Assembly (NCBI GenBank): GCA_017635565.1
Contig: JAGBLE010000013.1
Span: 1-62,056, forward strand
Reading direction: 5' to 3'
DNA from: Bacilli bacterium
GTDB taxonomy: Bacteria > Bacillota_I > Bacilli_A > RFN20 > CAG-826
Length of the DNA: 62,056 nt
Position numbers and translations under genes: made by a program. Below, in pieces: positions 1 through 62,056 of this stretch (position 1 is the stretch's first letter; each line of letters begins with the position of its first letter). The notes below the pieces were generated by a model. That model was given only the letters and a program-made list of their open reading frames with translations, was not told the DNA's origin and ran no database searches.

Positions 1-14
1 ATTTTTTTATCCAT
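1..14 (-). CDS. Start of next operon gene (cut by window edge; probably yvcK-like)
   Basis: An ATG on the minus strand at 14..12 shares its A and T with the TAA stop of rapZ (TAATG overlap), and the frame continues as M-D-K-K-N to the window edge. The overlap is the usual sign of translational coupling. In Firmicutes the gene after rapZ is normally yvcK (gluconeogenesis factor, CofD-like), followed by whiA. That identity is inferred from gene order only; five codons cannot prove it. Confidence 0.4.
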
Positions 15-871
15 TATTCTTTATTTAATTGAGGACAATCTCGATGAATGGCAATCGTTCGATAATCTTTAGAAAAATGTTTGGCTAAATAATTAGCGAC
101 ATATGTGGAGCGGTGTTGACCACCACTACAAGCGATTCCAATCGTGTAACTTCCTCTTCCACTTTTACGAAGTTCGATTAAGAATTTTTCTAAATAACAA
201 ATGATATCATCAATAACTTCTTGGGTGACAGAAAATGAACGCATGTAATTAATAACTTTTTCATCTTCTCCAGTTAATTCTCTTAAATCTTCCACCCAAT
301 AAGGATTAGGAATTAAACGAACATCAAAAAATGTATCGATACCTTGTGGTATTCCATTTTTAAGCCCGAAAGATAAAAATGTAACAGAAGTTATTTTACT
401 CTCTTCGACATTATTGAGGAATTTATATAAATTTACTCGCAATTGTTTAACAGTCAAAGAAGTTGTATCCAAGCATAAATCGGCGTAATCAAGGACTGAA
501 TTAATACTTTTGATATCTTCTTCAATGGCTTGAATTGGAGATATTTTTTGAGTGACACTTCGAGGATGAACTCGTCGAGTAAGAGTGTATCTTTTAATTA
601 ATTCCTCTTTCCCACAGTTTAAAATGATAATTCTGAAATTCGCATTTTTACGTTTTTTCACAGCTTTAATTGTTTCTTCAGCGGTAATCGCATGAGACAC
701 AAAACAGATGTTATTGATTTTATTATCTTCAGAAAGAAGTTGATCAATTACAACATCAATCGCTGTAGTTGGAATATTTTTAATAACAAAATAACCGAGT
801 TCTTCAAAAACATATTCGGCGCTTGATAGTCCTGAACCTGCTGGACCAGTAATAACAACAAAATTTTTCAT
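14..871 (-). CDS. rapZ: RapZ/YvcJ family nucleotide-binding protein
   Basis: RapZ (YvcJ) is a P-loop protein. In enterobacteria it is an RNase adaptor controlling glucosamine-6-phosphate synthesis; in Bacilli it binds nucleotides and acts in cell-envelope metabolism. The 285-residue length is normal. The N-terminus carries the Walker A motif GPAGSGLSS (residues 9-17). The C-terminus has the family motif IACSGGQHRST, usually GCTGGQHRSV, which belongs to the RNA or metabolite-binding domain. It lies one base after trxB in a minus-strand operon with uvrA and lgt, and overlaps the next gene start at the window edge. Family assignment is secure. The exact role in this lineage is inferred. Confidence 0.95.
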   Translation of the reverse strand: MKNFVVITGPAGSGLSSAEYVFEELGYFVIKNIPTTAIDVVIDQLLSEDNKINNICFVSHAITAEETIKAVKKRKNANFRIIILNCGKEELIKRYTLTRRVHPRSVTQKISPIQAIEEDIKSINSVLDYADLCLDTTSLTVKQLRVNLYKFLNNVEESKITSVTFLSFGLKNGIPQGIDTFFDVRLIPNPYWVEDLRELTGEDEKVINYMRSFSVTQEVIDDIICYLEKFLIELRKSGRGSYTIGIACSGGQHRSTYVANYLAKHFSKDYRTIAIHRDCPQLNKE

Positions 872-872
872 T

Positions 873-1787
873 TTATTTACCTAAATATTCCAAAATTGAA
901 TTAGCGGCCACCATTCCATCGTGTTCCGCTAAATAGATTTGGCGGATATCTCTTGGAAGGACATCTCCTCCGGAGAAAGCTCCACTTACACGAGTCATCA
1001 TCTTTTTATCAACTGGGATATTACCCCATTCGTTTTTGATATCAAGATTAATAAATTTACTATTTGGATCTTGACCAACAAGAGGGAATACACCTTGAAC
1101 TTCAAGGATTCTTTCTTCTTGGGTTTCTTTATTTTGAATTTTAACTCCACAGAGTTTTCCATCTTTCATTAAGAATTCAAGAGGGATATATGGAGTGAGA
1201 ATAGTAACATTTTCTTTATTTTTTAATTCTTCAACGATTTTTGGATATCCTCTAAATTCATTGCGACGATGAATGAGATATAAATGTTTTACTAATCCAG
1301 AAAGATAAATTGCTTCTTTTAAAGCGGAATTTCCTCCTCCGATAACAAGGACATCTTCTCCTTTGAAGAAATGTCCATCACAAATCGCACAATAACTTAA
1401 TCCATGACCAAATAATTCATCTTCTAACGGAAGACCAATTTTTCTTTCCACTGTTCCAGTAGCGATATAAACAGTTTTGGAATAATAGGTGGTTGATAAT
1501 CCTTTTAAAACAAATAAATCATTTTCTTTATCTAAAGAAGTGATTTCATCTCCAATAAATTCCACTCCTGCATTCATTAATCTTTCAAAGAAAACTACTG
1601 CTAAATCTGGTCCAGGGATTTTAGTTTGTCCTGGATAATTATCAACTCGAGGAGCGACATTAATTTTTCCTCCTGGAGTCGATTTCTCAATAACGGCAAC
1701 TTTAATACCTGCTTGATGAAGTTTAATACCTGCTCCTATTCCACTAGGACCAGCGCCGATAATAAGACAATCATAGACATTATTCAT
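873..1787 (-). CDS. trxB: Thioredoxin reductase (TrxB family)
   Basis: FAD/NADPH-dependent thioredoxin-disulfide reductase, 304 residues, cytosolic. The FAD fingerprint GAGPSGIGAGI is at residues 11-21, the redox-active site CAIC followed by DG is near residue 135, and the NADPH fingerprint GGGNSA and the HRRNEFR phosphate-binding motif follow. The C-terminal FAD motif reads SGGDVLPRDIRQ, slightly off the usual AGD form, so a ferredoxin-dependent or NADH-dependent relative cannot be excluded. The start overlaps the end of the HAD phosphatase by 8 bases. The placement between a ppaX-like gene and rapZ is the conserved Firmicutes order. Confidence 0.93.
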   Translation of the reverse strand: MNNVYDCLIIGAGPSGIGAGIKLHQAGIKVAVIEKSTPGGKINVAPRVDNYPGQTKIPGPDLAVVFFERLMNAGVEFIGDEITSLDKENDLFVLKGLSTTYYSKTVYIATGTVERKIGLPLEDELFGHGLSYCAICDGHFFKGEDVLVIGGGNSALKEAIYLSGLVKHLYLIHRRNEFRGYPKIVEELKNKENVTILTPYIPLEFLMKDGKLCGVKIQNKETQEERILEVQGVFPLVGQDPNSKFINLDIKNEWGNIPVDKKMMTRVSGAFSGGDVLPRDIRQIYLAEHDGMVAANSILEYLGK

Positions 1788-2427
1788 AGAGAATATCCTC
1801 CAATTCTAAATAAGAATTAATTTTAAATTTTGGCGTTAAATCTTTAGGTAACTTTTTCGGACCCCAAATCGCTAAAGCACAATCGATCCCAGCGTTATTA
1901 GCAGCGTATACATCGAGCTTATCGTCTCCAACATATATCGTTTCTTGCTTACTAGCGGAGAAATATTTGATTGATTTTTCAATTCCTTCTGGATCTGGCT
2001 TTCCGTTTTTAACATCATCAAATCCGATAATATAATCAAATAACCCTTCAAAACCGATACACTTTAAAGCGTATTCAGTTAAATCATGACGCTTATTAGT
2101 GACAATTCCTAATTTATAACCGTCTTCTTTTAATCTAATAAGCACTTCTTTACTATGTGGATAGGCAAATGTATGAGTTGGATAAAGTTCCTTAGAGACA
2201 CGCATAAATTCTTGAAACATAAATTCAATATCCATCTCCGGAAATTCATCTTTGAGGGTGTCCCTAATTGGGGGACCTGAGAAATAATACATTTTCTCCA
2301 CAGGAGTTCTCACTCCATGACGATATTTATCATATAAGATATTAAGCGATTCAATAATCATTGGGTTGGAATCAAGAACTGTTCCATCCATATCAAATAA
2401 AACAACCTTATATCTTTTATTTTTCAT
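1780..2427 (-). CDS. HAD-family phosphatase (PpaX/Gph-like)
   Basis: Haloacid dehalogenase-type phosphatase of about 215 residues, probably cytosolic. Motif I is FDMDGTVLDSN near residue 10, the motif II threonine is in IVTNKR, and motif IV is YVGDDKLDVYAANNAG. The length and cap fit the PpaX/phosphoglycolate phosphatase group. Gene order next to lgt recalls Bacillus hprK-lgt-ppaX, where PpaX hydrolyses the pyrophosphate made by HprK/P. A longer frame runs upstream, but the ATG at 2427 is preceded by AAGGAAAG at a good distance, and the extra residues only translate the end of lgt. It overlaps lgt by 11 bases. Substrate is inferred; phosphoglycolate is the alternative. Confidence 0.87.
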   Translation of the reverse strand: MKNKRYKVVLFDMDGTVLDSNPMIIESLNILYDKYRHGVRTPVEKMYYFSGPPIRDTLKDEFPEMDIEFMFQEFMRVSKELYPTHTFAYPHSKEVLIRLKEDGYKLGIVTNKRHDLTEYALKCIGFEGLFDYIIGFDDVKNGKPDPEGIEKSIKYFSASKQETIYVGDDKLDVYAANNAGIDCALAIWGPKKLPKDLTPKFKINSYLELEDILYE

Positions 2428-3964
2428 TTTGTTTCTTTCCTTGAAGTGAATAAATAACGACACAGACAAGTAAAAGTAAGAAAGATAAACCAATTACTAA
2501 AATAATAAAGCCGTTATTATATTTATTAAATGCGATTGTGTTTGATTGACTTCCATTAATCATGAATAAAGAGCCTAAGATTGTTAACGCTAATCCAATC
2601 GCAGCAAATATTCCTCCAACAGTAATGGTGAAAGGAATATTAACATTTTCAATCATCGGAAGTTTTTTAATCTTGCGAATTATATGTCTAATAACGTGAT
2701 TACACATAATTAAGAAAACTCCACCTAAAACAAAGATGATTGACCACATCCAACTCCAATATCCATCATTTCCCATGTTATAGGCTGAATATCTCGTTGG
2801 CTCTAAAATAACTCGAGTTAAGCCATACCAAACGATATAAGAGGCCGCTAAATCACCGAGTTCAAGATATTTTCTAAGTCCTTTACCAAGCGCAAAACGG
2901 ATTAAGAAATATCCAGTTAAATTAGATAAAAATTCAATATAGAAAAGAGGGACATAAATCTGTCCAGAAGGAGCCCATCCTCCACTTTCTGAATATTGAG
3001 CGTTATTCATAATTATTTTTGGTAAAAACCACCAATTTGAAGAATCGACCAAATTTCCATGAACTTCAGCGTTAAAGAAATTTCCCCATCTTCCAATTGC
3101 TTGAGCAACTAAAATACAAGGAACGATAATATCAACCGCTAACCAAATTGAATATTTTTTATTTCTCCATAAAAACCACGCTACACCAACGATAATACCG
3201 ATTAAGGCTCCAGAAATAATGGTTAATCCACCTTCCCAAACAGCGAAAATTGACCACCACTCTCCGTTAGCGACTCGACTAGCAAATCCACCATGATCCC
3301 ATTCTCCGATAACATATCCAATTCTTGCTCCAACTATTCCGGCTGGAAAAGCTACGAAGAAAGTTGATTCTAATATGCCGTGTTTTCCATATTCCTTATA
3401 GAAGCGATGATCACAAATGAAATAAACAAGAATTGCGCCAGAAAGAATGCAAAGCGCATACCACGCTAAATTTGGTTTGACACCCATACTTGGATTAACA
3501 AATCCATCTTTGAAAGATAATCCGTTAACAAGAGGATATGTGATGTGATCTGCAATTCCATTTGTAAGTAAAATAAGTCCGATAAAGAAAACAATTCCAC
3601 TACTAATCATTGAAATAAATAAAACCTTGTCACTAGTAGGATCAATCTCTTTTCCGTAATAATGAATGATAAAAGATAAAACAAAAGTTGGTAAAGTAAA
3701 TCCAAAAATTAATGAACCAAAAATTAAAGAGGCCCATTCTCCTGGAGACAATATATATAACTGATACATTGCCAAAAAGACAAAGATTAGCACTGTTGAA
3801 ACCGCAATAGCACCAATAAAATAGACAAAATTTTTGATTTCGTTTGGATAATTTATGGTTTTAGGCATTGGATATTTAACTAATTTAATTGCTTTAAAAA
3901 CTGAGTATCCAAAAATACCTAATGCTATGGCGATAAAAATAATCATAAATATTAAAGAAACCAT
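2417..3964 (-). CDS. lgt: Prolipoprotein diacylglyceryl transferase, extended form
   Basis: Membrane enzyme that moves diacylglycerol from phosphatidylglycerol onto the lipobox cysteine of prolipoproteins. The signature GRWGNFFNAEVHG (near residues 287-299) fits the family, and VGARIGYVIGEW is the conserved substrate-binding helix. At about 515 residues it is nearly twice the usual 260-300: extra membrane segments precede the core and about two more follow it, ending in a basic tail. The window encodes many lipoproteins that need this enzyme. The frame also allows a TTG start at 3976 inside the end of uvrA; the ATG at 3964, two bases past the uvrA stop region, is preferred, without a strong ribosome site for either. 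Confidence 0.93.
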   Translation of the reverse strand: MVSLIFMIIFIAIALGIFGYSVFKAIKLVKYPMPKTINYPNEIKNFVYFIGAIAVSTVLIFVFLAMYQLYILSPGEWASLIFGSLIFGFTLPTFVLSFIIHYYGKEIDPTSDKVLFISMISSGIVFFIGLILLTNGIADHITYPLVNGLSFKDGFVNPSMGVKPNLAWYALCILSGAILVYFICDHRFYKEYGKHGILESTFFVAFPAGIVGARIGYVIGEWDHGGFASRVANGEWWSIFAVWEGGLTIISGALIGIIVGVAWFLWRNKKYSIWLAVDIIVPCILVAQAIGRWGNFFNAEVHGNLVDSSNWWFLPKIIMNNAQYSESGGWAPSGQIYVPLFYIEFLSNLTGYFLIRFALGKGLRKYLELGDLAASYIVWYGLTRVILEPTRYSAYNMGNDGYWSWMWSIIFVLGGVFLIMCNHVIRHIIRKIKKLPMIENVNIPFTITVGGIFAAIGLALTILGSLFMINGSQSNTIAFNKYNNGFIILVIGLSFLLLLVCVVIYSLQGKKQNEK

Positions 3965-3965
3965 A

Positions 3966-6791
3966 TTATTTACCAAGAACTTTCTTCAAATATTGGCCTG
4001 TATAACTCTTTTCAACTTTGGAGATTTCTTCAGGAGTTCCAGTGGCGATAACTCTTCCACCTCGGTCTCCACCATCTGGGCCAATATCAATGATATAATC
4101 GCTTACTTTAATGACATCTAAATTGTGTTCAATAACTAAAACGGTATCTCCATGATCAACAATTCTTTGTAAGACATTAATTAATTGTTTGACATCGTGA
4201 GTGTGCAAACCAGTTGTTGGTTCATCAAGAATATATAAGGTCTTTCCTGTTGGTTTTCTTTGTAATTCAAACGCTAATTTCACTCTTTGAGCTTCTCCTC
4301 CAGAAAGGGTGGTCGCTGCTTGACCGAGTTTGATATAGCCTAAACCAACATCGTAAAGAGTTTGGATTTTGTGTTTGATTCTTGGATGGTTTTCAAAGAA
4401 AGTTAAAGCGTCTTCCACAGTCATCTCTAAAACTTCATAAATATTTTTTCCTTTATAGGTGACTTGTAAAGTTTCTTCATTATATCTTTTACCATTACAT
4501 GCATCACATCTAACATAAACATCAGGTAAGAAATTCATTGGAACACGGGTTACACCTGCTCCTTCACATTTTTCACATCTTCCACCTGTTACATTAAAAG
4601 AGAATCTTCCTTTATCAAAGCCACGAGCTTTCGCTTCAACAGTATTAGCGAATAAGTCTCTTATTTCATCAAAAAGTTTGATATATGTTGCAGGGTTACT
4701 TCTTGGAGTTCTTCCAATTGGTTCTTGAGAAACGTTAATTACTTTATCGATTAATTCTTGCCCTGTTATTGATTTAACTTCACCAGGGAAAACTTCTTTT
4801 CCAGTGAAATATTTAACGAGTTGTAAATATAAAGTTTGATTAACCAAAGATGATTTTCCGCTTCCACTTACTCCAGTCACTGAAATAAATGTTCCAAGAG
4901 GAAATTTAACATTTATATTTTTGAGGTTATTAATTTTTGCTCCCTTTATTTCAAGGAATTTTCCATTTCCTTTTCTTCTTTCTTTTGGGATTTCAATCTT
5001 TTTTCGACCAGTTAAATAATCACTAGTGAGACTATTTTCACATTTTAATAATCCTGGGACATCACCTTGATAAATGATTTCTCCTCCATGGATTCCTGCT
5101 TTTGGGCCGATATCAACAACGTAATCTGCTTGTCGAATTGTTTCTTCATCATGTTCAACAACAACAAGAGTGTTACCAATATCTCTCATCTTTTTAAGAG
5201 ATTCGATTAATCTTTCATCATCTTTTTGATGTAATCCAATACTTGGTTCATCTAAAACGTAAAGAATACCAGTTAATTTGGAACCGATTTGAGTAGCGAG
5301 TCTAATTCTTTGACTTTCTCCTCCACTTAATGTCATCGCCATACGGGAAAGAGTTAGATAATCAAGACCCACATCGCATAAGAAAGAGACGCGAGATTCA
5401 ATTTCTCGAATGACCATGTTAGCGATTGTTAAATCATTATCTTTTAATTTGTCTTTAAGAGATAAAATCCAGTCTTTAAGTTCGCCGAGTTGTAAGCAAG
5501 TGACATCATAAATATTCTTTCCATCGATTAAAACAGAAAGGGCTTCTTTATTTAATCTTGTTCCTTTACAAGTAGTACAGATAGAATCTCTCATGAATTT
5601 TTCATAATAATCTCTCATCCAATCACTACTGGTTTCTTGATATAAACGTTCAACTTTTGTTTTAATTCCTTCGATATATCCAAGTCGATTAGTAACATTT
5701 CCAGAAGAACTTTTAAGAGAATATTTATGAATTTCTGGAGAGCCATATAAGATGATATGTTTTTGTTTTTCAGTCAATTCTTCATAAGGGACATCAGTTG
5801 AAATTTTATATAAATCACAAAGGAGTTTGAATTCTTGCCACTCAAGATTAGATGTATTAGCGGTATTTTTATAATAATCAATCGCCCCTTTAGAAATTGA
5901 TAATTGTGGGTTTGGGACTAAAAGTTCAGGAGCAGCTTCTCGCTTAATTCCTAATCCTTTACAGTCAGGACAAAAACCCATTGGAGCGTTAAATGAAAAT
6001 AATCTCGGTTCAAGTTTTGGAACAGAAAATCCACATATTGGACAAGTGTGACGATCACTTAAAACTTTTTCTTCAATTTCAGAATAAATGACAAGTAATC
6101 CTTTTGACCAATCAAGAGCCGTTTCAATTGATTCATATATTCTCGCTCGATTTTCTGGTTTAACAATAATTCGGTCAATAACAATATCAATAGAGTGTTT
6201 GTTATTTTTTTCTAATGGTTTTATTTCATCGATTGTGGTAAAAACTCCATCAACACGAAGTCTAACAAATCCATTTGTTCTAATCTTATCAATTATTTCT
6301 TTATGGGTTCCTTTTTCGTTATGAACAACTGGAGAAAGAAGTTGAATTTTTGTTCCAGCTGGATAATTAAGAACGATATCAGTCATATTAGTTGGACTAA
6401 AAGAAATAATTGGGGTGTGGTGATTTGGACAATAAGGGACTCCAACTCGACCAAAAAGTAATCTTAAATAATCATATATTTCAGTGACTGTTCCAACAGT
6501 ACTTCTCGGATTATGAGAAACACTTTTTTGATCGATTGCGATGCTTGGAGAAAGTCCTTCAATAACATCAACATCAGGTTTTTCATAATTTCCTAAAAAT
6601 TGACGAGCGTAACTTGAAAGAGATTCCATATATCTTCTTTGGCCTTCGGCAAAAAGAGTGTCGAACGCTAAAGTGGATTTACCACTTCCTGATAAACCTG
6701 TGAATACAACTAAAGATTCTTTAGGAATTGTAACATTAACATTCTTTAAGTTATTTTCTCTAGCCCCTTTAATAACAATATTCTTTTCCAT
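3966..6791 (-). CDS. uvrA: Excinuclease ABC subunit A
   Basis: UvrA, the damage-recognition ATPase of nucleotide excision repair, 941 residues as expected. Both ABC modules are intact: Walker A GLSGSGKST near residue 32 and GVSGSGKSS near 640, with signatures LSGGESQRIRLA and LSGGEAQRVKLA. Zinc-binding cysteine clusters (CPIC...CPDC and CEKC...CDAC) lie where the family has them. It is the first gene of the minus-strand operon, with uvrB not adjacent here. An 18-base motif at 6830..6847 is shared with the nifJ promoter region. No LexA-type box was recognised upstream. Confidence 0.98.
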   Translation of the reverse strand: MEKNIVIKGARENNLKNVNVTIPKESLVVFTGLSGSGKSTLAFDTLFAEGQRRYMESLSSYARQFLGNYEKPDVDVIEGLSPSIAIDQKSVSHNPRSTVGTVTEIYDYLRLLFGRVGVPYCPNHHTPIISFSPTNMTDIVLNYPAGTKIQLLSPVVHNEKGTHKEIIDKIRTNGFVRLRVDGVFTTIDEIKPLEKNNKHSIDIVIDRIIVKPENRARIYESIETALDWSKGLLVIYSEIEEKVLSDRHTCPICGFSVPKLEPRLFSFNAPMGFCPDCKGLGIKREAAPELLVPNPQLSISKGAIDYYKNTANTSNLEWQEFKLLCDLYKISTDVPYEELTEKQKHIILYGSPEIHKYSLKSSSGNVTNRLGYIEGIKTKVERLYQETSSDWMRDYYEKFMRDSICTTCKGTRLNKEALSVLIDGKNIYDVTCLQLGELKDWILSLKDKLKDNDLTIANMVIREIESRVSFLCDVGLDYLTLSRMAMTLSGGESQRIRLATQIGSKLTGILYVLDEPSIGLHQKDDERLIESLKKMRDIGNTLVVVEHDEETIRQADYVVDIGPKAGIHGGEIIYQGDVPGLLKCENSLTSDYLTGRKKIEIPKERRKGNGKFLEIKGAKINNLKNINVKFPLGTFISVTGVSGSGKSSLVNQTLYLQLVKYFTGKEVFPGEVKSITGQELIDKVINVSQEPIGRTPRSNPATYIKLFDEIRDLFANTVEAKARGFDKGRFSFNVTGGRCEKCEGAGVTRVPMNFLPDVYVRCDACNGKRYNEETLQVTYKGKNIYEVLEMTVEDALTFFENHPRIKHKIQTLYDVGLGYIKLGQAATTLSGGEAQRVKLAFELQRKPTGKTLYILDEPTTGLHTHDVKQLINVLQRIVDHGDTVLVIEHNLDVIKVSDYIIDIGPDGGDRGGRVIATGTPEEISKVEKSYTGQYLKKVLGK

Positions 6792-6853
6792 AAGTGTATT
6801 TATTTTAATCTAAATAAATAAACTTTTCTACATATATGAGTGTATTTTTTCAA

Positions 6854-6880
6854 ACAAAAAAATCAGGACTCATCCTGACT
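6854..6880 (-). terminator. Rho-independent terminator
   Basis: Stem TCAGGA/TCCTGA with a 4-base loop at 6863..6878, followed on the minus strand by a run of seven T. It lies just past the stop of the P-loop kinase gene and separates it from uvrA. Confidence 0.8.
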
Positions 6881-6899
6881 TGTTTTGTTCTCTTTTTAA

Positions 6900-7397
6900 T
6901 TAGATTATTTCTTTTATCGCAGGAGCGATATCGTTATTAGTAATCATGATGATTTTATCAAAGAATTTCTCATCTTTTTCAGTAGGGAGTTCAAATTGAT
7001 TAAAAAACATGTCTAAGACATCTGGAGCGATTGGATATTCTCTTTGTAAATTTTGATTAGAAACAACATTTTTATCAAGTTTCCACATCACAAGTATTAC
7101 TTCATCAAATAATGGCTTCAATATTTGATTCTTATCCACTCTTAAAGTGGATGTGATATGAGTTGCATCTAAAATCACAATTCCTTCTTTATCATGAGAA
7201 TAACTTTTAGCGAGTTCATAAAAAATGGTCCAAACAAGTTGTTCGTGATCAATGTTTGATTGACTTCCAGTAATTTCTCTTCTCAAAGAGTCACTACTAA
7301 CAACATATACATGTGCGCCTTTAATCTTTTTTATTGTATTAGAAAAATAAGATTTACCACTACCGGGAACGCCAGAAAGAACAATTAATTTATTCAT
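6900..7397 (-). CDS. P-loop kinase (AAA_33 / polynucleotide-kinase-like)
   Basis: Small predicted kinase of 165 residues. Walker A is GVPGSGKS (residues 9-16). The following SSDSLRREITGS segment matches the second strand and lid entry of the AAA_33 group, which resembles the 5'-kinase domain of T4 polynucleotide kinase. VILDATHI is the Walker B-like strand, giving the DxT nucleotide-kinase pattern. No signal peptide or extra domain is visible. It is a single gene bounded by terminators on both sides. The substrate is unknown; nucleic acid 5' ends or a small molecule are both possible. A zeta-toxin role is less likely because no antitoxin-like partner is fused or overlapping. Confidence 0.8.
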   Translation of the reverse strand: MNKLIVLSGVPGSGKSYFSNTIKKIKGAHVYVVSSDSLRREITGSQSNIDHEQLVWTIFYELAKSYSHDKEGIVILDATHITSTLRVDKNQILKPLFDEVILVMWKLDKNVVSNQNLQREYPIAPDVLDMFFNQFELPTEKDEKFFDKIIMITNNDIAPAIKEII

Positions 7398-7411
7398 AGA
7401 TTACTATTATA

Positions 7412-7440
7412 TTCAAAAAGAAAAGGGGTTTAAACCCCTA
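7412..7440 (-). terminator. Rho-independent terminator
   Basis: Stem AGGGGTTT/AAACCCCT at 7424..7439, with the T-rich tail on the minus strand. It ends transcription of the small gene at 7460..7873. Confidence 0.85.
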
Positions 7441-7459
7441 AACTTTACTAATTGAAGAA

Positions 7460-7873
7460 TTAAGCGAGTAATTCGTCTTTCAAGGTTTTGACGATTTCTC
7501 TTCTATTTTCAAGTTCTTCTTCACTTAATGAAGAAATTCTTTCTTTCGCATGAGCGATTTCTTCTGGAGTAACTTCTCCAACTTTTAAGACGGCTTTTTC
7601 AGCTTTTTTGTAGTCTTTCTTTAAAATTTTAAGTAATTCTTCATTTTGTTTACGAATTTCAATTTTTTGCTTAACGACGTTCAAATAACTTTCAGGAACG
7701 TAGGTAGAGATGATTCTGCTTCCTTCTCTCCATTGACGATAAAAATATTTGTGTCCTGAGATGTTTTTAACTGAAATATATCCTCTTGGAAGAGATTCAA
7801 TAACTTTTTCGATTAACGAAACTTCAATGAGTGATTCGATTAATACTTCAACTTGTCTTTCACTTTTTTTCAT
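7460..7873 (-). CDS. Conserved small protein, unknown function
   Basis: Basic, mostly helical protein of 137 residues with no signal peptide. A central segment reads GYISVKNISGHKYFYRQW followed by REGSRIISTYVPE. This pattern, 'KxIxGxxYxYxQxREGxKVxSxYV', recurs in small Firmicutes proteins of unknown role and in integrase-like DNA-binding arms. The C-terminal half (from about residue 65) is a charged coiled coil. It sits alone between terminators, next to the P-loop kinase. I do not recognise a specific family. A nucleic-acid-binding role is possible from its composition only. Confidence 0.65.
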   Translation of the reverse strand: MKKSERQVEVLIESLIEVSLIEKVIESLPRGYISVKNISGHKYFYRQWREGSRIISTYVPESYLNVVKQKIEIRKQNEELLKILKKDYKKAEKAVLKVGEVTPEEIAHAKERISSLSEEELENRREIVKTLKDELLA

Positions 7874-7922
7874 AAATGCTTAACCTACCATATCATATTT
7901 AATCACAAAGATTAATTAAGTG

Positions 7923-7959
7923 CAATCAAACTCTCAGATTTTTTCCGAGAGCTTGATTG
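7923..7959 (-). terminator. Hairpin terminator after nifJ
   Basis: CAATCAA-CTCTC pairs with GAGAG-TTGATTG (7923..7959) around an A/T-rich loop, about 20 bases past the nifJ stop. The trailing T-run on the minus strand is poor, so termination efficiency is uncertain. Confidence 0.55.
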
Positions 7960-7979
7960 TTTAATGATGTATTTATAGA

Positions 7980-10900
7980 TTAAAGACCAAATTTTTTGAT
8001 TCTGTTCCAACGATCTTGAGCGTATTTCTCAGCCTTGGTAAGAAGTTCTTCAGCATGAGCAGGATTCACTTTTGGAAGTTGAGAGAATCTGGTTTCTGTC
8101 ATGATGAAGTCTCTGAATTTGGAATAATCTGGTTCAGGCATATCAATTGATAAACCTGGTTTTCCTTCAGCGACTAAACGTGGATCATATCTGAAGAGTT
8201 GGAAATATCCACATTCGACGGCTTTCTTCTCTTGTTTCATGGAATTGCTCAATCCACCCTTGATTCCATGGTTTGCACATGGAGCGTAGCATATAATAAG
8301 GGATGGACCATTGTAGCTTTCAGCTTCTTTCAAAGCTTTAATAGCTTTAACTGGGTTACTTCCTAAAGCGATTTGGGCAACATAGACTGTGCCATAACTC
8401 ATTGCAATAAGAGCAAGGTTCTTTTTAGGAGTTAATTTACCAGCAGCGGTAAATTTAGCAATACTACCAGTTTGTGATGATTTTGAGGATTGTCCACCAG
8501 TGTTGGAATAGACTTCAGTATCTAAGACTAAGATATTGACGTCTTCTTCATTAGCGATGACGTGATCAAGTCCACCGTAACCGATATCGTATGACCAACC
8601 ATCACCACCGATGATCCAAACTGATTTGTCTTGTAAATCTCTTTCGTAAGCGAGAACGCCTTTAACTTCTTCATCTTTACTAGCTTTGACTAAGTTAACG
8701 AGTTCAGGAACGATTCTACGAGATTCTTTTCTATTTTTGATGTTTGCAAAGTATTCATCAATTTTGGCTTTGAGTTCTTCTTCAACTGTATCTCTTTCTT
8801 TAGCAGCTTCTAAAATTTCAATAGCGGCTTTAAGTTTGTGATCAGTTGCCACTCTCATACCATATCCGAATTCAGCGTTGTCTTCGAATAAGGAGTTAGC
8901 CCAAGCAATACCTTGACCATCTTTATCGGTGCAGAATGGAGTTAATGGGGTAGAACCACTATAAATGGAACTACATCCAGTTGCATTAGCAACTAACATA
9001 TCTTTACCGAATAATTGAGAAACTAAACGATAATATGGGGTTTCTCCACATCCAGCACAAGCTCCAGAAATTTCCATATATGGCATTAAGAATCCAACAC
9101 CTTTTGGAGTTTCTTGCATAGCGGCTGGAAGTTTATCTGCTTTATAAGAAACGTGTTTGAATAAGTATTCTGCCGCTTCTTCTTGTGGGAATTGTGATTT
9201 GGCTTCTACCATTTCAAGAGCGTTCTTACCAACTTTATTTGCGTTACATTCAGCAACACAGAGACCACAACCAACACAGTTACGTGGTGAGACTTGGATA
9301 CGGTATTGATGTCCAGGAACACCGAGGGCTGGTTTAACATCGTTTTTAACGAGTTCTGGTGCGTTAGCGAGTTCTTCTTCATTTAATAAGAATGGTCTAA
9401 TTGTCGCATGTGGACAGACAAACGCACATTGGTTACATTGGATACAGTTTTCTTTGTGCCAAAGAGGAACTCTATCCGCAATACTTCTTTGTTCTCTATA
9501 AGTGATGTCTGGATTCATTGTTCCATCTAAGAGTTCCCATTCGGTGAATTTAGAGACTGGTAAGTCATCTCCACCTAAGTTACCCATGACAGCGACATAT
9601 GAATCAAAATATTCATCACCAGTGAGAGGTCTTTCAAATTTTGGTTCTAAAGCTTCCCACGCTGGATCGACTTTGACTTCTCTAAGTCCTTCTGTACCAG
9701 CATCAATTGCTTTCCAGTTGAGTTCGACAACTTCTTGTCCTTTTTTGGCGTAGGATTTTTCTGCAAACTTCTTCATCCATTTGTTGGCTTCTTCATAAGG
9801 CATGATGTCTTGGTTGAGATAGAAGAAGCTTGCTTGGAGAATGGTATTGGTGTGTCGACCCATACCGATTTCGCTTGCAATCTTATTAGCGTCGATAACG
9901 AAGAATCTTGCGTGTTTCTTAGCTAATAAATATTTTGTTCTATTTGGCATGACTTTGATGAGTTGTTCATCAGTCATATCAGTGTTGAGCAAGAATGTTC
10001 CGCCTTCTTTGAGGTTTCTAATCATATCGAACTTGAATAAATAAGTATCGAGTGAGCAAGAAATGAAGTTAGCGTTTTGAACATAATATGTACTTCTAAT
10101 TGGGGTCTTACCAAATCTTAAGTGAGAACGGGTAACACCACCAGCTTTTCTAGAGTCATAAGCGAAATATGCTTGAGCATATTGACCAGTTGCATCACCA
10201 ATAATCTTAATCGAAGACTTATTAGCGGAAACTGTACCATCACTACCTAATCCATAGAATAAGCAGCTTGTGTAATCAGCTTTGACATGGAAATTTTCAT
10301 CAACAGGAATTGATTTATGGGTGAGATCATCATTAATTCCAACGGTGAAATCGTGATGACGTGAATCACTATTTAAGAAATCATAAACAGATTTGACGTC
10401 TTTTGGTTGAGTATCTTTACTAGATAATCCATATCTACCACCGATAACTTCAATATCAAGACCTGCTTGTTTAATAACAGAAACGACATCTAAGTATAAT
10501 GGTTCACCAGTAGCACCCATTTCTTTTGTTCTATCTAAGACTGCAATTCTCTTCACGGATTTTGGTAAAACCGCTAATAAGTGTTTTGCAGAGAAAGGAC
10601 GATATAAATGTACTTTGACTAAACCGATTTTTTCATCTGGAAGAGCGTCGATTACTTCTTTTGCAGTTTCAGTGACTGAACCCATAGCAACGATGACTCT
10701 TTCAGCATCTTTACGTCCATAATAGGTAAATGGAGCGTATTCTCTACCAGTTAATCTAGTAGCTTCTTTAAAATATTTTTCTGCATATTCAACGACTTTA
10801 TCGTAGTGAGCGTTTTGCGCTTCTCTACCTTGGAAATAAATGTCATCGTTTTCTGCTCCACCACGAGTTACTGGGTGGGTGTGTGGATTTAAAGCACGAG

Positions 10901-11519
10901 CTCTGAATTTCTCGACTTTATCCATTGGAAGCAATTTCTTCCATTCTTCATTATCAACAAATTCGACGTTTTGAATTTCGTGAGATGTTCTAAATCCATC
11001 AAAGAAATGGCAGACAGGAGTTTCAGCGTCAATTGCAATTAAGTGAGCAACTGAAGTTAAATCAGCGATTTCTTGAACTGAGTGAGAACAAATCATGGCA
11101 ACGCCAGTTTGTCTAATAGCATAAATATCTTGGTGATCACCAAAGATTGATAAGGAACGTGTCGCTAAGCTACGAGCGGATACGTGTAAGACTACTGGTA
11201 ATAATTCACCGGCCCATTTATAAATGTTAGGAATCATTAAGAGTAAGCCTTGGCTGGCAGTGTAAGTGGCGGCTAAAGCACCGGCTTGAAGAGCACCGTG
11301 AACTGCACCAGAAGCACCGGCTTCAGATTGCATTTCGCTAACTTTTACAACACTTCCAAAAAAGTTTTTTCTTCCTTTGCTGGCTTCAACATCAATAACT
11401 TCTGCCATTGGGCTAGAAGGAGTGATTGGGTAAATTCCAGCAACTTCAATAAAGTTATAGGATTCTAATGCTGCTGCGGTATTTCCATCAACAGAGAGCA
11501 TTGTCTTTTTAACTTCCAT
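7980..11519 (-). CDS. nifJ: Pyruvate:ferredoxin (flavodoxin) oxidoreductase
   Basis: Single-chain PFOR of 1179 residues. It oxidises pyruvate with CoA to acetyl-CoA, CO2 and reduced ferredoxin in the cytosol. All domains are in order: N-terminal pyrimidine domain (YPITPSSPMAE), transketolase-like and CoA domains, a 2x4Fe-4S ferredoxin domain with CIQCNQCAFVCP and CVGCGLCVAEC, and the C-terminal TPP domain with GDGWSYDIGYGG and the fourth cluster cysteines (CAGCGE). A longer frame exists, but the ATG at 11519 has GGAGG 10 bases upstream and gives the usual start. A sigma-A promoter is visible at 11553..11581. Anaerobic fermentative metabolism is implied. Confidence 0.98.
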   Translation of the reverse strand: MEVKKTMLSVDGNTAAALESYNFIEVAGIYPITPSSPMAEVIDVEASKGRKNFFGSVVKVSEMQSEAGASGAVHGALQAGALAATYTASQGLLLMIPNIYKWAGELLPVVLHVSARSLATRSLSIFGDHQDIYAIRQTGVAMICSHSVQEIADLTSVAHLIAIDAETPVCHFFDGFRTSHEIQNVEFVDNEEWKKLLPMDKVEKFRARALNPHTHPVTRGGAENDDIYFQGREAQNAHYDKVVEYAEKYFKEATRLTGREYAPFTYYGRKDAERVIVAMGSVTETAKEVIDALPDEKIGLVKVHLYRPFSAKHLLAVLPKSVKRIAVLDRTKEMGATGEPLYLDVVSVIKQAGLDIEVIGGRYGLSSKDTQPKDVKSVYDFLNSDSRHHDFTVGINDDLTHKSIPVDENFHVKADYTSCLFYGLGSDGTVSANKSSIKIIGDATGQYAQAYFAYDSRKAGGVTRSHLRFGKTPIRSTYYVQNANFISCSLDTYLFKFDMIRNLKEGGTFLLNTDMTDEQLIKVMPNRTKYLLAKKHARFFVIDANKIASEIGMGRHTNTILQASFFYLNQDIMPYEEANKWMKKFAEKSYAKKGQEVVELNWKAIDAGTEGLREVKVDPAWEALEPKFERPLTGDEYFDSYVAVMGNLGGDDLPVSKFTEWELLDGTMNPDITYREQRSIADRVPLWHKENCIQCNQCAFVCPHATIRPFLLNEEELANAPELVKNDVKPALGVPGHQYRIQVSPRNCVGCGLCVAECNANKVGKNALEMVEAKSQFPQEEAAEYLFKHVSYKADKLPAAMQETPKGVGFLMPYMEISGACAGCGETPYYRLVSQLFGKDMLVANATGCSSIYSGSTPLTPFCTDKDGQGIAWANSLFEDNAEFGYGMRVATDHKLKAAIEILEAAKERDTVEEELKAKIDEYFANIKNRKESRRIVPELVNLVKASKDEEVKGVLAYERDLQDKSVWIIGGDGWSYDIGYGGLDHVIANEEDVNILVLDTEVYSNTGGQSSKSSQTGSIAKFTAAGKLTPKKNLALIAMSYGTVYVAQIALGSNPVKAIKALKEAESYNGPSLIICYAPCANHGIKGGLSNSMKQEKKAVECGYFQLFRYDPRLVAEGKPGLSIDMPEPDYSKFRDFIMTETRFSQLPKVNPAHAEELLTKAEKYAQDRWNRIKKFGL

Positions 11520-11552
11520 TAGTTTTTTATCCTCCAAAAAATAACCAAAATT

Positions 11553-11581
11553 AATATACACATGTATGAGCGTGTTTACAA
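11553..11581 (-). promoter_or_regulatory. Predicted sigma-A promoter of nifJ
   Basis: Minus-strand TTGTAA (11581..11576), spacer of 17, TATATT (11558..11553). The start would fall near 11546, giving a leader of about 27 bases with a GGAGG ribosome site. The spacer holds a partial inverted repeat ACAC/GTGT and the 18-base motif also seen upstream of uvrA. Confidence 0.65.
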
Positions 11582-11585
11582 GGTA

Positions 11586-11620
11586 AAAATAAAAGTAGCC
11601 GATTAGACTACACCGACTAC
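11586..11620 (-). terminator. Rho-independent terminator
   Basis: Seven-pair stem (arms 11595..11601 and 11614..11620, one G-T pair) followed on the minus strand by a T-rich tract. It lies directly after the small Rex-N-like gene and so isolates it from the nifJ promoter. Confidence 0.75.
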
Positions 11621-11629
11621 ATTTATTGC

Positions 11630-12055
11630 TTATTTCTTATTTTTTCGATTTGCTTGTTCCTCAGTGATTAATTTCTTCAAAATTCTTAAGTCAGTATCAC
11701 TAAGAGAAACATTTCGATCAAGTAGGCCACCAACGGAAGTCATTTTTTGATATATGAAATCGTTGATTGATTCAAATTTTTCTAAATCTTTTTTCTTAAC
11801 TGCCACTTTTTTATTATTCAAATTTTTGTTCTCTTCTTGATTAATGACAAATTGTTTCATCACTGGAACTAATTCCATTAAATTGAATTCAGGATCCATC
11901 TTTAAAGTAGGCTCAAAATACGAAAGAGTGTCGCTAATGATTTCTGGATAATTTCCAACCACCCGAGAAAGTCTTTCACTTGTCACATATTTGCGGTTTA
12001 TTTTTGCTATACCACTTAAATACTTCTTAATTTCAGAAACCTTTGGTTCATTCAT
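11630..12055 (-). CDS. Small protein with Rex-N-like winged-helix segment
   Basis: Protein of about 141 residues. Residues 5-70 follow the pattern of the N-terminal winged helix of the redox repressor Rex: a YLSGIAKINRKYVTSERLS helix-turn-helix entry, then a SYFEPTLKMD segment comparable to the 'DFSYFGxxG' wing of Rex. The NAD-binding Rossmann domain is absent; instead there is a lysine-rich helical tail. The ATG at 12055 is chosen because AGGTGG lies 8 bases upstream; a GTG four codons earlier is possible. It precedes nifJ but is separated by a terminator. The similarity is my reading, not a search result; unrelated wHTH proteins could look the same. Confidence 0.55.
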   Translation of the reverse strand: MNEPKVSEIKKYLSGIAKINRKYVTSERLSRVVGNYPEIISDTLSYFEPTLKMDPEFNLMELVPVMKQFVINQEENKNLNNKKVAVKKKDLEKFESINDFIYQKMTSVGGLLDRNVSLSDTDLRILKKLITEEQANRKNKK

Positions 12056-12166
12056 AATTATCACCACCTACTAAAATAATTTTATCACAGTAAAGAACTC
12101 ACGAAGAAAAAAGTGTTGAAAAATACTCTTATTATTCTTTTATAATTATATTATCGGAGGAAAAAT

Positions 12167-13141
12167 ATGACAAATTTCCAAGTATACAAAAAAACACTTT
12201 CTTTTTCGTTTCTCCAATTCGTTTTTGGAATGATTAGTCTCGGTGGACTTATTGGCTGTTGTGTCGGTGGATTTTATATCGCTGAAGGAATGGCGAGTAG
12301 CAAAGGATTAATCGGACTTGCTGTTGGACTTGTTATTGGAATAATTATTGCTATTCTAATTAACTATTTAATTTTAAATAGAATTAAAGCTGCTCAAATC
12401 GCAATGATGACCAAAGGAGTTACTGAAGGAGAATTACCAGATCACGTCACTCACGCTGGCTTTGAAGAAATTAAAGGAAGATTTGGTAAAATTACAGTTT
12501 TCTTCTTTGTCACTGGCGCAATTAAAGGCGTTTTTAGACAAATTGGAAGATCAATTAATCGAATTGGAACAGCGGTAGGTGGAGAAGTTGGAAACGGGAT
12601 TACATCAGCTATCGATTCCGCTATTCAAACTTTAATCGATTATTTATGCGATTGCTGTTTAGGATGGGTTTTATATCGCAAAGACATGAATTCTGCTGCT
12701 GCAGCGTGTGAAGGAGCAGTTATCTTCTTCAAACACGGCAAAACATTAATTCGTAATGTTGGAAGAATTTTTGGAATGGGTTTATTATCACTTGTTTTAT
12801 TTGGAGGAGCATTCTTTGGAATTATTTATGTAACTCTTCTACAGTTCCCTCAAATGTTTGACGCCCTTATTGCCGAAATCACAAACGCCGCTGCCGAGAG
12901 CGGTAGCCAAGTCAGTGAGATTGTCACTAACCCTACCACTTTCGTTATTTTTGTTTCTGCTTTAAGTGCGGTTATTATTTGGTCAATTCTACATTCAGTT
13001 ATCGTTAGACCATTTATTTTAGTTGGTGTTCTTCGTAACTTCATGGAAGCCGGTAAAGCACATATGCCTACTGAAGCAGATCTTGAAGAACTCGAAAGAA
13101 CTTCACCAAAATTTGCTAAATTAAGAAAAAACAACATATAG
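12167..13141 (+). CDS. Polytopic membrane protein, unknown function
   Basis: Membrane protein of 324 residues with a good ribosome site (CGGAGG, 7 bases before ATG). Two glycine-rich membrane segments occur in the first 70 residues, then an amphipathic stretch, then a CDCCLGW cysteine cluster near residue 163, two more membrane segments (about 210-235 and 260-290) and a charged cytosolic tail. The order 'cysteine cluster, long helix with RN-GR, membrane pair, RPF-LVGVL' faintly recalls choline-transporter-like (CTL/SLC44) proteins, but the match is too weak to name it. It is a single gene with its own terminator. Confidence 0.7.
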   Translation: MTNFQVYKKTLSFSFLQFVFGMISLGGLIGCCVGGFYIAEGMASSKGLIGLAVGLVIGIIIAILINYLILNRIKAAQIAMMTKGVTEGELPDHVTHAGFEEIKGRFGKITVFFFVTGAIKGVFRQIGRSINRIGTAVGGEVGNGITSAIDSAIQTLIDYLCDCCLGWVLYRKDMNSAAAACEGAVIFFKHGKTLIRNVGRIFGMGLLSLVLFGGAFFGIIYVTLLQFPQMFDALIAEITNAAAESGSQVSEIVTNPTTFVIFVSALSAVIIWSILHSVIVRPFILVGVLRNFMEAGKAHMPTEADLEELERTSPKFAKLRKNNI

Positions 13142-13160
13142 CGGTTATCTTAATATTAGA

Positions 13161-13188
13161 AAGAGGAAGATATTTCTTCTTCTTTTTA
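13161..13188 (+). terminator. Rho-independent terminator
   Basis: Ten-pair stem (13161..13170 with 13175..13184, one G-T pair), 4-base loop, then TTTT and more T-rich sequence on the plus strand. It ends the membrane protein gene at 12167..13141. Confidence 0.75.
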
Positions 13189-13192
13189 TTTG

Positions 13193-13221
13193 CAAAACAA
13201 AAGACCTCTTTATAAGAGGCC
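13193..13221 (-). terminator. Rho-independent terminator
   Basis: Stem GGCCTCTT/AAGAGGTC (13203..13221) followed on the minus strand by TTTTGTTTTG. It ends the PAP2-aquaporin transcript and lies back to back with the terminator of the opposite gene. Confidence 0.8.
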
Positions 13222-13240
13222 TCTGTTTTTTAAGTAAAAA

Positions 13241-13987
13241 TTATTCAGCTTTTGCTTCTTCTTTGCCTTTGGTGAGGAGTCCGTAGACAACCGCTGCAAG
13301 AGCAGCACCAGCAAGAGGAGCAAGAATCCAAATCCAAACTTGGGTTAATGAAGTAGTATTACCAGTAATTGCTTGTAAGACAGCAGGAGCTAAGCTTCTT
13401 GCTGGGTTAACAGAAGTACCAGTGAATCCTAATCCCATTAAGTGAACTAAGGCGAGAACTAAGCCGATGACAATACCAGCGTGTTTTCCATCGTGATATC
13501 TCTTGTCGGTAACACCTAAAATAGCAATGACGAAGACAAATGTTAATAATACTTCAACGAAGAAGGCCGCTAATAAGGACCAAACGTCTGCGACTAAAAC
13601 GCCATCAACTTCGACTTTAAGGAAGTCTTGGACTTCGTTTCCGCCTAAAGCTCCGAAATTGCCTCTTAAGCAAAGGGCAAGGAATAAAGATCCGATGAAA
13701 GCACCAACAGTTTGAGCTAAGACATAGAAACAGAAATCTTTTAAGGAAATTTGTTTTCTAATTAACATTGCTAAACTGACTGCAGGATTAATGTGGCAAC
13801 CAGAAATATTTCCGATTGAATAAGCCATTGCAACAATAACTAAGCCGAAAGCAAATGAAGTGGCAACCCACCATCCGCCAACGCCTAATGCATATTGTTG
13901 GCCAATTACTGCGACACCACATGCAACTAAAGTTAATACAGCAGTGCCAACACATTCTGCCAAATACTTTTTCCAGTTTTCTTTCAT
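13241..13987 (-). CDS. Aquaporin / glycerol facilitator (MIP family)
   Basis: Major intrinsic protein of 248 residues with six membrane helices and both pore motifs: SGCHINPAVS near residue 65 and SVNPARS near residue 185. The channel passes water and perhaps glycerol or other small neutral solutes. The selectivity filter cannot be fixed by eye; overall similarity is closer to AqpZ-type (NPARSLAPAV) than to GlpF, whose second motif is usually NPARD. The ATG at 13987 follows AAAGGA and is preferred to an upstream in-frame ATG at 14011. It is cotranscribed with the PAP2 gene 13 bases upstream. Confidence 0.92.
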   Translation of the reverse strand: MKENWKKYLAECVGTAVLTLVACGVAVIGQQYALGVGGWWVATSFAFGLVIVAMAYSIGNISGCHINPAVSLAMLIRKQISLKDFCFYVLAQTVGAFIGSLFLALCLRGNFGALGGNEVQDFLKVEVDGVLVADVWSLLAAFFVEVLLTFVFVIAILGVTDKRYHDGKHAGIVIGLVLALVHLMGLGFTGTSVNPARSLAPAVLQAITGNTTSLTQVWIWILAPLAGAALAAVVYGLLTKGKEEAKAE

Positions 13988-14000
13988 GAATTTTTCCTTT

Positions 14001-14909
14001 CTACAATTCATTTTTATCTGAATGCGAGAAATATTTTACATTGTCTATGACAACTTTTGCAATAAATATGAAAATTATGGAAAGTAAAGCGCCCATTGAG
14101 ACATCGGATAAGAAATGAGCACCGACTCTCATTCTGGCAAACGAGACTAAAAGTGTCCAAATAAATCCACAGCCGAATAAAACATACGAAATCTTTTCAT
14201 ATTTTTTATCAATATAAGGTAAGAATAATGATGACATTAAGAAGACACCACAAGTTCCAGCGTGTCCACTTGGGAAGGACTTGAATTCTTCAGAAAGAAC
14301 TCCGTAGTCATTAATAAATGTCTTGTAATCACTACAAACTGACCACCAGTTATGATATTCAAGGCCACTAACTGTGCCTAAACTTCTAAATCTTGGGCGA
14401 TGGAAAATCGATTTAAGTAAAGTTACTCCACCGATTAAAGCTACGCCAATGGCTAAAGCTAAAATGATATAAATAAGCCAAAGCTTATCATTATTTGTTT
14501 TACAAGTGATTTTATATCCTAAAAATCCAATTGCAGCGTCAACTGGTAAAGCGATTAATAGTCCAAAGAGCGGATTGATGTTTAAATAATCAAATCCATT
14601 TGGTCCAAAAAATTCTTTTCCAATGAAATAAACAGATAATCCAAACGAGAGAATTCCAAAACCAACATTGAAATATTTCCAAAATTTATGTGGATATTCT
14701 CTTTTTATTCCTAAATATACGAGGCCACCTCCTAAAAAGGCCAATACACCATATCCAGGAATTGTTCCAATAACGGAAATAACTAATCCGAAAGTGTCTT
14801 TGTTACTAAATAAGGCGTCATTAATCTGGTAATCAAAAAATGAACCAACGATAAAAGTAGCCACTAGCAAAGCAAAGACTAGGTAAACGTGTAAATATAT
14901 TTTTTTCAT
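14001..14909 (-). CDS. PAP2-family membrane phosphatase
   Basis: Integral membrane phosphatase of 302 residues with the three PAP2 motifs: KSIFHRPRFRS (KxxxxxxRP), SFPSGHAG (PSGH), and RMRVGAHFLSDV (SRxxxxxHxxxD). It probably dephosphorylates phosphatidate, phosphatidylglycerol phosphate or undecaprenyl pyrophosphate on the outer membrane face. Nine bases before the ATG is a -10 box, TATAAT, nested in an inverted repeat (AACAAG...CTTGTT, 14910..14933). The transcript would start only about 3 bases before the ATG and no Shine-Dalgarno is seen. Confidence 0.92.
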   Translation of the reverse strand: MKKIYLHVYLVFALLVATFIVGSFFDYQINDALFSNKDTFGLVISVIGTIPGYGVLAFLGGGLVYLGIKREYPHKFWKYFNVGFGILSFGLSVYFIGKEFFGPNGFDYLNINPLFGLLIALPVDAAIGFLGYKITCKTNNDKLWLIYIILALAIGVALIGGVTLLKSIFHRPRFRSLGTVSGLEYHNWWSVCSDYKTFINDYGVLSEEFKSFPSGHAGTCGVFLMSSLFLPYIDKKYEKISYVLFGCGFIWTLLVSFARMRVGAHFLSDVSMGALLSIIFIFIAKVVIDNVKYFSHSDKNEL

Positions 14910-14933
14910 AACAAGAATATTATAAACCTTGTT
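14910..14933 (-). promoter_or_regulatory. Inverted repeat around the -10 box of the PAP2 gene
   Basis: AACAAG and CTTGTT arms, 12 bases apart, flank a perfect minus-strand TATAAT (14924..14919). This could be an operator over the promoter. The alternative, a weak terminator for cysK, lacks a T-run. Confidence 0.4.
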
Positions 14934-14942
14934 TTAAAAATT

Positions 14943-15869
14943 TCATTCGTCAAATAATGGAGTGCTTAAATATCGATCACCACTATCAGGGAAAATGACG
15001 ACAACATTTTTATCACTCTCATTAATATTTTTGGCGATTTTAATCGCTCCTGCTAAAGCAGCACCAGAAGAAATACCCACTAAGAAACCCTCTAAATGTG
15101 ACACTAATCTTCCATATTCAAAAGCATCTTCATTACTAATTGGAATTATTTCATCTAAAACTTCTAAATCTAATGTATCAGGAATAAATCCCGCTCCAAT
15201 TCCTTGAATTTTATGTGGCCCTGGTTTTTCTCCAGATATAACAGCGGAAGAAGATGGTTCTACTCCCACAACTTTAATTCCTTCAATTCTTTCTTTTAAA
15301 TATTGTCCTGTTCCAGATATTGTTCCACCTGTTCCAATGCCAGCGACAAGATAATCAACTTTTCCATTTAAATCATCAAATATTTCCGGACCAGTTGTTT
15401 GATAATGCGCTCTTGGATTAGCAGGATTTTCAAATTGTCCCAGAATGATTGAATGAGGGATTTCTTTAGAAAGTTCTTTGGCTTTATTAATCGCGCCTTT
15501 CATTCCTAAAGGCCCTTCGGTTAAAACAATTTCTGCTCCATAAGCCTTTAAAAGCTTTCTTCTTTCTATGGACATTGTTTCTGGCATTGTTAAGATGCAG
15601 CGATATCCTTTCATCGCGGCAATAGAAGCAATACCTATACCTGTATTTCCACTTGTTGGTTCAATAATTACTGAATCATCGGTTAATAATCCTTTTTCTT
15701 CAGCGTCTTCAATCATTGCTAAAGCAATTCTGTCTTTGACAGAACCTGCAGGATTAAATAACTCAACTTTCGCGTACAAGTGACAATTAAGATCATACTC
15801 TTTTTCAATATGTTGAAGTTCAATTAGAGGTGTATTTCCCACTAATTCGTAAGTATTTTTGACAAGCAT
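14943..15869 (-). CDS. cysK: Cysteine synthase (O-acetylserine sulfhydrylase)
   Basis: PLP enzyme making cysteine from O-acetylserine and sulfide, 308 residues. The PLP lysine lies in GSVKDRIA (near residue 43), the substrate loop is TSGNTGIGIA, and the phosphate-binding loop is GTGGTISGTG. The C-terminal PDSGDRYLSTPLFDE is typical of CysK. The ATG at 15869 has GGAGGAAAG upstream; a longer open frame before it is discarded. It ends in TGA, the only such stop I noted in the window. It appears monocistronic; no serine acetyltransferase gene is next to it. Confidence 0.96.
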   Translation of the reverse strand: MLVKNTYELVGNTPLIELQHIEKEYDLNCHLYAKVELFNPAGSVKDRIALAMIEDAEEKGLLTDDSVIIEPTSGNTGIGIASIAAMKGYRCILTMPETMSIERRKLLKAYGAEIVLTEGPLGMKGAINKAKELSKEIPHSIILGQFENPANPRAHYQTTGPEIFDDLNGKVDYLVAGIGTGGTISGTGQYLKERIEGIKVVGVEPSSSAVISGEKPGPHKIQGIGAGFIPDTLDLEVLDEIIPISNEDAFEYGRLVSHLEGFLVGISSGAALAGAIKIAKNINESDKNVVVIFPDSGDRYLSTPLFDE

Positions 15870-15931
15870 AAGGCTTTCCTCCAAATATACCTTAATAATA
15901 AGAATATTAATAATATGTGTCAAAAGATGTG

Positions 15932-15956
15932 ATAAAAAAAATGGGCAAGGCCCATT
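15932..15956 (-). terminator. Rho-independent terminator region before cysK
   Basis: Perfect stem AATGGGC/GCCCATT with a 3-base loop (15940..15956), followed on the minus strand by nine T. It lies past the stop of the lipoprotein at 15964..16836, so it ends the four-gene lipoprotein cluster. Confidence 0.9.
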
Positions 15957-15963
15957 CTTTTTC

Positions 15964-16836
15964 TTATAGTAGAGCGATATCAATGATAAAGGCGGAATAA
16001 TAAAGGCTATAATAGAAGACAATCATATAATTATTATTTCCTGGATAAGCATAATAATAAAATCCATCTTCATATCCTTGATAATCATTAACGCTTCTTA
16101 ATCTATTTCCGAGAGTTTCTTCATATGAATTATATGGATAAATGTCATAAGAAGCAGATAAAAGAGTAGAGATATATTCTTCTTCTAATAAATAACTCGC
16201 TCCATCTCCAGCGACTGAAATAGTTAAGCAGCTATATCCTTCGCCATAAATATAAAACGAGAAATCAAATTCAAGATTCTCTCCATTAAGAGCGGGAATC
16301 TCTTCTCCTAAAAGATGCTTAACCGCATTGTTTGGGAAAGAACTTGGATTTAAATTAGGAAGATATGTATAACAAAATAATCCTAAGCAACCTTTAAGAA
16401 CCCCGTTATACGCTTTTTGAGAAGCGATACCTAAAATCTCAACCGCTACTTCTTCATTTAAAACCTTATCAGCGTATAGTGTTTGCGCTTCAAAATAGGA
16501 ATAGTCGGTTTCATCATAATAATATTGATTTTTAACTTCGCATTGATAACGATCTTGTTCATAACATGCGTAAGCGTATTCCACTAATTTATTTTCAGCA
16601 ACTTCTTGGCTTTCATAATATAAATAGAAATTAATTTCTAAATCACCATAAGCATCAGTGATAACTTCATATTCAAAAGCCTCACTTTCAATATATGGAA
16701 TAACCACTCCAATCGCATCATATGACGCTTTTGCCGCCTCTTCACCCCATTTAGAATTTTTAATTGCGTCATTATTAGAGGCACAAGAAAATAACAAAGT
16801 AGAAGTAATTAAGGAGAACAAAATTTTCTTCTTCAT
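15964..16836 (-). CDS. Tyrosine-rich lipoprotein, unknown function
   Basis: Secreted lipoprotein of 290 residues. The signal peptide ends in LLFSC (cysteine near residue 18), a lipobox for Lgt. The mature part is rich in tyrosine and acidic residues. It seems to hold two related units, each starting with an 'IP-x-(I/L)' turn followed by alternating beta strands (near 45-130 and 175-285). The last part resembles the end of the neighbour at 19158..20300, so the two may be paralogues. A weak AAGGAAA lies 12 bases before the ATG. No catalytic motif is visible; surface binding is only a guess. Confidence 0.75.
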   Translation of the reverse strand: MKKKILFSLITSTLLFSCASNNDAIKNSKWGEEAAKASYDAIGVVIPYIESEAFEYEVITDAYGDLEINFYLYYESQEVAENKLVEYAYACYEQDRYQCEVKNQYYYDETDYSYFEAQTLYADKVLNEEVAVEILGIASQKAYNGVLKGCLGLFCYTYLPNLNPSSFPNNAVKHLLGEEIPALNGENLEFDFSFYIYGEGYSCLTISVAGDGASYLLEEEYISTLLSASYDIYPYNSYEETLGNRLRSVNDYQGYEDGFYYYAYPGNNNYMIVFYYSLYYSAFIIDIALL

Positions 16837-16852
16837 AAATTAATTATTTTCC

Positions 16853-19144
16853 TTATTTAGAAAGAGAAATTCCGTTAGAGGCATTACCAATAACATATTC
16901 TCCATCTCCATCAATAAATCTGAATTCAATGGATTCTTTATCACTAGATAATGTAAATCTAATAATTCCGTTTTCTTCGGTTAAGAATTCATAAATTCCT
17001 GTATCAGAATCAAATCCATCAAATGAAGCTTTATATTCAGTTTTGAGTTCAATTCCCGCTACTTTGGTTAACAAAGTCAAAGTTGCACTTGTTGAATTAT
17101 TGATTTTGAAAGAAACATCAAATAATGTTCCATTAACATTTACTCCACTTGAAGAGAATGTTTGACCGATGAGGTTATATTCTGGATCATCAATATATTC
17201 TTGAGTGTAAGTTTTAATGACAAATTCATTAGAAACAACTCCATTAGTGACACTTGTTGCGGTAATAACTGCTTCTCCAACTGTTAAAGCAGTAACCATT
17301 CCACGATTATCAACTTTGACAATTTCTGGATTGCTTGATGCCCATTTAACATTTTTATTTGAAGCATTGGCTGGTGAAACAGTTGCGCTTAATTTCATTG
17401 AACTTCCAACTTTTAATTTATTCCTGAATCCATTAACTTCAATTCCAGTAACTGGGACCGCTAAAGTGTCATCATAATTGATACAGCTTTCATTAGCACC
17501 AAAAACAAAATTAAATAAATCGAGCCAGAAGCCAAAACCGATTGAGTGTTTAGTGGTAAAGACAAGTTTGACCATTGAAGCAGGTTCAAATTCTCTTGTT
17601 AAAATTTTTGGAGTCATTCCACTGCTGGTGGTTTTAGCAATTTCAGTAGTGATTTCTTCGGTAATATCAATTACTGACCAATTTTCGCCATCATTACTAG
17701 TTTTAATAAATGCACTTCCAACTTTTGATAAGTTAGTAATATGTGAAGAGAATTGTAATCCGTATAAGAAGGAAATTGAACTGACTTGTTGAGCTTCAAA
17801 ATCGAAAAATACTTCATTTCCTTCACGTTCACGATATGAATCATTCATGTGTTGAGAAGTTCCCCAATCAACCATAATTGCATTAGTGTCATCGACTTTA
17901 ATATCTCCATTTACTGTCGAAGAGATATTTGCTAAATACGAAGTAATAACGAAAGGAGCCTCAGTTTTAATGTTATTTGTCGCATTAATTTTATATGCAT
18001 CATCTCCTAAAGACTCGCTATCGGTAAATAAGAAACTATATACATCATTTTCACCAACTTCAATTTCTTTTGGAGCGTTGACTTTAACTTTTAAATGTTG
18101 AGAAGAAATGACTTGATTTTCTCCATTTGTGTGAGTGACATAAATCTCTGCTTCTCCTTCTCGAAGAGCGGTTAAATATTTGTGACCACTTTGCCAATTT
18201 AAGAAAGAATCAAAAGTAACGACTTCATTATTAGAAGAAGCCCATCTTACTTCTTTCTTATTAGCGTTATCTGGAGTGTAGGTAAATGAGAGATCAATCG
18301 TATCATCTGGATAAAGAATGATATCAAAATTTTCATCTGAATCAACTTCTTCGTTAATATTGATTACTAAGGTTTCAATATAAACATCAGGAGCTTCTTC
18401 ATGCCCAATCATTTCCTCATAAGTTTTAATTGTACTTTCACTAATTTCTGGAGGAAGAGGGGAAGTCGGAGAGGTGGTTGAACCAAAATTACTTAATTGG
18501 ATTTGAAATCCGATTGAGTCATCATTTGGATCATCATATCCTCTTATCTTTGTGAAATAACCATCATCATTAACTTGAATATCAATATAATGAATATCAT
18601 TAGTTAGATAAGTGAATTTTAATCCTTCAAGGACTTTATCAATTGCGTTTTCTTTAACGACATATAAACCTAAGATGTTTTCAACATCATCTTCACTAAT
18701 AACGTTTAAGAAATAAGGCATATAGAAATAAGCGTAATCGATTCCTACTTTAATTCCTTTTGAACCAGTTGAAATCCAACCACTTGTCACATATGAATTT
18801 GTTTGCTTCCAATATGCGTAGCTTTCTCCTTCGTAATATGAATAAAACATCCAGGCAAATTCATTACCATACATCTCTGCGGTATTTCCGTCATAGACTG
18901 CAACAAAATCATGTTCTCCAAAGTAATATTCATATCCATATTCTTCTCCGAAAGAAGCAGAATTTAAAGCGTAAGAAACAGTCATATTCGTGTAATCTTT
19001 TTCTTTTGCTTCTTTAAAAGTACTTCCGTGGATAACTGGTGGAGGTACATCTCCTCCTGGATCTTTTTCTCCACTATAAGAGTTACATCCAATAAGAGAC
19101 ATAAGTCCTGCTAATGGGAGTATAAATAATAATTTCTTTTGCAT
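16853..19144 (-). CDS. Large lipoprotein with Ig-like (BIG2) domains
   Basis: Secreted lipoprotein of 763 residues with lipobox LIGC near residue 20 and AGGAG seven bases before the ATG. Residues about 40-230 form a lipoprotein-specific domain rich in Tyr. Two Ig-like BIG2 modules follow: one with KKEVRWASSNNEVVTFDS near 300-330 and one with NKNVKWASSNPEIVKVDNRG near 600-625. Between them lies a discoidin-like stretch (residues about 370-550). The C-terminus has a further beta domain. It is probably a surface adhesin or glycan-binding protein. Its neighbours on both sides are lipoproteins in the same direction. Confidence 0.8.
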   Translation of the reverse strand: MQKKLLFILPLAGLMSLIGCNSYSGEKDPGGDVPPPVIHGSTFKEAKEKDYTNMTVSYALNSASFGEEYGYEYYFGEHDFVAVYDGNTAEMYGNEFAWMFYSYYEGESYAYWKQTNSYVTSGWISTGSKGIKVGIDYAYFYMPYFLNVISEDDVENILGLYVVKENAIDKVLEGLKFTYLTNDIHYIDIQVNDDGYFTKIRGYDDPNDDSIGFQIQLSNFGSTTSPTSPLPPEISESTIKTYEEMIGHEEAPDVYIETLVININEEVDSDENFDIILYPDDTIDLSFTYTPDNANKKEVRWASSNNEVVTFDSFLNWQSGHKYLTALREGEAEIYVTHTNGENQVISSQHLKVKVNAPKEIEVGENDVYSFLFTDSESLGDDAYKINATNNIKTEAPFVITSYLANISSTVNGDIKVDDTNAIMVDWGTSQHMNDSYREREGNEVFFDFEAQQVSSISFLYGLQFSSHITNLSKVGSAFIKTSNDGENWSVIDITEEITTEIAKTTSSGMTPKILTREFEPASMVKLVFTTKHSIGFGFWLDLFNFVFGANESCINYDDTLAVPVTGIEVNGFRNKLKVGSSMKLSATVSPANASNKNVKWASSNPEIVKVDNRGMVTALTVGEAVITATSVTNGVVSNEFVIKTYTQEYIDDPEYNLIGQTFSSSGVNVNGTLFDVSFKINNSTSATLTLLTKVAGIELKTEYKASFDGFDSDTGIYEFLTEENGIIRFTLSSDKESIEFRFIDGDGEYVIGNASNGISLSK

Positions 19145-19157
19145 ATAATTCTCCTAA

Positions 19158-20300
19158 CTAAGCTTTGTAAGCTTGATATATTGCCAAACAAATCGTTTGA
19201 CTTGAAATTTGATATTGTAATTTCATTTCTAAAGTTGAACCGTTTGGGTGAATAGCAAATAAAGGGGTAGATAAGACTCCACTTTCTTCAGTTTCTTCGC
19301 CTTTATTAAATCCAGCCGCCACTAATTGGTCGAGATAATGGTCATAATCATCTTCAGAAGCATAATCATAATAGATGAGTAAAACATAATCATCAGTGCT
19401 ACCATCTTCTTGATCTGGGTCATAATATGTCCATCCCCAATATGTTGCGGTTTCTGAACCTTCTAATTTTGGAAGATAAACCCCCAAGAAAGCCCCTATT
19501 TCTAAAGTTGGCCACGCATTATCAATCGCGATATAAAGTAAATTACATTCATATTCGCCGACCATGCTATATAAAGTAATAGTTATATATCCAGTTGGAT
19601 CTAATAATTGAATTCCCCCGTTAGCGGTATCAGTATTTGTGATAACGTAGCTATTACTTTGAAGGATTTGAGAATATTTTGTTAAAGCGTTATCTTCAAC
19701 GAATAAAGCGTTAACAACAATCCTTTCATAATATGAATCATAGACAAAATTATATGCAGGAGCTTCATAAGAAGGAACATCAACTTCCAAATATTCTTTA
19801 ATAAAAGCTCCATCCCAAGTAGTTTCACGAGTCTTTCTAATTGATAGTTGTAAATTAAAGAAAGTAGTTCCACTACTTTCATCAGTCATTATTCCGTAAT
19901 TAACAAATAAATCACTAGAATAATCGACAAATCGATAAGCATATAGATAATCACCAACGACTGAGAATTCTTTTTCTTCAAGTTTTTCACCGTATAAGCG
20001 ATTTGCAGTTGTATTTGAAACACCAAAACATTTGATGTTAGTGTACTTAATTAATTGATTATTACTCGTTGTTTTTGAAACAAAAGCCTCGTAATTAATT
20101 GAAGTAAAAACAGGAATATATTTGGCTTGATCTCCGATTGAATATCTAATTAATTTATCAATTGTATCATCCCAACTATTCGCATAATATATTTCGTTTT
20201 CCTTAACGTCAGAAAAGTCTTCACTCTTGTTAGAGGAAGAACAAGAAAAGATAGTTAAAGGAATTAATAGAGATAGTAATAATTTTGTAATTCTTTTCAT
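19158..20300 (-). CDS. Acidic lipoprotein, unknown function
   Basis: Secreted lipoprotein of 380 residues, lipobox TIFSC with the cysteine near residue 20. The mature chain is acidic, tyrosine-rich and beta-rich. The C-terminal unit begins LGVYLPKLEG and contains a 'YASEDDYDHYLDQLVAAGF' helix, a pattern also suggested in the lipoprotein at 15964..16836 (Y-x-x-x-L-x-x-A-x-(F/Y)). It is 13 bases upstream of the BIG2 lipoprotein and probably cotranscribed with it. I do not recognise a named family. Confidence 0.72.
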   Translation of the reverse strand: MKRITKLLLSLLIPLTIFSCSSSNKSEDFSDVKENEIYYANSWDDTIDKLIRYSIGDQAKYIPVFTSINYEAFVSKTTSNNQLIKYTNIKCFGVSNTTANRLYGEKLEEKEFSVVGDYLYAYRFVDYSSDLFVNYGIMTDESSGTTFFNLQLSIRKTRETTWDGAFIKEYLEVDVPSYEAPAYNFVYDSYYERIVVNALFVEDNALTKYSQILQSNSYVITNTDTANGGIQLLDPTGYITITLYSMVGEYECNLLYIAIDNAWPTLEIGAFLGVYLPKLEGSETATYWGWTYYDPDQEDGSTDDYVLLIYYDYASEDDYDHYLDQLVAAGFNKGEETEESGVLSTPLFAIHPNGSTLEMKLQYQISSQTICLAIYQAYKA

Positions 20301-20331
20301 CTTGTTGTTATTTTACCTTTTTCGACTAATA

Positions 20332-20358
20332 GGCTAGGCGAGAAAACCCCGCCTAGCC
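20332..20358 (-). terminator. Strong hairpin after the collagen-like lipoprotein gene
   Basis: Perfect nine-pair stem GGCTAGGCG/CGCCTAGCC with a 9-base loop, 18 bases past the stop of the gene at 20377..23118. There is no clear T-run on either side, so it may stabilise or partly terminate the transcript. Confidence 0.6.
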
Positions 20359-20376
20359 ATAATAAATAGTTAAGTA

Positions 20377-23118
20377 TTACGCTGCATATAAGGAGCCAGT
20401 TGTAGCACCAGCTTCAACATAATCTCCACAAATGTAGTAATAGATTGACAAATCATCATCGCTAACGATTTCTAATGTAATTTCTCCATCATTAATAATG
20501 GTAACTGAAAGCTCAACTAAGCCTCCTTCGATTTCGCCACTAATTGTATTTGTTGCGGCATCAAAAGCGAGTTCATATTCAGTTCCTTCGCTATAATCTG
20601 AACTAATAACTGCAGTATTTCCTTCGATTAATAAAGCGATAGTTTCAGAACTAAATCCTTCACCTTCGAAATAACCTTCTAATGCGGTAGCAGCTTCTTT
20701 AACGTTAACCTTATAAGTAGCAGATACTCCGTTATATGTGACAGTAACGGTCTTTTCTCCAGCAGCACTCATATCAGGAGCAGTAACAGTTGCGCTAGCG
20801 CTAACATCTGTTTTTCCTCCCTTAGAAGAGACATAAGAAACTTTTAATCCAGTACTTGAGAATGTTTCTCCAATTTCAAATTCTTTTTTGACTGAAGAAG
20901 TATCAAGTTCAAGAGAGAATGTTTCAGGAGTGAGAGTTTTTAATGTTACTTTAGCTTCACCAAAGGTGATATATGAATCACTTCCAGCTGAGCATTCTGC
21001 AACTAAAGAACCTTCTTCTTCATAAACAACAAATGTTGCAGAATCGAAATCATTACCATCATCTAATTCAAGAGTGTATTTACCACTATCGATATTAGTG
21101 ACTGATCCAGAGAGACTGAAGTTTCCTTCTTCATCTTCTAAAGTTGCAGTTCCATCGGCGTTAAGAACTAATGTAGCATTTTCTTCATTATAGTAAGAGA
21201 TAGCGATTGTGTAAGTTCCGACAAAGTCAGCTGGTAAACTCTTACTATTAACAGTGACTTTAAATGTTGCGGTATTGTTACTTACTGAATCAGTAATTGT
21301 AATATTAGCAGTTCCAGCTTTTTTCGCAGTAATTTTGCCAGTTGAAGCGTTGACTGTTGCAACAGTTGTATTATCTGAAGCAAAGGAAATGTTTTTACTA
21401 TTGATTTCTTTTCCTTCAACACTTGAAGTTAAGAAATAATTAGAATCTGTGCTTCCTCCTTCAAGTAATTCGATATCAGTAGCGGTAATAGAAGCAACTG
21501 TAACGACTTCAGCAACTGTAATGGTTAATGTATTTGATTTAGTTCCATCAGCGGAAGTTGCAAAGACTTCAAATGTACCAGCTTTTTTCGCAGTTAACTT
21601 AAGTCCATCAGCATCAAAAGCAGTATCATCAAAGTTTAAAGTTAACGCTTTATACGTAGAGAAAGCATCACTTGGAGTAATGTTTGCAGTTAAAGTGACA
21701 ACTTCTCCAACTTTGACTGATGTTGAATTAGCACTTAAAGCGATTGACTCAACTCCTTTTGGCTTTGAAATATCAAATCCGTTAGAGCCAACACCGATTG
21801 AGAAATCATAATATGTGCTTGTATAGCTTCCATCGGTATAAACATATGGTGCGGTTGCGTGCAATTTTCCATTTTCGTTAACAACCACTAAAGAATGTAA
21901 CTTGTTAGCTTCACTATATGTGAAGATTACTTTATTTCCTTCATCAGTAATTTCACTGACAGAATATGTGATTTCTTTTCTAGTAGAAGTTGCTTTAGCG
22001 GTATTTCCATCAATCACAACTTTAATTGATTCATCACTGCTATAGAAAGTTCCAACAAAATTTTCACTGACACTCATATATTGAGCAGTGAATGTCTTAT
22101 CTTCATTAAAAATAAATTTATCAGGAGCGGCAGCACCTTTTTCATCTGTCCAGCCAGAGAAGACACCTTTACTTGATGCAGGTAAAACTGGTAAATCAAG
22201 AGTTTGACCATATGTTGCTTTATATGTACCAAGTTCGTCATCTCCATCCATTAAGGTATAAGAATATTCTTTTGCTTCCCAAGTAGCGTAAAGATTAATA
22301 TCTTCAACGATAAGAGCACTCATGAAATAGAATGGTTCATAATCTAAATATGCTCCATCAGCATTTTTGCTTCCAACTACCCAACCAGCAAAATCATATC
22401 CATCTAATGTTGGGGCAACTGGTCTAACCGCATGAGTTCCATGCTCAACAGTCATTGAGAAAGCGTTATTTCCACTTTCGGTTGCACCATCAGGAAGTTT
22501 ATATGTCGGTTTAGCACCATCAATTAAGGATTGGTTAATCTTTCCTGCACCATCCTTATAAGCAATCATGTAATTAACTTTATGAGTGACGGTTTCTTCG
22601 GTACCGAGTTTTCCATTGATGAGATCATCTAACCATTGAGCCTCATCTCCTTCATATTCTGGATGAGCTTCAAGATAAATCTCATATGCGGATTTACCGT
22701 TTTCTCCATCTTTTCCATCGGTTCCATCTTTTCCGTCAGTTCCGTCTTTTCCAGGAGCGCCATCTTCACCATCGGCACCATCTTTTCCTGGTTCGCCTTT
22801 TTGTCCTTGAGCAGAAACACCAGTGTCGACTCCATCAATAAACCAATGTCCATTTTCACCAATTGTGATTACTGAACCATCAGCACCATCTTTTCCATCA
22901 GCACCATCTTTTCCGTCTTTGCCGGTAATGGATTTAAGCCACTCTTCATATGTTAGTGGGTTATCTGTGCTCTCAGCATACAAAGCATAAATCTCACGTG
23001 TCTTTGATTCAAATTCAGACATTGATGTGTTTGAATTTGCTTGAGCACCACAACTAGCTAGAACAAATAAAGAGGCTATCGCTGTCGTAATAAGCAATTT
23101 GCTTTTATTCTTCTTCAT
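20377..23118 (-). CDS. Multidomain surface lipoprotein with collagen-like repeats
   Basis: Secreted lipoprotein of 913 residues; lipobox LASC at residues 20-23. Collagen-like Gly-X-Y runs occupy residues 66-82 and 105-142, rich in GKDGADG units. They are followed by a GKSAYEIYLEAHPEY module near 141-170 that often follows such repeats in gut Firmicutes. Next are InlB-type B repeats (GYDFAGW near 245, VFSGWTDE near 325), BIG2-like Ig domains (about 455-630), lipocalin-like beta units and an Ig-like unit near 755-815. It is probably a rod-like adhesin or scaffold. A good AGAGGAG ribosome site is present and the gene has its own promoter region upstream. Confidence 0.85.
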   Translation of the reverse strand: MKKNKSKLLITTAIASLFVLASCGAQANSNTSMSEFESKTREIYALYAESTDNPLTYEEWLKSITGKDGKDGADGKDGADGSVITIGENGHWFIDGVDTGVSAQGQKGEPGKDGADGEDGAPGKDGTDGKDGTDGKDGENGKSAYEIYLEAHPEYEGDEAQWLDDLINGKLGTEETVTHKVNYMIAYKDGAGKINQSLIDGAKPTYKLPDGATESGNNAFSMTVEHGTHAVRPVAPTLDGYDFAGWVVGSKNADGAYLDYEPFYFMSALIVEDINLYATWEAKEYSYTLMDGDDELGTYKATYGQTLDLPVLPASSKGVFSGWTDEKGAAAPDKFIFNEDKTFTAQYMSVSENFVGTFYSSDESIKVVIDGNTAKATSTRKEITYSVSEITDEGNKVIFTYSEANKLHSLVVVNENGKLHATAPYVYTDGSYTSTYYDFSIGVGSNGFDISKPKGVESIALSANSTSVKVGEVVTLTANITPSDAFSTYKALTLNFDDTAFDADGLKLTAKKAGTFEVFATSADGTKSNTLTITVAEVVTVASITATDIELLEGGSTDSNYFLTSSVEGKEINSKNISFASDNTTVATVNASTGKITAKKAGTANITITDSVSNNTATFKVTVNSKSLPADFVGTYTIAISYYNEENATLVLNADGTATLEDEEGNFSLSGSVTNIDSGKYTLELDDGNDFDSATFVVYEEEGSLVAECSAGSDSYITFGEAKVTLKTLTPETFSLELDTSSVKKEFEIGETFSSTGLKVSYVSSKGGKTDVSASATVTAPDMSAAGEKTVTVTYNGVSATYKVNVKEAATALEGYFEGEGFSSETIALLIEGNTAVISSDYSEGTEYELAFDAATNTISGEIEGGLVELSVTIINDGEITLEIVSDDDLSIYYYICGDYVEAGATTGSLYAA
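22693..22923 (-). repeat. Collagen-like coding repeats
   Basis: Imperfect 9- and 18-base units encoding Gly-X-Y triplets (GKD, GAD, GTD) in two blocks, 22873..22923 and 22693..22806, separated by a non-repeat linker. Such tracts can gain or lose units by slippage. Confidence 0.85.
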
Positions 23119-23248
23119 ATTTACTCCTCTCTCGTACGCATAAATTATTAAGGTACGTGCATGAAAAATTTGTAATTATGATAAAACAACAATTTTTTTT
23201 AAGTAAAGAAAAACTATAATTTTTTTGTTGCTCCAATCGAGTAAAATT

Positions 23249-23277
23249 AAAAAAATTCTATTTTAAAAAATAGAATT
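23249..23277 (-). terminator. Rho-independent terminator
   Basis: Stem AATTCTATTTT/AAAATAGAATT (arms inside 23254..23277) followed on the minus strand by a long T-rich run. It ends the acyl-ACP thioesterase gene. The remaining bases up to 23118 are A/T-rich leader and promoter region of the collagen-like lipoprotein. Confidence 0.85.
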
Positions 23278-23300
23278 CTTCAATCAAGTTTTTATGATTA

Positions 23301-24014
23301 TTATCTTTTTTCGTATTCTAATTTTGCGGTGAAATTAGTTGTTCCATTAACCGAACCTTTAACAACTTCAGGCATGTTTTTATCCGAATAAATTGAAACT
23401 TCATCACCATATTTAATTTCTTTATCATAATTGATACTGATAGAAGCAATACGGTTTTCTTTATAAAAATCTGGTTCGTGAGTATCTAATATGAATTCGA
23501 TATATTGAGTGTTATTTAAGTGGCCATTTAAATCAATTTCTGTATATTTTACTTTTCTTTTGTCCACTAATAAATTTGCTTCACCACTAACTTTTTCTGG
23601 AAGAGGTAAATCATCTTTATCGCTTTCTGGTTTAATTGGCTTAATTCCTTCAGGTTTAACCATTACTCTTCTTGTATCTTTATTAATCATTGCCCACATT
23701 GAACTAGCTGCAATAATTAATTTTCCTTTTGAATCATATATTTCAAAATAACGAGGATAAATGAAAGAGCGAGTCACCCCTGGATGAGTTCCGATAGTAA
23801 TAACTTCATCAAGGATTGGTGTTCGATAGATTTTTACTTCCATACGAATAACAACCCAAAGCAGATTATGTTCAAACAATTCCCAGTGTCCTGCTTTAAT
23901 GCTTTCAGCGTGATTAGAAGCAACACTTTGCATGAGTTTAAATAAACTTGAAAGTCTTAATTCTAAATTTTGATCGACATCAATTGAGGTAACTTGAACT
24001 TTTTCTTTATACAT
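23301..24014 (-). CDS. Acyl-ACP thioesterase (FatA/FatB-like)
   Basis: Cytosolic double hotdog-fold thioesterase, 237 residues. It would release fatty acids from acyl carrier protein. The first hotdog carries the family pattern SIDVDQNLELRLSSLFKLMQ and HWELFEHNLLWVVIRMEVKI. The second carries YTEIDLNGHLNNTQYIEF, which includes the catalytic Asn/His segment (DxNxHxxN). GGAAG lies about 9 bases before the ATG. The gene is alone between terminators. The product supports a role in adjusting membrane fatty acids; substrate chain length cannot be read from the sequence. Confidence 0.9.
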   Translation of the reverse strand: MYKEKVQVTSIDVDQNLELRLSSLFKLMQSVASNHAESIKAGHWELFEHNLLWVVIRMEVKIYRTPILDEVITIGTHPGVTRSFIYPRYFEIYDSKGKLIIAASSMWAMINKDTRRVMVKPEGIKPIKPESDKDDLPLPEKVSGEANLLVDKRKVKYTEIDLNGHLNNTQYIEFILDTHEPDFYKENRIASISINYDKEIKYGDEVSIYSDKNMPEVVKGSVNGTTNFTAKLEYEKR

Positions 24015-24065
24015 AAAATATACTTCCGAAGAAATATCCTATCTTATTTTTAAAATTATTAAAAT

Positions 24066-24101
24066 AAAAAAATCCTGGCAAAGGGTTTTCTTCGCCAGGA
24101 T
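24066..24101 (-). terminator. Rho-independent terminator of clpB
   Basis: Perfect eight-pair stem ATCCTGGC/GCCAGGAT (24072..24101), then a run of seven T on the minus strand, five bases past the clpB stop. Confidence 0.9.
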
Positions 24102-24106
24102 AAGAT

Positions 24107-26221
24107 TTATTTCTTGCTAATAACTACTTGTCCATTTTGATAATCGACAACATATTTAGCAGTTGTAGAAATATTTCCTTCAATAATTTCTTTTGCAATT
24201 AAGGTTTCAACATTGTTTTGAATGAACCTCTTAATTGGTCGAGCACCAAATTGAAGTGAGAAAGAGTTGTTCAAAACATAATCTTTAAGTGCATCAGTAA
24301 ATTCGAAACTGTAATAAGATTCTTGTAATCTCTTATTGAGTTCGTTAAGCATCTTTGTAACAATTTTTCCTTGTACTTCTTTACTTAGTGGAGAGAAATA
24401 AACGATTTCGTCAATTCTATTCAAGAATTCTGGTTTGAATGTTTGATGAAGCAAACCTTCGACTTTATCTCTTTCACCATTTAAAAGATATTCGCTACCA
24501 AGATTACTGGTCATAATGATGATTGTGTTTTTGAAATCCACTACTCGACCTTGAGAATCCGTTAATCTTCCATCATCAAGCATTTGTAGCAAAAGATTGA
24601 AGACTTCAGGATGAGCTTTTTCAATCTCATCAAATAAGACAATTGAATAAGGATTTCTTCTAACTTTTTCAGTTAATTGGCCACCTTCTTCATAACCAAC
24701 ATATCCTGGTGGCGCGCCAATTAATCGACTCGTTGAATATTTTTCCATATATTCAGACATGTCAATTCGAATAATGTGGCTTTCTGAATCAAACAAAGAT
24801 TCTGCTAAAGCACGAGCAACTTCTGTCTTACCAACACCAGTAGGACCTAAGAATAAGAACGAACCAATCGGTCGATTGTTATCTTTGATTCCTGCTCTTT
24901 GTCTTAAGATTGCGTCACTCACAAGAGACAAAGCTTCATCTTGACCAATCACTCTTCTTGAAAGGGTGTTCTTCAAATCAAGAACTTTTTCACGGTCTCC
25001 TTTTTCAATTTTAGATAACGGAATATTAGTCATCTTAGAAATGATTCTTGCAATTTGCTCTTCATCAACGACTTCAGAAAGGAGTCTTTCTCCATCGTTT
25101 TTTGAATCGAGTTCTTTAAGTTTCTTTTCAAGTTCAGGAATTTTCTTATATTGCAATTCCCCGGCTTTTTCATATTCAGAATGGCTTAAAGCATATTCCA
25201 AATCAAATTTTGCTTTTTCAAGTTTCTCTTTGATTTCTTTAACTTCATTAATTGCGCCTTTTTCTTTTTTCCACTGGGCTTGAAGTTCGTTATCCTTTTT
25301 AGTTAGAGCATCAAGTTCTTTGTTGACGTCTTCTAGTCTCTTCTTACTTGCCTCATCACTTTCTTTTGAAAGAGCGACTTTTTCAATTTGAAGTTGTCTC
25401 ATCTTTCTTTCGAGTTCATCAAGTTCTGCAGGCATAGAGGCTAATTCAACTTTAATTGAAGCACAAGCTTCATCAACGAGGTCAATTGCTTTATCTGGAA
25501 GGAATCGACTTGTTAAATATCGATTGGATAAAGTTGCCGCTGCAACTAAAGCGTTATCGGTAATTTTCACTCCGTGGAATGTTTCAAATCGATTCTTTAA
25601 TCCTCTTAAGATGGTCACTGTGTCTTCAACAGTTGGTTCATTAATCAAAACTGGTTGGAATCTTCTTTCAAGAGCACGGTCTTTTTCAATATATTCTCGG
25701 TACTCTTTCAAAGTAGTTGCACCAATACAATCAATTTCTCCTCTTGCAAGCATTGGTTTAAGCATATTAGAAGCATCAAGAGCTCCATCGGTTCGACCAG
25801 CACCAACAATTAAATGAATTTCATCAATGAAGAGAATGATTTTTCCATCAGATTCTTTAATCTTGTTAAGAACCGCTTTTAGCCTCTCTTCAAATTCTCC
25901 TCGATATTTCGCTCCTGCAACAAGAGCACCCATATCGAGTTCATAGATGATTTTATCTTTTAAAATTGTTGGAACATCATTACGAACGATACGTTCCGCT
26001 AACCCTTCAAGAATTGCGGTTTTACCAACACCTGGTTCACCTAACAATATGACGTTATTTTTTGTTTTACGGGCTAATATTTCAATGATCTTTCGAATTT
26101 CTTCATCTCGGCCAATAACTGGATCAACCTTTCCCTTTTTCACTTCTTCACATATGTTACGGCCAAATTTTTGAAGGACATCTTTATCATTTTCATAGTC
26201 TGGTACTTGATTCATTTGCAT
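24107..26221 (-). CDS. clpB: ClpB-type AAA+ disaggregase lacking the N domain
   Basis: Hsp100 chaperone of 704 residues that with DnaK dissolves protein aggregates. AAA1 has GEPGVGKT near residue 61, the coiled-coil middle domain spans about 265-400 (ClpB-like rather than ClpC-like in length), and AAA2 has GPTGVGKT near residue 459. The usual 150-residue Clp N domain is missing: the protein begins right at the linker before AAA1. Mycoplasma ClpB proteins are similarly short. GGAGG is eight bases before the first ATG; a second ATG follows two codons later. No IGF/IGL ClpP loop is evident. It is controlled by CIRCE. Confidence 0.94.
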
Positions 26222-26247
26222 AATTCAATCCTCCTTTTTTCAGTTCT

Positions 26248-26275
26248 ATTGTATCACAAAATTAGCACTCTGCAA
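26248..26275 (-). promoter_or_regulatory. Sigma-A promoter of clpB
   Basis: Minus-strand TTGCAG (26275..26270), spacer 16, TACAAT (26253..26248). The -35 box is inside the CIRCE loop, so bound HrcA would block polymerase directly. Confidence 0.75.
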
Positions 26276-26288
26276 GTGTGAGTGCTAA
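26262..26288. promoter_or_regulatory. CIRCE operator (HrcA binding site)
   Basis: Exact CIRCE inverted repeat: TTAGCACTC, nine bases, GAGTGCTAA. This is the established site of the heat-shock repressor HrcA in Firmicutes. It places clpB under HrcA control; the hrcA gene is outside this window. Confidence 0.97.
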
Positions 26289-26342
26289 AAATTTTAATAA
26301 ATACTATGTATTTAATTTTTTAAAAAAGCAAAATATCCTCTA

Positions 26343-26370
26343 TTGACAATACCCAGTGGGGGTATATAAT
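26343..26370 (+). promoter_or_regulatory. csoR-copA promoter with CsoR operator in the spacer
   Basis: Consensus TTGACA (26343..26348), 16-base spacer, consensus TATAAT (26365..26370). The spacer plus one base (26349..26365) is the perfect inverted repeat ATACCC-N5-GGGTAT, matching the G-tract palindrome known for CsoR repressors. Repressor binding would cover both promoter boxes. Confidence 0.9.
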
Positions 26371-26387
26371 ATCACTGAGGTGAGGTT

Positions 26388-26681
26388 ATGGAAAATTGTC
26401 CACATTGTAAAAAGAATCCTCGTGAAGAGGAACTTATCAATAATATTCAAAAGAGATTAAAGAAAATTAATGGCCAAATTAATGGTGTTTCCAAGATGAT
26501 TGATGAAAATCGATATTGTGGAGATATATTAATTCAAATTGCAGCTATTGAAAGTGCACTTAAAGAAGTTGGTTATATCGTTTTAAAAGATCATCTTCAC
26601 ACTTGTGTTTCTGATGATATCCAAAACGGAGACTTCTCTTCTTTAGATGAAGCAATTGAAATTGCTAAGAAACTTAAATAA
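26388..26681 (+). CDS. csoR: Copper-sensing repressor CsoR
   Basis: All-helical metal-sensing repressor of 97 residues. The Cu(I) ligands Cys44, His69 and Cys73 keep the exact 25- and 4-residue spacing of the CsoR Cys-His-Cys site, which distinguishes it from nickel or formaldehyde relatives such as RcnR and FrmR. An extra N-terminal CPHC pair precedes the core. It is expected to leave DNA on binding Cu(I) and so derepress copA. Its operator lies in its own promoter. The ribosome site is GAGGTGAGG. The stop is two bases before the copA ATG. Confidence 0.95.
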
Positions 26682-26683
26682 AT

Positions 26684-29260
26684 ATGAAAATCGATGAAAA
26701 ATATCTCATTTCAGGAATGAGTTGCGCTGCTTGCTCTGCAAGAGTAGATAAATCGATTAGAACTCTTAAAGGCGTTAAAGAAGTTAACGTCAATCTTTTG
26801 ACTAATTCTATGGTCGTTAGTTATGATGAAAAACTTGTTAATGAAAAGAAAATTGTTGATGCAGTTAATAAAGCTGGATATGGAGCAACTTTAGTGGAAG
26901 AAAAAGAAGGAAGAACGGTTATTTCAGAAGAAGAATTGATTGATCACGAAACTCCTCGACTTATCAAACGATTAATTTTTTCACTTATTTTGCTCATTCC
27001 TCTATTTTATTTAGGAATGGGCTTTATGCTTAATTGGCCTATCGGTGTATTATCCGATAATGTCCATGTTTTAGTAATTATTGAGATGATTCTCGCTTTA
27101 TCAATCATGATTATCAATCGCAGATTCTTCATAAGCGGATTTAAATCAATAATTCATCTCTCTCCAAATATGGATGCTTTGGTAATGCTTGGAAGCGGAG
27201 TGGCTTTTGTTTATTCTTTTATATTAACTATTATCTTATTAATTGATTACTCTAATGGAATGGAACCAACCCACTTAAATATGATAGCGATGAATATTTC
27301 TTATGAAACTGCTGGAATGGTTCCTGCATTAATCACAATTGGAAAAACACTTGAAAGCTATTCAAAAGGAAAAACAACAAATTCAATTAAAGCTTTGATG
27401 GATTTATCTCCAAAAACTGCTTTAATCATTGAAAATGGTGAAGAAAAAGAAGTCAGTATTGAAGATATTAAAATAAACGATATCTTCATTGTTAAACCAG
27501 GAATGAGTGTTCCAGTTGATGGAGAAGTTATTTCTGGCATTAGTAGCGTCGATGAATCAATGCTTACTGGTGAATCTCTCCCAATTGATAAAGAGGTCGG
27601 TTCTTTAGTTAAAAGCGCCACTATCAATCAAAATGGAGTTTTAACTTGTAAAGCGGTTCGAGTTGGAAATGACACAACTATTAACCAAATTATTCAAAGT
27701 GTTGAAAAAGCCGCGAATAGCAAAGCAAAAATTAGTCAAATTGCTGATCGAGTGAGTGGAATATTTGTTCCTATTGTTATCGCTATCGCATTAATTGTTT
27801 TCTTATGCTGGTATATATTCGGAAAAGATTTTGTAACTACTCACAATGATATTCATTCTTCTTTACTTTCTTATTCAATTGAAAGAGGAATATCAATACT
27901 AGTTATTTCTTGTCCTTGCGCTCTTGGATTAGCCACTCCTGTTGCTATTATGGTTGGAAGCGGAAAAGGGGCAAGAAATGGCATATTATTTAAAAACGCT
28001 GTTGCAATAGAAGAAACTGGAAAAATTGATTACATTATTTTAGATAAAACAGGAACTATAACTCAAGGTAAGCCAGTTATTACTGATATAAAAAGTTTGG
28101 TTAATGAAGACGAGTTATTGAAATTAGCATTTTCAATTGAATTAAATAGTTCTCATCCATTAGCAAATTCGATTGTTGAATATGCAAAGAAAAATAATAT
28201 CGAATCATATGAAATAACTGATTTTAAGACAATTGTTGGAAATGGATTATCTGCAATTATTAACGAAAAAACTCTTTTAGCGGGCAACATTACTTTATTA
28301 GAAGAAAATAATATCGAAATAGCAAATGAATTAGATTATATTAATGAGCTTTCTAGTCAAGGAAAAACTCCACTACTTTTTGCGTTTAACAAGGAATTAA
28401 TTGGAATAATCGCGGTAAGTGATGTTGTTAAAGAAGATAGTAAAGAAGCAATTAGAAAAATTAAAAATTTAGGTATTGTTCCAGTCATGCTTACTGGTGA
28501 TAACGAATTAAGCGCCAGATATATTGCTGATCAAGTTGGAATTGATTATGTCGTGAGCAATGTCCTTCCTGAAGGAAAATTAGAAATAATTAATAATATT
28601 AAGAAAAACGGAAAAGTGATGATGGTTGGAGATGGGATTAACGACGCAATTGCTTTAACTAGCGCTGATATTGGGGTTGCTATTGGTCAAGGAAGCGATG
28701 TCGCCATCGATAGCGGTAATATCGTTTTGATGAAGTCATCATTATTAGATGCTTATGCGGCGATTAGATTATCCCAATACGTTTATTTAAATATTAAAGA
28801 AAATTTATTTTGGGCATTTATTTATAATCTCATCATGATTCCTTTTGCCGCTGGGGCTTTTAGTCTATTGGGGATTTATAAAGTCGCTCCATGGATGGGA
28901 AGCGCCGCGATGGCGTTATCTTCTGTCTTTGTTGTTGCTAATGCTTTAAGAATTAATTTGTTCAACGCTTATAAAGAAGTTCATAAAAACAAAAAAGTTA
29001 ATAGTTTAACTTTCTTAGATAATTATCAAGTTTGTAAGATAAAGGAGAAAAATAAAATGGAAAAAGTTATCAAAGTTGAAGGCATGATGTGTATGCACTG
29101 TGTAAGTCACGTCAAAAATGCGCTCGAAGGAATTAAAGGCGTGAAATCCGCAGAAGTTTCTCTAGAAAAAAATGAGGCAGTTATTACCTCAGAAAAAGAA
29201 ATCAAAGATAAAGAAATCGAAAAAGCAATCACGAAAGCGGGATATAAAGTCGTTAAATAA
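26684..29260 (+). CDS. copA: Cu(I)-exporting P1B-type ATPase with C-terminal CopZ-like domain
   Basis: Copper efflux pump of 858 residues. Order: N-terminal heavy-metal domain ([11 protein letters not shown]), eight membrane helices, actuator TGES, the transport motif CPC near residue 410 in [11 protein letters not shown], phosphorylation site DKTGT near 453, hinge GDGIND near 648, and the late-helix YN and MxxSS Cu(I) signatures. Usual CopA proteins end near residue 740-800; here a linker leads into a second heavy-metal domain with GMMCMHC, which looks like a whole CopZ chaperone. A strong Shine-Dalgarno and ATG lie at its start (see the copZ entry). Coupled to csoR. Confidence 0.96.
29057..29260 (+). 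CDS. copZ: Internal CopZ-like copper chaperone start within copA
   Basis: In the same frame as copA, residue 792 is a Met whose ATG (29057..29059) is preceded by AAAGGAG at 29041..29047, a better ribosome site than that of copA. Translation from here gives a 67-residue protein with the complete CopZ fold pattern [15 protein letters not shown] and the end KAGYKVVK. In many Firmicutes copZ follows copA as a separate gene. Here no stop separates them, so the cell may make both a CopA-CopZ fusion and free CopZ. The internal product is inferred, not shown. Confidence 0.6.
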
Positions 29261-29262
29261 TA

Positions 29263-29979
29263 TTAGTGAATTAGTTCAATTTCTCCGCTTGAAACGGATA
29301 GCACTTTTTCACCGATATCAATTAATAAATTAAAAGAATTATCGACACCCACTACTTTTCCTTGATATCTATTTTTATCATATAAGAAATCCACTATTTT
29401 GTTTTTGAGGTAATTATGGGACTCAAAATAATCTAGTTGATTTTTTATTTTTGTTTCAGTAAGCGAAACGCTATTAATTAATTCATCAAATAATTCTTTT
29501 TTAAATTCATCTATATCAAACTCAACTCTACTTTCTAAAAATAAAGAAGTAGGAGTTTTTCGATATTCGCCTATAAAATCTTTTTGATTGATATTAATTC
29601 CAATTCCAATAACTAAATAATTTGGTAAATTTCCTTCTAAAAGAATTCCGCACACTTTTTTATCATTAATATAAACATCATTAGGCCACTTAATTTCAAT
29701 CTTTTTATTAGGCAAATATTTTTCAATTATCTTAGAAACACCAACTGAAGAAGAAAGAGAAAAAAGTCCTCCATAAGTCACTAAATCTTTATTTTTAATT
29801 AAAATCGAAAAGGCTAAATTCTCTTTTGGGTTTCCTTTCCAAACTCGACTATTTCTTCCTTTTCCATGACTTTGATAATCAGCGGAAGCAATAGTAAAAT
29901 TATCTAAGCTAGAATAATTATCTCTTAGATAATCATTAGTAGAACCGATTTCTTCAAAATGTATTTCTCGATATTTCAT
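29263..29979 (-). CDS. birA: Biotin-protein ligase (monofunctional BirA)
   Basis: Biotin-[carboxyl-carrier] ligase of 238 residues. Motifs are GSTNDYLRD, the biotinyl-AMP loop SHGKGRNSRVW, KWPNDVYINDKKVCGILLE and GIGININ. The N-terminal winged-helix repressor domain of bifunctional BirA is absent, so it probably does not regulate transcription. It would attach biotin to the carrier protein encoded at 31395..31745. It is the last gene of the decarboxylase operon, behind a hairpin that may lower its expression. It converges with copA with only two bases between stops. Confidence 0.94.
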   Translation of the reverse strand: MKYREIHFEEIGSTNDYLRDNYSSLDNFTIASADYQSHGKGRNSRVWKGNPKENLAFSILIKNKDLVTYGGLFSLSSSVGVSKIIEKYLPNKKIEIKWPNDVYINDKKVCGILLEGNLPNYLVIGIGININQKDFIGEYRKTPTSLFLESRVEFDIDEFKKELFDELINSVSLTETKIKNQLDYFESHNYLKNKIVDFLYDKNRYQGKVVGVDNSFNLLIDIGEKVLSVSSGEIELIH

Positions 29980-29983
29980 GATT

Positions 29984-30005
29984 AAAAAACGGGATGAACC
30001 CGTTT
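29984..30005 (-). terminator. Terminator-like hairpin between oadB and birA
   Basis: Stem AAACGGG/CCCGTTT with a 5-base loop (29987..30005), then TTT and A/T on the minus strand. It may attenuate transcription into birA, whose product is needed in small amounts. Confidence 0.7.
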
Positions 30006-30009
30006 ATTT

Positions 30010-31386
30010 TTATAAGAATAAGAGGAGGAGAATTCCTGCTGCAACAGCAGAGCCAATAACTCCTGCAACATTAGGCCCCATCGCGTGCATAAGTAAGAAG
30101 TTTGTTGGATCTTCCCTAACGCCTTCTTTATGAACAACACGTGCCGCCATTGGAACAGCACTAACTCCAGCTGCACCAATCATTGGATTAACTTTGCCCT
30201 TGGTAAGTAAGCACATAAGTTTTCCTCCAAGAACACCACTTGCAGTAGCAAATGAGAAGGCCAAAATTCCTAAGACAAAGATTAAGATTGTGTCAACTGT
30301 TAAGAAGGTTGCAGCATCAGCAGTACATCCAACACAAACTCCGAGAAGAATTGTGACAATGTACATCAATGTTTTTGCTAATGTTTCAGTAATTTTTGGA
30401 ACAACTCCACTTTCTTTGATTAAGTTACCAAGCATTAAGCAACCAATTAACGCTCCAGCACTTGGAACGATTAAGACTGTAATCGCAGTAACAATAATTG
30501 GGAAGAGAATCTTTTCTATTTTAGAAACTTCTCTTGGAGTTTCCATTTTAATTTGACGTTCTTTCTTTGTAGTAAGAAGTCTAATAATTGGAGGTTGAAT
30601 AACAGGAACTAAGGCCATATAAGAATAGGCAACAATTGCGATTGATGATAAATAATCTGGAGCTAATTTAGATGTAACCAAAATAGCGGTTGGTCCATCA
30701 GCTCCACCAATGATACCAATAGCAGAAGCAATACGTGCATCGAAATTGGTCCATCCTAATCCATTTTTACCTAACGCAATAGCGCCAATAAATGTAATAA
30801 AGATACCTAATTGAGCAGCAGCACCGAGTAACATTGTTTTCTTATTAGCAATAAGTGGCCCAAAGTCAGTCGTAGCGCCAATACATAAGAAGATTAAGCA
30901 TGGGTAAATACCCCACTTAACTCCGTAATATAAGAAACCAAATATTCCAGTGTAATCTGCGGAATAGATACTCTTAATGTTATTAACTAATTCAATGGTA
31001 AATAATCCACCTGAATCAGCAACAAAATTTTCTCCACTAATAAGATTGAATATTTGTTTTGTTGTTGCGGTTTCAGTGCCCAAAGCATCAAAAATGTATT
31101 TGCTTTGATCAGCAGTTAAACCTGCTTTTGCAGCAAAAGAAACCACATTATATTCAGTCGCCCCTTTTGCAAATATTTCTTTTCCAACGTAAGGAAGGTT
31201 TACAAGAAGCATTCCAAAGGCGATTGGAAGAAGCAAATATGGTTCGAATTTCTTTTTAATCGCTAAGAAAAGTAGCACAAGGGAAATGGCAATCATGATT
31301 AGATTAAGCCAACCACCAGCTTCAAAGAAGCCAGCAATACCTGAGCTAGTAAAGAAAGCTTTTATTGTCTCCCAAAACTTTTCCAT
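30010..31386 (-). CDS. oadB: Sodium-pumping decarboxylase, beta subunit
   Basis: Polytopic membrane subunit of the oxaloacetate/methylmalonyl-CoA/glutaconyl-CoA decarboxylase family, 458 residues. It releases CO2 from carboxybiotin and exports sodium. The first 70 residues include one or two membrane helices; the pore motif GGADGPTAILVTSKLAPD is near residue 225 (its Asp is the proposed Na+/proton site), and the C-terminal GVSAVPMAARVVHKEG and HAMGPNVAGVIGSA are typical. Loops around residues 75-135 are longer than usual. It is in an operon with carrier, gamma and alpha subunits. Substrate specificity is set by the alpha subunit. Confidence 0.95.
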   Translation of the reverse strand: MEKFWETIKAFFTSSGIAGFFEAGGWLNLIMIAISLVLLFLAIKKKFEPYLLLPIAFGMLLVNLPYVGKEIFAKGATEYNVVSFAAKAGLTADQSKYIFDALGTETATTKQIFNLISGENFVADSGGLFTIELVNNIKSIYSADYTGIFGFLYYGVKWGIYPCLIFLCIGATTDFGPLIANKKTMLLGAAAQLGIFITFIGAIALGKNGLGWTNFDARIASAIGIIGGADGPTAILVTSKLAPDYLSSIAIVAYSYMALVPVIQPPIIRLLTTKKERQIKMETPREVSKIEKILFPIIVTAITVLIVPSAGALIGCLMLGNLIKESGVVPKITETLAKTLMYIVTILLGVCVGCTADAATFLTVDTILIFVLGILAFSFATASGVLGGKLMCLLTKGKVNPMIGAAGVSAVPMAARVVHKEGVREDPTNFLLMHAMGPNVAGVIGSAVAAGILLLLFL

Positions 31387-31394
31387 AAACTTAA

Positions 31395-31745
31395 TTATTT
31401 AATTGTGATGACAACTTCTTTAGCGGTAACGTTTTGGCCTTTGCTAACAAGGACTTCCGCTACTTCTCCATCAAATGGTGAAACAACTTCATTTTCGAGT
31501 TTCATTGCTTCAATAATAAGTAGGGTTTGGCCTTTTTTAACAACATCACCAACTTTGACCTTAACATCAGTAACGCTTCCTTGAATTGGGGAAGGTACTT
31601 CGTTAACATTTCCACTACTAACCCTTTTTGGTTCTTCTTTTTTGGTTTCTGTTATTGTGGCAGGTGAATCACTTTTGACTTCTTCAACTGATTCGACTTC
31701 AACCTTATATGATTTTCCATTAACTTTGATTTTGTAAATTTTCAT
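31395..31745 (-). CDS. Biotin carrier protein of the decarboxylase
   Basis: Protein of 116 residues with an N-terminal segment (VNGKSYKVEVE), a linker and a C-terminal biotinyl domain. The biotin-accepting lysine is in EAMKLENEV near residue 82. It shuttles the carboxyl group from the OadA carboxyltransferase to OadB. In classical OadA the carrier is the C-terminal domain of the alpha subunit; here it is a separate gene, as in methylmalonyl-CoA and glutaconyl-CoA decarboxylases. It starts three bases after the gamma gene stop. Confidence 0.93.
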   Translation of the reverse strand: MKIYKIKVNGKSYKVEVESVEEVKSDSPATITETKKEEPKRVSSGNVNEVPSPIQGSVTDVKVKVGDVVKKGQTLLIIEAMKLENEVVSPFDGEVAEVLVSKGQNVTAKEVVITIK

Positions 31746-31748
31746 AAC

Positions 31749-32048
31749 CTAATCCTCAATTCTTTTAATAGATTTAATTCTTGCGTCTTTTCCAGTTTCT
31801 TTATGGTATTCAATAGACGCGACAAGAACAGCAACCGCTGCATCTTCATCTTCGTTTAAAATTTCATTTTCTTTTCTTGGCATGATGCTGGTTTTGCTTT
31901 GAACAACTTCAATTCCCTTTTGGAAAACGGTTGTAATCAAAATGATAATAGCAAGAACCAAGAAAACGATGATGATCGCAATTAACGCAATTAAAAATGC
32001 ATCACCGATTCCAATATTTTCCCAATCATTCCAAACAGCCAAAACCAT
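31749..32048 (-). CDS. oadG: Sodium-pumping decarboxylase, gamma subunit
   Basis: OadG-type subunit of 99 residues. There is one membrane helix at about residues 16-40 and a cytosolic tail with DEDAAVAVLVASIEYH, the recognisable end of gamma subunits. It anchors the alpha subunit and carrier to OadB. The classical zinc-binding His-rich tail is not obvious. The identification rests on size, topology and place in the operon as well as on the AVAVLVA motif. Confidence 0.85.
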   Translation of the reverse strand: MVLAVWNDWENIGIGDAFLIALIAIIIVFLVLAIIILITTVFQKGIEVVQSKTSIMPRKENEILNEDEDAAVAVLVASIEYHKETGKDARIKSIKRIED

Positions 32049-32050
32049 AA

Positions 32051-33421
32051 TTAAGCCTCAACTTTTATCTTGGTTGGTTTAGCATCTTCATTTCTTTGTT
32101 TAAGAAATTTAAGTGCAACATCACCAAATAAAGCGATAGAAAGAACATCTTCATCGCTCTTAGCGACATCTTTATATTGTTTCTTTAATTCTTGGAATTC
32201 AGGTTTTAAATCATCTGCTGGTCGATAAGTAATAACTTCATCATCACCAATGATTTTCTTGCGAATTTCTTCATCAACTGGTGCAGGTGATTTTCCATAT
32301 CTTCCGTGGAGATAATCATTGATTTCTTTTGGAACCATTTTATATCTCTCACCAGAAATAACATTTAAAACGGCTTGAGTTCCAACCATTTGTGATAATG
32401 GAGTAACTAAAGGTGGATATCCAAGATCTTTACGAACATTTGGAACTTCTTTTAAAACATCTTCTAATTTGTCAGAAGCACCTTGTTGTTTTAATTGGTT
32501 GATTAAATTAGAAAGCATTCCTCCAGGTACTTGATATTTGACAATATTAGCGTTAACTGAAAGAACTTTTGGATTTAATAATCCATTATTCAAATATTTT
32601 TGTTTAACTGGAGCAAGTTTATTTGCAGCAGCGTTAAGCATATCAGCGTTTAATTTTGGATCATATTCTGTTCCTTTAAGCGCGAAATTAAGAGATTCGG
32701 TACAAGGTTGGCTTGTTCCTCCAGACAAAGGAGAAATTGCGCAGTCAACAATATCGACTCCAGCTTCAATGGCTTTTAAATAAGTCATTTCACATAATCC
32801 GCCTGTGCAGTGACTATGTAATTCGATAGGTAATTTAGTGTTTTTCTTTAAAGCAGAAATGAGTTCATAAGCCGCCATTGGGGTTAAAACTCCAGCCATA
32901 TCTTTGATGCAAAGGCTATCTGCACCAAGTTTTTCAACTTCTTTAGCGAGTTCAACATAATAAGAAACTGTGTGAACTGGGGAAGTTGTATAGCTTAAAG
33001 CAATTTGGCATTCTCCACCATATTTTTTTGTGGCTTTAACTGCACACTCTAAATTTCTAATATCGTTTAAGGCATCGAAAATCCTAATGATATCAATACC
33101 ATTTTTGATTGATTTTTCGACAAATTTTTCAACGACATCATCAGCGTAATGACGATATCCAAGAATATTTTGTCCTCTGAATAACATTTGTAATTTTGTG
33201 TGCTTACAAACTTTTCTGACTTGTCTTAATCTTTCCCATGGATCTTCGTTTAAAAATCTAAGACAAGAATCAAATGTGGCACCACCCCAAACTTCTAAGG
33301 CGCGGTAACCAGCTTGATCTAATTCTTTTAAAGCGAGAAGAACCTCTTCAGTGGTCATTCTCGTTGCAAATAAGGATTGATGGCCATCTCTGAGGCCGGT
33401 TTCAACAATTTGAACTCCCAT
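32051..33421 (-). CDS. oadA: Oxaloacetate decarboxylase alpha subunit (carboxyltransferase only)
   Basis: Carboxyltransferase of 456 residues from the pyruvate carboxylase/OadA/transcarboxylase 5S family. Motifs: ETGLRDGHQSLFATRMTT near residue 6, the RGQNILGYRHY loop, the carbamylated-lysine strand LCIKDMAGVL near 180, and the metal histidines in LHSHCTGG near 210. The conserved PxxAR-type domain is followed by a short end; the biotinyl domain is missing and supplied in trans. The RGQNxxGY/HY signature favours oxaloacetate/pyruvate as substrate. It directly follows pckA (10 bases), which makes oxaloacetate. Confidence 0.95.
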   Translation of the reverse strand: MGVQIVETGLRDGHQSLFATRMTTEEVLLALKELDQAGYRALEVWGGATFDSCLRFLNEDPWERLRQVRKVCKHTKLQMLFRGQNILGYRHYADDVVEKFVEKSIKNGIDIIRIFDALNDIRNLECAVKATKKYGGECQIALSYTTSPVHTVSYYVELAKEVEKLGADSLCIKDMAGVLTPMAAYELISALKKNTKLPIELHSHCTGGLCEMTYLKAIEAGVDIVDCAISPLSGGTSQPCTESLNFALKGTEYDPKLNADMLNAAANKLAPVKQKYLNNGLLNPKVLSVNANIVKYQVPGGMLSNLINQLKQQGASDKLEDVLKEVPNVRKDLGYPPLVTPLSQMVGTQAVLNVISGERYKMVPKEINDYLHGRYGKSPAPVDEEIRKKIIGDDEVITYRPADDLKPEFQELKKQYKDVAKSDEDVLSIALFGDVALKFLKQRNEDAKPTKIKVEA

Positions 33422-33431
33422 AACAATTCTC

Positions 33432-35039
33432 TTATTTGGCTTTTGGTCCAGCAGAAACTAAAGCCTTACCAGCATCGTTAGTTTCGTATTTGACAAAGTT
33501 CTTAACAAATCTACCTGCTAAATCAGCAGCTTTTGCATCCCAAACTTTTGGATCGGCGTATGTATCTCTTGGGTCTAAGATTTTTGGATCAACTCCTGGA
33601 AGTTCGGTTGGGACTTCGAAATCAAAGACTGGGATTTTCTTTGTTGGAGCTTTATTGATTGAGCCATCTAAGATAGCATCAATAATTCCACGTGTATCTT
33701 TAATGGAAATACGTTTTCCTGTTCCGTTCCAACCAGTGTTAACTAAGTAAGCTTTAGCACCACTGACTTTCATCTTCTTCACTAATTCTTCAGCGTATTT
33801 AGTTGGATGTAATTCCAAGAAAGCTTGGCCAAAACAAGCAGAGAATGTTGGAGTTGGTTCAGTAATTCCTCTTTCAGTTCCTGCAAGTTTAGCGGTAAAT
33901 CCACTTAAGAAATAATATTGAGTTTGTTCTGGAGTAAGGATTGATACTGGAGGTAAAACTCCGAAAGCATCAGCACTTAAGAAAATAACATTTTTAGCAT
34001 GTGGACCATGACTAATTGGTTTAACGATTTTTTCAATGTGATTAATTGGATAACTAACACGGGTGTTTTCGGTAACTGATTTATCAGCAAAATTGATTTT
34101 TCCGTTTTCGTCTACTGTGACGTTTTCTAATAAAGCATTTCTTCTAATTGCGTTATAAATATCTGGTTCGCTATCTTTATCAAGGTTGATAACTTTAGCG
34201 TAGCAACCACCTTCGAGGTTGAAGACACCATTATCATCCCAACCATGTTCATCGTCACCGATTAATAATCTCTTTGGATCGGTTGATAATGTGGTTTTAC
34301 CAGTTCCGCTTAATCCGAAGAAGATTGCGGTATTTTCACCATTCATATCTGTATTTGCAGAGCAGTGCATGCTAGCAATACCTTGAAGTGGTAAATAGTA
34401 GTTCATCATGGAGAACATACCTTTTTTCATTTCTCCACCATACCATGTATTTAAAATGACTTGCTCTCTACTTGTGATGTTAAATGCAACACAGGTTTCA
34501 CTGTTTAAGCCGAGTTCCTTGTAATTCTCAACTTTTGCTTTAGAAGCTGTGTAAACGATAAAGTTTGGTTCAAAGTTTTCAAGTTCTTCTTCTGTTGGTT
34601 TAATAAACATATTTCTAACGAAATGTGCTTGCCATGCGACTTCCATAATGAATCTGACTGCCATTCTGGTATCTTTGTTAGCACCGCAGAAAGCATCAAC
34701 AACGAATAATCTCTTTCCAGATAATTCTTTTTGGGCGAGCTTTTTAACTTCTTTCCAAGTTGCTTCAGTCATTGGGTGGTTATCATTTTTATAACCTTCT
34801 GAAGTCCACCAAACAGTGTCTTTACTATTTTCATCAACAACGATGAATTTGTCTTTTGGAGATCTTCCTGTATAAATACCAGTCATAACGTTGACAGCAC
34901 CGAGTTCGGTGAGTTGTCCTTTTTCATAACCGGTGAGTTCTTCTTTTGTTTCCTCTTCGAACAAAAATTCATAAGAAGGATTGTAGATGATCTCTTTAAC
35001 ATCGCAAATGCCATATTTGCTCAAATCAATTTTTTTCAT
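33432..35039 (-). CDS. pckA: Phosphoenolpyruvate carboxykinase (ATP)
   Basis: ATP-type PEPCK, 535 residues, interconverting oxaloacetate + ATP with PEP + CO2 + ADP. Motifs: [12 protein letters not shown] near residue 55, the kinase-1a P-loop [14 protein letters not shown] near 240, the metal site [22 protein letters not shown], and RVSYPI plus HIEKI. All catalytic residues appear intact. As first gene of the operon with a sodium-pumping oxaloacetate decarboxylase, it most likely runs toward oxaloacetate and ATP. AAGGAG precedes the ATG. The leader contains a promoter, a cre-like site and a palindrome that reaches the ribosome site. Confidence 0.98.
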
Positions 35040-35048
35040 AAATGCTCC

Positions 35049-35066
35049 TTATCTATTTATAGATAA
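35049..35066. promoter_or_regulatory. Perfect palindrome abutting the pckA ribosome site
   Basis: TTATCTAT and ATAGATAA are separated by two bases; the downstream arm ends on the first bases of AAGGAG. As RNA it would fold next to the ribosome site; as DNA it could be an operator. Confidence 0.5.
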
Positions 35067-35074
35067 CGCTTTCC
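35061..35074 (-). promoter_or_regulatory. Candidate cre (CcpA) site in the pckA leader
   Basis: Minus-strand GGAAAGCGTTATCT matches the cre consensus TGWAANCGNTNWCA at all positions except the two ends. It lies about 20-35 bases downstream of the -10 box, a roadblock position for CcpA. Confidence 0.45.
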
Positions 35075-35096
35075 AAAAACGTCCGAAATCGGTTTT

Positions 35097-35126
35097 ATTG
35101 TAGCACTATTTTATTGATTATATCAA
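35097..35126 (-). promoter_or_regulatory. Predicted sigma-A promoter of the pckA-oad operon
   Basis: Minus-strand TTGATA (35126..35121), spacer 18, TACAAT (35102..35097). It is followed near the start point by the palindrome CCGAAATCGG (35083..35092). Confidence 0.6.
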
Positions 35127-35154
35127 TATGTTAAATGGATTTTTCTTTATATTT

Positions 35155-35182
35155 AAAAAAGAAACTATTTCTCAATAGTCTC
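35155..35182 (-). terminator. Rho-independent terminator of bioY
   Basis: Nine-pair stem with one G-T pair (35161..35182) overlaps the bioY stop codon and is followed by six T on the minus strand. Confidence 0.85.
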
Positions 35183-35740
35183 TTGATTATTTTCTTGTTT
35201 TTTGGTTTTCTTTTGATCATCAATAACGCTTTTTGGTAATAGTAGCGTAATTAATATCGCTATTGTTATTTTTGCTATATCAAATGGAATATATGGAACA
35301 ACTGATATCATTAATGTTTTCTCTAATGTAAACGAGAGATATAGCATCATGAATATCGTTCCGATAATATAGCAAACAACTAAACCAACCGCGCAGGCAA
35401 TTATCATTCTTAAAACTGGGTGAATCTTAGGAATTTTATTTAAATAAAAGATGATTGGAGAAATGATAACAAAAGAAATGACATATCCAAACGTTGGCGT
35501 TACTCCAACTGCAAATCCGGCATAGATAGGAAGTAATAATCCTAATAAAAGATATAAGGAAGTAATAATGACACAATCAATAACGTGAGAAGCGGTCAAG
35601 CAAATGATAAACACCATTAGGAGTTGAAGAGACACTTTGATATTAGCGCCAAGTGGTAAAGAAAACATTCCAAGCACACACATCATTGCGAGTAATATCG
35701 CGTTTTTAGTAATTCTTTTGACAGTAATCGTATTCTTCAT
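35165..35740 (-). CDS. bioY: Biotin ECF transporter S component (BioY)
   Basis: Membrane protein of 191 residues with about six hydrophobic helices. The segment PIYAGFAVGVTPTFGYVISF matches the BioY pattern (G-x-x-x-x-x-x-PTxGYxxxF) that forms the biotin pocket. BioY binds biotin and works with a shared EcfA/A'/T module, not seen in this window. Its place upstream of a biotin-dependent decarboxylase and BirA supports the call. No biotin synthesis genes are present here, consistent with scavenging. The C-terminal lysine-rich tail is unusual but harmless. Confidence 0.88.
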   Translation of the reverse strand: MKNTITVKRITKNAILLAMMCVLGMFSLPLGANIKVSLQLLMVFIICLTASHVIDCVIITSLYLLLGLLLPIYAGFAVGVTPTFGYVISFVIISPIIFYLNKIPKIHPVLRMIIACAVGLVVCYIIGTIFMMLYLSFTLEKTLMISVVPYIPFDIAKITIAILITLLLPKSVIDDQKKTKKQENNQETIEK

Positions 35741-35831
35741 AACAACTTAATAATATAAAGAAAAATAATTGATAATTAAATAGAGAAAAAATTTTGTTTT
35801 TGCCCAATCTGAAAAAATGTAATCTAAATAT

Positions 35832-36617
35832 ATGAAAAATAAGATTTCAATCATCTTTGTTGATATTGATTGGACAATATTTGATCATTCAAAAAATCCT
35901 TCTGAGTTTGATTTTGTTTCAATCGAAAAACTAAATGAATTGCATGAATCTGGAACAAAAATATTTATTTACACCGCTCGACCATATCATTCGGTTGAAC
36001 AAATTCATCTTTTCGATTATCTCAAACCTGACGGAATGATTCTTTCTAATGGTGGATTAATCATTTATAAAGATGAAATCCTATATGGCTCTTGGTTTGA
36101 CACAAAAGTGTTTGAAGATTTTTGTAATTTAGCCCTTTCCCTACATGTAAACGTTGAAGGAATAAGACCTTATAACGCTTTCCTTATCGCCCCAGAAGAT
36201 GACGCTGTTCATAGTTTATTTATTGATTATCCAGAAGATGTTCCTCCAGTTGAAGATTTCCATAATCAAAAAGTTATTGGTGCGGCTTTATTTGCTCCAA
36301 AAGAATTAGATGATATTATTCGTCCAACATTACCTGATAAAATGTTTTATTTTAGATATCACGACTTTGGTGTTGATGTCGCCCCACTACCTCACGATAA
36401 AGGAGAAGCTATTAAATTTGTTTTAAAGAAGCTATTGATTAATAAAGATGAAGCGATGGCAATTGGGGATGATTTCGCTGATATATCAATGTTTAAACAG
36501 GTCAAATATAGTGTGGCAATGGAAAATGGTCGAGAAGAAGTAAAAAAATCTGCTTCTTTTATTACAGATACGGTTAGTAATCATGGAGTTAAAAAGATAT
36601 TAGATAAATTATCTTAA
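35832..36617 (+). CDS. HAD-superfamily hydrolase, Cof subfamily
   Basis: Predicted sugar-phosphate-type phosphatase of 261 residues with the C2B cap of the Cof group. Motif I is FVDIDWTIFD (residues 8-17), motif II threonine is in IYTARPY, and motif IV is AIGDDFADISMF (usual GDxxND, here a slight variant). There is no Shine-Dalgarno; a possible -10 box TGTAAT ends nine bases before the ATG, which suggests an almost leaderless mRNA. Its 3' end overlaps the convergent AlkD-like gene by nine bases. Substrate unknown. Confidence 0.88.
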   Translation: MKNKISIIFVDIDWTIFDHSKNPSEFDFVSIEKLNELHESGTKIFIYTARPYHSVEQIHLFDYLKPDGMILSNGGLIIYKDEILYGSWFDTKVFEDFCNLALSLHVNVEGIRPYNAFLIAPEDDAVHSLFIDYPEDVPPVEDFHNQKVIGAALFAPKELDDIIRPTLPDKMFYFRYHDFGVDVAPLPHDKGEAIKFVLKKLLINKDEAMAIGDDFADISMFKQVKYSVAMENGREEVKKSASFITDTVSNHGVKKILDKLS

Positions 36618-37271
36618 AGACTTAAATTTTTCTTTTGTTTCTTCTGATATACGATATGATTCAGCTATCTTACTGATGGTTTTTCTTTTTAACTTATCAT
36701 CATCGATATTTTTCAAGAATTCGTATACTTCATTTTCATATTTAATGGCAATAGTCGCTAATAGCCAAGCTTCACCCATCATTACCATATATTCATCATG
36801 AAGCGAGAATAGTTCAAAAAGCGAAAGAACTCCACTATTTTGATAAAATTTGAGTCCATAAATATAGGCAAATCTTCTTTCATAAATACGTTTTGATTGA
36901 TAAGTTTTTAAGAAGAAATCTCTATATTTTTCAAAAGTGCATTTCTTTAAATAATGAGGGATTGAATCAGTAACTGCCCAACTATCAGCGTATTTGATAT
37001 TTTTCCTCAAGAAAGATAGTTGCTCATCAATCGTTTTTATTCTAAGCAAAGAAACACCAAAATATATTAAATCAATCTCAAGATATTCTTTTAATTTGAA
37101 ATCTTTTAGTTCTAATTCATTATCAATGGATAATTCTTTGACTAGCCTCTTTATAATAGGTGAACGAACACCAATACAATTTAAATCAGAATTTAGAAGT
37201 TTCTTAGTGAACTTAGAATACTCTTCATCCCTAATTTCAAATAAATAATTAACTAATTTTTGGTAGTTCAT
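36609..37271 (-). CDS. AlkD-like DNA alkylation repair protein (HEAT-repeat)
   Basis: HEAT-like helical protein of about 220 residues. GVRSPIIKRLVKEL near residue 40 matches the family start 'GVRxPxxRxxxK', DSWAVTDSI near 115 matches the segment containing the catalytic-region Trp/Asp, and ERRFAYIYGLKFY near 150 is also typical. AlkD excises positively charged alkylpurines without flipping the base. The second ATG (37271) is chosen; an earlier ATG adds six residues. Neither has a clear Shine-Dalgarno. Whether the activity is retained cannot be told. Confidence 0.85.
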   Translation of the reverse strand: MNYQKLVNYLFEIRDEEYSKFTKKLLNSDLNCIGVRSPIIKRLVKELSIDNELELKDFKLKEYLEIDLIYFGVSLLRIKTIDEQLSFLRKNIKYADSWAVTDSIPHYLKKCTFEKYRDFFLKTYQSKRIYERRFAYIYGLKFYQNSGVLSLFELFSLHDEYMVMMGEAWLLATIAIKYENEVYEFLKNIDDDKLKRKTISKIAESYRISEETKEKFKSLR

Positions 37272-37362
37272 ATGACAATAATACAACATAATATTTATAT
37301 TTTCGATTTGTTATTTTAATAACAGTTAGTGGTATAATGATAATTGCTGATTTATAGAAAGT

Positions 37363-38349
37363 ATGAACGAATTATTATTTAGTGTTATCGTCCCTGTTTA
37401 TAATGTCGAAAAATATATCGACCAGTGTCTTTCATCTATTCAAAAACAAACTTATAAAGATTTTGAAGTAATTATTGTTAATGACGGAAGCAAAGATGAA
37501 AGTATTAATATTGCAAAAAAATATGTAGAAGCTGATTCTCGCTTCTCTATTATTGATCAAGAAAACAAAGGATTAGCAATTGCGAGAAGAGTCGGTGCTT
37601 TATCTGCAAAAGGACAATATATTATCAACATCGATTCCGATGATTATGTTGATGAAAAATATTTTGAAAATATGGCGGAAATCATTAAATCTAATAACAG
37701 TCCAGATTTAGTGTGCCTCAACCATTTTGAAAACGAAGACAAGCTCATTGAAAACCCAAACTTCAATGACACTCTGTTGAATAAAGAACAAATAGAAAAA
37801 ATCATATATCCATATCTCATAAGAGCGAAAGACTTCCATTATTTCGTTCCAACCGCATGGTCAAAGGCTATTAAAAGAGAACTATACACAAAGTTTACCT
37901 GCACAACTAGAATCCAAGTTGGAGAAGATGGCTCAGTCACAATACCAGTTGTTATTAATTCAAATACGATATATCTATCTAAAAAAACTGGATACCACTA
38001 CCGAATTAATAATTCTTCTTTAATCCAAAATAAGAAGCCTCGTAATTATGATGATGTTTTTAATACCTATAATCACATCATTTCAAACATCGATATAAAT
38101 GAATTCGATTTTAAAAAGCAGTTGTATCGTTTTATTTCTCATTTATTCTTTAATTGCTCAGTCACTCAATTTTACTGTGATAAAAAATATAAAGAAGTTA
38201 AGAAGATTATTTTAGAGAAAATGAATGAACCAATCATAAAAGAAGCAATAAAACATTTAGATGCCTCTGGATTTAAAGGAAAATTAATGAGGCATTCCTT
38301 AAAACATAAGAGAATATATTTAATGAAATTGTATAGTCATATAATGTAG
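37363..38349 (+). CDS. Glycosyltransferase family 2
   Basis: GT-A fold sugar transferase of 328 residues. The start VIVPVYNVEKYIDQCLSSIQ and IIVNDGSKDES bind the nucleotide sugar; the metal-binding DSDDY is near residue 92 and the acceptor-domain EDGSVT near 188. It is cytosolic or membrane-associated and probably adds a sugar to a surface polysaccharide. It is the first gene of a five-gene plus-strand cluster; a TATAAT box lies at 37333..37338. Donor and acceptor are unknown. Confidence 0.92.
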   Translation: MNELLFSVIVPVYNVEKYIDQCLSSIQKQTYKDFEVIIVNDGSKDESINIAKKYVEADSRFSIIDQENKGLAIARRVGALSAKGQYIINIDSDDYVDEKYFENMAEIIKSNNSPDLVCLNHFENEDKLIENPNFNDTLLNKEQIEKIIYPYLIRAKDFHYFVPTAWSKAIKRELYTKFTCTTRIQVGEDGSVTIPVVINSNTIYLSKKTGYHYRINNSSLIQNKKPRNYDDVFNTYNHIISNIDINEFDFKKQLYRFISHLFFNCSVTQFYCDKKYKEVKKIILEKMNEPIIKEAIKHLDASGFKGKLMRHSLKHKRIYLMKLYSHIM

Positions 38350-38357
38350 GAAAAATT

Positions 38358-39410
38358 ATGAAAATTATTACATGTGCAAGTTATTTTGGCTCTGGTAGCA
38401 GCGCCCTTACAGATTTGGTTTCAGAATATTCAAGCGTTCATGCAAATGATGATTTTGAATTTCGTTTTATTCATGATCCAGATGGAATTAGCGACCTCGA
38501 ATACCATTTAGTTGAAAATCATAATCGAGAATGTTCTGGATATGCTTTAAAAAGATTCATTAAAGTTTCAAACTTCAATAGCGGAACTTGGTTTAACAAA
38601 AAATACGAAAAGTATTTCCATGGAAAATATAAAGAATACACAAAAGAATATGTGAATGATTTACTTGATTTCTCATATAAAGGATTTTGGGTATACGATG
38701 TTGCCGCTAACGGAAAATTCAAATATTATTGTCGCGCGTTTATTAACAAATTTTTCATTAAATTCAACATGGAAAAACCTCAAATTATGCGTAAAGAAAT
38801 CACTTATTGTTCTCATCCAAGTGAAGAAAAATTTCTTGATGCAACTCGAAAATATACTTCTAAATTACTTAATTACCTCAATAACGATAACAAACCATTT
38901 TTAGTAATTGATCAAATCCTTCCTTCATCTAATATCGAACGATGTATGAGATATTTTGATGATGAAATATTTACCTTTGTTTTTGATCGCGACCCTCGTG
39001 ATGTTTATATATTAACTAAGACTGTTTGGAAATATGACCACATCTTCCCACATAATTCAGTTGAAACTTTCTGTAAGTGGTTTGATTACGCAAGAAAAAG
39101 CGCTAAAGAAAAGAGTAAAGATAAACATGTAATTTATCTCAATTTTGAAGATTTAATATTTAAATATGAAGAAACAGTAAAAATGATTGAATCCACTATT
39201 GGACTAGACAATAAAGATCACACAAATCAATTTAGTAGACTTAACCCAAAAAGAAGCGTTGTAAATACTCAAATTTGGGAAAGATATCCTAAATATAAAG
39301 ATGATATCGCATACATTAAAGAGCATTTAAAAGAATACCTATACGATTTTGAAAGTGTAAAAGAAAACGAAATATGTGGTATTGATGTTAAAAACAAAGA
39401 GGTTTTCTAA
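38358..39410 (+). CDS. Sulfotransferase-family protein
   Basis: Protein of 350 residues beginning with the strand-loop CASYFGSGSSALTDLV, a 5'-phosphosulfate-binding loop of PAPS-dependent sulfotransferases (GSGSS near residue 12). FVFDRDPRDVYILT near residue 210 matches their 3'-phosphate-binding region (RDPRDV). It lies between two glycosyltransferases, with AGGAAA before its ATG, and overlaps the next gene by one base. It probably sulfates a surface glycan. No PAPS synthesis genes are in the window. A sulfotransferase-like fold with another donor is the main alternative. Confidence 0.82.
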   Translation: MKIITCASYFGSGSSALTDLVSEYSSVHANDDFEFRFIHDPDGISDLEYHLVENHNRECSGYALKRFIKVSNFNSGTWFNKKYEKYFHGKYKEYTKEYVNDLLDFSYKGFWVYDVAANGKFKYYCRAFINKFFIKFNMEKPQIMRKEITYCSHPSEEKFLDATRKYTSKLLNYLNNDNKPFLVIDQILPSSNIERCMRYFDDEIFTFVFDRDPRDVYILTKTVWKYDHIFPHNSVETFCKWFDYARKSAKEKSKDKHVIYLNFEDLIFKYEETVKMIESTIGLDNKDHTNQFSRLNPKRSVVNTQIWERYPKYKDDIAYIKEHLKEYLYDFESVKENEICGIDVKNKEVF

Positions 39411-40504
39411 TGAAAAAAATTCTCATTGTCTCTAATCACCTTCAATATGGTGACGGCGTTTGTTGCACCTTGATTTCTTTTGCTAATTTATTAAACGAAT
39501 TAGGTTATGAAGTAACAATTTCTTTTATGCTTAGATTTGATAAAAGGTTATTACCTTTATTTGATAAAAACATAAAAATCAGAAGAGCGTTTTCTCTTCC
39601 AGTTTTTAAAGGTTGGGATAGATTGATGTCTTTTCTACCAGGTAAGTTTTTATATAATAAAGCCAGCAAAAAAGAAAAGTTTGATATCGAAATTGGATAT
39701 TGTTGGAGAAACCCTACTATCGCAATTGCTAATTCGACAAATAAAGAAGCTAAGCACATCATGTATACGCATGGATATAATGACGCTAGTAAATATTATC
39801 ATCGTTTTGACTGTGTTTTTGCCCAATCAAAAGGAATGGCAAATCTAATTGAAAAAGATAAAAAGAGCGGAGTTCCTATCTATTTATTCCATAATTGCTT
39901 CGATGATCAAACAATAATTGAACATTCTCTTATCGCTCCTAATTTCACTAAAAATCCAAACAAAAAATTATTTGTTGTTGTTGGAAGAATAACTACTGAA
40001 AAAGGATGTTTTAGATTACTTGAAGTTGCAAAAAGATTAATAAACGAAGGAAAAGATTTTGAACTCTGGTATCTTGGAAGCGGATATCTTGAAAAAGATA
40101 TGAATGTCTATATAAAAGAAAACCACTTAGAAGAAAATATTAAATTATTAGGTGTTCAATCGAATCCATATAATTTAATCAAACAAGCTGATTGTCTTAT
40201 TTGTCCTTCAACTCAAGAAGGATATAACACTGCGTGTGTTGAAGCATGTATCCTTGAAGTACCAGTTTTGACCACTGATGTTTTTGGAGCAATTGATATC
40301 GTTGAAGAGGCAAAAGCGGGTAAAGTGGTTGAAAATAACGAAGAAGGTCTTTATGAAGGATTCAAATTTGTTTTGGATCATCCTGAAGAAATTGCTAAAT
40401 GGAAAGAGACATTAAAAAAGACAAAATTTAATTTTTATAAAGAGACAAAAAAGAAATTACTTATTAACCTTCTTAACGGAATTGAAAATGAACAAGTAAA
40501 TTAA
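39410..40504 (+). CDS. Glycosyltransferase family 4
   Basis: GT-B sugar transferase of 364 residues. The N-terminal half begins ILIVSNHLQYGDGVC; the C-terminal donor domain has VVGRITTEKGCFRLLEVA near 195 and the GT4 active-site segment PSTQEGYNTACVEACILEVP near 268, with both conserved Glu of the EX7E motif. Its ATG overlaps the stop of the sulfotransferase gene (TAATG), so translation is coupled. It is part of the polysaccharide cluster. Confidence 0.92.
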   Translation: MKKILIVSNHLQYGDGVCCTLISFANLLNELGYEVTISFMLRFDKRLLPLFDKNIKIRRAFSLPVFKGWDRLMSFLPGKFLYNKASKKEKFDIEIGYCWRNPTIAIANSTNKEAKHIMYTHGYNDASKYYHRFDCVFAQSKGMANLIEKDKKSGVPIYLFHNCFDDQTIIEHSLIAPNFTKNPNKKLFVVVGRITTEKGCFRLLEVAKRLINEGKDFELWYLGSGYLEKDMNVYIKENHLEENIKLLGVQSNPYNLIKQADCLICPSTQEGYNTACVEACILEVPVLTTDVFGAIDIVEEAKAGKVVENNEEGLYEGFKFVLDHPEEIAKWKETLKKTKFNFYKETKKKLLINLLNGIENEQVN

Positions 40505-40541
40505 TTTACTTTACGAAATATAGCCGAACATATATAATCTA

Positions 40542-42236
40542 ATGGATTTTAAAATGGTTAAAATTAGTGACGAAACAAATATAAATCGAATAGAACACAA
40601 GAGTAAAAAGAATATGGCGTTAGGCGCCATAATCGGTTATCTTGCCATTTTAGTGAGCATCGTTCATGGTGTTGTTTTAACTCCAATTGTTACGATGTAT
40701 GTTGGAATTGATAACTATGGACTATACGGAATTGCCACCACCATCATTGCTCTTTTCTTATTAGATTTAGGTTTAGGAACTGTCACTGAAACATATTTAT
40801 CAAAATTGCGAGCGGCAGGAGACAAAGATTCTGTTCAAAGATTCTTATCCACTATTTTTAAGATTTATTTGGTCTTAACCGCAATATGTTTAATAATCGT
40901 TGGAGTTATTTATTTTTTATCTCCTTATTTATATAAAAGTTCTTATTCTCAAGAACAAATCTCCATGCTCCAGAATCTCATTTTGATTGTTGGAGGATAT
41001 GCTTTAGTTAGTTTCCCTACCAATACTTTCTCAAGCGTTATCACCGTTTATGAGAAATTTGGTTTTAATAAAACTGCTGATTTGGTTCAAAAATTAATTT
41101 ATCTCGGATTAACCATTGCCGCTGTTAAGCTTAATTGGGGTTTAATTGGTGTTACTGCTGTTAATGCTGGAAGCGGAATAGTTGCTATCATCATGAGATA
41201 TCTTTATATGAGATTATATTTAGGAGTTAAATTGGATCTCAGACTTAAATTTAAAGGCACAAGAAGCGAATTAAAATCAATTCTTGTTTTCTCTGCTTGG
41301 GGAATTGTAATTGCCTTATTAACTAGACTTGTTTTCAACATTACTCCTTCAATTTTAGGAATGGTTTCTAGTAGCGACCAAGTCACTAAATTCATGTATG
41401 TCAATACAATTGAAGGATATGTTTATATGTTTGGAGCAATGACCGCTACATTCTTCATGGCAAAAGTTGCTCGAGTTGAATCAACCGGTACTCCAGAAGA
41501 AAAACGAGAAAAATTATTAGCATTAGCCAAGAAAGTTGGAAAGCTCCAATTTGTCGTTATTGCTTTAATTATTTTTGGTTTTGCTACAGTGGGAAGAGAA
41601 TTCATTTCTTTCTGGCTTAAAGATATCTTAGTGGAAAGCCCAGACTTCTCTTCGATTTATTGGTGTATTCTCGCTGTTGTTGCTTATGAAATCGTTCATA
41701 TTCCTGAACTTCCTATTTATAATGCGATGTTGACGGAAGGTCATATTAAACCATTAGCGATTAACACAATTATTAAAGCAACAATCAATGTTGGATTATC
41801 ATTTGTTTTATCTTCATATTACGGCGCTAATGGTGCCTGTCTTGCTATTGCCATCGCTAGAGTTGCTGATCTTATATTAAACAATTTTGCGTATCGAAAA
41901 TATTTAGGAATAAACTTAGGAGAATTCTTCTCATTTGTTTATATCAAAGGAGCGATTGTCATCGCCATATCATTTGGAATTGGACTATTAACTCATTTCT
42001 TCATGCCAATTGATAATCTCCCTCTTAAATTCACCATTAATGGAGTGATATTTGTCGTTATCTTTAGTTTATCAGTCCTATATATTCTCTTCTCAAAAGA
42101 AGAAAGAAAATATTATATTAACCAAATATTAATTCTCCTACATATCAGAAAAGATGTTTCTACTGAAAAACCAAAAGAAGAAACTACTGAGGAAAGTGAA
42201 AAGAAAGAAGAAATCAAAAGTGGAGAAGAAAATTAA
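40542..42236 (+). CDS. Polysaccharide flippase (Wzx/MATE-like)
   Basis: Integral membrane protein of up to 564 residues with about 12-14 helices, of the polysaccharide biosynthesis/MVF group that flips lipid-linked glycans across the membrane. The first helix region (GAIIGYLAILVSIVHGVV) and the GLYGIATTI turn are typical. The C-terminal tail is very rich in Glu and Lys. A -35/-10 pair (TTTACG at 40510, TATAAT at 40533..40538, spacer 17) ends four bases before the first ATG, so the mRNA would be leaderless or the ATG at 40554 is used. No wzy or wzz gene is adjacent. Confidence 0.9.
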   Translation: MDFKMVKISDETNINRIEHKSKKNMALGAIIGYLAILVSIVHGVVLTPIVTMYVGIDNYGLYGIATTIIALFLLDLGLGTVTETYLSKLRAAGDKDSVQRFLSTIFKIYLVLTAICLIIVGVIYFLSPYLYKSSYSQEQISMLQNLILIVGGYALVSFPTNTFSSVITVYEKFGFNKTADLVQKLIYLGLTIAAVKLNWGLIGVTAVNAGSGIVAIIMRYLYMRLYLGVKLDLRLKFKGTRSELKSILVFSAWGIVIALLTRLVFNITPSILGMVSSSDQVTKFMYVNTIEGYVYMFGAMTATFFMAKVARVESTGTPEEKREKLLALAKKVGKLQFVVIALIIFGFATVGREFISFWLKDILVESPDFSSIYWCILAVVAYEIVHIPELPIYNAMLTEGHIKPLAINTIIKATINVGLSFVLSSYYGANGACLAIAIARVADLILNNFAYRKYLGINLGEFFSFVYIKGAIVIAISFGIGLLTHFFMPIDNLPLKFTINGVIFVVIFSLSVLYILFSKEERKYYINQILILLHIRKDVSTEKPKEETTEESEKKEEIKSGEEN

Positions 42237-43320
42237 AGTTTTACAAATTGTTGGAAGTATGAATAACGGAGGGGTTGAATCTTTTGTTATGTCATATTAT
42301 CGTGAACTTCACGAATATTGTGAATTCACTTTCCTTTGCTTTGATGATTCTAAAATCATTCCTAAAGAAGAAATTGAATCTCTTGGAGGACATGTAATCA
42401 TCGTTCCATATTTAAGTCATTTCAAAGCTTTCAATTCTTCGTTAAGAAAAGTCCTTGATGAAAATAAATATGACATAATTCATTCTCACTTAAACACATT
42501 GAGTGTTTTCCCTCTTCGAATTGCCAAAAAACATAAAGAGCCAATCAGAATTGCCCATTCTCACTCCATCAGTAATAAAAAAGAATGGAAAAGACATATT
42601 GCTAAATCCATTCTTAGACTCTTTTCTAAAACTTATTCAAACGTCTATTTCTCCTGCGGAGAAGCAACTGGTCGATATCAATTTGGTAATAAAGCCTTTA
42701 ATAAAGGAAAAGTTACAATTATTAAAAACGCGATTAAGGTCGATAATTTCCGCTTTAATGAAAATATTAGAAAAGAAATTAGAGATGAATATAATCTTTC
42801 AGAAAACGACTATTTAGTGGGCACAATTGGAAGATTTGTTGAAACCAAAAATCAAAAATTCATTCTTGAACTTGCTAAAAAGAATAAAGAACTCAAATAT
42901 ATGATTGTTGGTAATGGTCCACTAGAAAAAGAATATCAAGATTATATAAAAGAAAACAATATTGATAATGTCATTATTGTTGCCACTAATGGGGATGTAA
43001 AAAAATATTATTCAGCCTTTGATACATTTATTCTTCCTTCATTTTATGAAGGATTCCCAATCACTTCTTTAGAAGCCCAAAGTAATGGATTATATATCAT
43101 TTACAACACTACTGTTCCTAAAGAAGGACTAGTAACAGGATACGGAAATTTCATTTCAATAAAAGATCAAGAATTATGGATTAAAGAATTATTAAATAAA
43201 CATCCACGTAAAACCGAACTCATTGATGTTGTTAAAGAAAAAGGATATGACATCAAAGATGCAGCGATGGACTTGTATAATAAATATCAAGAATTATTAA
43301 AAGAAGATGCTCACAAGTAG
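42220..43320 (+). CDS. Glycosyltransferase family 4 (EpsF-like)
   Basis: GT-B transferase of about 366 residues. The N-terminus KVLQIVGSMNNGGVESFVM is characteristic of EpsF/CapM-type enzymes. The donor site has VGTIGRFVETKNQKF near 210 and PSFYEGFPITSLEAQSNG near 270. The open frame reaches back to an ATG at 42154 through a lysine-rich segment, which is only the flippase tail read in another frame. A GTG at 42220, overlapping the flippase stop by 17 bases, is preferred. The start is uncertain by about 20 residues. Last gene of the cluster. Confidence 0.88.
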   Translation: MEKKIKVLQIVGSMNNGGVESFVMSYYRELHEYCEFTFLCFDDSKIIPKEEIESLGGHVIIVPYLSHFKAFNSSLRKVLDENKYDIIHSHLNTLSVFPLRIAKKHKEPIRIAHSHSISNKKEWKRHIAKSILRLFSKTYSNVYFSCGEATGRYQFGNKAFNKGKVTIIKNAIKVDNFRFNENIRKEIRDEYNLSENDYLVGTIGRFVETKNQKFILELAKKNKELKYMIVGNGPLEKEYQDYIKENNIDNVIIVATNGDVKKYYSAFDTFILPSFYEGFPITSLEAQSNGLYIIYNTTVPKEGLVTGYGNFISIKDQELWIKELLNKHPRKTELIDVVKEKGYDIKDAAMDLYNKYQELLKEDAHK

Positions 43321-43326
43321 CATCTT
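43304..43326. terminator. Bidirectional terminator
   Basis: Perfect seven-pair stem AAGATGC/GCATCTT with T-rich sequence on both sides. It overlaps the stop of the last glycosyltransferase gene and also faces the end of the convergent HD-GYP gene. Confidence 0.85.
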
Positions 43327-43331
43327 TCTTT

Positions 43332-45068
43332 CTATTCGTTTTCCTTATATATTTCAGAGATGTGTTTGAAATCTTCAAATCTTCTAATAAATGCATCAAC
43401 CACATCAGGAGCGAATTGCTTTCCTTTTTGAGAAACAATTTCATTATATGCATCATCAATGGTCCACGCTCCCTTATAGCAGCGTTTACTGACCAAAGCG
43501 TCAAAGACATCAGCAACAGAAGTAATCTGCGCTTCTTTTGGAATTTCATCTCCAACGAGGTGATGAACATATCCATTTCCGTCATATCTTTCGTGGTGAT
43601 ATTCAGCAATAATTGCCCCTAATTGCATGATATTTCCAGGAACTCCTTTAAGGAGTTGACCACCATAAACAACGTGTTGTTGCATGATTTTATATTCTTC
43701 ATCAGTGAACCTTCCTGGTTTATGCAAAATATTTTCATCGACCATTATTTTTCCGACATCATGAAGCATTGAGGCAATTCTAATATCGTGAACTTCACTT
43801 TCATTAAAACCGAGTTCTTGAGCAAGAATCGCACTATATTCACTAACTCTTTTAACGTGATTCCCTGATTCACCAGATTTATTTGATAAGATGGTTGCAA
43901 AGTTTTCAGAAATACTATCCTGTTGAAGGATGAGTTCGTTTAAAACGTCTTGAATCTTTCCTGCCATCGTATTGAAAGATGAACTCACATCTGTAATTTC
44001 ATCATTAGCTTTTAAATCTACTCTTGTATTGTAATCTCCACCTGAGATTGATGAAGCAGCTTTAGATAAGTTTTTAATTCTTTTAATTTCAGCAGAAGAA
44101 AGTAAAAACGCGACAACTGCAGCAGCAATAACAGAAACACCAACAATAACGATTGTCAAATTTCTTCCATAACCAATTGTCGCTTTAATTGATTCATGAT
44201 TAATAAAACTAACATATTTCCAATTTTCAGAAGTAATTTCATTAACCGCCACTGTATATGAATCCGCTCGAGAAACGCCAGTAGAGAACTTAGAGACGTT
44301 ATTCAAAACTGCATTATCAACACTTTTATCTCCAGAAGAAAGATTTAAAACATTATCTCCGTTTTCATCAAAAAGAAGCATTCCTTCATTTTCATATTGA
44401 GTATCTGTAATCGCCGAGAGGAAAAGAGGACGATTGAATTCGTATTCAATATACCCCACTACTTGCATATCTAATGAGTCTTCAACGCCAAAATTAACAA
44501 GAGCTTTCCAAACAAATAACTGTTCACCAATAAAATACCAATTCGATTTTCCTGGATGTTCGATTAATTTTTGATATTTTTCTTCAGTAAATTCGACATT
44601 ACTCATCGATGTTGGTTTTAATCGATTATAGATAGGATTAGTGACAAAAGGAGAATACATTGTTGCTGATTCAATATCTGGATCACTAACAACTAAATAA
44701 TCCATGGCGCCAATTAAGGTTGAACCATCTCCAGATTGGTCTGAACCATTTAACGCTGTTTTAATTTTGCTTTCAGATTCACTTGAAGTAGAAACTGTAA
44801 CAATATTATTAGCAAAATCATGATTATATCCGATTTGATTAGCGAGTAATTTCATTGATGTTTCTGCTGATGAAATTGAGTTTTGTAACGCTAAAGTTGC
44901 GTTAGTAGAAACACTATTAAGAGTACTCGAAGCAGTGTCATAAGCAGAATTAGCAAATGTCATCAAAAGAAAAATACCTAAACTAACAACTGCAATTGCA
45001 ATTGTTACCATGGTCATAATTGATATTTTGGCCCTGATTGGGAACCTAATATTAGTTTTCTTTTTCAT
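43332..45068 (-). CDS. Membrane receptor with HAMP and HD-GYP domains
   Basis: Signalling protein of about 578 residues: a membrane helix near 20-40, an extracytoplasmic sensor (about 45-275, Cache-like by size and secondary structure), a second helix (about 278-302), HAMP (about 303-355) and an HD-GYP phosphodiesterase domain. The HD pair is in MLHDVGKI near residue 437. HHERYDGNGY near 490 matches the HHExxDGxGYP motif, but the Pro is replaced by Val. It probably cleaves c-di-GMP or a related cyclic dinucleotide. The ATG at 45068 is preferred to a TTG two codons earlier. It is divergent from an orphan binding lipoprotein. Confidence 0.9.
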   Translation of the reverse strand: MKKKTNIRFPIRAKISIMTMVTIAIAVVSLGIFLLMTFANSAYDTASSTLNSVSTNATLALQNSISSAETSMKLLANQIGYNHDFANNIVTVSTSSESESKIKTALNGSDQSGDGSTLIGAMDYLVVSDPDIESATMYSPFVTNPIYNRLKPTSMSNVEFTEEKYQKLIEHPGKSNWYFIGEQLFVWKALVNFGVEDSLDMQVVGYIEYEFNRPLFLSAITDTQYENEGMLLFDENGDNVLNLSSGDKSVDNAVLNNVSKFSTGVSRADSYTVAVNEITSENWKYVSFINHESIKATIGYGRNLTIVIVGVSVIAAAVVAFLLSSAEIKRIKNLSKAASSISGGDYNTRVDLKANDEITDVSSSFNTMAGKIQDVLNELILQQDSISENFATILSNKSGESGNHVKRVSEYSAILAQELGFNESEVHDIRIASMLHDVGKIMVDENILHKPGRFTDEEYKIMQQHVVYGGQLLKGVPGNIMQLGAIIAEYHHERYDGNGYVHHLVGDEIPKEAQITSVADVFDALVSKRCYKGAWTIDDAYNEIVSQKGKQFAPDVVDAFIRRFEDFKHISEIYKENE

Positions 45069-45116
45069 TTTCAATATCTATCTTACCAAATTAATAAAAA
45101 ATGTTAAAATAAGAAC

Positions 45117-46598
45117 ATGCATAAAAATAAATTATATTTATTACTTCTCCCTATTCTCTTAGTAAGTTGCGCTTCAAATAGTCAAAATAACGGTAGCGAA
45201 AAAGAAGAAATAGAAGAGAATTGTTTTATTAAAGAAGATACCACGATCGATTTTTTGTGCATGGCGGATGGAAGTTATCATAATTCGCTTCAAAAAATGA
45301 TTGACGATTTTAAAAAAATCGAACCACACGTTACAGTCCATTTATACAATCCTCAAGGTTCTGGCAACTACACGATGATTGAAAAAACCATTGTTGCTGG
45401 ATTCTTTAAGGAAGATTATCCCGATTTAGCGCAGTGTTATCCAGACAACGTTGTTAAATATATCGATAAAGGATATGCAATCAATATTGACAAATATTTG
45501 AATAATCCTGAATACGGACTAAATAATGAAGAAAAAGAAGATTATATTGAATCATTCTTGCTAGAAGGAACAAATTATTTAGTTGACGGAACTTATTCTC
45601 TTCCATTTTGTAAATCAACCGAACTCCTTTACTATAACGCGGATGCTTTAATTAATCTTGATTTGAGTTCTGTTGATTCCAGCATTAATAACGGCAACCC
45701 ACTTAACGAAGAATATCTCAATAGTTTAACTTGGGAAGAATTATTCGATAAATTATGCCCTGCAATTGTTGCATATAATAATTCTTTATCTATAGAAGAT
45801 AAAATTATGGTGGAAAGTGAAAATTCCGCTGTCTTCACTTATGATTCAGATGAAAACTTCTTCATTACTCTTGCTAACCAATATGGGTATGAATATACAA
45901 GTATTGATGAAAATGGGAAACCAAGCATTGGCTTTAATAACGATGATTTGAAGAATCTAATGAAAAAATTAAAAGTCGCCAAAGATAATAAATATCTTCA
46001 AACAAAATATACATATGAAAATTATGTTTCGTATCTCTTCCAAGGAAGAAATAGCCTATTTACTGTTTCTTCTAACGCTGGATTATCTTATAACCTACCT
46101 CAAGAAAATCAAAAGCAATTCAAAGTTGGAGTGGCTAAAATACCAAGTCCAGAAGGAAAAGAATATTCATCAATTAACCAAGGTCCATCAATTTGTATTC
46201 TTGATCACAAAGATGAAAATCGCGCTTTAACTTCTTTCTTGTTCTGGAAACATATCACAAATAAAGAAAACTCATCATCTTGGGCACTTGATACTGGATA
46301 TATGGGAATTAGAAATAGTTCTTATCAATCTGAAGCATATAATAATGCTTTAATTGTTGATGAAAATTCCTCTTTAGCAGATTTAGCGAAAGCTGCTAAC
46401 TTAGTTAAAATTTCAGAAGTCAGAACTTCAACATTTAACACTCCTATTTTTAAAGGATCAGGAACTGCAAGAACAAATGTTGGATTAATATTAAAAGATT
46501 GCTTATTAAGCACCGACTTAAATAGCGAAATCGATGAAATATTTGAAAAATATTATAACGATACTTATCAATATTTAATTAAATATAACGAGATTTAA
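45117..46598 (+). CDS. Solute-binding lipoprotein (ABC family 1, orphan)
   Basis: Lipoprotein of 493 residues, lipobox LLVSC near residue 18. The mature protein has the periplasmic-binding pattern of carbohydrate ABC systems: TIDFLCMADGSYHNSLQKMI, then AGFFKEDYPDLAQCYPDNV, and a lobe-hinge FWKHITNKENSS near 382. No permease or ATPase gene is next to it. Its divergent neighbour is an HD-GYP receptor, so it may deliver ligand to that sensor or to permeases elsewhere. A TAAAAT -10 box ends six bases before the ATG and no Shine-Dalgarno is present, suggesting a leaderless mRNA. Confidence 0.85.
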   Translation: MHKNKLYLLLLPILLVSCASNSQNNGSEKEEIEENCFIKEDTTIDFLCMADGSYHNSLQKMIDDFKKIEPHVTVHLYNPQGSGNYTMIEKTIVAGFFKEDYPDLAQCYPDNVVKYIDKGYAINIDKYLNNPEYGLNNEEKEDYIESFLLEGTNYLVDGTYSLPFCKSTELLYYNADALINLDLSSVDSSINNGNPLNEEYLNSLTWEELFDKLCPAIVAYNNSLSIEDKIMVESENSAVFTYDSDENFFITLANQYGYEYTSIDENGKPSIGFNNDDLKNLMKKLKVAKDNKYLQTKYTYENYVSYLFQGRNSLFTVSSNAGLSYNLPQENQKQFKVGVAKIPSPEGKEYSSINQGPSICILDHKDENRALTSFLFWKHITNKENSSSWALDTGYMGIRNSSYQSEAYNNALIVDENSSLADLAKAANLVKISEVRTSTFNTPIFKGSGTARTNVGLILKDCLLSTDLNSEIDEIFEKYYNDTYQYLIKYNEI

Positions 46599-46621
46599 GG
46601 TGATATACTTCACCTTATTTT
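46597..46621 (+). terminator. Rho-independent terminator
   Basis: Perfect seven-pair stem AAGGTGA/TCACCTT (46597..46616) followed by ATTTTT. It begins within the stop codon of the solute-binding protein gene. Confidence 0.9.
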
Positions 46622-46646
46622 TATATGAATTTATTTCTCTTTTGTT

Positions 46647-46652
46647 TATAAT
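46647..46652 (+). promoter_or_regulatory. -10 box of the TtcA-like gene
   Basis: Perfect TATAAT ending 12 bases before the ATG at 46665. The predicted start leaves a leader of only about five bases and no Shine-Dalgarno. Confidence 0.5.
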
Positions 46653-46664
46653 GTTTTTCGTAAT

Positions 46665-47510
46665 ATGAAAAGCGAACTAGAAGTAGACATTTATGAACAA
46701 GCTATAACAACAAAATTTCGTCAATTATTATGGTCGAGATTTTTAAAAGCCATTCACGAATTTAAACTCATCAGTGAAGGAGACAAAATTTGCGTTTGTA
46801 TTTCTGGTGGAAAAGATTCAATGATTATGGCAAAGATGTTTATGTGCTTACAAAAATTCATGAACTTTAAATTTGAAGTGAAATATCTCGTCATGAATCC
46901 TGGTTATAATTCTCTTAATCTTGAAATGATAAAAAAGAATCTAAAAACCCTCAACATCCCCGCTGAAATACATGAAACAAACATCTTTGAAATCGCTAAT
47001 GCACAAGATAAAAGTCCTTGTTTCTTATGCGCTAAAATGAGAAGAGGAGCCTTATATAACATCGCTAAAAGTATGGGGTGTAATAAAATCGCTTTAGGCC
47101 ACCATTATGATGATGTCATTGAAACAACTTTAATGAATATGTTATCAAGTGGGTCTTTCCAAACCATGCTTCCTAAACTTCATTCCACTAATTATGAAGG
47201 AATGGAATTAATTAGACCTCTATATTACATAAGAGAAAAAGATATCATCAGATTTAGCAAAGAATTTAATCTCAATTTCATTCAATGTGCCTGTCGCTTT
47301 ACTGAGAGTTACACTCATAGTGAAGACGGAATTGGAGAAAGTAGAAGAAGATATATTAAAAATTTAATTAAGGAAATAAAAAAAGAAATTCCCGATGTCG
47401 AGAAAAATCTTTTTTCTTCCGCAAACAATGTCACATTTGACATGATTCTTGGATATAAAGTAAATAGTGTTTATCATTCATATCTTGAAAATTATGATGA
47501 TGATAAATAA
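46665..47510 (+). CDS. TtcA-family tRNA 2-thiolation protein (PP-loop ATPase)
   Basis: N-type ATP pyrophosphatase of 281 residues. The PP-loop SGGKDSM is near residue 46. CFLCAKMRRG near 118 gives the CxxC pair and QCACRF near 208 the third cysteine, matching the three-cysteine 4Fe-4S site of TtcA, which makes 2-thiocytidine at tRNA position 32. LGHHYDDVIETTLMNML is the second substrate motif. The gene seems monocistronic and lies convergent to the transporter-amidase fusion, whose possible link to tRNA queuosine is interesting but unproven. Other PP-loop thiolases of the TtcA/TtuA group are possible. Confidence 0.85.
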   Translation: MKSELEVDIYEQAITTKFRQLLWSRFLKAIHEFKLISEGDKICVCISGGKDSMIMAKMFMCLQKFMNFKFEVKYLVMNPGYNSLNLEMIKKNLKTLNIPAEIHETNIFEIANAQDKSPCFLCAKMRRGALYNIAKSMGCNKIALGHHYDDVIETTLMNMLSSGSFQTMLPKLHSTNYEGMELIRPLYYIREKDIIRFSKEFNLNFIQCACRFTESYTHSEDGIGESRRRYIKNLIKEIKKEIPDVEKNLFSSANNVTFDMILGYKVNSVYHSYLENYDDDK

Positions 47511-47515
47511 TTGAT

Positions 47516-49648
47516 TTACTTTTTAAAAGGGTAAACCTTTTCAAAATTGCTTGCTAATTGTAAGACCGTTTCATCTTCCATATATTTACCAATTATTTGT
47601 AATCCGATTGGAAGATGATGTTTTCCTAAGCCAATAGGAACAGAGCAAGCAGGATTTCCAACAAAATTAACAATAAAGGTCATCGCAAACCCAATTAATG
47701 GATCAATTTTTTGACCGTTAATCATTTCTGGTCCTTTTGTATTATTGTTCTTATCGTTTTTAACAGGCATACAGCAGCTAACTGGAGAAATAATTAAATC
47801 ATAATCTTTAAAGACTTCATCAAAGGCGTTTTTGATTGCTTCTTTTGCTTCACCATATTTCACTAATTTATCTTTTTCTTTGATTGCTCTTTCGTTCCAA
47901 TAAAGTAATTCTTTTGGTAAACCTTTTTCTAAATCTAATCCTTTATTTTTATATTCTAAGCATTCACTTGCAGATTCTTGAGAAATCGCAATTCCCCAAA
48001 GTTCAGATAATTCATTGTTGGTGTAGCGGATATCAAAATTTACTCGATCCACTATCGCCCCATATTTTTCTAAGGATTTAGCTTTTTTATAAACTTTCTT
48101 TTTGATTTGATTTTCCACAGGGAAAATTCCAAAATCATCAGTGTAAGCAATCTTCATTCCTTTGATTGGTTTATCTAAGAATGACAAATAATCAACATTT
48201 TCTTTTTCTTCACTAAATGGGTCGCTACTATCAAAACGTTGCATTTCATTAAGTAAAATTGCAGTGTCTTTAACTGATTTTGTTAATCCACCATTTTGAC
48301 AAAATGGGAAATAATTTGGATCAACACTACTAGCGTAATGGATTGGAACAGTTCCAGTAGATGCTTTATAGCCAAATATTCCAGTCCAACTTGCAGGAAC
48401 TCTTATCGATCCTCCAGCATCTCCTCCTTCAGCAATTGGAAGTAAACCAGCGCTTACCGCAGCGGCACTTCCTCCACTTGATCCACCGGAATTATATTTT
48501 AGGTTATATGGGTTTTTAGTTGCCCCATATCTTAAATTGTCACAAGTTCCTCTAAATCCATATGTCGGAGCGTTACATTTTCCTATCGCAATTCCGCCTA
48601 ATTTTTCCATCGCTTCACAAAATAAGGAATCACTACTATCAATCCTATCAAGAGAAGGAATTCCTCCACAGCTATTACTCCATCCTTTTTTTGAATCTAA
48701 AAAATCTTTTAAGCCAAAAGGAACTCCAGCGAAAGGTCCAACATATTCTCCATTATTAATTCTTTTTTCTAATTCAAGTGCTTTACTTTCTGCCTCATCA
48801 AATTTTGTATAAGTAAAAGCATTAATCTTTTTATTATATTTATTTATTCTTCTTTCAAAATATTGAACAACTTCTAAAGGAGTTAAGATGCGGTTATTAA
48901 CTAATTCTCCTATTTCAAAGGCTGACATCTTTTCTAATTCATAAGTTGTTTTAATATATTCTTCTCCAACACGATTATCTTTCCAATATTTTGAAACTCG
49001 ATATCCAATTGGGGTAAAGATAATCTCGCTGAATAGTTCGATAATTGCTCCTAATACTGATGCACCAAGACATTGCCAAATTGTCCAACGAACTTGAATA
49101 GCAAAAGGAATATAAGGTAAAACATAGAAAGCGAGAAAGACAAATAAGAAATTATCCACTATTTGACCTAAAAAAGTCGAAATATGGCTTCTTAAAGTAA
49201 ATGCAATTCTTCCATCAGGATTACGTTTAATCCTTTTTCCAACAAAAACATTAACGTAATTATTGGTTAAGGCGGAAATAATAAAGGCAACTGTGCTCGC
49301 TAATAAAATTGACCACGAACTAAATGCAAAGACGTCATATTTAGGATTATTTAAAGCAACGCTTACTGAAAAGAAAGCTAATCCAACAATAAGATTAATA
49401 GTGACCGCTAATATCGATAAATAATTAGCAGCTTTAGCCCCAAAGTGTTTTGTCACAACATCAAGGATCAAAAAAGAGAGCCAAGATATGCATATTCCCG
49501 CATTGATTGCTAAAAACGGAAGGGAAACGAGTTGATATTGGGCGAGAATATTCATCCCAACAATTGTTAAACAAAAAAGAATAACTACAGTTTTAGGAAC
49601 GGCCTTAAACAAAAGAGTTATTCTTTTGAAAATAGAATAATTTTTCAT
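47516..49648 (-). CDS. Fusion: YhhQ/VUT-type transporter + amidase-signature enzyme
   Basis: One open frame of 710 residues joins two families. Residues 1-235 are six membrane helices of the YhhQ/VUT family, known as queuosine-precursor transporters; the signature 'SxxxxxxGQxxDxxxF' appears as SHISTFLGQIVDNFLF near 155-170. Residues about 236-710 are an amidase-signature hydrolase (GatA-like fold): Lys in FGLKDF near 312, the Gly/Ser-rich KYNSGGSSGGSAAAV near 388, and GGDAGGSIRVPAS near 408 with the cis-Ser and nucleophile Ser. All triad residues look intact, facing the cytosol. A promoter and a structured leader precede it. The chemical substrate is unknown. Confidence 0.9.
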   Translation of the reverse strand: MKNYSIFKRITLLFKAVPKTVVILFCLTIVGMNILAQYQLVSLPFLAINAGICISWLSFLILDVVTKHFGAKAANYLSILAVTINLIVGLAFFSVSVALNNPKYDVFAFSSWSILLASTVAFIISALTNNYVNVFVGKRIKRNPDGRIAFTLRSHISTFLGQIVDNFLFVFLAFYVLPYIPFAIQVRWTIWQCLGASVLGAIIELFSEIIFTPIGYRVSKYWKDNRVGEEYIKTTYELEKMSAFEIGELVNNRILTPLEVVQYFERRINKYNKKINAFTYTKFDEAESKALELEKRINNGEYVGPFAGVPFGLKDFLDSKKGWSNSCGGIPSLDRIDSSDSLFCEAMEKLGGIAIGKCNAPTYGFRGTCDNLRYGATKNPYNLKYNSGGSSGGSAAAVSAGLLPIAEGGDAGGSIRVPASWTGIFGYKASTGTVPIHYASSVDPNYFPFCQNGGLTKSVKDTAILLNEMQRFDSSDPFSEEKENVDYLSFLDKPIKGMKIAYTDDFGIFPVENQIKKKVYKKAKSLEKYGAIVDRVNFDIRYTNNELSELWGIAISQESASECLEYKNKGLDLEKGLPKELLYWNERAIKEKDKLVKYGEAKEAIKNAFDEVFKDYDLIISPVSCCMPVKNDKNNNTKGPEMINGQKIDPLIGFAMTFIVNFVGNPACSVPIGLGKHHLPIGLQIIGKYMEDETVLQLASNFEKVYPFKK

Positions 49649-49672
49649 AAATCTCCTTGGTTTTATTTTATA

Positions 49673-49703
49673 TAGCGAAGGATTTAGAGGCCGAACTCCG
49701 CTA
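49673..49703 (-). ncRNA. Structured 5' leader, candidate riboswitch
   Basis: The predicted transcript starts at about 49703 with an eight-pair hairpin, TAGCGGAG/CTTCGCTA, and a 15-base loop. An A-rich tail follows, then AAGGAG (49658..49653) and the ATG. The loop end and 3' arm, AAATCCTT (49685..49678), can instead pair with AAGGAGATTT over the ribosome site, leaving a two-base bulge. The two folds exclude each other. The layout resembles small preQ1-I switches, but the conserved bases of that class are not matched. Confidence 0.45.
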
Positions 49704-49709
49704 GAGGAT

Positions 49710-49737
49710 ATTATACCCCTTTAATCAAATTAAACAA
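49710..49737 (-). promoter_or_regulatory. Promoter of the transporter-amidase gene
   Basis: Minus-strand TTGTTT (49737..49732), spacer 16, perfect TATAAT (49715..49710). The expected start base coincides with the first base of the leader hairpin. Confidence 0.7.
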
Positions 49738-49830
49738 CATACTTATACATTCATTTATTTATTTGGGAAAAGTAATCTACCATTTTTATTAGCTATTTTG
49801 TTACTTTTAGTAAACTGTTCAAAGGAAATA

Positions 49831-49849
49831 AAAAGGAGGAGCCTCTTTT
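49831..49849 (-). terminator. Second hairpin with T-run downstream of the Na/Pi gene
   Basis: AAAA-GAGG pairs with CCTC-TTTT around a two-base loop with one bulge; on the minus strand it is followed by TTTT and TATTT. It lies about 50 bases beyond the main terminator and could end a short RNA. Confidence 0.45.
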
Positions 49850-49881
49850 AACATGGGGAAACCTGGGTAAGCTTCAACTTA

Positions 49882-49915
49882 AAAAGGTGATGTGCATCAG
49901 TTCATATCACCTTTT
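49882..49915. terminator. Strong terminator of the Na/Pi cotransporter gene
   Basis: Perfect ten-pair stem AAAAGGTGAT/ATCACCTTTT with a 14-base loop, five bases past the stop at 49921, T-rich on both sides. The space from here to 49740 holds only the second hairpin and no credible gene. Confidence 0.9.
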
Positions 49916-49920
49916 ATTAT

Positions 49921-51567
49921 TTAAAGAGCTTTACTAATTTGATCTCCAGTTGGGTTTTGAGAAGAGAAGCCAATATTAACGATGTGGTCTCCCACTCTTT
50001 CAAGAGATGAGATAATCACGGTGTAAAATGCGCCTAATTCAATCGTACAGTTATTTTGTGATAATCTTTCAAAGTGTTTTGCGGAGAACTCTTCTTTATA
50101 AGCATCGGTTTTTTCTTCTAAAAGATTAAGTTCATCAAGTTTTTCTTGATTTGGATTTTCGAATAATTCAATCGCTAAAGAATACATCTTTTCGATTGTG
50201 TCCACCATCATTCTAAGTTCATTTCTTGCTTCTGAAGAAAAATGCAATTCATCATTTTTCATTTTTAATGAGTCATCAGCGAAGTTTTTCGCATAGTCTC
50301 CAATTCTTTCAATATCATTTACAACATGGAAATAACTACCAAGAATTTTTTCATCTTTTTCACCAAGCAAAGGTGAAAGCTTAATTAAAAATTTAGTGAT
50401 AACGTTATTCATATAATCGATTTCATCTTCATGAACGCCAATTTCTTTAATGTTATCCCCTTTTTGAGAATATAATTCATCAATTCCTTTTTTAAAGTTT
50501 TCTTGGGCAAGTAACGCCATGTTTAATATTTCTTTCTTTACTTGTTCCATTGCAATTGATGGGGTTTGTAATAATCTTTCATCAATATATTTGATAACAT
50601 GTTCTCTTTCATCTTTTTTATCTTTGATAACTATTTCAGCAATTCTCACTAAATATTTAATGAAAGGAATAAGTATTAATGTCGTTGAAACATTAAATGC
50701 GATATGGAAAATTGCGATTTCAATCGCATAGTTATTACCAAAAGCGTTATTTAAAAAATTAACGATTGGGGTTTTAAAAATCCAAACAAATGTTGTGAAT
50801 ATAGTAACTCCAATAACATTAAACAATAAGTGAATTAAGCCGGTTCTTTTTGCATTTGCACTAGTGCCAATCGTAGCAATTAAAGCTGTAATACAAGTTC
50901 CAATATTTGCTCCTAGAATAATAAATAATCCACTTTCAAAAGGCATTGCCCCACTTGACACCATAACAATAACTAAACCAGTCATCGCGCTTGAAGACTG
51001 CATTATCGCGGTAAAAACAATGCCTAAAAGTAATAAGAGTAAAGGAAAATCAATTCCAGAGAAAATATTCTGTATTGCTTCTTTAATTTCGTTGTTGTTA
51101 AAAGAAGCGCTCATTAAATCAAGGCCAATAAAAATTAAGCCAAGACCACAAATAATTCCACCTATATTTTTGACTTTGTCATTTTTGAAAAATTGCATCA
51201 TTACACCAATAAAGGCTAATACTGATGCATATATTCCAACATCAAAGCTTGATAATGAGACTAATAAGCCAGTAACGGTCGTACCAATGTTAGCGCCCAT
51301 AATGACTGATGTCGCTTGGAAGAGAGTCATCGTTCCAATATTAACAAAACCAATCGTCATCACGGTTGTAGCGGCACTTGATTGAATGATTCCAGTAACA
51401 AGAGCACCAATACCAACGCCTAAAAAACGATTCTTTGTAATCTTGCCAATTAATCTTTTCATTCCTGGGCCAGCAACTTTTTGCAAAGAATGAGAAAGCA
51501 TATTCATTCCAACAATAAAGACACCAACTCCAGCAAGTAACGCCAAAATGCTATTAAATATGACCAT
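49921..51567 (-). CDS. Na+/phosphate cotransporter (NptA/PhoU-domain family)
   Basis: Membrane transporter of 548 residues. The inverted-repeat transport core carries the paired motifs GIIQSSAATTVMTIGF near residue 62 and MQSSSAMTGLVIVM near 188, plus GANIGTTVT and GANIGTCIT. The C-terminal 200 residues form a cytosolic helical PhoU-like domain. It imports phosphate with sodium, which would use the gradient made by the OadB pump. The ATG at 51567 has AAAGGG seven bases upstream; a GTG six codons earlier is less likely. The leader contains several inverted repeats. Confidence 0.93.
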   Translation of the reverse strand: MVIFNSILALLAGVGVFIVGMNMLSHSLQKVAGPGMKRLIGKITKNRFLGVGIGALVTGIIQSSAATTVMTIGFVNIGTMTLFQATSVIMGANIGTTVTGLLVSLSSFDVGIYASVLAFIGVMMQFFKNDKVKNIGGIICGLGLIFIGLDLMSASFNNNEIKEAIQNIFSGIDFPLLLLLLGIVFTAIMQSSSAMTGLVIVMVSSGAMPFESGLFIILGANIGTCITALIATIGTSANAKRTGLIHLLFNVIGVTIFTTFVWIFKTPIVNFLNNAFGNNYAIEIAIFHIAFNVSTTLILIPFIKYLVRIAEIVIKDKKDEREHVIKYIDERLLQTPSIAMEQVKKEILNMALLAQENFKKGIDELYSQKGDNIKEIGVHEDEIDYMNNVITKFLIKLSPLLGEKDEKILGSYFHVVNDIERIGDYAKNFADDSLKMKNDELHFSSEARNELRMMVDTIEKMYSLAIELFENPNQEKLDELNLLEEKTDAYKEEFSAKHFERLSQNNCTIELGAFYTVIISSLERVGDHIVNIGFSSQNPTGDQISKAL

Positions 51568-51617
51568 TGCTAATCCCTTTCTCACCTAATCTAAGTTTTA
51601 TAACCTAGACTTTTAGC

Positions 51618-51708
51618 TTAGTGATTTAAATAAGATTTATTCACTAAACTTATTTTATGCTAACAAAATTAATTTTTGATAACAATAACCTTGGTGGATT
51701 TTAGCATA
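51618..51708. repeat. Inverted repeats between the ABC ATPase and Na/Pi genes
   Basis: Two inverted repeats: TTAGTGA/TCACTAA (51618..51624 with 51641..51647) and TATGCTAA/TTAGCATA (51656..51663 with 51701..51708). They may fold the leader of the Na/Pi gene or end the ATPase transcript; neither has a clear T-run. Confidence 0.4.
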
Positions 51709-51718
51709 ATTTTTCTCA

Positions 51719-53323
51719 TTATTTGATTCTTTCTGTGGTTTCTTTATCAAAGAAATAAAGTATGTCTTTATTGATGTTAAATGTTATCTCTGCTTCACTT
51801 TTTGGTTTGGTTTTTGTTGAAGATTTAAGAAGCAATCTTTGACCATTTAAATAAGTATAGATAACCAATTCATATCCTAATAATTCAACATAATCACAGG
51901 TAGAAGAGATGTCATTAGATAAATCTTCGTTTGTCGCTTCACCCTTAAGATAAATATTTTCTGGTCTAATACCTAAAACAACTTCTCCTTCATGATTTTC
52001 TAATAACTTTTGTTGTTCTTTAGTTAGATCAATCTTAATTTCTTTTTCACCAGGTATAACAAAATATCCATTTTCATATTTACCATCGAGGAAATTCATA
52101 CTTGGAGAACCGATAAATCCACCGACAAACATATTGACAGGATTGTCATATACTTCTGTTGGTGTTCCGATTTGTTGAACATATCCATCTTTCATAATGA
52201 CGATACGGTCCGCCATTGTCATCGCTTCAGTTTGGTCATGAGTAACATAAATTGTTGTCGCTCCAACTCTTTCGTGTATTTTAATGATTTCGCTTCTGGT
52301 TTGAACTCTTAATTTTGCATCCAAGTTACTTAAAGGTTCATCCATTAGGAAGACCTTTGGATGTCTAACAATTGCTCTACCAAGGGCTACTCTTTGACGT
52401 TGGCCACCACTTAATGCAGCAGGTTTTCTAAATAAGAACCTCTCTAAATCTAATATCTTAGATGCTTTATAAACTTCTAAATCAATTTCATAAGCACTAT
52501 ATTTGCGATATTTAGTCAAAGGCACTTCATTATTTTTGAGATATTCTAATTCTTTTTCTAAGTTCTGAATTTGGTTTTCTTTTTGAGAAACGCTATCTTC
52601 AAAAATCTTTATCGCCAATTCTAATTTCTCAATATATTTCTTTTCTTTTTCAGCTTTTTTCTCATCAGCTTCATTACTGAGTTCAACTTTTGTTTTTTCT
52701 AATTCATCTTTATATAAAGCAAGTTCTTTATTGTTTTTTTGAACTTGATTAGATATTTTTTTGATTTCATTTTCGTGTTCTTTAATATCTAGTTCATTAA
52801 TTCCAATCTTTTGTTTATATAGTTGTTTAATTTTTTCTTCGTTAGCGAATATTTCTTGATAGATTTGATCTCTTTCTAGTAGCAAATCCTTAGCTTCGTT
52901 TTTCTTACTTATTTGGCGATTAAGCTTTTTAATTTGTCTTAAAAGTTCGTAATTCTTTTTTCTGATTTCATCAATTTCTGGATTTTCTTCGTAAATTGGG
53001 AATTTGACTTTTCTTAATTTCAAAGCAAACGCCATATTTTGATAGACAGTCATATGAGGATAAAGAGCGTAGCTTTGGAAAACCATCGCGATATCACGGT
53101 CTTTAGGAGCGACATTATTAACAAATAAGCCATCAATTAATAATTGACCACTTGTAATATCTTCAAGTCCTGCCACCATTCTTAATGTTGTGGATTTACC
53201 ACATCCAGAAGGTCCAACAAAAACAATGAATTCTTTGTCTTTAACTTCTAAATTGAAATTAAATACTGCTTGAACACCATTTGGATAAATTTTATTGATA
53301 TCCTTAAATAAGAGATTTGCCAT
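51719..53323 (-). CDS. Sugar ABC transporter ATPase (MsmK/UgpC type) with coiled-coil insertion
   Basis: ABC ATPase of 534 residues, about 160 longer than MalK/MsmK. Walker A GPSGCGKST is near residue 37 and the Q-loop segment VFQSYALYPHMTVYQNMAFA near 82. From about residue 105 to 285 there is a charged, Lys/Glu-rich coiled coil inside the helical subdomain. The signature LSGGQRQRVALGRA is near 303 and Walker B VFLMDEPLSNLDAK near 325. The C-terminal OB-fold regulatory domain follows. It energises the two permeases encoded at 57546..59398. Mycoplasma homologues carry a comparable insertion. It ends the carbohydrate locus. Confidence 0.94.
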   Translation of the reverse strand: MANLLFKDINKIYPNGVQAVFNFNLEVKDKEFIVFVGPSGCGKSTTLRMVAGLEDITSGQLLIDGLFVNNVAPKDRDIAMVFQSYALYPHMTVYQNMAFALKLRKVKFPIYEENPEIDEIRKKNYELLRQIKKLNRQISKKNEAKDLLLERDQIYQEIFANEEKIKQLYKQKIGINELDIKEHENEIKKISNQVQKNNKELALYKDELEKTKVELSNEADEKKAEKEKKYIEKLELAIKIFEDSVSQKENQIQNLEKELEYLKNNEVPLTKYRKYSAYEIDLEVYKASKILDLERFLFRKPAALSGGQRQRVALGRAIVRHPKVFLMDEPLSNLDAKLRVQTRSEIIKIHERVGATTIYVTHDQTEAMTMADRIVIMKDGYVQQIGTPTEVYDNPVNMFVGGFIGSPSMNFLDGKYENGYFVIPGEKEIKIDLTKEQQKLLENHEGEVVLGIRPENIYLKGEATNEDLSNDISSTCDYVELLGYELVIYTYLNGQRLLLKSSTKTKPKSEAEITFNINKDILYFFDKETTERIK

Positions 53324-53334
53324 GAATATTCCTC

Positions 53335-56064
53335 CTAATCGACAAATACCACGAAAGCACTGTCGTAACTTTGTATATTTAATTCTAAAACATTAGAACT
53401 ATTCATATCGATATATTCTCTATTTCCACGATTATAAATATAAGCACCTTGGTGAACATTTTTTGTTGTTAACGTGATACTTGCATCTTCCATATAAAAC
53501 GGTAAGTTATGATTATAATCTGTAATAGAACGATAATCACTAGTAGCAGGAGCACTTCCTGAATTAGTAATCATTAAAGCTTGTTCTTCGTTTCCGTTAT
53601 TGAATAAACCAATTAATAAATCTTGATTTGAATTTATGTTACTTAAGTAATCGGTGTAAGCAACACTGTGTTTGAGGTTTTGGAATAGCATATTCTTTTT
53701 ATCAACATCCAAGATTGATGTACCTTCATATTGATATTCCGAATATATTTTTGATAAATATTTCATCTCAAAATCAACAGATTTAACGTTGTCATATAAA
53801 GTTTGATTAACAATATTTCCATCAGGATCAGCGATTACATTATAATTAGAGGCACTTGAAGCATATATGTAATGGAAATAATTCTTCACTCCATAAGATA
53901 ATCCAACCGATATTTGCCATCTAAGTTCTTTTGCGGTAGGCATGATATATCCTTTTCCACCATCTCCAGAGGAATGTTGACAGCTAAGCAAAGAATACCA
54001 AAGAGGAATATTATTAATTTTTCCTTGATAACTCCATACATCAAAATCACAGAAATACGCTTTTCTAATATCTCCATCATCAAATAGAGGATAAGTATCC
54101 CAAGCATAGGCAGGAGGATTAACTTTTTCAATATATGGTTTGATGTAATAATCTTCATAATCTTCCGCGTTAGCGTCATAATCATCACCATATAGTCCAG
54201 ATAAACTACAAGCGCCAGGGAACATATTGATAAAGAATAACTTATCTTTTGGCATTACTTTGTCATATTGTTCTTTCATTGTTTTTAATTCGTCAAACTT
54301 AGTTGTTTGAGGTTCATCATACATAAAGAAGCCTAAAACTGCTTCATGATTAGCGTAACTTGGACAAGTTCCATCCCATGGAGCGTATTCTCCTTTTTCT
54401 TTATCCCATCCTCGTGGATCAACGATAAATTTAATGCCCAATTCTTTTGCTTTATCTAAAGTATGAATGAAATTATTATGCCAAACAGGATTAACACCAA
54501 CAATAACATTAATACCTGTTTTAGCGATATCTTCTAACGCTTTGTCGTTTTGGAAATGACAATTACCATTCCAGAATCCAATATTTAATCCTTCTAATTC
54601 TTCGTAAGGCGTTATTGGAGTGTCATTATCAACAATTTTCCATTCATATCCATCATATTTAAATGTTGTTTTATAGATATAAACGCCTTTATTATTGTCA
54701 TTTTCACTAGCAAAATAACCAGATAAAGAAATAATGGAATTAATTCTGATGAGACTATTTAAATCCTGATTATCAAATAATATTTCTATCTTATTAGAAG
54801 AAATGTTAATAGCGGCCTTATTAATATCAGCAGCGTATAACCCATCTAACAAAATATTCGCGGATGAAATTGGAAGATAATTATTTTCTTCAATATTAAG
54901 GCCAGGAACTTCGAGATATAAATGTTCAGAATCACTAATTTCCATATAAGAAATCACGTCAGTTTCTCGATTAACGTAATGATAATATTCGCTAGAGACT
55001 CTAAAGAAATTAAATATCGTTTCTTTTAATTTGAAGTGATATTCAACCCCATCAATATTGCCAATGAATTGTCCTTTTACTATTAATAAGTCGCCTTCTT
55101 GAATATCTTTATAATCAATTTCGTATTCAGTCGCGTTCTTTTTAATTAAAGAAATCTTATCTCCGATATAACTTCTAATTTCTTTTCGATAAATGTAAGC
55201 ATCTTTTTTATATTCTTCATTAGAAGTATCTAATTTATATTCACCGATTGGTAAATTATTTTTTTCTAACCCAAAAGTGGCTTTAAATCTGTTTTCGGTA
55301 ATGTTACTAATTTCATAAGCTTCACTGACATCAACATTAACTTCCTTAGAGAAGAATAAATTTGAAATGAATATTTCTCCATCAAAATGATAAATAGAAA
55401 AACTTGTATCTTTTAAATTCTCCACTATTTCTAAATCAATTGTGATGCTATGCCACTTATTATCATTAATCAAATCTAGTTTCTTAGTTTTATCGTTATA
55501 ATTAAACAAAGCATGCATTGATCGATTATCTAAATCACTATTCAAGTCATAATATTGGTAATCAAAAGTCACAAATCTTGTTGTTACTTCTTTTGAGAAA
55601 TTAAAAGTCGAATATCCGTTTCCGTTATTTTCTCTTAACCCTTTTTTGAAGTCATCTAAATTTTCAGTAGACACTCTTAACGCTTTCTTTTCATCAATTT
55701 CGTAATATTTATAATCTGCATCACCAACACCATAAAAATATTCATCCCATTTAATTTGATCAATATAACTGGCATTAGATCTTACATAAGCAATATCTGA
55801 ATTAGTAGCATCTTCAATTTCTTCTTTTTCACTTTTCTGCGCTAATTCATACTTTGAAATATCAACAGGTTCCTTATCGTTTTTATCAAGATAATAATTA
55901 TGACAGTCAGCGCAATAATAAAAGCCAGAAGAATATCCAACTAAATTAATAGTCGGTCTTCTTGCGTAAATATATTGAAATTCGTGATGATGTTCGCCAT
56001 TACCACAGCTTGATAACGCTATTAATAAAATAGGAAAAATACCTAATTTTAAATTCTTTTTCAT
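53335..56064 (-). CDS. Large lipoprotein with glycosidase-like TIM-barrel domain
   Basis: Lipoprotein of 909 residues, lipobox LSSC near residue 20. An N-terminal YYCADCHNYY pair suggests a small metal-binding knot. Beta modules fill about 100-490. Residues about 495-790 look like a glycoside hydrolase barrel: LNIGFWNGNCHF, INVIVGVNPVWHNN, KFIVDPRGW, then FFMYDEPQ near 592, a strand ending in Asp-Glu as in catalytic acid sites, and YAWDTYPLF. The C-terminus is a beta sandwich. It starts 12 bases before the ABC ATPase gene, so it probably acts on the transported sugar outside the cell. Exact family unknown. Confidence 0.8.
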   Translation of the reverse strand: MKKNLKLGIFPILLIALSSCGNGEHHHEFQYIYARRPTINLVGYSSGFYYCADCHNYYLDKNDKEPVDISKYELAQKSEKEEIEDATNSDIAYVRSNASYIDQIKWDEYFYGVGDADYKYYEIDEKKALRVSTENLDDFKKGLRENNGNGYSTFNFSKEVTTRFVTFDYQYYDLNSDLDNRSMHALFNYNDKTKKLDLINDNKWHSITIDLEIVENLKDTSFSIYHFDGEIFISNLFFSKEVNVDVSEAYEISNITENRFKATFGLEKNNLPIGEYKLDTSNEEYKKDAYIYRKEIRSYIGDKISLIKKNATEYEIDYKDIQEGDLLIVKGQFIGNIDGVEYHFKLKETIFNFFRVSSEYYHYVNRETDVISYMEISDSEHLYLEVPGLNIEENNYLPISSANILLDGLYAADINKAAINISSNKIEILFDNQDLNSLIRINSIISLSGYFASENDNNKGVYIYKTTFKYDGYEWKIVDNDTPITPYEELEGLNIGFWNGNCHFQNDKALEDIAKTGINVIVGVNPVWHNNFIHTLDKAKELGIKFIVDPRGWDKEKGEYAPWDGTCPSYANHEAVLGFFMYDEPQTTKFDELKTMKEQYDKVMPKDKLFFINMFPGACSLSGLYGDDYDANAEDYEDYYIKPYIEKVNPPAYAWDTYPLFDDGDIRKAYFCDFDVWSYQGKINNIPLWYSLLSCQHSSGDGGKGYIMPTAKELRWQISVGLSYGVKNYFHYIYASSASNYNVIADPDGNIVNQTLYDNVKSVDFEMKYLSKIYSEYQYEGTSILDVDKKNMLFQNLKHSVAYTDYLSNINSNQDLLIGLFNNGNEEQALMITNSGSAPATSDYRSITDYNHNLPFYMEDASITLTTKNVHQGAYIYNRGNREYIDMNSSNVLELNIQSYDSAFVVFVD

Positions 56065-56176
56065 AAATTAATCTTAAGTCAAAGAAAAAAACATTTATAG
56101 TTTTTTTGTGTGCATATTATAAATATTGCAATATATAGGAATATAGTTCGAAATAGTATAACTATTTCTCCATATT

Positions 56177-56205
56177 AAAAGGAGCGCTATTTGATATAGC
56201 ACCCC
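56177..56205 (-). terminator. Rho-independent terminator
   Basis: Ten-pair stem (56181..56190 with 56196..56205, two G-T pairs) with TTTT on the minus strand. It splits the ABC locus in two transcription units; a TATAAT box at about 56116..56121 on the minus strand may start the second. Confidence 0.75.
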
Positions 56206-56245
56206 TCTATAAAACTTTAAGTTTGTCCGCTATAAACGTGATTTT

Positions 56246-57472
56246 TTATTCAGCACGTGCAAGAGTCCAAATTGGATTACCACCATCATCAGTGCCAGTA
56301 ATATTGTAACTGACTGATAATTTGGTTGAAACAACAACAGCGTATCCAGTAGCGTGGCTATAGAAGATACCACTAATTTGGACGATATCGCCAGATTGAA
56401 TTGAACCACCAATTACACTGAGATCAATGGATGAACTACCGAAGTTTACCCACCATCTATCAACGCCTTCTGATGTTTCTTTTCTTAATGCATCAATCCA
56501 GCCATCGTTGGCTTTAGAAATATTATAAGTTGTACCATCTCTAACAACTTGAATGCAGGATGATTTCATTCCTCTAAATTTACCATTGTTAATTGGACCA
56601 TCATCATAAACTGGAATTGTGTCTAAATGTTCAGCGTAGAATTGCAAGCCGGCATTCTTATACCATGGGGTACCACTAACACCATTACCTCCAAATTCAT
56701 AGTCATGTAACTCAACTTTTCCTTTAAATAATAATACATGGTAATTTCCATTGCCTTCATCTGGTGTGAGAATTAAATCAAATGCATCAACATCAAATCT
56801 ACAAACTACCTTAGTAGTGTCATCTTGATCATAACCAATAAATGTAGTCGCATTAAAGTGAATTATATCTCCATCATGGAAGACTTGGGCAAATGAATCA
56901 CTCCAATTGCCGCAGAATAAATATCTAAACCAACCACCACTCAATTCTAATTGATCATTAGAACCATTACATGTGAATAAGTCTTTTGGAAGATCTCCGA
57001 CTGGGTTAATTGTTTCTCCGCCACGAATAAGAGAAATGTCATTTTTATTTGCTAATGTGTAGTTGGCTTTTGGAGCACCACTAACAACGATTTGGAAGTG
57101 GCCATTATGCCAGCTAGCGCAGTCATTAATATGGAATTGAGCTTTGTAATTGAATTGCTCTGAAATGTGACTTCCGTGGAGTAAATCATCTCTTTCTCTT
57201 GTTCCTTGTTCGGTAAGAGTTGCTTCTTTTGTTACTGTCCATTCTGTGTATAAATGAACATCATCTAACGAAGAACTAATATCAAAATTAGTAATTCCTA
57301 AAAAAGCATTTCCACCTTCGTTAGCGTGGGTCGTAACAGTCAAATTTAAATTATATTCATCACCAACATTAAGATTAATATCTTCTTTATCGGTATAAAC
57401 ATTTAAAGAATCTTCAGGGCGATATTGCAATACGTTAACAGCGCATCTTGCGATGTGACTACCAACTTGCAC
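56246..57472 (-). CDS. Secreted protein of the ABC locus, main body (frame broken at its start)
   Basis: Open frame of 408 residues with a GTG as its only early start and no ribosome site. The chain is beta-rich and secreted-like. EWTVTKEATLTEQGTRERD near 78 is a known gut-Firmicutes surface repeat type. Units such as HDGDIIHFNATTF near 205 and QSGDIVQISGIF near 365 resemble modules in the two other secreted proteins of the locus. The natural signal sequence lies just upstream in another frame (57403..57543). Restoring one A in the run 57522..57525 would join an ATG with a good ribosome site to this frame. Function unknown; probably glycan binding. Confidence 0.75.
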   Translation of the reverse strand: MQVGSHIARCAVNVLQYRPEDSLNVYTDKEDINLNVGDEYNLNLTVTTHANEGGNAFLGITNFDISSSLDDVHLYTEWTVTKEATLTEQGTRERDDLLHGSHISEQFNYKAQFHINDCASWHNGHFQIVVSGAPKANYTLANKNDISLIRGGETINPVGDLPKDLFTCNGSNDQLELSGGWFRYLFCGNWSDSFAQVFHDGDIIHFNATTFIGYDQDDTTKVVCRFDVDAFDLILTPDEGNGNYHVLLFKGKVELHDYEFGGNGVSGTPWYKNAGLQFYAEHLDTIPVYDDGPINNGKFRGMKSSCIQVVRDGTTYNISKANDGWIDALRKETSEGVDRWWVNFGSSSIDLSVIGGSIQSGDIVQISGIFYSHATGYAVVVSTKLSVSYNITGTDDGGNPIWTLARAE

Positions 57473-57543
57473 GCTATGGAAGATCCTAGCAATAACGAAG
57501 TAGACAATAAGAATAATCCAATTTTGATTCTTCTATTTTTCAT
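57403..57543 (-). pseudogene. Out-of-frame signal-peptide start of the gene at 56246
   Basis: ATG at 57543 with AAAGGA at good distance, three bases after the permease stop. It encodes 46 residues beginning MKNRRIKIGLFLLSTSLLLG and then a lipobox-like SSIAC, and ends at TAA (57403). A one-base shift near 57522..57525 instead gives a hydrophobic KNWIILIVYFVIARIF segment continuous with the downstream protein. This looks like a single-base indel, either real or an assembly error. Confidence 0.6.
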
Positions 57544-57545
57544 AA

Positions 57546-58460
57546 CTATCCTTTAATTCCTCCCATAGATACTGATACTCTTAATTTTTTATTAAAGATG
57601 ATAAATACGATAATGATTGGTAAGGCCATAATTAAGGTGGCCGCTAATTGAATTGGAATGTAATTTCCTTCTGGAGAAGCATTTTGGACGAAATCATAAA
57701 TTCCAAATGCTGCCGTTGGATAACTTGGGAAATAAAGCAATGGAACTTGATAATCATTCCAATAAGAAATAAATGAAAGAACAAAAACAGTAACGATTGT
57801 GTTTAATGATTGAGGAATAATGATTTGACCCATTACTCTTAAATTAGATGCTCCATCAACTTTTGCCGCTTCTGTATATTCTTGAGGAATAGAAGAGAAT
57901 TGAGCGTGTAAAATCAAGAAATAAATACTTAAGAAATTAAATCTTAAAATGAATACAGCAGGGATAGAGTCATATATTTTTAAATTGTGGAGCATAGTAA
58001 TTTCACTAGCCATACTACCAACAATTGGTAAAGTCATTGTGATTAAAACAAATGTATAGACAACTTTAGAAAACGCATATTTAAATCTAGCGGTTAAATA
58101 CGCGACAATAACTGGGCATAATGTAAAGGCAAAAGCACTTCCTAAAGCGTAAATGAGAGAATGCATTAATAAATCAGGAATACCATATTCCATCTCAGTT
58201 GTTGTTGTTAAAATCTTCAAATTTTCCCAAGAAAATGCGTAGTTATCAAAAGTATATTTGATTCCGAGATTGAACGCTCTTGAGACACCAAAGAAGTTTG
58301 AATAATCGTTTTTGTCCATGAAAGAGACAACAATTGCCCAAACAATTGGAGTAAATAAACCGATTGTATATATCGCTAGCAAAATAAAGATAGCGACAGT
58401 AGCAAAAGAAGGTTTTTCTTTAAGATGACTTGGCTCAGTATATAATTTAACTTTTTTCAT
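57546..58460 (-). CDS. Carbohydrate ABC transporter permease (MalG type)
   Basis: Inner-membrane permease of 304 residues with six helices. The cytoplasmic EAA loop reads EAAKVDGASNLRVMGQIIIP near residue 205, which couples to the ATPase. The C-terminus KKLRVSVSMGGIKG is typical of the MalG/AraQ/UgpE group. Its ATG overlaps the stop of the other permease (TAATG). The substrate is presumably an oligosaccharide, from the family and the surrounding glycosidase-like lipoprotein. Confidence 0.95.
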   Translation of the reverse strand: MKKVKLYTEPSHLKEKPSFATVAIFILLAIYTIGLFTPIVWAIVVSFMDKNDYSNFFGVSRAFNLGIKYTFDNYAFSWENLKILTTTTEMEYGIPDLLMHSLIYALGSAFAFTLCPVIVAYLTARFKYAFSKVVYTFVLITMTLPIVGSMASEITMLHNLKIYDSIPAVFILRFNFLSIYFLILHAQFSSIPQEYTEAAKVDGASNLRVMGQIIIPQSLNTIVTVFVLSFISYWNDYQVPLLYFPSYPTAAFGIYDFVQNASPEGNYIPIQLAATLIMALPIIIVFIIFNKKLRVSVSMGGIKG

Positions 58461-59398
58461 TATGAGGTCACCTTAGAAAGAAGCTTTCTTGCCAATAAAG
58501 TGAGAGGAGCAACAATGGAAGTTGTTAATAAGCCTAAAAATGCTGCGTAACAATACCCAGAAGATCCTGCTCCACCAGAATAAACAATAGAGAACATATA
58601 ATAGCCAAAAGTATATTCAGTATTTTGCATATCTTTTGGTCTAAAGAACGAGAAGAGGTTATTTTGATTTGTAAATATTGAAGCGATTCCAACGATTAAG
58701 AAAGTTCCTACAGTCGCTAAAATGGAAGGCAAAATAATATGGATAAATTCAGTAAAAGAGGTTGTTCCATCTAGCTTTCCGGCTTCAATAATTTCATTTG
58801 GAATTTGATCCATCGCAGCGGTATATATCAAAACTTGTCCACCAAAAGAAATCCAAATTGAGAATATTGTTACTAAAATAAACCTAATATCACTTGTCGC
58901 AAAGTCAGTCGAGAAATAATCTGGCATTTTAATTCCAAAAAGTAAGTCAGCGTAAGCAGGAACTCCACTAGAAACAAACATTTGGAACATAACAACTAAT
59001 AAGATGCCTGGTAATATTGAAGGAATAAATAGGACAAATTTAAATAAGTTAGATAACGTTCTTCTTTTATAAATGTAATAGGAGAATATTGTGGCGAGGA
59101 CTGTTCCCGATAAAGAGGTGAAAATATAAACGAGAATAGAATTTTTAATCATCACCCAAAATTCTTTGGTGTTGATATCGGCGACAAATTTGTTCCAGTT
59201 AGGACCAATATCAAAAATGAATACACCATCAACTGATTTCTGAAACGCCATCAAAATTGATTGGAAGTTAACTCCAAAATAGAAGATAGCAATTTGAACT
59301 AATGGCAAAGCGATTAAGGCAACATAAAAGATAACGTCTCCTTTACGAAGCGGCGTTCGATTCTTACGATTAATCTTTCTTGCTACACTTCTTCTCAT
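58460..59398 (-). CDS. Carbohydrate ABC transporter permease (MalF/UgpA type)
   Basis: Inner-membrane permease of 312 residues with six helices and a basic N-terminus. The EAA loop is EAGKLDGTTSFTEFIHIILP near 208. It pairs with the MalG-type permease that it overlaps by one base. It follows the binding-protein gene by 13 bases, giving the usual order binding protein, permease, permease. Confidence 0.95.
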   Translation of the reverse strand: MRRSVARKINRKNRTPLRKGDVIFYVALIALPLVQIAIFYFGVNFQSILMAFQKSVDGVFIFDIGPNWNKFVADINTKEFWVMIKNSILVYIFTSLSGTVLATIFSYYIYKRRTLSNLFKFVLFIPSILPGILLVVMFQMFVSSGVPAYADLLFGIKMPDYFSTDFATSDIRFILVTIFSIWISFGGQVLIYTAAMDQIPNEIIEAGKLDGTTSFTEFIHIILPSILATVGTFLIVGIASIFTNQNNLFSFFRPKDMQNTEYTFGYYMFSIVYSGGAGSSGYCYAAFLGLLTTSIVAPLTLLARKLLSKVTS

Positions 59399-59411
59399 AA
59401 AAACTTAGAAA

Positions 59412-61043
59412 TTATTTAACTAATCCCTTCCATTTACTACTGATATATTCGTATTGACCATCAAAGTAGGCTTTTGCGGTCGGATTTGAAATATTAGCGC
59501 TTCCAAAATACATAAATGGGTGTCTGAAAACATTTCCATTAGGACCACCAATTCTTGTATTCCAAATGAAGTGATATGCATTAAAAACATCAAGATTATT
59601 GTTAACCAAAGTATTTGAACTATATGGATAAACAATATCTGAATTTTTCTTTAAATCAATTAATGAACGAGCATAAGTTGATAAGTGGGCTTGATCTTCT
59701 TCTGCAATATCGTAATTTAATGGTCGAGTAATCGATGTGTCAGCGGTAAATTTAGAAAGCATCTTATCGGTGTGTAAGAATTTCATAAATTCAAACGCTA
59801 ATTTCTTTTGCTGACTGTTTTTAGAAACAATTCCAAAAGATTGAGATAAAGACAAATAGGTGTGTTTATAATTCATTGCAGCAGCGACTTCTGAGTTTTC
59901 GAAAGGAATAGGCATAATCGCATAATTGGTTTTTTCACCATATGTCTTTTCATAGTTAGCAATAGCGTTTCTAGCTTCGTTTTCCCACCAAGAACCCTCA
60001 CAAATCATCGCGATTGGTTTTTCAGAAACTTGTTTACTATTGACGAATGTTTGTTGAGCAACGGTATGGGAAGGATCGTTAACTCTATTTTCGGCGTGTG
60101 ACAATAAAATATCTTCGACGAATTTGAGTGTTTTATATCTGCCTTCTTGTTTGGTTAACATATAAGCATTATCATCAGTAATGGTGACTGGATCTAATTT
60201 AGTAACGGTTCCATTAGAATCAACATTGATTAAATTAGTAGCGGTTCCATCAAAAGTAAAATTAAGCATCATTTGGTCATGTCCTTCAACGTGACCCACA
60301 AAGTTATATAAATAGTTAGCAGTATATTCAATACCTGCTGTTGAAGTGATAAAAGGAGTAATATTACTATTTCTCATTTCATACATTAAATTAGCGAATT
60401 CTTCAAAAGTAGCAGGTAAACCATCATCTAAAGTTCCTGGAATGTTATCGCTTCCAACGCTTAAATTTCCTTCTTTGTTGGTAAATCCACCATCACTAGA
60501 TATATATAAACTTCTTTCATTCCATAAATTAACGTCATAGACTAATCCATAAAATGAATCATAGAATGGAACGGCATATAACTCGTTATTGACTGTTAAA
60601 TAATCGAGGAATGATTCATCAATTTTGTCTTTAATTGAACGAGTTTCACCATAAGCGGTCAATTTTTCGTTCATCATTTCAGTTAATGGTAAAAGTTTTC
60701 CTCTATTGATGACTTCGTTATATGGAATGCCTTCAGTGAAATAGATGTCTTTGTTTAATGTTGAGCGCATGATGTAATCACCATCATATTGGGTTGAGCC
60801 AGTAACGTGAACTTTGACACCTTTTCTTCCTGGTTGGAATTCTTCAGAATCTTTATATAATTCTTCAAAAGCTGCGGCAGCGTTAGTTAACCAGGTAGTT
60901 CCGATACCTTTATCCAATGTACCAATATGCAAGTTGGCTTTATTTGGGTCATCATCCGCTCCAGCTTTTTTTCCACCACAACCACTAAGAGCAGTGCTAA
61001 TCAAAGCAATTGAAGATAAGGTTAATAAAAATTTTGATTTCAT
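59412..61043 (-). CDS. Carbohydrate ABC transporter binding lipoprotein
   Basis: Extracellular solute-binding lipoprotein of about 543 residues; lipobox ALSGC near residue 22. The mature part has the cluster pattern of oligosaccharide binders: WLTNAAAAFEELYKD near 55, PFYDSFYGLVYDVNLW near 165, MICEGSWWENEARNAI near 350, and a C-terminal FEFMKFLHTDKML. AGGAG lies 12 bases before the ATG at 61043; a TTG two codons earlier is only 6 bases away and could be the true start. The upstream gene ends right there, so the two are coupled. Confidence 0.93.
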   Translation of the reverse strand: MKSKFLLTLSSIALISTALSGCGGKKAGADDDPNKANLHIGTLDKGIGTTWLTNAAAAFEELYKDSEEFQPGRKGVKVHVTGSTQYDGDYIMRSTLNKDIYFTEGIPYNEVINRGKLLPLTEMMNEKLTAYGETRSIKDKIDESFLDYLTVNNELYAVPFYDSFYGLVYDVNLWNERSLYISSDGGFTNKEGNLSVGSDNIPGTLDDGLPATFEEFANLMYEMRNSNITPFITSTAGIEYTANYLYNFVGHVEGHDQMMLNFTFDGTATNLINVDSNGTVTKLDPVTITDDNAYMLTKQEGRYKTLKFVEDILLSHAENRVNDPSHTVAQQTFVNSKQVSEKPIAMICEGSWWENEARNAIANYEKTYGEKTNYAIMPIPFENSEVAAAMNYKHTYLSLSQSFGIVSKNSQQKKLAFEFMKFLHTDKMLSKFTADTSITRPLNYDIAEEDQAHLSTYARSLIDLKKNSDIVYPYSSNTLVNNNLDVFNAYHFIWNTRIGGPNGNVFRHPFMYFGSANISNPTAKAYFDGQYEYISSKWKGLVK

Positions 61044-61049
61044 ATTCAA

Positions 61050-62056
61050 TTATTTCTCCTTTGTATATTTATATTTTTTAATGATTAAGATTGATGCCAT
61101 TAATATGGCAAGTGATGACAATAAAATTGAAGATGATAATATTGTACCACCACACCCATTATTTGTAGGTGCCTCATGCTTTTGGATTTTATAGGTTTCT
61201 AAATAAGCGTTTAAGATACGGTTAACTTCTTCTATAGATGTTGCTTTTTCAACATCGTCCATCGCTTTAACGGTCGCTTCGTTAAAGGCACTTAATTCTT
61301 CACCACTATATTGGTCATTTTCCATAACGGCTGCGTAGTGATTTCTTATTTCATCTTCGGCGTTTTCTTTAGCGTCATCTAATTCTTCTTTTTCATATTG
61401 AGCCTTTGTTTTTAAAGAATCGATTTTGACTTTTAAATCAATGACAACACTATTTATTTCTTCTTGATTAGTCGCTTGATTAATCAATTCAATCGCAGAA
61501 GTTTTAAGTGAAGCGATATCGTTTTGTTCATCTTGACGATAAGAATCTAATTCATCTTCTTTATATTGATTAACTTCATTAATTGCAACATCTTTAATCT
61601 TGTCTAATGTAGTCTTCACATTGTCAACATCGTTTTTCGTAGCAATGAGTAAAGAATTGACTTCTTCTTTTGTTGTTGCTGCTTTAATTTCATTTATAGC
61701 ATTAGCAATAATAGTTTGAATTTGAGTATATTCTTCCTCATCATAATTGTCTTTATTAACATAATGATTTAATTCAGTTTCAGCGTTTATTTTTAAATCA
61801 TCTAATGAAAGATTTAATACCCAGCTATTGCTACTTGAATTAAAGAGGAAAACACTTTTGGAAATATTAAATCCAAATTTGGTTTCGTGATCCATATCAA
61901 ATCCTGAAAACGCACCATTAATGACAATTTGATCTCCATCTTTAATATCATTAACTAAACTATTGATGTCAACAGAATAATTTTCAGAATCGTATTTCTT
62001 AATTAAAGGTAAAGAAGGATTTGCCACTGGCGTTTCAGTATTATCTCTAATTAAAG
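61050..62056 (-). CDS. Surface protein with helical repeats and C-terminal anchor (5' end outside window)
   Basis: The frame is open to the window edge, so the N-terminus is missing. The visible part begins with a beta module (KDGDQIVINGAFSG), then several helical repeats of about 40 residues with pattern 'ATTKEEVNSLLIATKNDV', 'ATNQEEINSVVIDLKVKI' and 'ATSIEEVNRILNAYLETY', as in DUF1542/FIVAR-type coiled modules. The end is NNGCGG, a hydrophobic helix and a basic tail, which is a cell-surface anchor layout. It is first in the ABC locus within the window and may scaffold sugar capture. Function otherwise unknown. Confidence 0.8.
   Translation of the reverse strand, partial: LIRDNTETPVANPSLPLIKKYDSENYSVDINSLVNDIKDGDQIVINGAFSGFDMDHETKFGFNISKSVFLFNSSSNSWVLNLSLDDLKINAETELNHYVNKDNYDEEEYTQIQTIIANAINEIKAATTKEEVNSLLIATKNDVDNVKTTLDKIKDVAINEVNQYKEDELDSYRQDEQNDIASLKTSAIELINQATNQEEINSVVIDLKVKIDSLKTKAQYEKEELDDAKENAEDEIRNHYAAVMENDQYSGEELSAFNEATVKAMDDVEKATSIEEVNRILNAYLETYKIQKHEAPTNNGCGGTILSSSILLSSLAILMASILIIKKYKYTKEK

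Follow-up and report, generated by a model that had tools for sequence, protein, structure and literature searches.

The window, by which we mean the whole stretch of 62,056 nucleotides analysed, carries on its minus strand (47516-49648) a single reading frame that begins with ATG, runs without an internal stop and joins a queuosine-precursor transporter to an aryl-acylamidase-like amidase (Table 1). Pfam matched Vut_1 to residues 50-218 (E 1.7e-21) and Amidase to residues 259-696 (E 1e-84, with the entire profile covered), and an AlphaFold2 model of the fusion formed both folds (mean pLDDT 89). The central claim of the earlier note, that a transporter and a complete amidase share one frame, was thus borne out at exactly these coordinates, with Vut_1/TIGR00697 in one half and Lys-Ser-Ser in the other. 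The linker between the halves was in frame and conserved among the fusions found in other genomes, while the Met codon at the start of the amidase varied among them and was not conserved, making separate internal initiation unlikely as a shared feature. Two neighbours in the window were also noted, namely a PP-loop protein resembling the tRNA 2-thiocytidine synthetase TtcA (46665-47510, plus strand; 200 of 272 bits, below cut-off), whose gene is convergent with the fusion gene, and a MalK-type ABC ATPase (51719-53323, minus strand) with a long coiled-coil-like insertion between its Walker A and signature regions.

Table 1. Features of the fused gene and its leader; positions are those of the window.
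Feature	Position	Strand	Remarks
Fused gene, queuosine-precursor transporter and aryl-acylamidase-like amidase	47516..49648	-	710 aa; orthologous fusions in G168, G092 and G120
Amidase-signature domain, residues 259-696	47561..48874	-	PF01425, E 1e-84; nearest solved structures 4yj6/4yji
Nucleophile Ser414 in DAGGSIR	48407..48409	-	Invariant in the nine-member clade
Catalytic cis-Ser390 in GGSSGGS	48479..48481	-	Invariant in the nine-member clade
Catalytic Lys314	48707..48709	-	Invariant in the nine-member clade
Linker (cytosolic) and amidase N-terminus, residues 219-258	48875..48994	-	Stop-free; lacks a conserved internal start
Transporter half, residues 1-235, six TM helices, predicted S-component-like fold	48944..49648	-	Vut_1, TIGR00697, fold model
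Asn49 codon	49502..49504	-	Asp in 42/42 unlinked subfamily relatives; Asn/Thr in 8/8 amidase-linked members
Conserved leader, candidate divergent preQ1-I (type I-like) riboswitch	49653..49705	-	Ends on the Shine-Dalgarno GGAG; model R1
P1 hairpin of the leader	49674..49702	-	49696-49702 pairs with 49674-49680

Three more fusions were recovered from 224 genomes of the same family as the window genome (G168, 73% identity; G092, 69%; G120, 73%), all in genera other than that of the window genome. The G120 fusion lacks its 5′ end at a contig boundary, so that full-length fusions beyond the window genome came from two other genera (G168 and G092). An artefact of assembly or sequencing, in which a stop codon between two genes had been lost, might be suspected of an incomplete draft (73% complete), yet the recurrence of this in-frame fusion, with 69-73% identity and a conserved linker, in three further genomes leaves this reading virtually no probability and excludes chance or assembly error as the source of the fusion. 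Five further genomes (G067, G065, G251, G408, and G553) had a two-gene version of the pair, with the transporter 5′ of the amidase and the genes either overlapping by a few bases or separated by at most 6 nt.

The amidases of all nine loci (four fused, five abutting) formed one clade with a long stem (support 100/100) that stood apart from GatA and the other included amidases. Of five other amidases returned by the searches, three passed the GatA family model and two fell just below its cut-off. Searches at family, order, class, and phylum level, the last two of which covered samples rather than whole groups, found no clade amidase that lacked a linked transporter; a phylum sample of 392 genomes held no additional transporter-amidase pair, and a back-translated scan of genome contigs retrieved only distant amidases (Marinoscillum, 25%). 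The homologues were therefore not always separate and unlinked, the pattern that the earlier note had named as evidence against the module, since 9/9 were fused or adjacent. The transporter without an amidase was common (about 50 genomes). In the transporter tree, seven of the eight linked members formed one clade (100/100) that also had a long stem and spanned taxonomic families, while the eighth, from G553, sat on a long branch with uncertain placement. Because the linked-transporter clade crosses families, the gene phylogenies suggest that transporter and amidase travel together as a cassette, around which no further conserved neighbours were seen.

The amidase half was a full-length PF01425 domain with the Lys-cisSer-Ser triad, and Ser414 follows Ser390 by 24 residues, a spacing shared with characterised amidase-signature enzymes. 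By both sequence and fold, the closest solved structures were the bacterial aryl acylamidases 4yj6 and 4yji, with 4yj6 matching at 471 bits (E 2.9e-140), as compared to 221 bits for GatA, and with a structural match over the full length (TM 0.91, 36% identity). A disguised GatA was ruled out, both by the model score (TIGR00132, 219 bits, below the cut-off of 481) and by the position of the sequence outside the GatA group in the tree. Aryl acylamidases act on N-acyl arylamines, paracetamol among them, to release the amine, and one such enzyme converts paracetamol to 4-aminophenol and acetate (PMC9420511).

The N-terminal half passed the NCBIfam model TIGR00697, 'queuosine precursor transporter' (61.5 bits, cut-off 50.95), and scored 18 bits against E. 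coli YhhQ's own model (cut-off 252). Its fold model comprised six long helices (pLDDT 88) and found its nearest solved folds among the ECF S-components RibU, ThiT, PanT, BioY, and FolT (Z 9-12, with RibU, ThiT, PanT, and BioY at 9.9-11.7). Foldseek alone gave no match for the model at E < 0.001, and no solved relative of this half was found by sequence. Among 42 unlinked transporters, 59 columns reached at least 95% conservation, and 42 of these columns were kept in the linked members. Three were lost in 8/8 linked transporters, namely Asp49 (replaced by Asn or Thr), Thr111, and Phe186, while the remaining fully conserved acidic residues were retained. These changes are not independent of one another, given that seven of the eight linked transporters belong to one long-stemmed clade. 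In the model, residue 49 lies in the first loop, and it is the first loop that covers the ligand in ECF S-components. Asp49 would suit the positive amine of preQ1, and the loss of negative charge at this site hints at a cargo without a positive amine.

In G038, a distant transporter of this family (L030, 912-2920, minus strand) is encoded with a true queC (205.8 bits) on one side and queF (115.9 bits) on the other, on which basis its cargo is expected to be neutral preQ0, and it has Thr at position 49. Classical transporters located beside tgt (L021 and L023) likewise have Thr, and their genomes lack QueF, so that Asp is not required for preQ1 transport in every subfamily. One genome, G067, encodes both a linked Thr-type transporter and an unlinked Asp-type copy (contigs C106 and C198), each with its own leader.

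Upstream of the fusion lies a 53-nt leader, of which 34 distinct copies were collected from in front of transporters with and without the amidase. Linked and unlinked members shared one core, which was strictly conserved in seven linked members from several families (the start of the G120 gene is missing). When the covariance model R1 was run over 30 whole genomes, its matches lay solely upstream of such transporters, with one match per transporter gene, the exceptions being two near-threshold matches; at E < 1e-11, every match stood before such a transporter. Covariation was seen in P1, where both partners changed in two pairs (9 cells, compared with 2.0 after shuffling, 0/500) and the outermost pair exchanged A-U, C-G, and U-A; the columns of the pseudoknot helix P2 were nearly invariant. 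According to a review (PMC11625349), type I preQ1-I riboswitches are marked by UU, UC, an A-rich L3, a tail C, and a ribosome-binding site that lies within the tail. The leader carried each of these, with UU following the 5′ strand of P1, UC preceding its 3′ strand, an A-rich third loop, and a tail that holds both the ribosome-binding site and a C adjacent to AAGG. At the same time, it differs from type I in a longer L1 with a near-invariant GGCCUCUAAAU and in scoring below the Rfam gathering threshold, at which nothing in the window was matched; RF00522 gave 11.5 bits on the window leader (gathering score 39) and was the best match in relatives with shorter loops (21.9 bits, E 0.0067; 24.3 bits, E 0.0015). 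On these scores the leader is not filed as a member of RF00522, and by its sequence marks it looks like an element that works as preQ1-I riboswitches do. Control of yhhQ genes by preQ1 is known (PMC5372724). The exact leader core was found in no viral contigs. A second leader subtype (GACAGUUCG...CCAUCCUGUCGUUAAACAAAACCAGG) was observed upstream of the transporter at L084, L082, L083, L085, and L086, with apparent terminator hairpins following it at several loci; Rfam had no match to the L084 leader, even when this was run alone.

The complement of queuosine genes indicated which precursor these uncultured bacteria could use. TGT was present in 55/59 relatives, and QueA together with QueH in 30/30 genomes checked, with tgt, queA, and queH standing in a row on contig C20 of the window genome. 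QueF was found in 0/30, and none of the 30 held a real QueC (no match above 28 bits, whereas the true QueC of G038 gave 206 bits). The window genome itself, with QueF absent and QueC unconvincing, fits reliance on a salvaged precursor, and although its own absences carry little weight at 73% completeness, the same pattern is seen in relatives with more complete genomes. The presence of QueA and QueH and the lack of QueF and a real QueC make preQ1, rather than preQ0, the usable precursor. As far as the searches show, these bacteria would finish queuosine from preQ1 and could neither make preQ1 nor use preQ0. The same absences render preQ0, or a 7-carboxamide form (ADG) to be rebuilt by way of QueC/QueF, unlikely as cargo, and a route from the carboxamide (ADG) through CDG to preQ0 was rejected because QueC and QueF are missing.

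We propose that the leader, importer, and tethered acylamidase may constitute a preQ1-sensing queuosine-salvage module for acyl-capped preQ1, a reading that we hold with middling confidence. It is very probable that the module works in queuosine salvage, based on the pass at the TIGR00697 equivalog and on the type I marks of a leader located solely before these genes. It is plausible that the amidase takes the cap off a preQ1 conjugate after import, a step for which we judge the balance to be even. In its favour, all nine clade amidases are fused to or abut a transporter of the family, and the aryl acylamidase as nearest solved relative points to amine-freeing chemistry, so that N-acyl preQ1, preQ1 being a primary amine, would be a natural analogue of an acylamidase substrate. 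A capped amine is further suggested by the replacement of Asp49 by Asn or Thr in all linked transporters, by the Thr of the G038 protein, and by the co-occurrence of both types in G067. To our knowledge, no N-acyl preQ1 has been described as a natural product.

Past gene order and gene content, we infer every step of the mechanism, from a leader that binds preQ1 and a protein that transports to an active amidase whose substrate is N-acyl preQ1. When preQ1 is scarce, the leader would keep the ribosome-binding site free, and the importer would take up preQ1 with its aminomethyl group acyl-capped as an amide. The amidase, situated on the cytosolic tail of the importer, would cut this amide to yield free preQ1 and an acid, TGT, QueA, and QueH would then build queuosine in tRNA, and a rise in preQ1 would shut the gene off. 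The earlier note's suggestion that an imported amide or 7-deazaguanine conjugate is cleaved gains from the preQ1-type leader, the obligate linkage, the acylamidase-like enzyme, and the changed transporter residue; its placing of that cleavage at the membrane is better read as the cytosol at the inner face, in that the C-terminus of the transporter YhhQ faces the cytoplasm (PMC5372724).

The module might instead import free preQ1, with the fusion being a stabilised tandem pair and the amidase having a secondary role, for example to form or trim an amide at another place in the cell. Such an arrangement would accord with the placement of the transporter in a queuosine-precursor family, with a leader core that does not differ between linked and unlinked members, and with the lack of a second family transporter in G168, G092, and G065 at a threshold of E 1e-28. 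We consider it unlikely, however, as no amidase of this clade lacking the transporter turned up in the searched samples, Asp49, Thr111, and Phe186 were changed in every linked transporter, and G067 has a separate Asp-type transporter as well. Distinctly unlikely is that the cargo is some other amide-like 7-deazaguanine, such as a derivative of queuine or of the 7-carboxamide or an amino-acid-preQ1 conjugate, from which the amidase would produce a usable base. Aryl-acylamidase relatives are known to be broad. The cargo of QPTR transporters varies, from preQ0 and preQ1 in E. coli to queuine in Chlamydia (PMC11130926), but neither a carboxamide nor a carboxylate base could be used in the absence of QueC and QueF, while queuine has no amide and the QueA of these genomes implies a preQ1-using TGT.

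The cassette could also have been diverted to another N-acyl arylamine, for instance a dietary or drug-like amide, leaving the preQ1-type leader as a relic. The closest solved enzyme does act on paracetamol-like amides, and in Pseudomonas an amide transporter gene adjoins an amidase of this kind (PMC9420511). Against this stand the strict retention of the leader core in the seven linked members across several families and the fact that G168 and G092 keep queA and queH and have, at the threshold used, the fusion as their sole family transporter, and we therefore regard repurposing as very unlikely.

With QPTR/YhhQ/COG1738 transporters, the fusion shares its sequence family, the six-helix S-component-like fold, a preQ1-type leader, and a salvage-dependent host, and it differs from them in its C-terminal amidase, its distinct clade, and the Asn or Thr at position 49. 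The amidase half has the same Lys-Ser-Ser as the aryl acylamidases 4yj6/4yji over its full length, whereas it is joined to a nucleobase transporter and lies under a preQ1-type leader. The known queuosine salvage enzymes are QueK, Qng1, and QueL, the last of which likewise ends at preQ1 (PMC11130926). Like them, the module is proposed to make a TGT-usable base from a salvaged queuosine compound, although those are nucleoside hydrolases and a lyase, in contrast to an amidase joined to an importer. Fusions of transporters, QPTR among them, to TGT have been reported (PMC11130926), and these similarly unite a queuosine-precursor transporter with a pathway enzyme, the partner here being an amidase and not TGT. 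A 2024 survey that covered the fusions and neighbourhoods of queuosine transporters sought TGT fusions, and the word 'amidase' is absent from its main text (PMC11130926); full-text searches brought up no paper connecting queuosine or 7-deazaguanine salvage to amidases.

Bacteria and animals have in common the micronutrient economy of queuosine salvage, in which several steps and transporters are still missing. The importer-amidase would represent a further kind of salvage parallel to QueK, Qng1, and QueL, and its long-loop preQ1-type leader would widen the preQ1-I riboswitch class. The joining of a transporter to an acylamidase points to an amine-capped preQ1, a compound that has apparently never been looked for, together with the enzyme that would release it. 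We suggest, tentatively and at somewhat less than even confidence, that N-acylated preQ1 may be a real nutrient exchanged in microbial communities, served by a dedicated importer-acylamidase under a divergent preQ1 riboswitch. Which queuosine compounds microbes exchange thereby becomes a directly testable question, and, if the suggestion is true, queuosine metabolism would gain a new point of entry, and a hitherto unknown natural metabolite would come with it.
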